Shown here: positions 1-36,452 of the stretch, one piece after another
Numbering within the stretch: the first letter of the stretch is position 1
How the letters are laid out: each line of letters starts with the position of its first letter
Source: Methanomassiliicoccales archaeon
GTDB taxonomy: Archaea; Thermoplasmatota; Thermoplasmata; Methanomassiliicoccales; UBA472
Direction of reading: 5' to 3'
DNA: 36,452 nucleotides
Assembly: GCA_038740345.1 (NCBI GenBank)
Contig: JAVYMA010000019.1
Location: forward strand, 1 to 36,452
The notes under the pieces: generated by a model
Seen by the model: the letters and a program-made list of their open reading frames with translations, nothing else
Database searches by the model: none
Told to the model about the DNA's origin: nothing
Program-made: the position numbers and the translations under genes

Positions 1-1
1 T

Positions 2-301
2 GTAAATAAAATTGGTACACGATCGCTGGCCTTGGCTTGTCGTGAGTCTGGTATTAGTTGCAATATAGTGGCAGCAGAGAATAAAATTTTACCTTTTAAT
101 TGCGTGGATCCTTTAAGGTCATCTAGCAAAATCAAAGAAGTACAATTCGAAAAACAAGTTTTCGAAGTTACTCCTTTCTCACTTTTTAACACATGGTTCA
201 GTAATAAGGGATTCTATACTTCAGATAAAATAATCGACAGCATTAAAAATTTGAGAATAGCTGAAATCTTGAATAGAAAAAAGAATAATTATAAAAATTA
301 A
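2..301 (+). CDS. eIF2B/ribose-1,5-bisphosphate isomerase family protein, C-terminal part
   Basis: This is the 3' end of a gene that begins before the window. The reading frame is open from base 2 to a TAA at 299-301. The translated piece contains NKIGTRSLALACRESGI followed by a KILPFN-like stretch and FEVTPFSLFNTWFSNKGF. These match the conserved C-terminal half of the eIF2B alpha/beta/delta family, which includes archaeal ribose-1,5-bisphosphate isomerase and methylthioribose-1-phosphate isomerase. The NKIGT element belongs to the Rossmann-like ligand site. An internal TTG at 32 is not the real start, because conserved sequence continues upstream of it. The C-terminus ends in a basic KKNNYKN tail. 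Which family member this is cannot be decided from the C-terminus alone. Confidence 0.72.
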   Translation, partial: VNKIGTRSLALACRESGISCNIVAAENKILPFNCVDPLRSSSKIKEVQFEKQVFEVTPFSLFNTWFSNKGFYTSDKIIDSIKNLRIAEILNRKKNNYKN

Positions 302-444
302 CAGCACTGAAAAAGTTATTTTCTTGTAAAACCCCTGACAATTTATTATTAAAAATGTTTGATTTGCTTTGAGGAAATAAAAATAATTAATCATTTTTAT
401 AATTTGAAAAGAATTCGAATAATTCACCTCCTAATTCAAAAAAT

Positions 445-660
445 TTATATTTTTTCTGCAAAAGCACATCGTCGTCCCAATTTTATTATTCTAATATCAA
501 TTTCATCACCAGGCTTGCCTCCTGGAACGAATATAATGAGGCCGTTTATCCTAGCAATGCCATCACCCTGCTTCCCTACATCAACAACCGTAACATGATA
601 TTCCTTACCTTCTTCAATGGTTATTATCTCTCTGCTACTTTGAATATATTCATTAGACAT
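445..660 (-). CDS. Small TRAM-domain protein
   Basis: This 71-residue protein consists almost entirely of one TRAM domain, from about residue 12 to 68. Typical elements are the YHVTVVDVGKQGDGIARI stretch, the FVPGGKPGDEIDIRI loop, and a terminal strand with ARG-like basic residues. TRAM is an OB-like RNA-binding fold. Stand-alone archaeal TRAM proteins are known as RNA chaperones with a cold-shock-protein-like role, so a cytoplasmic RNA-binding function is likely. The ATG at 660 is preceded by a poor ribosome-binding site. Two tiny possible reading frames lie just upstream on the same strand (895-761 and 761-663) and could form a small transcription unit with it. It faces away from the ribonucleotide reductase gene. 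Confidence 0.85.
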   Translation of the reverse strand: MSNEYIQSSREIITIEEGKEYHVTVVDVGKQGDGIARINGLIIFVPGGKPGDEIDIRIIKLGRRCAFAEKI

Positions 661-662
661 CT

Positions 663-761
663 TTACCCGATCCCATAGAGGAATGACGAAATTTCGCGAC
701 CTAGACCTTGGGAAATCAATTCGATTTTCATTTCTTTTGTTGTTGAGATATTAATTATCAT
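663..761 (-). CDS. Possible 32-residue ORF upstream of the TRAM gene
   Basis: A short reading frame starts MIINISTTKEMKIELISQGL and ends 2 nt before the TRAM-protein ATG. Its start overlaps the stop of the next upstream frame as TAATG, an arrangement common in coupled archaeal genes. I recognise no family. It is offered only because the spacing and overlaps look operon-like; chance is a real possibility. Confidence 0.22.
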   Translation of the reverse strand: MIINISTTKEMKIELISQGLGREISSFLYGIG

Positions 762-895
762 TATTCCTTATTCCCCTTTAATGACATGACCCGAACTGAG
801 CTTTCAACGAAATCCGAGCCGTCCGAATCGAAATAATCGATTGCTTTCATTGGCATATATTCTGGTAGAACCTCGATTCTAGTTACGTATCGCAA
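761..895 (-). CDS. Possible 44-residue ORF at the head of the TRAM unit
   Basis: This frame has a TTG start at 895 and reads RYVTRIEVLPEYMPMKAIDY in its first half, with an acidic middle and an LKGNKE end. The amino-acid composition looks protein-like rather than random, but no family is recognised and there is no clear Shine-Dalgarno sequence. It ends with TAATG, overlapping the next small frame. An in-frame TGA lies 16 codons upstream of the TTG, so it cannot be much longer. It may equally be the remnant of a longer gene. Confidence 0.25.
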   Translation of the reverse strand: MRYVTRIEVLPEYMPMKAIDYFDSDGSDFVESSVRVMSLKGNKE

Positions 896-954
896 GATTC
901 CGTATTCTCCCGAAATGAAATATACTCATAACCATATAATATGAATGCTTTAAT

Positions 955-963
955 GTTTATACC
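955..963 (+). promoter_or_regulatory. Probable TATA box of the ribonucleotide reductase gene
   Basis: GTTTATACC lies about 50 nt upstream of the ATG at 1011 in AT-rich DNA. It resembles an archaeal TATA element and predicts a transcript start near 982 with a leader of roughly 30 nt. No strong Shine-Dalgarno sequence is seen before the ATG. Confidence 0.4.
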
Positions 964-1010
964 AATAATATTAGAAAGAATTAATCTCATCCTAAAGAAA
1001 TGTATTAAAT

Positions 1011-2810
1011 ATGGAAGGCCAAGCATTCCCAGAGCTAACGCCGAATGCAGTAGCTGTTCTTCGACATCGATATCTCCTTAGAGACGAAAATTCCATAATT
1101 GTAGAAACACCAGAAGATCTTTTCAGAAGAGTGGCCAAAAATGTTGCTTCTGCTAATGAATTTTATAATGATGGCCGCTCACGCCGTTCAGAAGAAGAAG
1201 AATTTTACCAAGTAATGAGAAGTCTAGATTTTCTTCCAAACTCACCTACGCTAATGAATGCTGGAACCCCATTGCAACAATTAGCTGCCTGCTTTGTAAT
1301 ACCTATAGAGGATAGCATTGAAAGTATATTTGAAGCCATTAAGAATGCAGCTATTATTCACCAATCTGGAGGAGGAACAGGTTTCTCATTTTCTCGCCTT
1401 AGACCTCAAGGAGATGTCGTTCGATCAACGGCGGGTATAGCTTCAGGGCCGATTTCATTCATGAGGGTTTTTGATGCTGCGACTGAAGCCATTAAACAAG
1501 GCGGGAGAAGAAGAGGGGCTTCTATGGGGATTTTACGGGTGGATCATCCAGATATAGAAGCCTTTATTCATTGCAAAGACGACCTACGTTCTTTTCCCAA
1601 TTTCAATATCTCAGTTGCAGCAACAGATGAATTTATTGAGCGAGTTAGAAGGAAACAGGAATATGAATTAATCAATCCACGAACGGGTAAGGCGGTTGGC
1701 AGACGAGATGCTTCATCTATAATGGATCAGATTTGTAGTTCGGCATTGAGGAGTGGAGATCCTGGTATGATTTTTATTGATACCATTAATGCAGCTAATC
1801 CTACACCTGACCAAGGTCCTATTGAAGCAACCAATCCCTGTGGGGAGGTTCCTCTTCTCCCTTATGAGGCGTGTAATCTAGGTTCCATCAACTTGAATAG
1901 ATTTTTAATTGATGACGGAAATTACAAAATAGATTGGGACAGACTCGCATCTATCGTGGATGTAGCAATTCGTTTTCTTGATAATGTGATTGATGTCAGT
2001 AGATATCCTTTACCAGCAATTAATGAAGTGGTACATGGTAATCGCAAAATAGGATTAGGTATCATGGGATTTGCGGATATATTATTGAAGTTAGGAATTC
2101 GCTATGGTTCCAAGGAATCATTCGAAATAGCAGAGAGAATAATTTCATTCATTAGAGATCAAGCGATAAGGACCTCTGAAAATATCGCTTCGACAAGAGG
2201 TTGTTTCCCACGTGCTAAAGGCCCTATAATGTCTAAAAGGCGGAATGCTACATTGCTCTCTATTGCACCTACTGGGACAATTAGCATGATAGCTGGATGT
2301 TCAAGCGGCATAGAACCTCTCTATGCCATTACGTATGTAAAGCACGTTATGGAAGGAACGCACCTTCAGGAAGTGAATCCTTATTTTGTAAGAGTGGCTA
2401 AAGAAAGAGGGTTTTTTAACGAGGTGTTAATGGAAAAATTAGCAAGAGAACATTCTCTTTCGAGAATTGAAACCATTCCGAAAGATATAAAAGAGATTTT
2501 TGTCACCAGTTTTGATATTCCACCTCTTGAACAAGTGCAAATGCAAGCTATTTTTCAAAAATATGTAGATAATGCTGTGTCTAAGACGATCAATTTGCCC
2601 AGACAATCGCGTGTTGAAGATGTTAGAGAAGTGTTTTTGAAAGCCCATGAACTTGGATGTAAGGGTATAACTGTATATCGAGAGGGGTCAAGGCCATCGC
2701 AAGTTCTTACTTCCGTTAAATTCCAGGCTCCTTGCCCAGATTGTGGATCATTAATGAGATATGAAGAGGGGGCATTGGTTTGTCCAGCTTGCGGATACGC
2801 TACGAGTTGA
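1011..2810 (+). CDS. nrdJ: Adenosylcobalamin-dependent (class II) ribonucleoside reductase
   Basis: This enzyme reduces ribonucleotides to deoxyribonucleotides in the cytoplasm, using adenosylcobalamin to generate a thiyl radical. Recognisable elements are Cys94 (LAACFVIP), the SGGGTGFSFSRLRP loop near 119-131, and the active-site block NPCGEVPLLPYEACNLGS at 275-292 with Cys277, Glu279 and Cys288. The APTGTIS phosphate-binding loop lies later in the protein. The C-terminus carries a CPDCG...CPACG zinc ribbon instead of a simple CxxC tail. At 599 residues it is on the short side for the family and shows no N-terminal ATP-cone. No nrdB-type small subunit or nrdDG genes are nearby, which fits a one-subunit class II enzyme. 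The organism must therefore make or import a B12 cofactor. Confidence 0.95.
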   Translation: MEGQAFPELTPNAVAVLRHRYLLRDENSIIVETPEDLFRRVAKNVASANEFYNDGRSRRSEEEEFYQVMRSLDFLPNSPTLMNAGTPLQQLAACFVIPIEDSIESIFEAIKNAAIIHQSGGGTGFSFSRLRPQGDVVRSTAGIASGPISFMRVFDAATEAIKQGGRRRGASMGILRVDHPDIEAFIHCKDDLRSFPNFNISVAATDEFIERVRRKQEYELINPRTGKAVGRRDASSIMDQICSSALRSGDPGMIFIDTINAANPTPDQGPIEATNPCGEVPLLPYEACNLGSINLNRFLIDDGNYKIDWDRLASIVDVAIRFLDNVIDVSRYPLPAINEVVHGNRKIGLGIMGFADILLKLGIRYGSKESFEIAERIISFIRDQAIRTSENIASTRGCFPRAKGPIMSKRRNATLLSIAPTGTISMIAGCSSGIEPLYAITYVKHVMEGTHLQEVNPYFVRVAKERGFFNEVLMEKLAREHSLSRIETIPKDIKEIFVTSFDIPPLEQVQMQAIFQKYVDNAVSKTINLPRQSRVEDVREVFLKAHELGCKGITVYREGSRPSQVLTSVKFQAPCPDCGSLMRYEEGALVCPACGYATS

Positions 2811-2873
2811 ATCTTAAACTTTTGCAAAATTAACTATAATATAATAATCAAGATTGATTGCCAGATGACTATG

Positions 2874-2881
2874 TTTATAAA
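2874..2881 (+). promoter_or_regulatory. TATA box upstream of the GC-rich island
   Basis: TTTATAAA is a near-consensus archaeal TATA element. A start site 24-26 nt further on would fall at about 2901-2905, exactly where base composition changes from AT-rich to GC-rich. Confidence 0.4.
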
Positions 2882-2900
2882 GTTACGAAAGGAGTTAGGT

Positions 2901-3025
2901 ATCAGCGGGCGTTAAATTCAACGCAACGCAACCACCGGCTTCGGGCAACAAAGACGCCTTTCCCTCCGTTAGGTGCTTTCCCCCCTCTCCTATTTTGGTC
3001 CGAAGTCGGTCCACCTAATTTTTCA
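2901..3025 (+). ncRNA. Candidate small structured RNA (unassigned)
   Basis: This is a GC-rich island in an AT-rich gap between nrdJ and trpB2. It begins about 25 nt after a TTTATAAA box and ends in a T-rich stretch after ACCTAA. Local helices can be drawn: GCGTT/AACGC around 2909-2924, GGCGT/ACGCC enclosing the first half, and TTAGGTG (about 2969) with CACCTAA (about 3021), which closes the second half. No tRNA, 5S, SRP or RNase P signature is seen. A 61-codon frame crosses it but has low-complexity Pro/Phe-rich content and no family likeness. The strand is inferred from the promoter and T-run only. Confidence 0.35.
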
Positions 3026-3134
3026 TTATACATAAATGCATGATTAAATATTTATTAGGAGTTAGTTTTAAATGCACAATATTATACATTTATACTCAAA
3101 AATGTTATATATTGACTAACGATTACACTGAGAC

Positions 3135-4457
3135 ATGAAGTCAAAAACAGACATCCGAGTGACTTTGGACTTGGACGATATACCTAAAAAATGGTATAAT
3201 ATAGTAGCTGATTTACCTGAGCCGCTTCCACCACCATTAAATCCAGGTACTAAAGAGCCTTTGAAATTTGAAGAATTTCGTGCTATTTTCCCTGATGAGA
3301 TTATTAGGCAAGAAATGTCGACTGAAAGATATATAGACATTCCAGAAGAAGTCAGAGATAGATTAATAATGTTAAATCGACCCAGCCCATTGGTAAGAGC
3401 TATCAGATTGGAGAAAGCGTTAAAGACCCCGGCTAAAATCTATTTTAAAAGAGAAGATCTCTCACCCGTTGGAAGTCATAAACCAAATACGGCTTTAGCC
3501 CAAGCATTTTATAATATGAGACAGGGCATTCAAAACCTTACAACAGAGACCGGCGCTGGACAATGGGGGTCTTCGTTGGCCCTAGCCTGCCGCATATTTG
3601 GGTTGAACTGTAAGGTGTTCATGGTTCGAGTCTCATACGACCAGAAGCCTTATAGAAGATATGTGATGGAAACATACGGTGCAAAAGTGTACCCTTCTCC
3701 ATCTATGGAAACAGAATTTGGAAGAAAACTATTGGAGCAAAACCCACAAAACACAGGATCACTAGGCATTGCAATTAGTGAGGCCATTGAAACAGCAGTA
3801 CATTCAGACAGCTGCAAATACTCACTGGGAAGCGTTGCAAATCATGTAATGTTACATCAGACTGTCATAGGACAGGAGGTAATAAAGCAGTTTGAGAAGA
3901 TCGATGTGGTCCCAGATTATATGATAGGGTGCGTAGGTGGTGGAAGCAACTTCGCAGGTTTTGCCTTCCCAATGCTAGGTAAGAAGCTAAAAGACCGGTC
4001 TATCGAAACTGAGTTTATTGCGGCGGAGCCGACATCAGTTCCATCTATTACTAAAGGAGAATATCGTTATGACTTCGGAGATACAGCTGGACTAACTCCA
4101 CTTTTTAAAATGTACACTCTCGGACATGATTTCATGCCTTCACCTATTCACGCTGGGGGTCTAAGATACCATGGTATGGCTCCAACTGTAAGCCTAGCGG
4201 CAAAATTAGGCCTAATAAAAGCAAAGAGCGTTCCTCAGAAAGAGACGTTTTCCGCAGGTATTTTATTTGCCCAAACAGAAGGAATAATCCCTGCACCAGA
4301 GAGCACCCATGCCATCGCAGTCGCGATAGAACTTGCAAGAAAAGCAAAGGAAAATAATGAGGAGAAAGTTATTGCATTTAATCTCTCAGGCCATGGCCTA
4401 TTAGATATGAGTGGTTATGCCAATTATCTGAGTGGAAAAATGAATGAAAATTCATAA
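3135..4457 (+). CDS. trpB2: Tryptophan synthase beta chain-like protein TrpB2
   Basis: This PLP enzyme joins indole (or another nucleophile) and serine-type substrates. The PLP lysine is Lys116 in [13 protein letters not shown], followed by [12 protein letters not shown] and the phosphate-binding GGGSN loop. At 440 residues, with an N-terminal extension of about 70 residues before the catalytic core, it belongs to the TrpB2 branch rather than TrpB1. TrpB2 generally does not depend on TrpA and is often encoded away from trpA. No trpA lies beside it here. The only other tryptophan-type gene is the partial trpG/pabA homologue at the far end of the window. A TTATATATTG box at about 3104-3113 suggests a nearly leaderless transcript. 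Its role may be tryptophan synthesis or indole salvage. Confidence 0.93.
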
Positions 4458-4558
4458 GCAACTTTGAATAATATCAAAAAAAACCAAACGCGATATTATT
4501 TTTCAATTTTAAACATATTTATCTGATACAATATTACTTCCGGAATGGATGTGATGAT

Positions 4559-5482
4559 TTGAGACCGGCAATAATTGTACATGGGGGGGCATGGGACATA
4601 CCCTTGGAAGCTCATGAAAATCATAAGAATGGATGCAAGCAAGCCGCTGCCGCTGGATACCGTAAAATGCTAAATGGGGGATCCGCCATTGATGCAGTCG
4701 AGAATGCAGTACGACATATGGAAGAAGATCCTACTTTTGATGCTGGTAGAGGTTCATTTCTAAACAAAGACGGCGAAATCGAATTAGATGCAATCATTAT
4801 GGAAGGAGACGATTTGGGATTAGGGGCTGTGGCTGCAGTACAACATATCTTACATCCCGTCTCATTGGCAAGAGCAGTTATGGACAACACTCCACATTGC
4901 ATGCTGGTAGGTGAAGGGGCGCTGCGCTTCGCACGATCCATAGGAATGGAAGAGATAGAAGTACCAGAATTGCTGACCTGCCGCGAATTGGAAAGATGGA
5001 GGTCTATCCAGGCCAGTAAAACTTTCGATCAGAAATCCTTTTTTAGGAAGGCCGATGGAGATTATAAGCAAAAAGGTACAGTTGGGGCAGTGGCTATAGA
5101 CAGCGAGGGGTTGATAGCAGCAGCGACATCTACTGGAGGGACACCGAATAAAATGGCAGGGAGAGTTGGTGATTCACCTTTAGTTGGTTGCGGAAATTAT
5201 GCTGATAGCAATATAGGAGGCGTTTCAGCAACAGGATGGGGGGAGTCGATAATGAAGACTGTATTAGCAAGAAAGGTGTGTGATTTCCTTGAACGAGGAA
5301 AAACTGAGTGGTCTGCAGTAAAAGATTCTATTTTATATTTAGAGAAAAGAGTAAATGGCTTTGGGGGGGTCATTTTAATTTCTAAAGAAGGGAAAATGGC
5401 CTATTCATTCAATACACCACATATGGCAATCGGCTGGGTAGACGCTTCTGGTCACCTTGGGGCTGAAGTAAAATCACTATAA
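4559..5482 (+). CDS. iaaA: Isoaspartyl peptidase/L-asparaginase (plant-type, Ntn hydrolase)
   Basis: Members of this family hydrolyse isoaspartyl dipeptides and asparagine. They are made as a precursor that cleaves itself before a catalytic threonine. The N-terminal PAIIVHGGAW, the AGRGSFLNKDGEIELDA block at about 62-78, and the GTVGAVA motif with the presumed nucleophile Thr174 are all present. They are followed by ATSTGGTPNKMAGRVGDSP, which forms the substrate pocket. Length (307 aa) is normal. The start is a TTG at 4559, chosen because homology begins at once and no in-frame ATG lies upstream. The gene stands alone, with gaps on both sides. A role in nitrogen recovery or damaged-protein turnover is inferred from the family. 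Confidence 0.92.
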   Translation: MRPAIIVHGGAWDIPLEAHENHKNGCKQAAAAGYRKMLNGGSAIDAVENAVRHMEEDPTFDAGRGSFLNKDGEIELDAIIMEGDDLGLGAVAAVQHILHPVSLARAVMDNTPHCMLVGEGALRFARSIGMEEIEVPELLTCRELERWRSIQASKTFDQKSFFRKADGDYKQKGTVGAVAIDSEGLIAAATSTGGTPNKMAGRVGDSPLVGCGNYADSNIGGVSATGWGESIMKTVLARKVCDFLERGKTEWSAVKDSILYLEKRVNGFGGVILISKEGKMAYSFNTPHMAIGWVDASGHLGAEVKSL

Positions 5483-5882
5483 GAAAAATGATAAAATTTT
5501 TTAAAATAGTTTTAGAAAATATTTAAAAAAGTTATAGCGCCTGGCAAACCATTATTGAAATAAAACAAATTTTTCCATATCTGTTTTTAGAATATTAATG
5601 GAAATTATTACACTAAATATATTAATGCAAATGCTAGCTCAAAGATCATTATAAACGTCTTATGTTGTATGAAGAGCGTCTTTTCTTAAGAATACTCACT
5701 TTATAGAATAGCATAAAAAAAGGTGATGGATTACGCTCTACAAGATTCTATATATACGAAAAAGTGGAAATTTGGATCCCATTTAAAAATAACATAGAAC
5801 GAGGATTAAAAACACAACTTCCCAATAATAAGAAAGCAATTCTGCATAGAGATAATTCAGAAGCAGGAGATGACTTCGACAG
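5483..5882. other. AT-rich intergenic gap, 400 bases
   Basis: I see no convincing gene here. A run rich in A and T follows the asparaginase stop. A 24-codon frame near 5725 has a ribosome-site-like AAAGGTG directly abutting its start, too close to be persuasive. No tRNA-like or strongly folded segment was noticed. Confidence 0.4.
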
Positions 5883-6590
5883 ATGGGAGCCTTGAGAACT
5901 ATAAAAGCCATAATCTTTGATTTGGACGACACGCTAGTAAAAAGTGGTATAGATTATTATGGTATGAGAATGGCTATTGTAAAAAAGCTTATTGAGATGG
6001 GGGCTGACCATTCTAGCGTTGACTTATCCTGGACTATTACAGATAATATTTATTATGGCAAAAAAAGTATATTATATAATAAAAAATATAAAAATGAAGA
6101 AGAAATCGATTATGAAATAAATACCATACTAACATCTATTGAAATTAAAGCTATTGACCATATACGCCCAATCACTGGGTCGAAAGAAGTGCTCTATGAA
6201 ATGCAGAGATGGGGCTTACCCACAGCAATACTAACGCGAGCTTCCAGAGAATATGCAAGCAAGGTCTTGGCTATCACAGGAATGAATAAGTATATCAGTT
6301 ACTACATTTGCAGGGATGATTATCGATTAGAAGAAGCCAAGCCAAATCCTTTAGCACTAGAAAGAGCGGCTCAGAGCATTAACGAGAGGCCACGAAATTG
6401 TTTATACGTCGGTGATCACGTGATGGATTTGGAATGCGCTAAGGCTGCTGGGGCTCAATTTTTAGGTGTTCTCACCGGCCAAATAACAAAAGAAATGTGG
6501 CTGAATCATGGTTGTAATACAATATTACAGAGTATTGCTGAACTTCCAAAATATATCAGGGATAGATTCGCGAGCAATTTAATATCTTGA
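5883..6590 (+). CDS. HAD-superfamily phosphatase (phosphoglycolate phosphatase-like)
   Basis: This cytoplasmic hydrolase has the four HAD motifs in order. Motif I is FDLDDTLV with Asp13 and Asp15, motif II is ILTRAS with the Thr, motif III has the Lys in EEAKPNPLAL, and motif IV is YVGDHVMDLECAKAAG. A helical cap between motifs I and II (about residues 25-100) makes it a C1-cap, Gph-like member. The substrate cannot be read from the sequence; small phosphometabolites such as phosphoglycolate are typical. An in-frame stop just upstream supports the ATG at 5883. It lies 20 nt before ridA on the same strand, so the two are probably co-transcribed. Confidence 0.88.
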   Translation: MGALRTIKAIIFDLDDTLVKSGIDYYGMRMAIVKKLIEMGADHSSVDLSWTITDNIYYGKKSILYNKKYKNEEEIDYEINTILTSIEIKAIDHIRPITGSKEVLYEMQRWGLPTAILTRASREYASKVLAITGMNKYISYYICRDDYRLEEAKPNPLALERAAQSINERPRNCLYVGDHVMDLECAKAAGAQFLGVLTGQITKEMWLNHGCNTILQSIAELPKYIRDRFASNLIS

Positions 6591-6610
6591 AATGCTTATT
6601 ATACTAAAAC

Positions 6611-6991
6611 ATGTCAAGAAGCATTTTTTCCAATGATGCACCTAGACCTATAGGCCCGTATTCCCAGGCTATGGAGTGTGGAAACCTTGTTTTCGTTTCA
6701 GGTCAATTGGGTATAGATCCCAGTACAGGGCAATTAGTAGAGGGAGGAATTGGAGCTGAAACAACTAGATGTCTAAAAAATATCAATGCAATATTATCAC
6801 TTTTAAATTTAAGTTTAAAAGATGTTGTAAAGACAATCGTGTTCATGACTGATTTAACTGAATTCAAGGAAATGAATCTTGTTTATGCATCATTCTTTCA
6901 ATTATCGACCCCAGCACGTTCAGTCGTAGAGGTTTCTAGACTACCATTGGGGGCTAAGATAGAGATAGAGGCTATAGCTTCGTTTTGTTGA
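6611..6991 (+). CDS. ridA: RidA/YjgF-family enamine/imine deaminase
   Basis: RidA proteins are trimeric cytoplasmic enzymes that hydrolyse reactive enamine/imine intermediates released by PLP enzymes such as threonine dehydratase. The 126-residue length, the N-terminal RPIGPYSQA, the FVSGQLGIDP segment, PARSVVEV with the carboxylate-binding Arg103, and the IEIEAIA end with Glu120 all match the active RidA subgroup. It follows the HAD gene by 20 nt. A PLP enzyme (TrpB2) and an asparaginase lie upstream, but a direct metabolic link is not established. Confidence 0.94.
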   Translation: MSRSIFSNDAPRPIGPYSQAMECGNLVFVSGQLGIDPSTGQLVEGGIGAETTRCLKNINAILSLLNLSLKDVVKTIVFMTDLTEFKEMNLVYASFFQLSTPARSVVEVSRLPLGAKIEIEAIASFC

Positions 6992-7744
6992 ACATCTTTT
7001 AGATTTAATTTATTTTTTATTAGGTTTAGCGCACTAAGATTAGCATACATTATATTTATTGAAATTCATTTAAAATTTTGCGCTAATACCTTAATATGGC
7101 TCAACTTAGAAATCGCACACCATTAAACTAGTTAAGTTCATCTTCAACATGATGCCTAAGTTTCACCACACATATCTTCTATTAATAATTTAAATGTATT
7201 AATAATTATTTCTTTAATATAATATTACAAAATTTAAAATCCATTAATAATTATTAGCTCGAGTAAAATCGAATATAAATGCGATAATTGTTGAAATAAT
7301 TGCTCTTCCTATATGATTGCTTTCAGCCAATTTTTCTCATATGGGGTGGGTGCTGACTGGACAGACCATTATTTTAATGACGTTGATTCTCACAGACTCT
7401 TAGCGCCAAAGAATGCCTTATAATCTATTTAATTGCACCAAACTTTTCACATAATTCAACGTTGCTGCTAAAAGTAGGTAAGCTCGACAATAATTTGTAA
7501 GTTATCCACCCAACTCAGGTACTCAAACAGGTTTAAAAATACGAAATATTTAAATATCGATTCCATTAAGGCTCTTAAAAAATATTATCCGCATCTCAAT
7601 GATATTTATTTTTTATTTTAAAACTTTGCTTATGAGATAAAATCTGGAAATAAGCATTTTGATTTATTATTTAAGCGTAAATGATTTATCTGAACTATAA
7701 ATGAATATAGTAATTTACTTCAATTGATTCAGCACTTATTGAAC
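6992..7744. other. Long AT-rich gap before copA
   Basis: About 730 bases without a convincing gene. Most of it is AT-rich with several TAATAATTATT-like runs. A moderately GC-richer patch at about 7320-7420 could fold weakly but has no recognisable signature. A TATAAATG box at about 7696-7703 probably drives copA. No tRNA, repeat array or inverted repeat of note was seen. Confidence 0.4.
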
Positions 7745-10270
7745 ATGATGGAGATAAAAGAAGACTCGGAAAGTGAGTCAAAAGATAACTATAAGAAAAC
7801 CAGAATGTCGAGTTTCGGCCTTGCAGGAATGACATGTGCATCTTGTGCTGAAACCATCCAAAGAAGATTGTCTGATCTTGAAGGTGTAGAGAAAGCCACA
7901 GTAAACCTTGCGACTGAGCGTGCTACTGTTATCTATGACCCTAAAAAGACCGATATCGATAAGATGGTTAATGCGGTGAAGGAAGCAGGATATGAGGCAT
8001 TAGTCAGCGAAGCTACGATTTCTATCGGTGGGATGACGTGTGCATCTTGCGCCAATACAGTGGAAGAAGCTTTGATGGGCCTTCAAGGGGTGCATTCTGC
8101 TATAGTTAATCTGGTCTTAGAAAATGTAAAAGTAAAGTATGATCCTCAAATGGTAAGACTAGGTCAGATAAAGAGAGCAATAATCGATGCAGGCTACGAA
8201 GTCATAGAAGCAGAGAATATAGATGCCGAAAGGGAATTGCGACGATTGGAAACTAGACGTCAAAAAATGATGCTTGCTTTTTCCCTTGCACTTTCCATAC
8301 CAACCATGATCTTGTCCATGCTTATGATGTTCGCGTCATTTGGCGATCAACATTTAATTATGCACTATGGAAATTATATACTATTTATTCTGGCAACGCC
8401 GGTCCAATTCATTGCAGGATATCGCTTTTATAAAGGGGCGTTCAAGGCGCTTTCGAATCGAAAAGCAAATATGGATACCTTAATCGCTGTTGGTACTAGT
8501 GCTGCCTATTTTTATAGTGTTGCTGTAACCTTTTTCCCGCCACTCGTTCCATTTCAAGATATATATTACGATACATCGGCAATGATTATAACTTTGATAC
8601 TTTTTGGTAAGTATCTAGAGAGCAAAGCGAAAGGCTCCACCTCCGAGGCAATACGAAGATTGATGGATCTTCAGCCTAAAACTGCCCGTATCCTTAAGGA
8701 CGATGTTGAAGTTGAAGTAACAGTGGATGATCTAGTTGTTGGAGATATTTTCCTCGTCAGACCAGGTGAAAAAATCCCCACTGATGGTCTGGTAATGGAA
8801 GGTCAGTCTGCCGTTGATGAGTCGATGATAACTGGTGAAAGCACCCCAGTTGAAAAAGGACCCGGTGCCGAGATATTAGGAGGAACGATTAATAGGAGTG
8901 GTTTTCTAAAAGCTCGTGCCACTAAAGTTGGATCAGAGACAACCCTTGCTCAAATCGTGAAGCTTGTCGAGGATGCGCAGGCATCTAAAGCACCTGTACA
9001 ACGGCTAGCAGATAAGGTAGCAAGTATATTCGTTCCGATCGTTATTCTAATTGCCTTAGCAACTTTTACTATTTGGTATTTTTTCGCATATGATTTATTT
9101 TTTATTATGCCAGCTCCTCGATTCGCCTTCTCCCTTACAGCTTTCATATCAGTTTTAGTTATAGCCTGTCCTTGCGCTTTAGGACTGGCAACGCCAACAG
9201 CTATTATGGTGGGTACAGGGAAAGGAGCAGAGTTAGGGATTTTAATAAAAAATGGGGAGGCTTTAGAGATTGCTGGTAAAATTCAAGTTGCTGTATTTGA
9301 TAAAACAGGGACCTTGACTAAGGGAGAGCCTGAGGTAACAGATGTAATTCCTTATTCGGTAAGTGAAAATGAGCTTATATTTATCGCTGCGTCTGCAGAA
9401 AAGGGTTCGGAGCATCCATTGGGAAAGACGATAGTTAAAAAAGCTGTAGAAATGAACCTTGAATTAAGGGATCCAGAAGATTTCGAATCGATACCTGGCA
9501 AGGGCGTTATAGCTTCAATGAATGGAATGAAGATATTAATTGGCAATAGGCGCCTAATGGAAGACTATAAGATTAATACCAATTTCCCGGAAGAGATGGC
9601 AAGTAGGTTAGAGGATGAAGGCAAGACAGCCATGCTAGTTGCTAAAAATAACGATATAATAGGAATTATTGGGGTCGCGGATGTATTGAAACCATCCTCT
9701 AAAGAAGCAGTGGATGAATTGAAGCGGATGGGGATAGAAGTAGCAATTATAACAGGTGATAACAAAAGAGCAGCTTTGGTTGTTGGTAAACTTTTGGAAG
9801 TAGAGAACGTCATGGCAGAAGTACTTCCAGAGGAAAAGATAAAAGAGATTGAAAAATTGCAAGCGCAGGGCAAGGTAGTAGCTATGATTGGCGATGGCGT
9901 GAATGATGCCCCCGCTCTAGCAAAGGCAGATGTAGGAATCGCCATTGGTTCAGGTACTGATGTAGCCATGGAATCAGGAAATATCGTTCTAATAAAAAAC
10001 GACCCAAGGGATGTAGTCGCTGCGATTCAATTAAGCCGAAAGACCATGGCAAAGATACGTCAGAATTTATTTTGGGCATTTGGATACAACACAGCAGGGA
10101 TACCTATTGCTGCAGGATTGCTTTTCCCATTCACTGGTGCTCTGCTCCCACCAATCGTCGCAGCTGGAGCTATGGCGATGAGTTCAGTTTCTGTAGTAAC
10201 GAATGCAGCCCTCTTAAAACGTTACACACCAGAAATCGTGAGGAAATACACTAGTGAGGTGAAGAAATGA
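7745..10270 (+). CDS. copA: Cu+-exporting P1B-type ATPase
   Basis: This integral membrane pump expels Cu+ (or Ag+) using ATP. Two N-terminal heavy-metal-associated domains each carry GMTCASCA (near residues 28 and 98). The core has the actuator TGES loop, the intramembrane metal site CPC within [12 protein letters not shown], the phosphorylation site [12 protein letters not shown], the SEHPLG element of the nucleotide domain, and the hinge [14 protein letters not shown]. About eight membrane segments surround these. The frame is open from a TTG at 7724, but ATGs at 7745 and 7748 are likelier starts; if transcription begins 24-28 nt after the TATAAATG box at 7696, the TTG would be almost leaderless. 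The stop overlaps the start of a YHS protein gene, so the two are translationally coupled. Confidence 0.95.
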
Positions 10271-10416
10271 CGGCTATAGATCCGATATGTAAAATGGAGG
10301 TTGAAGAAAAAACGGCTAAGTGGACATCCGAGTATAAAGGCAAGAAATATTATTTCTGCGCTCCAGGTTGCAAGAAAAAATTCGATTCGGATCCAGAGAA
10401 ATGGTCTAAGGCTTGA
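10267..10416 (+). CDS. 49-residue YHS-domain protein coupled to copA
   Basis: This small gene was found by reading past copA. Its ATG overlaps the copA TGA as ATGA, and it encodes 49 residues. The pattern DPICKMEV, then [17 protein letters not shown] and DPEKW is a complete YHS domain: two framing cysteine/aromatic elements plus the CxxxC-type FCAPGC site. YHS domains bind or sense metal and are often fused to, or encoded beside, copper ATPases. A role in delivering or buffering Cu+ for the pump is likely but inferred. Its tight overlap means it should be made in step with CopA. Confidence 0.88.
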
Positions 10417-10885
10417 TGATATATTGAGTTGCAAGAGTTAAATCGATTTATAGGTGAAATACAATTTTTTCAATGAGGTAAGAGATGAAATGCTGAAAAT
10501 GTGATCAAAACTTTCATCGATTAGGGCCTTCCTGTTGTGATGAATTTGTAGCCCGGCCTTTTTAGAAAACATTCCTTACAATGGAAATGAGTGAAATGAT
10601 TTCGATGCCAAATTGACTGCCTTATTATGTATGATAAATGGTGTAATCATTGTTACATTTCGTGGCTAGTTGATGGAATTTTTAACAAATCTTTCGAGTG
10701 AGAAAAAAAGCAATTCCCATTTAATATAATAGGCGCTCATTCCGATTTTGCAATAAAACCCCTACTCATTTTTTTGGCTCATTCGATTCAACGGGAAATT
10801 CAAAAACATATTGAGCAGATAATATTATATCGCATAAAAAATAAGATAAGAATTTAAATGGTTTAAAGGTGTCTTTACACCAACC
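10417..10885. other. Intergenic gap between copA-YHS and the FAD oxidase gene
   Basis: These 469 bases separate two convergent units, and no gene is supported. Near 10525-10565 a GGGCC element and a later GCCCGGCC followed by TTTTT could form a hairpin with a T-tail and serve as a terminator for copA-YHS. The rest is AT-rich without clear structure. Confidence 0.35.
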
Positions 10886-12463
10886 CTAATGCTGGTGACC
10901 GCCTAGACCCTTTTTCTTCCTTTCTTCCTCATATATTTCAGCTTTCTCTTCAAACTCATTGCTTTTGGGAAGAGCTTTTTTCGCTAAACCTGCACCATCC
11001 ATAGCCAGCTCAAAAAGTTTGGAAGAGACTGTTATTCCATAACGGGTCTTCATTTCCAGTAATTTCCCTGGGTTCATTATCTCCTTTTTGTCCAAAGCAT
11101 TTTTTATGGCTTTCATCTGACGGACATTGTCTTTGCCACGTATGATTTCAAGATTTGAAGCGAAGAAAGCTCCGAATCCTAAAGGTCTGCCTCCATGCTC
11201 ATAAGAGATGTCAGATATTTTTTTGTTAAAAGCATATGAAGTCATCTGGAGCAATGAATCTGGGTTGAAGAAGTAATAAGGCATGAACATGACTGTATTA
11301 CGATCGCACATTATGCCTATTATCGCTCCATCCATTTTGAATTCATCAAGGAGCTTGTAGCATTTATCGGCGACAATGCTAAAGTCTTTTAATCTTACTA
11401 CAATTTCCCCTGGGATGCATCCTAATCCTACTTCCCTGGACCTGAACTCGTAGCTACGCTCATCCCATTCGTGTTGTCCCACCTCCGGCGGCATTTTCCT
11501 TCCTCCATGTTTGGAAATCATTGCATCGACAGCCGCCTCGTCCCTTTCCACATTCTCTTTTGAACCTTCAAAGGCAATATTTAATATCGTCCCAACTTCA
11601 GGCGCATGTTTTCCTGCTTTTCTAAGATAATCGAAGTGTTTGCCGTCAGAAAAAGCGATATGCAATGGAATAACTTGAGATCGGCATAATTCCCAAAGGG
11701 CAGGTGCTAAATCCTGCAATTTCGAAAACGCGTACGAAACATTTTTGATTGTTCCTCCGAAAGGTTGTAGCTTTAGAGTCACCTTCGTTATTACACCCAA
11801 TGTGCCCTCTGCTCCTACTTGGAGAGCATTTAGATTATAACCAGCTGAATTGTCGGCTACATCTCTAAATCCAGTCTCGCAAACAGAGCCGTCAGGCATG
11901 ACCACTTCCATACTGCGGAGATTCAAACCTGGCCCTCCATATTTATAAGAGCCTATGCCGACACCATCTTTGGCTATCCAACCTCCAATAGTAGCACTTG
12001 GAAAAGAGCTTGGATATGAGCCAAGTAAAAGGCCTTTGGCAAGACACGCTTCATATACTTTCTTATAATCTGCTCCGGCTTCTACCGTACAGCAAAGATT
12101 GTCGACATCGATATCCAAGATCTTATTCATACCACCTGCAAGATCAATTACTATTCCCCCAAAAACTGGCATGCTACCTCCCAAACCCCAACTGGAGGCC
12201 CCACGGGGAACTATCGGTATACCTTCCTCATTAGCAATTTGGACGATTTTTTGAACGTCAGAGGTGCTACGAGGACGTACTACTATATCAGGAATATTCA
12301 AGAAGCCCAATTGGGCTATATTTGGCAATGGTGCCATATCATGGCTGTAAAGCAATCTCTCCATTTTGCTAGTCTTCACATTTTCCTTCCCTATCGCGGC
12401 CTCAAGCTTTTTGACCGCACCGATTGGGGCGTCCCGGACGACCTTTTCCTCAGCAGCTGCCAT
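10886..12463 (-). CDS. FAD-linked oxidase, GlcD/D-lactate dehydrogenase type
   Basis: This 525-residue flavoprotein belongs to the PCMH-type FAD family that oxidises 2-hydroxy acids such as D-lactate or glycolate. The FAD domain spans roughly residues 55-235, with PDIVVRPRSTSDVQKIV, the PRGASSWGLGG pyrophosphate loop, ATIGGWIAKDGVGIGSYKYG and GAEGTLGVITKVTLKL. The C-terminal FAD-oxidase cap ends with KKEIMNPGKLLEM, the usual family signature. The tail has a charged EEKAEIYEEERKKK stretch. There is no signal peptide and no adjacent FeS subunit (GlcF-type) or lactate permease, so the electron acceptor is unknown. The substrate assignment is family-level only. Confidence 0.88.
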   Translation of the reverse strand: MAAAEEKVVRDAPIGAVKKLEAAIGKENVKTSKMERLLYSHDMAPLPNIAQLGFLNIPDIVVRPRSTSDVQKIVQIANEEGIPIVPRGASSWGLGGSMPVFGGIVIDLAGGMNKILDIDVDNLCCTVEAGADYKKVYEACLAKGLLLGSYPSSFPSATIGGWIAKDGVGIGSYKYGGPGLNLRSMEVVMPDGSVCETGFRDVADNSAGYNLNALQVGAEGTLGVITKVTLKLQPFGGTIKNVSYAFSKLQDLAPALWELCRSQVIPLHIAFSDGKHFDYLRKAGKHAPEVGTILNIAFEGSKENVERDEAAVDAMISKHGGRKMPPEVGQHEWDERSYEFRSREVGLGCIPGEIVVRLKDFSIVADKCYKLLDEFKMDGAIIGIMCDRNTVMFMPYYFFNPDSLLQMTSYAFNKKISDISYEHGGRPLGFGAFFASNLEIIRGKDNVRQMKAIKNALDKKEIMNPGKLLEMKTRYGITVSSKLFELAMDGAGLAKKALPKSNEFEEKAEIYEEERKKKGLGGHQH

Positions 12464-12975
12464 CGATTATCCCTCGTTAAATTAAATAGCGAACCTGTCT
12501 GGGGATAGTCTATGCTATATTTAAATTCCACTTCCAAAGAACATCTAGTTTCATCTACTGGATTATTGAATCAAATCATATTAGGATTAAAAGGTTATAA
12601 AACATTAAAAAATTCAATTATTTGATAAATTGAGCGGTTAAATTTTGAAACAATTTTATTTATTAAATTTAAATATATATTTAAAAAAATCAGATTATTT
12701 TGAACCTTGAATATTTGACTAGCCGCCGAAGATTAAAAAGATCGATGAGTGTATACAATTTGAAATAAATTAATAAAGAAGTTAATCTTGCGATTGTTTT
12801 TGATTTTTTACTTTATATTATAAAAATTAAACTAATTTTCTAAATTATTCTTTGGAAATTCAATTTAAAATATATATCAATAATAAAAATTCATTTTTTT
12901 CAATTTTTTCTTAAAAATAAAGAGGATGCTCCAACATAAAGATTATTCTATATCGATTTAGATGAAAATCGTATT
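12464..12975. other. Very AT-rich gap, 512 bases
   Basis: This contains the upstream region of the FAD oxidase gene (minus strand) and the DNA just beyond the 3' end of the first structured RNA. It is dominated by A/T runs; no ORF or repeat is supported. A TATA-like element for the oxidase gene is plausible but cannot be singled out. Confidence 0.4.
12965..12968 (-). terminator. T-run after structured RNA 1
   Basis: On the minus strand a short TTTT run follows the closing helix of the RNA by about 7 nt. Archaeal RNA polymerase commonly stops at such T-runs. The run is short, so this is weak evidence by itself. Confidence 0.3.
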
Positions 12976-13246
12976 ATGCCTGGGGTTTACGTTGCTCCGG
13001 AAAGATTCGACGACCCCACTTCGCCATTCCTCAAAATGGCGACTCAGCACGGCGGTCGATGTCCCATTCCACACCAGATAAACGCAGCCTGCGCCATCTG
13101 GATGGCTCTGCTTTCCCAAGTTATCACCTTAGGGAAGGCAGAACATCATGGTGCTCATGATGCATAGGACCGAACGGACCAAGTAATCGATCTTAGCGAC
13201 CCTTGTTATTCCGTTCGCCTTCTAGAGCCTTTCCGCCCCCAGGCAT
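12976..13246 (-). ncRNA. Structured RNA 1 of a tandem, apparently undescribed pair
   Basis: This roughly 271-nt GC-rich element in AT-rich DNA reads on the minus strand. Its two ends form a perfect 10-bp helix, ATGCCTGGGG with CCCCAGGCAT. Inside this helix lie GCGGAA on the 5' side and CGTAAA directly before the 3' arm. Further helices can be drawn: CGAACGGA/TCCGTTCG, the CATCATG/CATGATG hairpin, CTGC-TTCCC/GGGAA-GCAG, CCAGAT/ATCTGG enclosing CGCA/TGCG, and TCGCCATT/AATGGCGA. A TATA box sits 24 nt upstream. No SRP helix-8 or RNase P core signature was found. A neighbouring element at 13674-13376 shares the end sequences, the inner motifs and the promoter spacing, so both look like one RNA family. 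Function unknown. Confidence 0.68.
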
Positions 13247-13265
13247 ATCTATTTTATCATCCATA

Positions 13266-13273
13266 CTATTTAA
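13266..13273 (-). promoter_or_regulatory. TATA box of structured RNA 1
   Basis: On the minus strand AAAGATTAAATAG precedes the RNA. The centre of TTAAATAG lies 24 nt before the first base of the terminal helix, the normal archaeal TATA-to-start distance. The second RNA has AAAGATTTATAG at the same distance. Confidence 0.55.
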
Positions 13274-13364
13274 TCTTTGTGATTGAGACATATGCTAAAC
13301 CTCAGAAGAGTTGTATTTTAAAAAAATTAATTGCTACGAAATTCTCATAATCATATCAATTTTC

Positions 13365-13370
13365 AAAAAA
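13365..13370 (-). terminator. T6 run after structured RNA 2
   Basis: A TTTTTT run begins 6 nt past the closing helix of the second RNA on the minus strand, fitting an archaeal transcription stop. Confidence 0.45.
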
Positions 13371-13375
13371 TCAAT

Positions 13376-13674
13376 ATGCCCGGAGCTTACGGCGCCTCTG
13401 GGTACTTAGTCGGAAGCTTCTTGGGCGATAACTTCTGCAGAAGCTTTCACCTTCGAGGTCGATCCGACATCCATCTCTCCAGCTTCATCAGTTCTCCCGA
13501 AGGGATCTGATGATCAGCTTTTGAATCCATCATCATCCGTTGAAGTCGCGAGCTTCGACGGGATTGATGGACCAAGATCCGTAGATCTTGGATGGATCTA
13601 GATTCCGCGGGTATCATCCTCAGATGATACAGGCTCTAATCTAGATTCCCCAGTTGCATTCCGCCTCCGGGCAA
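13376..13674 (-). ncRNA. Structured RNA 2 of the tandem pair
   Basis: This element of about 299 nt is the second member of the pair. A 9-bp terminal helix (TGCCCGGAG with CTCCGGGCA) is followed inside by GCGGAATG on the 5' side, and CGTAAG directly precedes the 3' arm, mirroring RNA 1. Next come CTGGG/CCCAG and a series of strong hairpins: GTATCATC/GATGATAC, CCAAGATC/GATCTTGG closed by a TACG loop, CCGT-GAAG/CTTC-ACGG, CATCAG/CTGATG with a TTCG-containing tip, and a long GTCGGA/TCCGAC arm. The interior sequence differs from RNA 1 while the ends agree, as expected of two diverged paralogues. A TATA box lies 24 nt upstream and a T6 run follows. The reading frames that cross it are not protein-like. 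Confidence 0.68.
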
Positions 13675-13694
13675 ATACTATATCATTAACCATC

Positions 13695-13701
13695 CTATAA
13701 A
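13695..13701 (-). promoter_or_regulatory. TATA box of structured RNA 2
   Basis: TTTATAG on the minus strand, inside AAAGATTTATAGGATGG, is centred 24 nt upstream of the RNA's terminal helix. Context and spacing match the promoter of RNA 1. Confidence 0.55.
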
Positions 13702-14034
13702 TCTTTAACTTTACCAGATTAATTACCAAATTTCGAAGTTTCGTGATTGTAATCTCAATGTCTCATTCCACATTTTTGAACAAACGCATTTTAATGAGAA
13801 TAAACGAGAATTGAGAGAAAATCGAGATAATATTAACCAATTTATATAATTATATAGGAGGCAAATTTTAGATATTATAAAATAAAAAATTAAAATTGGA
13901 TAAGAAGACTTTCGAATTAAAATAAGAGGATTTATATATATTAAGTTATTTTTACTATTTTATGACTTAAATTTTAACTTTTCAAAAAATCGTACTTACT
14001 AACAATTAATCTATAAATAATTATTATTTAAATA
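13702..14034. other. AT-rich gap downstream of the coiled-coil gene
   Basis: These 333 bases lie between the second RNA's promoter and the stop of the 74-residue protein. They contain long A/T runs and no supported gene or repeat. Confidence 0.4.
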
Positions 14035-14259
14035 TTATTTTTTAATTATATTTAATTTCTCTCTCGTCTCCCTTATTTTTTCGTTCAAACGTTCAAAATG
14101 CTCTTCCATGCGTTCCTTAATCTTTATAAATTGTTCCTTATCTATCTCTCCATTTCTTAATTGTCTTTCTGCATCATCAAGCTGTTGGCGGTATTCTGCC
14201 TTAATGGCGTTAAGTTCTTTTATTTTTCTTTCTAGTTTCTCTTCTTTTCCGCCAAACAT
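14035..14259 (-). CDS. Small charged coiled-coil protein (SHOCT-like)
   Basis: This 74-residue protein is almost entirely helical and charged, with a heptad-like pattern from residue 5 to the end. The central LRNGEIDKEQFIKIKERM resembles a SHOCT motif (short C-terminal domain, an LxxGxITxEEF pattern), normally an oligomerisation module. There is no signal peptide, membrane segment or cysteine. It is followed upstream by the GIY-YIG gene on the same strand, 42 nt away. I do not recognise a specific family, and no function is proposed. Confidence 0.7.
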   Translation of the reverse strand: MFGGKEEKLERKIKELNAIKAEYRQQLDDAERQLRNGEIDKEQFIKIKERMEEHFERLNEKIRETREKLNIIKK

Positions 14260-14301
14260 CGAACGCCCTCCAAATAATCCTGCATATGTATCTATTTAGC
14301 A

Positions 14302-14760
14302 TCAGATAAAATTCTCTTGCTTTAAAAATATATCATGAGTTGTAATTTTTTCAGGAAGGAAAAGCTCGAGGCTTTTAACATTAACAACACCTGCCTTGTG
14401 TAAATGGGTTAAACAAGAGCAATCAGAGGATCCAAAACCAGGATATGATGGTTGCGTTCCCCAGAGATTAGATACCATCTCATTAAGAAGACATTCCATT
14501 CTCTCGTTGCCTCTAATTATGAGAGCTTCAATTGGTCTTGCTTCCTTCAAAAAGTAATCGATGTGCCAGTGCAAATTTTTCTTCTTAGAAAAATGCCTGC
14601 CCACTCTTGCTTTTAAAGAACTAAGAGCGCTTCCTGCATAGATGTAGATACCTTTGTCGAATTCCACCTCTCCTAAAGCCCCCACACAAATTATTTTGTT
14701 CTCATCCAGCTCCATAACGAGGAGGTATGACCCTTGGTCCTTGATTAATTCCGATTTCAA
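14302..14760 (-). CDS. GIY-YIG domain protein, DUF123 family
   Basis: The 152-residue protein has the DUF123 pattern: GSYLLVMEL, the GIY-YIG variant GIYIYAGSALSSLKARVGRH with its catalytic-type Arg, then LHWHIDYFLKEARPIEAL, and a C-terminal GFGSSDCSCLTHL cysteine/histidine motif. DUF123 domains are often fused to, or encoded near, endonuclease III, so a DNA-repair or nucleic-acid cleavage role is plausible but unproven. No nth gene is visible in this window. The ATG at 14760 lacks a strong ribosome site. Confidence 0.88.
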   Translation of the reverse strand: MKSELIKDQGSYLLVMELDENKIICVGALGEVEFDKGIYIYAGSALSSLKARVGRHFSKKKNLHWHIDYFLKEARPIEALIIRGNERMECLLNEMVSNLWGTQPSYPGFGSSDCSCLTHLHKAGVVNVKSLELFLPEKITTHDIFLKQENFI

Positions 14761-15391
14761 AGCTATATGACCCCTATTTTATTCTTGTAATTATAAAAGC
14801 GCGAGACTGTCCTTATGAATCTTTCTCCTACATGTCTGGTGCTCCTCATTTTGCCTCCTCCTCCCTTCCGACCTCTCCAATTTTGTTAAAAAAATAAATG
14901 GCTGAGGATCTAACTTAGAAATATCAACTTGTGCAATGTTATCAATTTAAGCAGATAAATAGAAAAACTCATGACCTGCTTGCGCTCCACCCATATTTCG
15001 TTTAAATTTATGGTCATATACCGCTAAAAATAATGTGTAACAGAGAAGCGCCTTAGTGCAAGCGCCTGTTATATGTTAGAAGAAATGGCGCCGAAAATAA
15101 ATATGATATCAGCGCTGGATAGTTTAGGAAATATCGACTGCATTACACCGTTTAAAGCGTAAATTCCTGCGTTACCGATTTCAATGCAGAAAACGCAATG
15201 CGAATGACGTTCTTTCAGTCAAAGTGAAAAATGTTATTTCCTTTCAACTTAGCCTTTTTTCTTTCCAAGCACTTATTCAATAGGAATTCAGTATTTCCTC
15301 CCTTTTCTAAGAATGAACAAAGTCTATCTACATCCAAATCCATTCTAAGAATTAGCTAGAGGTTACTCTAGGCAATGGAAAAAATATTTTA
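14761..15391. other. Intergenic gap between the DUF123 gene and mmp7
   Basis: These 631 bases hold no convincing gene. A 29-codon frame at 15073-15162 on the plus strand starts MLEEMAPKINMI but has no recognisable family. A T6 run near 15372-15378 (minus strand) follows the mmp7 stop and may end the mmp operon. Short GCGC repeats around 15048-15065 could pair weakly. Confidence 0.35.
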
Positions 15392-16321
15392 TTAGTTCAG
15401 GCTCAAGGTAGTTCTAGTTTCCACTTGAGATTTTGTCATGATTTTAATCAGCGTGCTTCCTCCTAAGCGTGATGGAGTGATGGTGGCTATATCGCAGAGC
15501 TTGCGATCGAAAACATCCAAATTGCAAATATCCTCCCTTGCCTTGTCATATGGAACCTTAACTCTTAAACCGTCCAAATGCAGAACGATTGGAGCGGGAC
15601 GAAGGGATTCTTTTACATAATCTAAAGTTTCTATGCGCTGTTTAACCTCTGCAGGATGAACGAATAGGGGATCTTCCTCGATTTCCTTCCTTTTCTGCTG
15701 AATAATCTTTTGTACCGCCCTGGCTGTCTCCTCCAGTTTAGCGATTTCTTCAGCTCGGCGCATTCTCTCTACTTTACGTCCCACTCCCGTGACTAGTGCC
15801 TCACAAAAAGGAAGAGAGGGGATCTCAGGACCACAGACCACAGCTACAGGTATCTCAATTTTTTCGAACAATCTTATTTTATCCTTAACTATGCAATCGG
15901 CAAAATTTCCTAACACGAAAACGGCCGCATCGAACTCCTCAATAAAGGCTTTCTCATCAGCACTTATTTGCGCTGTTTGTCTACCTTTTCCCCTCGCCAG
16001 ACCCATAACCACTGTTATGGCCCCATAACGACGCAAATGTTCTGCTATATCACATATGGGATGAGGCATATGATGTCTGCCCAGTGTAGGTCCAACCACC
16101 ACGATCTCAGTACCTGCCAATGGAACTTCAACCAATTTCCCCCCTAACTCTCTAGCTTTTGCCTCGATTGCCCCGCGATCTTCAGATGGAATGGCCATGG
16201 TCACTGTGATCATTACTTGGATCTGAGTCTTCTGAATGATGAAGCCACCTATATCCTCCACAAGCTCATATAATTCATTTACACGGTATACTCCTCCATC
16301 GAACATCAGGACCTCATACAT
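15392..16321 (-). CDS. mmp7: Methanogenesis marker protein 7 (MCR activation complex)
   Basis: Mmp7 is found only with MCR and has been co-purified with the MCR activation complex. The start is set at 16321 ([17 protein letters not shown]), where family homology begins and the ATG overlaps the mmp17 stop by 8 nt. A longer frame from 16402 would add 27 residues lying wholly inside mmp17. Notable residues are His83/His84 and Cys90 in GRHHMPHPICDIAEHL, Cys143, Cys163 in VAVVCGPEIP and Cys173. The centre of the protein aligns with McrC (see findings), and His and Cys positions match, suggesting a shared metallocluster-binding fold. A coiled stretch lies at about 183-225. It is the last gene of the mmp operon. 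Confidence 0.93.
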   Translation of the reverse strand: MYEVLMFDGGVYRVNELYELVEDIGGFIIQKTQIQVMITVTMAIPSEDRGAIEAKARELGGKLVEVPLAGTEIVVVGPTLGRHHMPHPICDIAEHLRRYGAITVVMGLARGKGRQTAQISADEKAFIEEFDAAVFVLGNFADCIVKDKIRLFEKIEIPVAVVCGPEIPSLPFCEALVTGVGRKVERMRRAEEIAKLEETARAVQKIIQQKRKEIEEDPLFVHPAEVKQRIETLDYVKESLRPAPIVLHLDGLRVKVPYDKAREDICNLDVFDRKLCDIATITPSRLGGSTLIKIMTKSQVETRTTLSLN

Positions 16322-16925
16322 CCATCTCATCCTCCCCGAGATAGCTTCTTTTTTCCGTTTCCAAATTGAGGCCCTGGACCATTTCTCGATGCAAAGCTTC
16401 ACCTATCTTCATGAATTCATCCTGCATCTCATGTTCTGTGGAAATGACTGTCATCACATCATCTGCAATGAGGTTACGCCTGACTTTAAATCCTTCAGGT
16501 AGAAGTCTCCAGATGGCATCCAATACCTCCTTTCTCAGTTCCTCTCCTGGATTTAGCTCTAAATTCTCAAGGCGTGAAATAGGGATGCCATGTGCCAAAA
16601 TTTCTAGCCGGCTAAGTTGTTCAATCCTTTCCCTCCCAAAGAGCTTCCAAAGCAAAGCCAATAATGGAGGCGCATAGCTCTCATTTCTGATTGCGATATA
16701 AGTCGCTCCATCCCTTTCGCTTAAGTCTGCCATTTCAGGAATCTTTAAAGCTTGACGCGCTCGTCTCATTCGAACGGAAACAACAAATAGATGTTTTTCT
16801 GGATAAATAAGCAATTTGGCGCCTTCCACTCTGTTAGTTAAACCTAAGTCGATCAAGATGCGTTCGAAAAGCTCGGCATAGATCTCATTGCCATAATCTT
16901 CTGATCCTTCTACGACTATATTCAT
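16314..16925 (-). CDS. mmp17: Methanogenesis marker protein 17
   Basis: This 203-residue protein belongs to a family restricted to MCR-containing archaea, and it is reported as a component of the ATP-dependent MCR activation assembly. The N-terminus [20 protein letters not shown] and the central [19 protein letters not shown] are typical. No catalytic motif is evident and the protein has no cysteine, so a structural or adaptor role is likelier than cluster binding. Its ATG overlaps the mmp15 stop by 4 nt and its stop overlaps the mmp7 start, so it is translated as part of the same message. The family name is assigned from sequence resemblance and context. Confidence 0.88.
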
Positions 16926-18154
16926 CTATGACCCTCGAGGAATCCCGATGAAAGCAAGGCCGCGCCTACAGCCCCAATATACTGTGAGTTGGGCGGAACG
17001 ATTGGCTCCTGACCAACTACATTCCCCACTGCTCTCACTAACCCAGAGATTAATGAAGTCCCCCCTACCTGGATCACTGGATGACGCACATCAATTTCTT
17101 GCAATTGCTGCTCATAAATTTGCTCAGCTACCGAATGACAGGCCGCCGCGGCCACATCCTCAAGGGAATGCCCTGCGGCTAGTGATGTTACAAGGTCCTG
17201 AATTCCAAAAATAGAGCAATATGAATTCATGGGAACTTTCCTATAGTCTCCCTTATCAGCCATCGCGCCAAGTTCTGAGATATCTATCTTCAGGCGTTTC
17301 GCTGTTAGCTCTAAAAAGCGACCTGATGCACCGGCGCATATACCTCCCATAGTAAAATTGTCTGGAATGCCATCTCTAACAGTAATCGCTTTATTATCCA
17401 TGCCTCCTATGTCTATTATTGTTGCCTCGCCTTTTTGTCGATCTGCTAGCCACACTGCACCTTTTGAGTTTACGGTCAGCTCCTCCTGTACCAAATCACA
17501 TTTGAGCTTCTTACCGATGGTGAATCTGCCATATCCAGTTACGCCAATAGCTTCCAATTGATTTCGATTGACTCCAGCTTCTAATAAGGCTTTCTCTAAA
17601 GCCTCCTCGGCGCATTGTATAACTTCGCCTGTGGGATGCCAAAATTTTCCAATTATTTCGTTATCGCGCATGATAAGGGCTTTAGTTGTAGAACTTCCAG
17701 AATCAATACCAGCAGTCAGACCAACCTGCCTTTCCCTAGCCAAAAGCTCTTTTCTCTCAACAATAGTAACTAGAGCTTCCATCCTGGTGAGCAATTGGCC
17801 ACTCTTGGTCCTTTCTGTAAAAGAATATGTAACCACTGGGAGGCGAGAATGCTCCTGAATCCATCTTCTTAACTCATTACGTATTAAGGCCGCTTCAGCG
17901 CAACGGAAGCAGGATGAGATAAAAACTGCATCAGCATCATACTTGCCTTCTGTTATAGCGACAGCACGTGCGATCATCAACTTGAGCTGAGCACTAGTAG
18001 GATTGAACCCGAATTTTTCCACAGCGCTTTCGATATCTTTGGCATCGACATCTGGATATACCATCTTTGCTCCCACAGTGGCGGCTGCTTTCTCAATCTC
18101 TGCCTGTACCCCTGAGTACTCCGTACCACAAGAAAGCTGCGCAACCTTTATCAC
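16922..18154 (-). CDS. mmp15: Methanogenesis marker protein 15 (BadF/HgdC-type ATPase)
   Basis: Mmp15 is an ASKHA-fold ATPase related to the activators of 2-hydroxyacyl-CoA dehydratase and benzoyl-CoA reductase, which use ATP to drive low-potential electron transfer from a [4Fe-4S] cluster. The phosphate loop [10 protein letters not shown] lies at 149-158, a second nucleotide motif is [12 protein letters not shown] near 247, and the cluster-type cysteines are Cys273 (GGICAGASG) and Cys313 ([10 protein letters not shown]). An N-terminal domain of about 140 residues has an added SCFRC pair (Cys82, Cys85). The family resemblance suggests ATP-driven reduction of the MCR nickel centre or of its helper clusters. 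It overlaps its neighbours by 4 nt on both sides. Confidence 0.92.
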
Positions 18155-18585
18155 TTCAAGCCCTCCAAGAATTCTTTGATCCTGGCAACCATTATCTTGG
18201 CTTCATCCTCATTAGTAGGATATTTGACTATGATGTGAGGTATCTTTCTCTTTTTTATGTAATAGCGAACCATCTCATCTGTTCGATGACAACCTACACA
18301 ACCAAATTCAAACGGAGCATCCTCCATGATTATCGCTGCATCCGCTTGATCAATCAACGGACCCCAAACAGCCAAACGACCTCTTATGCCTGATGGTACC
18401 TCAATTCCTGCATATTTTAATCCCTTCTTCACATCCTCTGGGGTCACATTGATTGGAGGAGATTCTATCTCCGGATTTGTCACTCTTTCATGAATTGCTC
18501 CCATTAAACTAAGAGGTTCATGCCCATACCTTTCTACCAGATCGAATAAGATTAGGCTATTAGGTGGGACGATGAATACTTTCAT
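18151..18585 (-). CDS. mmp5: Methanogenesis marker protein 5
   Basis: This 144-residue protein starts [21 protein letters not shown] and carries a conserved [17 protein letters not shown] motif at about 93-109. The CxxCHR arrangement could bind metal or act in redox chemistry. The family occurs in methanogens; its biochemical role is not established. Its ATG overlaps the mmp6 stop by 4 nt and its stop overlaps the mmp15 start by 4 nt, placing it firmly in the operon. Confidence 0.88.
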
Positions 18586-19010
18586 TTCGACACCTCATCA
18601 ATGATTTCGCGTAATTTTTTGATAGGTAGCTTCTTTACTTGATTTGGTTCACAAATAGGTTCACCACGAGCTGAAGCTGAAATTCCCTTTTCGATCAATC
18701 TCAGACATTCCCATTCTTTTTCCAACTGCGTGAAACCCGGTCTAGATCCATGGTGAGCTCGGCACCTTCGCGTATCGCCTATGGGGAAACCACGAATTTT
18801 AGTGAAAATTCTATCTGGATCAAGATTGCGGATCGATTTCAAAGCTTTTCGGACATCATCCTTTTTACCTTCTATCATTGCTCCATAACAAGTCTCTTTT
18901 ACTGTTATATTCAATCCTAATGAATGAACAGTGCGTGTTATCTGATCGGGTGTGATGGAGGATGAGGGGGAGATGACTATCATGCGAGTCTCCCAATCTT
19001 CCTTAGCCAT
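18582..19010 (-). CDS. mmp6: Methanogenesis marker protein 6
   Basis: The 142-residue protein has an N-terminal ferredoxin-fold-like segment (RMIVISPSSSITPDQITRTV) and a conserved C-terminal block GFPIGDTRRCRAHHGSRPGF with Cys and paired His. Mmp6 is limited to MCR-containing archaea and neighbours mmp3 or mmp5 in many of them. Function is not defined; involvement in MCR assembly is inferred from gene context. Its start overlaps the end of mmp3 by 8 nt. Confidence 0.88.
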   Translation of the reverse strand: MAKEDWETRMIVISPSSSITPDQITRTVHSLGLNITVKETCYGAMIEGKKDDVRKALKSIRNLDPDRIFTKIRGFPIGDTRRCRAHHGSRPGFTQLEKEWECLRLIEKGISASARGEPICEPNQVKKLPIKKLREIIDEVSK

Positions 19011-20643
19011 TGCTACCTTCCCCTTTTGATTTTCCCCTAATTTTCCTCTCTGTTGAATTAGCTAATCTAGACTTGGCTCGTTTGCTTGTTTTTTTAGATG
19101 GTGGCTCTTTTTCTTGTGCCTCCCGCACATACACGATGTCCCCTTCCTTAAGTCCTTTCATCATATCATCCAGACTGCTAGTAACCTTCCCCACCATATT
19201 CGTTCCGTATCTTTCCTCACCTGTAGGTCCGAATTCTTCACTCGGTTCCAATCTTACTCCTATTAGTCCGCGGTTTGGCCGCGACATATTCGTAATTCCG
19301 ATATCACCCCTCATCGCCTTATCTTTGAATTCGTTTTCCGGAATCAAGTGACCAGCCTCAGAATAATTTCCTTCAAAGGTTATCATAGGCATGTCTTCGA
19401 AGGTAAAGTGTACTTTCAAAGTCCCAATTGGTTTATGATCGAGACCCGTCATTTTCCTGAAATATCTGGTACCATGGGGAGCTTTTGCATCATCTAATAA
19501 AATTTCATTTACTTTTTCAGGCCTCACCCCATAAGTCTCGATATGATCGCTGTACAAAGCTTCCATAGTAAGCTCTGGCTCTTGCTCGACGATAATTGCA
19601 TCATCTGCTGTGTCTCCTTCTCTCACTTGATTTAGACCGAAAGACTTGAGAACCTCTTGACCCTGGATTTGGGTCATTCCTATCACCATAACTCGACGAG
19701 GTTCGGTCAACACAGTTAATTTGGATCCAGCTGGTGAAAGCCTCAACAATTCCATTCCTTTAATTACTATTCCGACCTTTGAATGCGATGGCGCTAATTG
19801 ACGGCGAGTCTTGTAGAAATATACTCTACCTTGTCCCGACCCCTCATGTCGTACCGTTACCATGCCAGGTTCCCTGACACTAGTCAATTCAGGTACTAAT
19901 TTCACGTCAAGGTTCTGAGAACAAGCGGAATAAGTTTCAGTCCTCTCATCTATCGGGATGCTTCCTTTTTGAGTAATTACCAATAAATGTTCAGAATTTA
20001 CGGGAGATGCTCGCTCTAATTGTATTGATATATAAGTTTCGACACTCATTCCATCTTCAAGAGTTTGCGTTAGATCATCAGTCACGAATGCGTTTCTCTC
20101 TGATAGCTCTTCTATTATCGGTTTTATATCGAGTATGACCTCTCCTTCTTTTAATTCATTTAAAAGATGACGCCCAGTTGTAATGCGTCCAATAATTGCA
20201 CCAGCGGCACCATATATGCCTTCATGGTTCTGACGAGCTATCATTAAATATGAAGTTCGTGAGTCAAAACCACCTAATGCAAAAAAGCAATCATACCGAT
20301 TGTAAAAGGCTCTATCCCTGCTCAACTCTATTTGAGTAGGAAAGGAGCCAATGGCTGTTACCTTTGAAGTTTGCCATCTTATCGCTTTGCCCTTAATATC
20401 AGATAAAATTTCACGGAAAAGATCGGCGTATTTTGAATCGTTCAGCTTCAATCCCATTTTTCCTCTTGGGGTAACCAGTTCAAATTCCCTGGTTTCTTTT
20501 TTGATAGCTTCGATAGGTTTCAGCACTGCAATAAGGCTGCCGATCTGATATGGTTGGTCCTCTATGACATCTCTAATAGTGGTGGAAACGGGCACTTCCT
20601 TTTTAATACCGTTTACTGTTATTATCATCTGGACGTGGTTCAT
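19003..20643 (-). CDS. mmp3: Methanogenesis marker protein 3 (UPF0288), MCR activation complex
   Basis: This is the first gene of the mmp operon. The 546-residue protein matches the Mmp3/UPF0288 family: a ubiquitin-like N-terminus (MIITVNGIKKEVPVS), a central RYDCFFALGGFD element, TYSACSQNLDVKLVPE, and a C-terminal half with FTFEDMPMITFEGNYSEAGH and FGPTGEERYGTNMVGK. Mmp3 has been found in the MCR activation complex with component A2, McrC, Mmp7 and Mmp17. An unusual feature is a Lys/Arg-rich tail of about 37 residues after the conserved core (EKEPPSKKTSKRAKSR onward). The ATG at 20643 has no clear Shine-Dalgarno site; an internal ATG five codons on (MIITVNG) is an alternative. Confidence 0.92.
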   Translation of the reverse strand: MNHVQMIITVNGIKKEVPVSTTIRDVIEDQPYQIGSLIAVLKPIEAIKKETREFELVTPRGKMGLKLNDSKYADLFREILSDIKGKAIRWQTSKVTAIGSFPTQIELSRDRAFYNRYDCFFALGGFDSRTSYLMIARQNHEGIYGAAGAIIGRITTGRHLLNELKEGEVILDIKPIIEELSERNAFVTDDLTQTLEDGMSVETYISIQLERASPVNSEHLLVITQKGSIPIDERTETYSACSQNLDVKLVPELTSVREPGMVTVRHEGSGQGRVYFYKTRRQLAPSHSKVGIVIKGMELLRLSPAGSKLTVLTEPRRVMVIGMTQIQGQEVLKSFGLNQVREGDTADDAIIVEQEPELTMEALYSDHIETYGVRPEKVNEILLDDAKAPHGTRYFRKMTGLDHKPIGTLKVHFTFEDMPMITFEGNYSEAGHLIPENEFKDKAMRGDIGITNMSRPNRGLIGVRLEPSEEFGPTGEERYGTNMVGKVTSSLDDMMKGLKEGDIVYVREAQEKEPPSKKTSKRAKSRLANSTERKIRGKSKGEGSNG

Positions 20644-20784
20644 CGGCCATTAGCCTTAAAATGCTTTTCATCATCATCCCCATGCAAATAGATACTATTT
20701 CGTTCATTCTCATTTTATCAAGTCTTAAAATTTAATTCTACATGGCTGAAACTATTTTATTGTGCAAATGGCTTTAATAGCCCT

Positions 20785-21357
20785 ATGGATAAAGAAAAGG
20801 TAAAAGAAGTAGTGCGAAAAAAAATAGAAGAAATTCCCGGAATAGTGGCTTTTCAATATCTAGACCAGAAATTTAAAGGAGATATAATAGCCTTGGAAAA
20901 GGCAGCCGAAGATAACGGAGCTTGTGGAGGACTTATGCCTTTTATAAACAAAGGTGTTTGGTCATGCATGAGCAAAGAAGAACAGTTTGTTATAGTGGTA
21001 AAAGGGGAGACACTTATCCTATCATTGAGTAAAAGTTTGGTTTTTTTAGAAGACCAGGAAGGTCAAGTTATAGGAGAATGGGTTAATCCGAGTAGATTGG
21101 AAGAGTTAAAGAAAAAGGACAACGTTTGCTTCCTGAGTGAAGATTTCGTGCTGTATTCCGACGTAAATATCAGAGGAGAACCTAGATTTGTATTACCTGC
21201 TGTTGATTTTCATTACTTAGATGACATCGAGGGAGTTGAAAACGTCGTGTCAGGAAGTGTTTCCACATTGGCAGATGAATTCATTAGGGAGAAACTTGGA
21301 TATTTGTTGGAAAATCATTGGACGCATCTCGTTGGTTTCGATATTAAGAAGCAATAG
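20785..21357 (+). CDS. Unknown protein, paralogue of the gene at 25596
   Basis: I do not recognise a named family for this 190-residue protein. It has an N-terminal helical part, a middle GACGGLMPFINKGVWSCMS with two cysteines, and a C-terminal half with VCFLSEDFVLYSD, RFVLPAVDFHYLDDI and GVENVVSGSVSTLADEFIR. This C-terminal half lines up with the 181-residue protein encoded at 25596 (VIFLSEDFIIFTD, EYFLMPPVSFPE, GVKNCVSCSPSPPSDIFIR). No signal peptide or membrane segment is visible. The gene stands alone on the plus strand, divergent from mmp3 and convergent with mcrC. A role connected with MCR assembly is suggested by position only. Confidence 0.72.
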   Translation: MDKEKVKEVVRKKIEEIPGIVAFQYLDQKFKGDIIALEKAAEDNGACGGLMPFINKGVWSCMSKEEQFVIVVKGETLILSLSKSLVFLEDQEGQVIGEWVNPSRLEELKKKDNVCFLSEDFVLYSDVNIRGEPRFVLPAVDFHYLDDIEGVENVVSGSVSTLADEFIREKLGYLLENHWTHLVGFDIKKQ

Positions 21358-21404
21358 GAACCTATAAAGTTCGATGTATGTTAGCTAAAATTTTCCTAAT
21401 TTAA

Positions 21405-22085
21405 TTATTCTGTAACTGTAATGCCATTAGAGAAAGGTTGAAATTTAGTAGCTACATTGTAATTTTTTTCACCTGATTTTAAAGGCAAATGCTTTTTGAC
21501 TTTGGATATTATCTCATCAAGCTTATGTTGTGGACATGTGACTCCCCTTACAACTCCAGTAACGATATCGACTATTACACCCTTAGTTCCAATATTTTCT
21601 GGGCGTGGCATCACGACGCGAGTTTTCACACCGATTTTCGCGAAATCCTCAAAATCCACAGGAGCCTGGCATACTATAATAGCTGGTATATCCACATTAC
21701 GCAAAATGAGCCTTGCTTTATAGATGATATGATTTCGAACGTTTCCTAAATGAATTATTGCAATCTTAAATTGCTGAATGCGTTTGATCTCAATTTCATC
21801 CAATCCAAATATTGAACCGGTTGAAACATCAGGTGCATCATGTGGAACCCCTGCTCCCGCATTAATAACGATGACTGAGGTATCGATGCCTTCTTCCCTT
21901 AAGGCATAAGTAATCTCGCATACAGGCTTTGTTATATGCCTTTTTCCTGGGCCCATTGCTATGGCAACTACATCCCTTCCAGATTCTGAGATGGTAGCTC
22001 TCTGAGCCATTCCTCCGCCGACACCGAGACCTTTGGATTCACGACATTCAACTACTTTGGTATGACGCCCAATCATTTCTTTCAA
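21405..22085 (-). CDS. mcrC: MCR-associated protein McrC
   Basis: McrC is a non-catalytic protein required in the ATP-dependent activation assembly of MCR. The family signature is clear: the N-terminal [40 protein letters not shown], and [10 protein letters not shown]. Cys14, His50, Cys56, Cys139 and Cys184 are candidate cluster ligands. In many methanogens mcrC lies inside the mcr operon; here it sits directly after atwA, with a 4-nt overlap, and the mcr operon reads B-D-G-A. At 226 residues it is slightly longer than usual, with a C-terminal tail after about residue 200. Confidence 0.95.
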
Positions 22086-23710
22086 GCGATCTCTACCCCG
22101 CTTTTCATCATTTCTTCTTTTTCCTCGGCAGTCATATGAGCAACAATTTCTTTCGGATCGCCTAAGGCTACTATCTTACCTTGTTTCATTATTGCAGCTC
22201 GGTCACAACAATTAACCACAAAGTCCATGTCGTGCGATACGATTATGAAAGTTTCTCCTAGTTCCTTCCTAGCATTTAGTACACTCTTTGCTACAGATAA
22301 CTTTGTTATAGGGTCCATAGTCCCGGTTGGCTCATCTAAGATAATTATCCTCGGTTCCCGAATAAGGACTGATGCCATTGCTACCCTTTGCTTTTCTCCT
22401 ACACTCAAAGTATCTGGATATGCATAAAGTATTTTTTCTATGTCCTTTTTTTCGAATCCCACACTAGATAGCACCTGAATTGCTTTCATTTTAGCAAATT
22501 CTGCTGGCATCTTAAGGCCAATACAAGAGGTAAGATTTTGTAACACTGTGTTAAAGGGATATAGCGAATATTCTTGATGCAAAATACCAATGTAAGGTGT
22601 AGCTCTCCCTCTCCCCAACTCACCTATTTCATACATGTTCACCCAATCGTCACCTATACGAACTTCGACTACGCCACTGGTTCCTGGTGTTATACCCGCA
22701 ATCATACGCGAAAGTGTGGTTTTTCCTGCTCCACTAAGTCCTACGAGGCCGAAAATCTCTTTTTCGTTTATCTCGAATGTTACACCATCCACAGCTTTTA
22801 CGACACCCCTTACTATTGAATAATAATACTTTTTTGCATCAATAACTCGGACAATTGGCCCTCCAATAGGGACGGGTTCTGGATCCTTGGGCGCAAATCC
22901 AACCATGAATTCTTTCGTCACCTCTACCGGATTTCCACGCTTCATCATCTCTCCGGCCTCTAACCATATTGCTTTATTTGCCAAACGGTTAATGGCTTTA
23001 GGCCAATGCGAAGTAACGACCATCCCCATCTTTGTTTTCTTTGACATATCTACAAGAGTCCGATGTACAATTTCAGCAGTACCTGGATCTAGAGTGCCTG
23101 TGGGCTCATCAGCTAAGAATATCAAAGGATCTCTGGCAAGTTGCCGAGCTAAAACGCACCTCTGTTTTTCGCCACCAGATAAATCTCTGGCAATGTGCGT
23201 AACCCGATGAGTCATATTTACCATTTTTAGGAGTTCGATGGCCTTGTCCACGCGCTCCTGATCAGTCAATCCCTTATCCATAGCCTCAAAAACATTTTCA
23301 ATCACGGACATGTCTCCAAAAAGAGCAAACGTCCGCTGTAGCATAATAGCGATGCGCTGTTTTACAGCGATTCGCATCTTATCATTCTCACTTAAGGACC
23401 AGAAATCTATATCAATAAGGTTTGTGTCCCCACCACACCTTGTACATTTTGCGCCTTTAAAAGGCAAATCGAGACGCTCGCACGAACTGCAAATATTCAT
23501 TCTATAAATTACTCTGCCCATGTCGGGCTTATATTCTTGATTACCTCGTAGCATGTTAATAAGTACAGACTTACCTGCTCCGCTCCTCCCTATAAGCCCA
23601 AGCACATCTCCAGGATAGATTACAGCGCTGATGTCTCTGAGCACAGTATTTCCATTAAAATTCTTACTGACATTATCAATGATTACTAATGGCTCTGCCT
23701 CATCGGGCAT
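22082..23710 (-). CDS. atwA: MCR activation component A2 (twin ABC ATPase)
   Basis: Component A2 supplies ATP hydrolysis for reductive activation of the F430 nickel in MCR. Two ABC ATPase domains are present in one soluble polypeptide of 542 residues. Domain 1 has [11 protein letters not shown] (about residue 36), a zinc-ribbon insert CSSC...CTRCGG at about 72-94, the signature LSGGEKQR, and Walker [15 protein letters not shown]. Domain 2 (from about residue 285) has [20 protein letters not shown], and [13 protein letters not shown]. There is no membrane domain. The inserted CxxC...CxxC ribbon is a hallmark of this family. It heads a two-gene operon with mcrC; transcription is probably leaderless from a TATA element near 23735. 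Confidence 0.95.
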
Positions 23711-23862
23711 ATAGTCTGGCGTAGCACCAGTTTAATAATAAAACTTTGCCCAGACGTTAAACATGTGTTAATCAAAAGGAATATTAACATATTTAAGTTA
23801 GAAAGCAGGTAAGGTTAGATTTTAACGGCCTGAAATCATTTTGTCAGTGGTTAAATTTATTT

Positions 23863-23883
23863 GGATGGATGATTTATCCATCC
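23863..23883. promoter_or_regulatory. Inverted repeat operator GGATGGAT-5-ATCCATCC
   Basis: Two perfect 8-base half-sites, GGATGGAT and ATCCATCC, are separated by 5 nt and end 4 nt before the ATG at 23888. The same half-sites, separated by 1 nt, occur just upstream of the mcr TATA box at 30940-30956. Here they lie downstream of an AT-rich TATA-like stretch (about 23851-23860), so a bound protein would block initiation, consistent with autorepression. Confidence 0.55.
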
Positions 23884-23887
23884 TACC

Positions 23888-24850
23888 ATGCCGCTAATAT
23901 TTAGCTCATATTTCGCTGGAGGACCGACACCAAAGTTTTCATTGTACCATATTTGGAAAACATACCAAATAATAGATACTCAGGGACCGATAGGAAGGAA
24001 AGCCCTAGCTGAAATATTACAAATCGGAGAGGGAAGTACTAGAACAATTCTTGATAAAATGATAAGAGAAGGTTCTGTAGAAAATACAAAAAGAGGGGCA
24101 GTGCTTACTGAAAGGGGACGCAAGAGATTGGAGTCTTCAGGAATTCTTACACACCCCATTGAAATTGATGGGATTACAATCGGGAAACACAATTGTGCCG
24201 TATTAGTAAAAGGAGGTGCAGATAGGATCAAGCTTGGATGTGAACAGCGTGATGAGGCGGTCAGAGCAGGTGCGGTCGGTGCCACGACATTAATTGTTAA
24301 GGAAGGGAAAGTGGTCTTTCCTGGAGATGACGATTTACCAGATCAGGAAATTGTATCTCCTTTAAAAAGAATTTTTGACCTTGAGGATGGTGATGCGATT
24401 ATAATTGGATCAGCATTCTCATACGAAATTGCAGAGAAGGGTGCCGTTTCTGCCGCCCTAGCTATAGGTAATCAATCCAGGCGTTGTTGGAGTGAAGGCA
24501 CTACATTACTTTCTCCAGATACGGAGGCTGAAGATTTGAAATGTATAGCTTTGGCCATTCATGAACTTGTTGGGAGACTTCCTTTGGCCATGAGATCGAA
24601 AAATCAATATGGAGTTCGCTGCGAAGAAGGGGAGATTGTTGACAGCAATTATACGGGGCCCGTTTTAGAAGAAGCTTTAAAGAAAGGCCAGGTAGTAAGA
24701 AGAACGGCAGTATCAGGTCCTTATAGAGGAGTGCCTGTAGTAGTTGTTCCCATCATGAGAAAAAAAGAAGCGATAGCTGCAATAGGAGTGTTTGACATCA
24801 CACGTGGCTCATTCACTGATTTAATGAACAAGGCTCGTAGGGAGAAATGA
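23888..24850 (+). CDS. Winged-helix regulator with DUF2111 domain
   Basis: The 320-residue protein starts with a winged helix-turn-helix region (residues about 15-90, DUF4443-like, with RKALAEILQIGEGSTRTILDKM as the HTH). A middle domain of about 90-200 follows (LTHPIEIDGITIGKHNCAVL, AIIIGSAFSYEIAEKGAVSA). The C-terminal DUF2111 domain spans about 213-310 (LPLAMRSKNQYGVRCEEGE, DSNYTGPVLEEAL, VVVVPIMRKKEAIAAIGV). DUF2111 is found mostly in methanogens and probably senses a ligand. The inverted repeat at its own start, shared with the mcr promoter, makes it the best candidate regulator of mcr. It overlaps the next gene by 4 nt. Confidence 0.85.
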   Translation: MPLIFSSYFAGGPTPKFSLYHIWKTYQIIDTQGPIGRKALAEILQIGEGSTRTILDKMIREGSVENTKRGAVLTERGRKRLESSGILTHPIEIDGITIGKHNCAVLVKGGADRIKLGCEQRDEAVRAGAVGATTLIVKEGKVVFPGDDDLPDQEIVSPLKRIFDLEDGDAIIIGSAFSYEIAEKGAVSAALAIGNQSRRCWSEGTTLLSPDTEAEDLKCIALAIHELVGRLPLAMRSKNQYGVRCEEGEIVDSNYTGPVLEEALKKGQVVRRTAVSGPYRGVPVVVVPIMRKKEAIAAIGVFDITRGSFTDLMNKARREK

Positions 24851-25188
24851 AAATGAGCAAAATTTTACTAGAAGAGCAAAGAGTTGTTTTGAATCTTGAT
24901 CCGGGTGTATGTCGATTCAAAACCAAAATAATTATTTGGAGCGAAAACGGCAAGATAAAATGTGAAATAAATAGTGGGTGCAAACATGTAAAGGATTTCG
25001 GCAAAGAAATTGAGACATGCGAAATAATTGAAGCATTACACATGCCGTACTCTGAGAACAGAGTATATTTGGTGGGAGGACGAACATTAAAACATGCTTC
25101 CTGCCCAATTCCTATGGCTGTACTCAAAGGATTTGAAGTCGCAGCTGGTCTTGGTCTAAAGAGACCTGTAAGCCTAACTTTTGAATGA
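24847..25188 (+). CDS. Small cysteine-containing protein coupled to the regulator
   Basis: This 113-residue protein is translationally coupled to the regulator upstream (ATGA overlap). It has cysteines at LDPGVCRF, IKCEINSGCKHV, IETCEII and KHASCPIPMAV, five in all, in a pattern that suggests a metal or FeS site. The DPGVCxFxTxI opening resembles small conserved proteins seen in methanogens (possibly DUF6951), but I am not certain of the family. No membrane segment is present. Coupling suggests it works with the DUF2111 regulator, perhaps as a sensor or cofactor carrier. The 3' end overlaps the convergent AhpD-like gene by 15 nt. Confidence 0.7.
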   Translation: MKMSKILLEEQRVVLNLDPGVCRFKTKIIIWSENGKIKCEINSGCKHVKDFGKEIETCEIIEALHMPYSENRVYLVGGRTLKHASCPIPMAVLKGFEVAAGLGLKRPVSLTFE

Positions 25189-25503
25189 GGAATCTGAATT
25201 TTCTGAAAGCTCACCTAATAGTATTTTGTCAATAACTGGTGACCAGACAACTGAAGTAGGTCCAGCGAGATACATAGCCACATTCATAGTCTCTCGTAAT
25301 TCATCTCGTGTAGCTCCTTGCTTAAAAGCCTCTTTAGCATGAACTTCTAAGCATACGTCGCATTTTAAAACCATTGAGATGGCTACCGCAATAAGCTCTT
25401 TCTGTTTAAGGGTTAAAGCTCCATCCCGAAATACCTCATGCTTATAACGATAGAGTGCTCTAACAATTGACGGTTCCTGCTTCGCCAAAAGCTCTAAACT
25501 CAT
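25174..25503 (-). CDS. Carboxymuconolactone decarboxylase/AhpD-like protein
   Basis: The 109-residue protein has the CMD-domain core LTLKQKELIAVAISMVLKCDVCLEVHAKEAFKQG-type pattern, read here as KELIAVAIS then CDVC and HAKEA. Cys48 and Cys51 form the CxxC and His55 follows, the residues used by AhpD-type proteins for thiol peroxidase or disulfide reduction. Whether this one is a redox enzyme or a lactone decarboxylase-type protein is unknown, but the CxxCxxxH supports a redox role, such as oxidative-stress defence in a strict anaerobe. It converges with the small cysteine-containing gene and diverges from the unknown gene at 25596. Confidence 0.9.
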   Translation of the reverse strand: MSLELLAKQEPSIVRALYRYKHEVFRDGALTLKQKELIAVAISMVLKCDVCLEVHAKEAFKQGATRDELRETMNVAMYLAGPTSVVWSPVIDKILLGELSENSDSSFKS

Positions 25504-25563
25504 AAAGTAGTGATGAACTTTTGCGCATAAAATGACTGCCTAAAAAATTTCTAAACAGAAAGA

Positions 25564-25577
25564 TAGAATATATTCTA
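25564..25577. promoter_or_regulatory. Palindromic TATA region upstream of the gene at 25596
   Basis: TAGAATATATTCTA is a perfect 14-bp palindrome that contains the likely TATA element of the plus-strand gene at 25596. The distance to the ATG (about 25 nt) predicts a leaderless transcript. The symmetry might be an operator overlapping the TATA box or may just reflect AT-richness. Confidence 0.35.
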
Positions 25578-25595
25578 GCACATTGCTCCGTTCAC

Positions 25596-26141
25596 ATGGT
25601 AAATCCTGAAGAAGTAATCGATCTTTTAAAGAATATGGAAGGTAGCGTTCACGTTTTCAAATTAGATGATAGTGCGAGAGAAAAGGTGCTCCAAATTGAA
25701 GGACAAGTAAAGGCTGCCTTAGGAATCTCATGCATCAATCGAGGAGTCGAAGAGTGCTTAAGAAGACAACATGTTATTGCTATAATTAAAGATAAACGCT
25801 TCCGGCCTCCTCCTGAACCTACTGTATTGCTCGTCGCTGACGCGGGGGATACAATATTGGGAAAAGAGATATTCCCACATGAGCGCGATGAATATAAGAA
25901 TAAACCTAACGTTATCTTCCTATCTGAAGATTTTATAATTTTCACCGATAAGATGCCTAAAAGCAAAGAATATTTTTTAATGCCACCAGTCTCATTTCCA
26001 GAGGTAGCGGCTCTTCCTGGCGTTAAGAATTGCGTGTCATGCTCACCTTCACCACCGAGCGATATATTCATTAGAGCGTTGCATGGAGTCCCTGATGATC
26101 CAAAACTAGCTAGCATTTTGGTAGGTTATGATGATGGATGA
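25596..26141 (+). CDS. Unknown protein, paralogue of the gene at 20785
   Basis: This 181-residue soluble protein has no family name I can give. The N-terminal third contains ALGISCINRGVEECLRR with two cysteines. The C-terminal half has VIFLSEDFIIFTD, KEYFLMPPVSFPEVAALPGV and KNCVSCSPSPPSDIFIR, and it aligns with the protein at 20785-21357. Compared with that paralogue it has additional cysteines in the NCVSC segment, where the other has NVVSG. The gene is monocistronic on the plus strand, 452 nt from the convergent DUF2098 gene that ends the mcr operon. Two copies flanking the MCR helper genes suggest a linked function, which is inference. Confidence 0.72.
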   Translation: MVNPEEVIDLLKNMEGSVHVFKLDDSAREKVLQIEGQVKAALGISCINRGVEECLRRQHVIAIIKDKRFRPPPEPTVLLVADAGDTILGKEIFPHERDEYKNKPNVIFLSEDFIIFTDKMPKSKEYFLMPPVSFPEVAALPGVKNCVSCSPSPPSDIFIRALHGVPDDPKLASILVGYDDG

Positions 26142-26306
26142 TTGACCAAAATTCTGATGTCTTTATGATTCAAAATACTGAATCTAATTTTAATTATTTA
26201 TAAAAATTATTTATTGCTTATATATGATATTTTTAATAAAATTTATATTATCTTCTAAAAATATTACTTTATTTAAAAAAGATACAAAGAAGATAAAATA
26301 AAGGGT

Positions 26307-26585
26307 TTAAGTGCCAGAGGGTGTAATGCGACTTATGGTCTTCTCAGCTTCTTCAAGCTGTTGCCTAAGCTGCTCCATCTTCTCCAGCTGCTCTTCGAGA
26401 GAGGCTTCCTCGAGCTTCTTCACTTTGTATTCGGCTTCTGAGGCAGGTTCTAGATAAGAGGCTTCGTAATAGAGACCATATGTATCGAGCAATACCCATC
26501 GACCATCTGGCCTATCAACTACCTCCAATACCTTTCCTACTGTCCCTGTGTTCCGATACTTAGCGAAGTCGCCCGGCTTCATCAT
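26307..26585 (-). CDS. DUF2098-family protein, last gene of the mcr operon
   Basis: The 92-residue protein begins MKPGDFAKYRNTGTVGKVLE, continues with DGRWVLLDTYGLYYEASYL, and ends in a helical, Glu/Gln-rich coiled region (about 55-85). This matches the DUF2098 family of small methanogen proteins with an SH3-like beta domain. It begins 5 nt after the mcrA stop with a GAGGTGA ribosome site, so it is almost certainly on the mcr message. Function is unknown; its placement suggests a role in MCR assembly or translation. ATG codons are present at 26585 and 26582; either could be the start. Confidence 0.88.
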   Translation of the reverse strand: MMKPGDFAKYRNTGTVGKVLEVVDRPDGRWVLLDTYGLYYEASYLEPASEAEYKVKKLEEASLEEQLEKMEQLRQQLEEAEKTISRITPSGT

Positions 26586-26590
26586 TCACC

Positions 26591-28255
26591 TCATGCGGGA
26601 GGTATGATGACGGTCCTCTCGCCTGCGGGCATGAACTCGCGCAGTGCACCACGGCCGAATTCTTTGGTGATGTTCGCGAAGTCGAACGGCAAGTTCTTGT
26701 CCGCGAATGCCACCTTGATCAGTGGGTTGCACGCGAAGGCATCGCCCCGTGCTGCATGAGCCGCTGCAGCTATTCCGCCATACCCGGAAAGGTGACCGAC
26801 GTTCATGGCGTAGTTCGGGTAGTTCGGACCCCTCAGCTCGAATGGTAGGCCCTCGTCGCTCCTGTATGAGAACGAGTTTGCAGCACCGCATTGGTCTTGC
26901 AGGTCATATCCATAGAAGCCCAAGCGACCGAGCCTCTCCTTGTGCTGGAACATGGATAGATACCAGCCATTGACCCCGCAGTCTGCATTACCCGTGGCCA
27001 TAGCGCAAGCGATGCCAGTCGCTGCTGCTGCCACTGTGGCACGCTGTGAGCCACCGAAGTGAGCCTCCATGGCGGCTGGATAGCGCTCATACATCTCCAA
27101 TGCATAGGAGTTTACCTCGGTTCCTAGTTTCTCAATGTTCTCATATGTCGGCTTGAGCTTCGTAAGACCTCCATACTTGTCGTTAATCAGGTCTACTGCC
27201 CAATACGTGTAGTCCTCAAGGATATTGTCAGTATAGGCGGCCGTTGCATATTGAGTGAACCCGACTCCTCCCGACATGTAGGATCCTAGATAGATCTGAT
27301 CATAGATCACTGCACCCAGCGCTACAGCTTCAAGAGCCTGTCTAGCAGGGTCATCAGGATACTTCCTTAGTGACTGCACCATATCCGCCAGATACCCGAA
27401 CGGTATTCCACCTGGCTCATTAGGACCACGGGCACGTCGCGCTGGCATCATTGTACCCATCTCAACTACCGAGGCGTGCTTTGCGGCATAGGCGAAGTCT
27501 GCGATGGCGGCTTCTCCGGCTGCAAGGCGGTAAGAGGTGATGAATGCCATGGAAATCTGCATAGCAGACCACCTTGACATCGTCGCACCGTCGCAAACGC
27601 GCCCTACGATGGTCGGGCAAGCTACCTTCTGCCAGAGCTGGTTACCGATAGCCTCCTTGAGTTGCTTGGCCTGCTCTGCAGGGAACTCCTTGTTGATGTC
27701 AATCCTGAATTGCTTGTCAATCTCATCCATCAACTCATCATTCCCTGAGAAGACCTTTACATAGCAGTCTGCGGTTAGAGCAGGGCTGCACTCTGCCATG
27801 TGCTCCTGAACGACTGCTCCCCCAGGCATTGTGTGGTTAACTGCCTCGAGGTAGCGGTTTATGGTTTCCGGGGTAACCTCTTTGCCCAATCTCTTCTCAA
27901 TCACAGTGTGCGCTGTGTCGAGACCCACGATTACAGTCCTTCGAATGTCATCCCATGCCTGCTGCATTGCGGCATTGTTGATAAAGTGCAAGTCGTCCGC
28001 TTCAGCATAGATGTCAGTATGGGACAACTGATAGGGCATAAGAACACGCTGTCCCAGGGGAACACCGATGTCCTGATTCATCATTACGATGCCACGTTGC
28101 TTAGCTATCTTGTTTGCCTGTTCAACCCATTCTCTTTTCCTCTTAGACTGTTTCCAGCCTCCAAAGGAGTAGTAGCTGGTGTGGACCTCAGTGGGATCCT
28201 CCTTGAATTTCTTCTTCATCGCTTTTAAGAATAGCTTCTCTTTCTCCTTGGCCAT
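26591..28255 (-). CDS. mcrA: Methyl-coenzyme M reductase subunit alpha
   Basis: The alpha subunit of the (abc)2 MCR hexamer, which makes methane from methyl-CoM and coenzyme B at nickel F430. All hallmarks are present in 554 residues. Gln150 (GGAVVQEHM) is the axial nickel ligand, Tyr336 (GVGFTQYA) and Tyr371 line the active site, and the sites usually modified in other methanogens are conserved: His260 (AYAAKHA), Arg274 ([13 protein letters not shown]), Gln404 (GGSQRATV), Gly449 ([13 protein letters not shown], the thioglycine) and Cys456. The thioglycine enzymes YcaO and TfuA are encoded just upstream of this operon. A good AAGGGGG ribosome site precedes the ATG. GC content and codon choice are higher than in most neighbours, as expected of a highly expressed gene. 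Confidence 0.98.
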
Positions 28256-28258
28256 TGC

Positions 28259-29035
28259 TCATACCCCCTTAATGTTGAAGGGTTGGAAGCCGCTCATGGT
28301 CCTCAGCATGTGTATGCGATTAGTAACCAACATGACTTCCTTGTCCTCCCTCATGTCCACACCATCGGCGCGGAACATGGTGGTCCTCTTCTTGAGCTCC
28401 TCCTCCTTCATGGGTTTACCCACAGAAATGGGCTTATCCAATGGGAGAGCGACCTGGTCCTTCACATACTCAACTTCACCCTTCTTGGCATTCCAGCGGT
28501 ATCTTTGCCAGGCATCGAACATCAGGCCATTCTCATCAAGCCTGCAAGCATGCCCATGCACTGTCGCGCCTCGGATACCAGTCCTAGCAGGGTCAAAGGT
28601 CTCATTGTCTATGAGCTCCTTGGCAAGCTTTTCCAGGTCTCTCTCACGCATTTCGATGATTTGCCTACCGGAGAGGGTACCTGTATCGATACCGCGATAC
28701 CGGCTCATGTACATCCAGGCTCGGACATATGGAACGATAGGCGCAAAGTAGACAGAGTCAGTGAATTGAACATACCTGATCCTGTCTCCTTTCTTGGCAC
28801 CTTCAATGGGAGTCACTAGCTGCCTTATTGGGCAGTCAGGCTCTGTCCCTTCATCCAGTGGTGGGTGGATGCTCTTATAGTCTTCACCTGGAGCTCTGTG
28901 ACCAAGTATCTTGACCACGTCATCCATGGCGACGTCTCGGAGCTTCTCCAATTTTACTTTTGGGTCCAGGAACTTTCTCCTGTTCTTAGCAGGAATGGTG
29001 GTTCCAGGATAGAATTGTCTCTCATACTTTGCCAT
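28259..29035 (-). CDS. mcrG: Methyl-coenzyme M reductase subunit gamma
   Basis: The gamma subunit binds around F430 and coenzyme M and completes the MCR active site. The protein begins [20 protein letters not shown], the usual N-terminus of the family. It contains [20 protein letters not shown] and later [19 protein letters not shown], which matches the F430 pocket region. The start is placed at 29035, not at the upstream ATG (29044), because family homology starts with MAKYERQ. The TAATG overlap with mcrD and the GAGGTG ribosome site 8 nt upstream agree. It ends 3 nt before mcrA. Length is 258 residues, standard for McrG. Confidence 0.97.
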
Positions 29036-29460
29036 TATGAACACCTCTTTTTTGCATAATCGGTAACAGTTGGCCTAAATTTTGAATATCTTCCAACCTC
29101 TAGGTCGAATCCGAACGGGAGCAATTCCTCGCAAATAGACTCTATTTCCTTAAGGGCTTCATTAACATGTTCGATATCATCTATTTCAACGAAGATTCGC
29201 CCTACCATGATGCGTAGTTCGGTTTCCTTGCCTTTGATTTTGATCTTCCTTCTCTCGGGATGATTCACTGGGATTCCTGCTGCAGGTCCCTGAGTCACCA
29301 TTTCTGGAAGGCTTTCGCCTTGGCAATTTACTTGCCTAACGTGCTTTACATCGTACAATCGGTTAATTAGTTTCTCAGATGTGGCAGCGGAGAGAAGCCT
29401 TGAAGGCATTATCATGATCTCTGGCAATGGAACGGCCTCAGGGGCTGGAGAACCTTTCAT
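29035..29460 (-). CDS. mcrD: MCR operon protein McrD
   Basis: McrD is a small accessory protein encoded in mcr operons. It can bind MCR and is implicated in assembly or F430 insertion, but it is not part of the final enzyme. The 141-residue sequence shows the family pattern: [20 protein letters not shown] near the N-terminus, [19 protein letters not shown] with a conserved Cys, and a ferredoxin-like C-terminal half with [17 protein letters not shown]. It overlaps the stop of mcrB and the start of mcrG by one base each (TAATG), so these genes are translationally coupled. Confidence 0.95.
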
Positions 29461-30791
29461 TAGGCCACCTCATCCTTTATCTTTTTTGCCTCCTTACCGA
29501 CCACCTTAAAGGGCGCCTTGAATTCTGGAATGTCGCCAAAGACATCTCTAACCAATGAGGATGTGCTCTCTGGTGAGAAGTATTGGGTTCCAGCATCAAG
29601 TGCGCAGCCCGCTGCAATCACAGGAATGACTGTGCCTTTCGCATGCTTTGTCACTACGTGGTTTCCGTGGAATAGCCCAGGACCACCACCACCGTAGATA
29701 GAGTGGCTGAAGAATGACATACCCACTGATGTACCCATGGCGCGACCATAATCCACTCCTGGCAATCCGGTCTCATGTTCAACCAAGTCATTATAGTACA
29801 AAATCGTCGAGGGTACACCTTGTGAAGCCCTAGCAGCACCGCAGTTTACCATTATGGCAGCTAACATGCCAGTTGCCACATAGGCGTTCCAGAGGGGCAT
29901 ATCATTGGTGGTGAACACCTTGTAGCCCGAGGGCAATTTCTCCTTCACCTTAATGACTTTGTCCTCAAGAGCACGGCCTACGAGGCTCTCAACAACTGTA
30001 CCAACGGTCCCAGTCTTCCCATTCTCTTTGACCAAATCGTAGGTTATGTTGTTAGCGTTCAGTCCTTGGTAGGCTAAGGCTAGTAAGTGTTGGCGCTCGA
30101 ATGGTCCAATGGCATCTCCCATTTCGAAAGATGCGGTGTTCTCGAAAATGCTGGCCAACGCAGCAGCCACCATGGCATTCTTTCCTGAGAGCGCGACAAT
30201 ATGGTTAGCCATGATGTTTCTTAGGGCATATCCAGCTCCTTCGTTGTTCTGAGGCACTTCCAGGATTGATTTCAAGTTTGAGCCCAGGAAGTTCAGAGTC
30301 TGAGGATATCTTCCCCAAACTGCTGCCTTAACCATGTTGGCTTTATGCATTGGTACCTCGTACATATCGATGATCGCCTGAGTCAATGCCGCTGCAGCTG
30401 CAGTGAATCCTGTTGTATATTCGACTCCTGCGTCCAACCTTATCGTTGGAACCATGACGATCATTCTCTTTCCTTCCATTATCACTCTCACTTCTGTGTC
30501 ATCGTCCTTGGAAACCTTCAGGATGTCTTTGACCGCTTTGGCCAACTTTTCGGCATCCTTAACCACCGGGGCATCGATTTCCTTGCCTTTGATATAACCG
30601 CCACCAACCCTACCGGTCTTGAGACTCTTCTCAATCCCAGTCATATCGACGGCAATCGTCCTCTTGGCAAGGTTCCCGATGCGCATGATGGCTGGATTTC
30701 TCAAAGGACTTATCGCTTCCAAGGGCAACTCTTTCTCTATGAGTTTACCCCTGTCATCGTACAAGTCTATCTTGTCCTTGTATTTCGCCAT
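29460..30791 (-). CDS. mcrB: Methyl-coenzyme M reductase subunit beta
   Basis: The beta subunit provides part of the channel that binds coenzyme B. The sequence starts [20 protein letters not shown], contains [16 protein letters not shown], and has the characteristic [20 protein letters not shown] and [18 protein letters not shown] stretches. In the latter the His/Tyr residues contact CoB and CoM. Length is 443 residues, normal for the family. A GGAGG ribosome site lies 6 nt before the ATG. It is the first gene of the operon and has a long, structured leader (see nearby features). Base composition is GC-richer than in flanking regions. Confidence 0.98.
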
Positions 30792-30804
30792 TCTTTGCCT
30801 CCTT

Positions 30805-30855
30805 TTATTTTGAAAAACTCGATTTCCACCTAAGGTCGCAAGACTTTGTAAACAT
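30805..30855 (-). CDS. Possible 16-residue leader ORF in the mcr 5' UTR
   Basis: Within the mcr leader a small frame [16 protein letters not shown] starts at 30855 and stops at 30805, just 13 nt before the mcrB ATG. A GGGGG run lies immediately before its ATG, which is closer than an ideal ribosome site. The frame runs through the 3' arm of the leader stem and the following T5. It could couple translation to leader folding, but chance cannot be excluded. Confidence 0.25.
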
Positions 30856-30887
30856 CCCCCTAACCCGCTTCCTTTTGGTGAAAATCG
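30820..30887 (-). promoter_or_regulatory. Structured mcr leader stem followed by a T-run
   Basis: On the minus strand, CGATTTTCACC (30887-30877) pairs along its full 11 bp with GGTGGAAATCG (30830-30820), one pair being a G-U wobble. The stem encloses a 46-nt loop. The 3' arm is followed within 2 nt by TTTTT, then the GGAGG ribosome site and the mcrB ATG. The arrangement resembles an attenuator or ribosome-access switch. Confidence 0.45.
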
Positions 30888-30923
30888 GTTCCCCTTGCTC
30901 AGAACTCTAAATGAAAAATATCA

Positions 30924-30931
30924 ATATATAT
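30924..30931 (-). promoter_or_regulatory. TATA box of the mcr operon
   Basis: ATATATAT on the minus strand (in TAGATATATATTGA) is the best TATA element upstream of mcrB. It predicts a transcript start near 30903 and a leader of about 110 nt. An inverted repeat lies 8 nt further upstream. Confidence 0.55.
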
Positions 30932-30939
30932 CTACTGCT

Positions 30940-30956
30940 GGATGGATAATCCATCC
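30940..30956. promoter_or_regulatory. Inverted repeat operator in the mcr promoter
   Basis: GGATGGATAATCCATCC is a perfect 8-bp inverted repeat with one central base. It sits 8 bp upstream of the mcr TATA box, at about -37 to -53 relative to the predicted start, a position suited to activation or TBP/TFB modulation. The identical half-sites occur at the start of the winged-helix/DUF2111 gene (23863-23883). Confidence 0.6.
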
Positions 30957-31123
30957 ATAGATAAACAATTGCTTACCTTTTTTCATTACCAGTTAACGAT
31001 TGGATATATATTATTATTACTAAATATATTTTGATTTATCCTGTTAACACACATCCTTTTTAACGCCATTAAATCTAAATTAATGGCTGTTAAATTAGTC
31101 TTTTTTAATTACCTGCATGTTTA

Positions 31124-31804
31124 TTATTTATTGTATCTTCTATGATTATTATTGACATTCTTTCTTACGCTCTTTAAAGCATTAATCACATCTATAGCGT
31201 CTTTTTCTTTCAAATCTACATAATTTTGATTAAACATTGTTTTCAACCTGTGAACAGTCTTCTCATCGAGAATTTTCTTCGCGTATTGAAACATTGTCTC
31301 TTTGTTTCTCTTTGGATAATAAACATCTTTTAATTTTTCAATTATTTTATTTTTTTGAGACCAGTTAAGAATATTTTTTTCAACTGCCAACTCGAGATTA
31401 TATCTTAAATTTACCAATGGCTCAGACAAGGGTTCATAAGTTTCGGGATCGAAAATTAGAGCTACTTCGTCATCTCCTTCTAACTCCCTTTGAACATACA
31501 TTTGATATATTTTTCCTATACCTATCATTCCAAAAGACTTTAGCTCATACGCACGAAGTGCACCCATACTTGAACCGCCAAAAATTTTTACTCCCGCCCG
31601 AATTTTATCAACTATTTCTCTATGTCCTACTGCAGCTTCCTCAAAAAATACGCCATCTATTATTCCAATCAATTTTACATTTGAATCTAAATTTGGAAGA
31701 TCTCCCCTTTTTACGGGGGGTAAGATATTAGTTTCAGTTCCTAGTAATTTCATCGCCATCTCACGTTTTAAGCTTGGCCCTATGAATACAACTGACTCAA
31801 ACAT
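31124..31804 (-). CDS. tfuA: TfuA-like protein (McrA thioamidation partner)
   Basis: TfuA proteins work with YcaO to install thioamides, probably by delivering sulfide or recruiting the substrate. In methanogens the pair makes the thioglycine of McrA. The 226-residue sequence shows SVVFIGPSL at the start, IDGVFFEEAAVGHREIVDKI, and the family signature IFGGSSMGALRAYEL, followed by GIGKIYQMYVQRELEGDDEVA. The C-terminus is Lys/Asn-rich and ends HRRYNK. The ATG directly abuts the ycaO stop (TGAATG), so translation is coupled. The gene ends 333 nt before the mcrB start, making this one of the clearer cases in which the modifier lies next to its substrate's operon. Confidence 0.93.
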   Translation of the reverse strand: MFESVVFIGPSLKREMAMKLLGTETNILPPVKRGDLPNLDSNVKLIGIIDGVFFEEAAVGHREIVDKIRAGVKIFGGSSMGALRAYELKSFGMIGIGKIYQMYVQRELEGDDEVALIFDPETYEPLSEPLVNLRYNLELAVEKNILNWSQKNKIIEKLKDVYYPKRNKETMFQYAKKILDEKTVHRLKTMFNQNYVDLKEKDAIDVINALKSVRKNVNNNHRRYNK

Positions 31805-33004
31805 TCAGCCCCCTCTTGAACGATTTCCCATTCTTTCCTCATCCATGGCATATACTTCCATTCCTGGAATTATTACTCTAACTACAGGTACACCTAACTC
31901 TTTTCTAGTCAAATTTACAGCAATCAACCGTTTAAATCCTCGGGATTTGAGTATATCAATGATTACCATTAAATCTTCAAATAAGTCAGGCGTATCCAAA
32001 TTATTATAGGATGATAATGGCTTAATCCTAGTTGAACTCGAAAACCACATTGCGTTTAAACGTTTCATTTTTTCATATCCTAAAGATCTAGAGCTCGAAG
32101 CACGAACAGTATCCTCTCTGGCACCGTGAATTTGTGTGACTCTGCTCTGAGCTACTTCAGTCAACGCGCGGATTAGTGCGATTCTAGGATTAAGATGAGT
32201 ACCTATACCCAGACATAGCAGAGCTGCATCTTTCATCCGAACATCATCAGCAGCAGCTGCAAATGTAGGTATACCTAAATCACTTGTTAGGTCCTTTAAA
32301 TAAATATCTATTTCTTGCGATATAAATTTCTCGAGAATAGAACGAATTAATTTGTCATCATGAGGTTGTTCAATATCCCCCCGCAATTGACGCCTCATCT
32401 CACATATGGACCAAGCATCTCTTTCTATGACCTCACATGCTCCATGAACTATTGCCTCTTCCAAAGTATTTCCAGAGGCTAAGCCATTTGTATTTGTCCG
32501 GAAAAGTGGCATATCTAATTTAGAATTATAAGGGTGAAATACAGCGCATGCTGGAACATATATTGGTTCTTTTTCTTGAAGGTCATAACCTTTCACCCAA
32601 GCGATATTTTGATAAAATAAATGAGGAATTGTGCGCAAAGGTAGAATTAGGTCTCTTGGATCAACACAATTATGTGATGAAAGCATATCTTCAAGATTTT
32701 TTCTTACTATTTCATCACCTCTAACTTCTCCACTATATCTTTCCAAAGCTTCCATTATCGCCGAAACCTTAGCCTGAATTTTTGATGCACCTTTGCCATT
32801 ATAAACGCTAATAGCTCCCGATTGAGCATCTGGACGAATACTAGAATATACTGGGATTCCAACTCTATCTAAACCTGTGATATCAGCGACTCGAGTTACG
32901 CCTGCTATTGGGCATAGAGGCTCAATTCTTTTTAAAGTGGTCAAAGGATCCACTGTGCGGTGGCCATCTTCAGTGTAGAGTTTAGGAGCTGGGCCCAGAA
33001 TCAT
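31805..33004 (-). CDS. ycaO: YcaO-type ATP-dependent thioamide synthase
   Basis: YcaO enzymes activate a backbone amide with ATP; with TfuA they convert McrA Gly449 to thioglycine. The 399-residue protein has the family ATP/Mg elements KVSAIMEALERYSGE (near residue 80), EEAIVHGACEVIERDAWS (near 185) and RALTEVAQSRVTQIHG (near 280). The N-terminus has GVTRVADITGLDRVGIPVY. The C-terminus is Arg-rich (ERMGNRSRGG), unlike the Pro-rich tail of the azoline-forming YcaOs. A TATAAAA box at about 33028-33036 predicts a leaderless transcript. An Lrp/AsnC gene lies 42 nt upstream on the same strand, but the promoter argues for separate transcription. Confidence 0.94.
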   Translation of the reverse strand: MILGPAPKLYTEDGHRTVDPLTTLKRIEPLCPIAGVTRVADITGLDRVGIPVYSSIRPDAQSGAISVYNGKGASKIQAKVSAIMEALERYSGEVRGDEIVRKNLEDMLSSHNCVDPRDLILPLRTIPHLFYQNIAWVKGYDLQEKEPIYVPACAVFHPYNSKLDMPLFRTNTNGLASGNTLEEAIVHGACEVIERDAWSICEMRRQLRGDIEQPHDDKLIRSILEKFISQEIDIYLKDLTSDLGIPTFAAAADDVRMKDAALLCLGIGTHLNPRIALIRALTEVAQSRVTQIHGAREDTVRASSSRSLGYEKMKRLNAMWFSSSTRIKPLSSYNNLDTPDLFEDLMVIIDILKSRGFKRLIAVNLTRKELGVPVVRVIIPGMEVYAMDEERMGNRSRGG

Positions 33005-33046
33005 AAAAACCCCAAAGACATAGCGCTGTATAAAAAATGATTAGCT

Positions 33047-33517
33047 TTATTTCGGGGGCATATGAAAGGAAAACAAGTCTAGTTCTGCATTCGGATTAAG
33101 AGGTATCTTCTCAATTAAAATATCTACTTCAACATTTTGAATATTGGTCAATTTTAAAAGACGATTTTGAATTAAATCATAAAGCGAATCTACACTTCTT
33201 ACATAAACCTCACATAAAAGGCTGTGGTCACCAAAAACCTTGTGTACATACTCAATCTCCTGAAATTTTGATAATTCTTCTATTACAGATCCTATTGCAG
33301 GGCCGATAACTTCAAGGCCAATGATGGCTCGCATTAGTCCCATCCTTGATGTGTTAGTTAAAATTGTATAACCTGCGATTATATCCAACTCTTCCAATTT
33401 AGCTATTCTTCTGCTTACCGTAGCTTTTGATATTCCTAATTTTGTAGCTATAGAACTTAAGCTTTCTCTGGAGTTCTGACGAAGAATTTTGAGTATTTCT
33501 AAATCTGTAACATCCAT
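33047..33517 (-). CDS. Lrp/AsnC-family transcription regulator
   Basis: The 156-residue protein has the standard layout. A helix-turn-helix domain at 1-60 includes LRQNSRESLSSIATKLGISK and TVSRRIAKLEELDIIAGYT, followed by a RAM ligand-binding domain with IIGLEVIGPAIGSVIEELS and FGDHSLLCEVYVRSVDSL. Such proteins form dimers or octamers and bind palindromic DNA, often in response to amino acids. It lies 42 nt upstream of ycaO in the same direction. Its targets cannot be read from the sequence; ycaO-tfuA or the mcr promoter are possible. The start fits the usual MDVTDLEILKIL family N-terminus. Confidence 0.93.
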   Translation of the reverse strand: MDVTDLEILKILRQNSRESLSSIATKLGISKATVSRRIAKLEELDIIAGYTILTNTSRMGLMRAIIGLEVIGPAIGSVIEELSKFQEIEYVHKVFGDHSLLCEVYVRSVDSLYDLIQNRLLKLTNIQNVEVDILIEKIPLNPNAELDLFSFHMPPK

Positions 33518-33670
33518 AATATCCCCTATGATTAATGTTGCATCTTTTTATATAGTTAAGTTACTTTTGTTTCGAATACATGTGTGATATTTTCATAAAA
33601 GAATTTAGTAAAAAAATAAAATAATGATATTAAATAACCATAATTTAAAAAAAATAAAAATAACGAAAAT

Positions 33671-34375
33671 TTAGGATTTCTGTCTTGATTTGGGAATCGG
33701 TCCTGCTGAGAATTGCTTTAACGCTTTAGCGACTTCGGTGAGTCTTTGTCTCGGAATTCCAACCAACATTTCTTCAGGTTTGATATCCGTTGTTTTTCGA
33801 CAGCCAAAGCAGCCCAACGATATGTTAATATTGCCTGTTTTAATTGGTACAACGGTTGAATCTGCGCATGTTGCTTGCACAGAAGCCATCTCAACTGTGA
33901 TCCTTCCTCCCATACTAAACGTCGAAGCGGCAGGAACTAACCAGAATATCTGCTCAGGAAGCCCGACAACGACTACAACATCCGGGTTTAGGGTGGCTTG
34001 GCTTAAGGGAGCGAGCGCTGTCGCAGCATTACTTAAAGGTTCAAGCTGAGGTCTAATTGAAATAGTCTTCGCAGCTGCTTCTGGCGTCTCATACATACCC
34101 ATATTATGATGAAACTCTCCCGCTTTGACTTTTTCAGGTAACGGGACTATACCCAATGCACTTCCTCCCACGGGACAAGCCTGTTTATCAGCCGGAACAG
34201 TTAATTTCTCGCCTTTTCTTGCCCTCATGATTGCTTGACAATGTCTAATAGGGGTTTCGGGAATTTTATAACCCTCTGGCAACTGCTGACCTTTTTTAAT
34301 CAATGTAATCGCGACTGGTTCTGTACTCAATCCTAAAGACTCCACCAACAATTTCGACAATTCCTTGCAATCCAT
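33671..34375 (-). CDS. DUF169-family protein
   Basis: The 234-residue protein matches DUF169. It has LGLSTEPVAITLIKKGQQLP, RHCQAIMRARKGEKLTV, DKQACPVGGSALGI, VQATCADSTVV and a NISLGCFGCRKTTDI motif near 190. Several cysteines (about 45, 67, 169, 190 and 193) are conserved in the family and could bind a metal or cofactor. DUF169 proteins are common in methanogens and other anaerobes but their biochemical role is undefined. A strong GGAGGT ribosome site precedes the ATG. The gene is divergent from the MtrA-MtrH pair, with about 160 nt between them, so shared regulation is possible. Confidence 0.9.
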   Translation of the reverse strand: MDCKELSKLLVESLGLSTEPVAITLIKKGQQLPEGYKIPETPIRHCQAIMRARKGEKLTVPADKQACPVGGSALGIVPLPEKVKAGEFHHNMGMYETPEAAAKTISIRPQLEPLSNAATALAPLSQATLNPDVVVVVGLPEQIFWLVPAASTFSMGGRITVEMASVQATCADSTVVPIKTGNINISLGCFGCRKTTDIKPEEMLVGIPRQRLTEVAKALKQFSAGPIPKSRQKS

Positions 34376-34496
34376 AAACGAATTACCTCCGAAATTTCTT
34401 AGTGTTGCTTAATTACTTATAACTTCGTTTTTTTTAGAAGTTGAATGTTTAAAAATGTTATTTAAAAGCATAAAAATATATTTTTCAAGAGAAGGA

Positions 34497-34505
34497 CTAT
34501 AAATA
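34497..34505 (+). promoter_or_regulatory. TATA box for the mtrA-mtrH pair
   Basis: CTATAAATA is a good archaeal TATA element about 32-38 nt upstream of the ATG at 34536, predicting a transcript with a leader of only around 10 nt. Confidence 0.5.
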
Positions 34506-34535
34506 CTCATAATCTAATTTTTACATTAGTTATTC

Positions 34536-35306
34536 ATGAAAAGCGAACCTAGATGGCCAGTCATACCTGGAGAATATGTCATAGGGGCAAAATCGAGTCC
34601 AATTGCTATTTTAATCATAGGCCGGGGTTTTGTAGACCTACCTCCTGATAATTTTGCCATTATTGGTTCATTAAAAACTGAAAATATTGGTTTGGAAATG
34701 GTTATAGCCAATATTGTTAGTAATCCAAGAATTCGTTTTCTCATTATTTGTGGTAAAGAAGAATTTGGTCATTTTCCAGCGGATGCTATTATGAAATTAT
34801 GGAAAAATGGAATAGACAAAAATAAAAGAATTAAAGAAGCCCGCTCAGCAATTCCTTATTTATGTAATATTAACGAAGAAGTCATTCAAAGATTTAGGAA
34901 ACAAGTTCAAATCATCGATTTAGTATACCCAAAAGATGCTGATGAAATAATTGCGTACGATCCTATATATATTTTTGAGAATGAAAGGAAAGAAGAATTG
35001 TTAGAAAAAATAAAAAAGTGCAAAGATTCTGATCCAGGAATATTTCCAGCAGAACCAATTCTTATCGATAATGAGATATTTTGTATGGATACACATAAAA
35101 TAATAAGAACAATTGACCGATTGGCTTTGGATTTTACGGATCAAATGCTTAGGTTGCCAAGTGAAAAATTATCTACAGATGCATCACTGATAGCCATTTC
35201 TGAAAATCCATCGGTCATCCTTGACCCTGTAGATGGAATTGTAGTAGAAGTCCCGTCTATAAATTTTATTTATAAACTTAAATTATATTATCGAGGTGAG
35301 TGCTAA
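34536..35306 (+). CDS. mtrA: Soluble MtrA-like corrinoid protein
   Basis: MtrA carries the corrinoid of the methyl-H4MPT:coenzyme M methyltransferase. This protein has the MtrA core: WPVIPGEYVIGAKSSP, the IIGSLKTENIGLEMVIANIVSN block, FGHFPADAIMKLWKNGID and a DPGIFPAEPILID element. His79 in FGHF corresponds to the histidine that ligates cobalt. It lacks the C-terminal membrane helix of canonical MtrA; instead about 75 extra soluble residues follow (residues 180-256). No mtrB, C, D, E, F or G genes are nearby, so this is not a standard membrane-bound Na+-pumping complex. With the adjacent MtrH it probably forms a cytoplasmic methyltransferase. The stop overlaps the mtrH start by one base. Confidence 0.88.
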   Translation: MKSEPRWPVIPGEYVIGAKSSPIAILIIGRGFVDLPPDNFAIIGSLKTENIGLEMVIANIVSNPRIRFLIICGKEEFGHFPADAIMKLWKNGIDKNKRIKEARSAIPYLCNINEEVIQRFRKQVQIIDLVYPKDADEIIAYDPIYIFENERKEELLEKIKKCKDSDPGIFPAEPILIDNEIFCMDTHKIIRTIDRLALDFTDQMLRLPSEKLSTDASLIAISENPSVILDPVDGIVVEVPSINFIYKLKLYYRGEC

Positions 35307-36199
35307 TGATTAAATTTTTGAATAATCAGACCACGTTTAACATTGGAAGAGTAAAATTTGGTGGCCAACCCGGAAAGCGAAGAGTTGTTTTAATTGGTTC
35401 CATATTTTATCCAAGACATAGTATCGTTTTAGATAGAATTAATGGAATTGTAAAACCTGGTTCTGTGGAGATGCTGCTAGAACAGAGTGAAAGAGCGTCT
35501 TTAGAAACAGGATGTCCATATGCCATAATGATTTATGGTGAAACAAAAAAAGCAATTAGGAATTATTTAGAAATAATATCAGACTTATTTTCAGGGCCAA
35601 TTTTTATCGATTCTCCAAGTGCGGAAGTACGTATAGCTGGAATAAACTGGGCAAAAGAAGCTGGCATTGAAGATAGAATAGTGTACAACACAATAAATGC
35701 AGGGATTAAACCAGAAGAATGGGAGGCTTTGGAAAACAATAATATTCAAAATGCTGTTATATTGGCTTTTAATCCTGGCGATCTTCAAAGCAAAGGAAAA
35801 ATATATTTATTAGAAAATGGAAGTAACTTTTTACCTGAAGGATTAATTGAATTAGCAAAGAAACACGGAATAACAAGACCACTACTTGATATGGCAGTAA
35901 TGTCATATGAACAGGGTGCAGGTCATTCAATACGTGCAATAATGATTGCAAAAGCTAAATGGGGTTTTCCAACCGGATGTGCCATACATAACGCTGTTGA
36001 GTCTTATCCCCTTTTAACTAAAATTAAAAATGAAGATAAAAAAATTTTCAATTTTGTCGATGTAGCTGCGACGGTTATACCCATCATGACTGGAGCCGAT
36101 TTCTTAATTTATGGCCCCATTGAGTATGCACGTCGCATGATGTACGCTGCTACATTCGCAGATGCTCTTTTAGAGCAATCGGCAAGCGAAATATGGTGA
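35306..36199 (+). CDS. mtrH: MtrH-like methyltransferase
   Basis: MtrH transfers a methyl group between a pterin (or another donor) and the corrinoid protein. The protein shows VKFGGQPGKRRVVLIGSIFY, PIFIDSPSAEVRIAGINWA, the LAFNPGD element and DMAVMSYEQGAGHSIRAIMIAKAKWGFPTGCAIHN, close to the canonical MtrH TIM-barrel pattern. The start is set at the ATG at 35306, which has a GAGGTGA ribosome site 6 nt upstream and overlaps the mtrA stop as TAATG; a GTG two codons upstream (35300) is the alternative. Length (297 aa) is normal. Its partner is the soluble MtrA. In organisms lacking the rest of Mtr, the real methyl donor may not be methyl-H4MPT; the substrate is unknown. Confidence 0.9.
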   Translation: MIKFLNNQTTFNIGRVKFGGQPGKRRVVLIGSIFYPRHSIVLDRINGIVKPGSVEMLLEQSERASLETGCPYAIMIYGETKKAIRNYLEIISDLFSGPIFIDSPSAEVRIAGINWAKEAGIEDRIVYNTINAGIKPEEWEALENNNIQNAVILAFNPGDLQSKGKIYLLENGSNFLPEGLIELAKKHGITRPLLDMAVMSYEQGAGHSIRAIMIAKAKWGFPTGCAIHNAVESYPLLTKIKNEDKKIFNFVDVAATVIPIMTGADFLIYGPIEYARRMMYAATFADALLEQSASEIW

Positions 36200-36276
36200 A
36201 TTTAATATAATAATTAAGTTTAGAATTTATTATTCATTAATATAAAATAATATAATTGTTAAATAATTAAATGCAT

Positions 36277-36452
36277 TTATGCAAGATTTAAAAAATTTCC
36301 GATCATTGTAACTCCATGATCTGTGAGAAAACTTTCAGGATGAAACTGTATTCCATGAAGGGGGAACTCGGGATGTGAAATCCCCATTATTACATTGTCA
36401 TCGCTGAATGCGGTTATTTTTAAAGGGCCATCTGAGGGGATAATCATCAAAG
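36277..36452 (-). CDS. trpG: Class I glutamine amidotransferase (TrpG/PabA type), 3' part
   Basis: The end of a minus-strand gene whose start lies outside the window. The readable 57 codons include SDGPLKITAFSDD, VIMGISHPEFPLHGIQFHPE and end GNFLNLA, followed by a TAA at 36279-36277. HGIQFHPES is the catalytic His/Glu motif of TrpG/PabA amidotransferases, which supply ammonia to anthranilate or aminodeoxychorismate synthase. Anthranilate synthase component II is the likelier identity but PabA cannot be excluded without the flanking genes. It converges with mtrH, with 77 nt between their stops. Confidence 0.85.
   Translation of the reverse strand, partial: LMIIPSDGPLKITAFSDDNVIMGISHPEFPLHGIQFHPESFLTDHGVTMIGNFLNLA

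Follow-up and report, generated by a model that had tools for sequence, protein, structure and literature searches.

What does a pair of Mtr methyltransferase subunits do in a methanogen of the methyl-reducing type, which generally lacks the Mtr complex? The question is raised by two adjacent genes, mtrA and mtrH, in the genome of a Methanomassiliicoccales archaeon (1.79 Mb, 47 contigs, 99% complete). The window analysed here is the whole of contig C19 (JAVYMA010000019.1; 36,452 nucleotides); mtrH lies near its end, and beyond it, on the opposite strand, comes a trpG-like fragment. A first-pass annotation had described a free-standing, soluble pair that could move methyl groups between an unknown donor, a corrinoid and a pterin. 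The soluble pair as such is already published for the order. Speth and Orphan (2018) reported from MALP, a 'Lake Pavin' Methanomassiliicoccales, soluble mtrAH genes unaccompanied by mtrB-G, an MtrA with an unusual C-terminal extension and a complete C1-H4F pathway, and proposed a methyl-H4F:CoM methyltransferase role (PMC6147122). A 2024 survey of 243 genomes recorded mtrA and mtrH for the majority of the environmental clade (PMC10804542). The locus studied here comes from a different species of the order, shares the two genes, the extension and the C1-H4F pathway with MALP, and is a better-documented example. What is new is the RamA/MtaA (and mcr) neighbourhood of the pair in relatives, the association of MtrH with MetF, and the restriction of the extension to the order within the sampled Thermoplasmatota; neither the mcr/RamA/MtaA neighbourhood nor the MetF association was found in the MALP text (PMC6147122).

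Table 1. Features of the mtrAH region (positions in the window)
Feature	Position	Strand	Evidence
mcrBDGA (methyl-CoM reductase) cluster, conserved neighbour of mtrAH	26591..30791	-	
TfuA and YcaO (McrA thioamidation), conserved neighbours	31124..33004	-	
DUF169 protein, encoded divergently from mtrA and lying between it and the mcr region; conserved neighbour	33671..34375	-	
CTATAAATA, putative TATA-box-like element, 31 bases 5' of the mtrA ATG	34497..34505	+	sequence reading
mtrA-like gene, soluble corrinoid protein, 256 aa	34536..35306	+	PF04208, 5e-47; AlphaFold model; conserved residues
His79 codon, predicted cobalt ligand	34770..34772	+	alignment with 5laa; invariant in 35 homologues
MtrA C-terminal extension, residues 176-256, replacing linker and membrane anchor	35061..35303	+	conserved in the order
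GAGGTGA, likely mtrH ribosome binding site within mtrA	35293..35299	+	read from sequence
mtrH, predicted methyl-pterin:corrinoid methyltransferase, 297 aa from ATG	35306..36199	+	PF02007, 2.4e-82; pterin-contact residues; 9qtp match

The stop codon of mtrA (TAA, 35304-35306) shares one base with the ATG at 35306, and a GAGGTGA motif precedes it. This arrangement makes the translational coupling already proposed at first pass likely, and suggests that MtrH probably starts at this ATG rather than at the alternative GTG at 35300, which would give a protein of 299 aa. The G+C content of mtrA and mtrH (34536-36199) is 33-36%, compared with 53% for mcrA (26594-28255) and a window mean of 40%.

Profile, fold and cobalt-binding residues (the His ligand H79 and its partner E49) place the product of the first gene in the MtrA corrinoid protein family. 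The Pfam match covers residues 4-140, and the AlphaFold model (mean pLDDT 87.9, pTM 0.86) matches the solved MtrA structures 5laa and 5l8x with E values of about 1e-16. In the solved structure, cobalamin is held by the KTEN motif with Glu49, by Asn59 and His79, and by the AIP meander (PMC4915002). All of these are present here (K47 T48 E49 N50, N59, H79 and the AIP motif), as is G52, and the protein is predicted to bind a cobamide. The retention of His79 noted in the first-pass annotation holds on alignment with solved MtrA and across homologues. So does the loss of the membrane anchor: no transmembrane helix was found in MtrA, the highest hydropathy mean over 19 residues being 1.49 for the full protein and 1.43 for the extension.

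The extension itself comprises about 80 residues, close to the 75 or so first claimed. It is conserved across Methanomassiliicoccales, and three of its residues, L205, L212 and G254 in MtrA numbering, are invariant. Neither sequence nor fold searches returned a Pfam or PDB relative for it, and modelled alone it reaches a pTM of 0.52. It was not detected in the MtrA loci read from Thermoplasmatota outside the order, where MtrA likewise adjoins MtrH but carries a different, short tail at its end. As far as the sampled Thermoplasmatota sequences go, the extension is found only in Methanomassiliicoccales.

MtrH is full length, as had been proposed, since the match to Pfam MtrH spans residues 9-299. 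It scores 270.8 bits against TIGR01114, just below the cut-off of 271.4, and 197 bits against the MtgA model, whose cut-off is 550; the match to MtrH of M. mazei (9qtp) has an E value of 8.5e-59. The four residues that contact the pterin in M. marburgensis MtrH, D102, N128, D195 and N229 (PMC10998594), are all present and keep the same numbers when counted from ATG 35306. Together with the full-length profile, they establish membership of the MtrH family; they do not distinguish H4F from H4MPT. In a phylogenetic tree, the MtrH proteins of the order fall on one side of a 100/100 branch, apart from MtrH of sister Thermoplasmatota, M. mazei MtrH, 8z9u and MtgA, a topology that includes three reference sequences only and does not decide pterin specificity. 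Pyrrolysine in MtrH was considered and rejected: in those '1 TAG' loci that were read on the correct strand, the TAG terminates the protein at its C-terminus. A second type of MtrA, in which RSAN replaces KTEN (Glu49 to Ala, His kept), was seen at L055:3556-4329, L063:8637-9398, L064:8213-9004 and L067:5602-6375; at L055 it is convergent to an MtrH without three of the four pterin residues.

Whole-genome profile searches detected a single MtrA and a single MtrH. MtrE and Mch, the latter a marker of the H4MPT branch, were found neither in this genome nor in any other of the order (0/147 each), although the models used do match in both M. jannaschii and M. acetivorans. The absence of the Mtr complex is judged here by MtrE, and that of the H4MPT branch by Mch. 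These results support the initial picture of a methyl-reducing methanogen without the Mtr complex, in which methyl groups move between a corrinoid and a pterin by way of the pair. That picture would have been undermined by further mtr subunits elsewhere in the genome; MtrE, the one looked for, is absent. As to the pterin, for which the same annotation had pointed to H4MPT or folate genes, the methyl-H4F genes are present and Mch is not: contig C6 carries FolD, Fhs and the methylene-H4F reductase MetF, together with an AcsE-like methyl-H4F methyltransferase, AcsV, CdhE, CdhD and CdhC. The acs/cdh cluster also includes a MesB-like protein (L082:11278-12363, G000:C6), which has no Pfam or NCBIfam match and was recognised by eye from its HxC...C pattern.

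The term 'free-standing' fits the operon. It does not fit the wider context: families f1 and f3 keep a conserved gene neighbourhood around the pair, next to mcr. Many loci of these two families have the order mcrBDGA, TfuA, YcaO, AsnC, DUF169, mtrA, mtrH, followed, often on the opposite strand, by an MBL-fold protein, RamA, one or two UroD-type proteins, a hydantoinase-like protein and sometimes an MtaC-like corrinoid protein. Among the 34 loci with a called mtrH, many of them cut by contig ends, the corrinoid activase RamA is present in 18, the CoM methylase MtaA in 16 (both identified by NCBIfam), DUF169 in 15 and McrB in 14. The mtrH loci bearing RamA or MtaA all belong to families f1-f3, two of which also adjoin the mcr operon. 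In f4 and f6 neither lies beside the pair; the context there is a SAM-dependent methyltransferase and, in f6, also a CobW-like GTPase (both at L060, L062, L065, L066 and L068). In the genome studied here, the assembly separates mtrAH (C19) from RamA and MtaA, which are found together on contig C25 with a corrinoid protein, an MBL protein, in whose gene the contig ends, and UroD2, a divergent UroD-type protein (L079:8043-9131 = G000:C25; another at L058:11075-12112). This RamA is 86% identical to that of genome G133. The MtaA carries the HxC...C motif and is a candidate CoM methyltransferase for MtrA.

The presence of Fhs, FolD and MetF, the absence of Mch, and the occurrence of MtaA and RamA beside the pair in relatives narrow the 'unknown donor' to two likely partners, H4F and, via MtaA, CoM. 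These data, the sequence features and catalytic residues of both proteins, the absence of MtrE and the association with MetF described below form the basis on which we consider it probable that the pair is a soluble, non-pumping bridge: CH3-H4F ↔ MtrH ↔ MtrA ↔ MtaA ↔ CoM. MtrH would bind 5-methyl-H4F and exchange its methyl group with the cobamide on MtrA, ligated by His79 and held reduced by RamA, while MtaA would swap the methyl group between MtrA and coenzyme M. The bridge would thereby feed or draw on methyl-CoM, the substrate of Mcr, encoded nearby. In the absence of a pump, transfer from CH3-H4F to CoM should be the downhill direction; the H4MPT counterpart of the reaction yields about -30 kJ/mol. 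The reverse may be possible if methyl-CoM is kept high, with oxidation of the methyl group to formate and ATP made at Fhs. Three parts of this scheme we infer: that the pterin is H4F, that MtaA is the partner on the CoM side, and the direction. Several observations argue against it: RamA and MtaA are not adjacent to mtrAH in this genome, f4 and f6 lack both beside the pair, and G014 (97% complete), whose pair is divergent, has no MetF. In addition, formate reduced by way of the bridge would consume ATP at Fhs, with no energy conserved in the methyl-transfer step.

The distribution of the pair bears on its role. Among 147 genomes of the order, 42 encode MtrH and 41 encode MtrA, with the two genes side by side in nearly every case; most of the order lacks the pair. 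Fhs is nearly universal (131/147). In genomes at least 90% complete, MetF accompanies MtrH in 20 of 22 cases, versus 12 of 54 genomes without MtrH (Fisher 3e-8, a value inflated and confounded by shared ancestry). Counted by genus, the proportions are 14/16 and 6/14 (p 0.019), and within f6 genera alone the association is not significant (p 0.51). MtrH is also associated with CdhC, more weakly than with MetF. The latter association, together with the AcsE-like protein, AcsV and CdhC/D/E on contig C6 and a protein on contig C1 that is MtaB-like by resemblance only, would suit a purely assimilatory role, in which methanol-derived methyl groups pass from CoM or a corrinoid to H4F for acetyl-CoA synthesis via the AcsE-like protein and CODH/ACS. 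Such a role would make MetF redundant, yet genomes with MtrH nearly always keep it, and the genera that have CdhC without MetF (g23, g28 and g30) never carry MtrH. Moreover, the AcsE-like protein should already link methyl-H4F to CoFeSP, so that MtrAH is unneeded for that step. This pattern agrees better with a serial action of MetF and MtrH than with MtrAH substituting for MetF in assimilation, and we regard assimilation alone as unlikely.

Alternatively, the methyl group might come from a dedicated donor that is neither methyl-H4F nor CoM, such as a methoxy compound or a UroD2 substrate, and pass by demethylation to MtrA and then to a pterin. UroD2 is found at 12 of the 34 mtrAH loci and directly 5' of mtrA in G023, but it is inconstant: in f3, f4 and f6 it is missing next to the pair. 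Nor was any known family of substrate-specific methyltransferases seen next to mtrAH; this reading is decidedly unlikely. For MesA, a core methionine synthase, MtrA is the predicted methyl donor (PMC7857596). That MtrA plays such a part here is highly improbable, because the order is reported to have MesB only, a predicted user of CoFeSP (PMC7857596), a MesB-like protein lies inside the acs/cdh cluster of this very genome, the pair is missing from most of the order, and the genome has no PF01717 match, the last being weak evidence since this model misses some Mes families and gives no match in M. acetivorans, which has MesC.

The methyl-H4F:CoM bridge can be set against three known systems. 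The membrane complex MtrABCDEFGH of CO2-reducing methanogens shares the B12 domain of MtrA and the catalytic residues of MtrH; unlike it, the system described here has no MtrE, no MtrA anchor and a different C-terminal domain, and no Na+ pumping is expected. Non-methanogenic archaea (sister Thermoplasmatota; Thorarchaeia, PMC9635834) likewise carry mtrA followed by mtrH without the complex, but in the sister Thermoplasmatota loci read the MtrA tail is short and different and MtrH forms a separate group. MtgA of Desulfitobacterium hafniense, a methyl-corrinoid:H4F methyltransferase (6sj8), shares the MtrH superfamily, the TIM barrel and the exchange between corrinoid and pterin, whereas its partner is an MtgC-type corrinoid protein.

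A role of the extension in docking to MtaA is a guess. It allows speculation that the extension is a docking domain for the methyl handover from MtrA to MtaA, and that in this order a folate branch of bacterial type, replacing the Na+-pumping Mtr complex, supplies or consumes methyl-CoM, which would permit formate- or acetate-linked methanogenesis without tetrahydromethanopterin. This full scenario appears rather unlikely to us.

The conserved neighbourhood in relatives offers a candidate CoM methyltransferase and a candidate activase, which makes the 2018 hypothesis testable with four purified proteins. If the bridge works, these methanogens would not be limited to H2-dependent methyl reduction: carbon could flow between formate or acetate and methane via tetrahydrofolate, which would alter the substrates predicted for a widespread environmental group.
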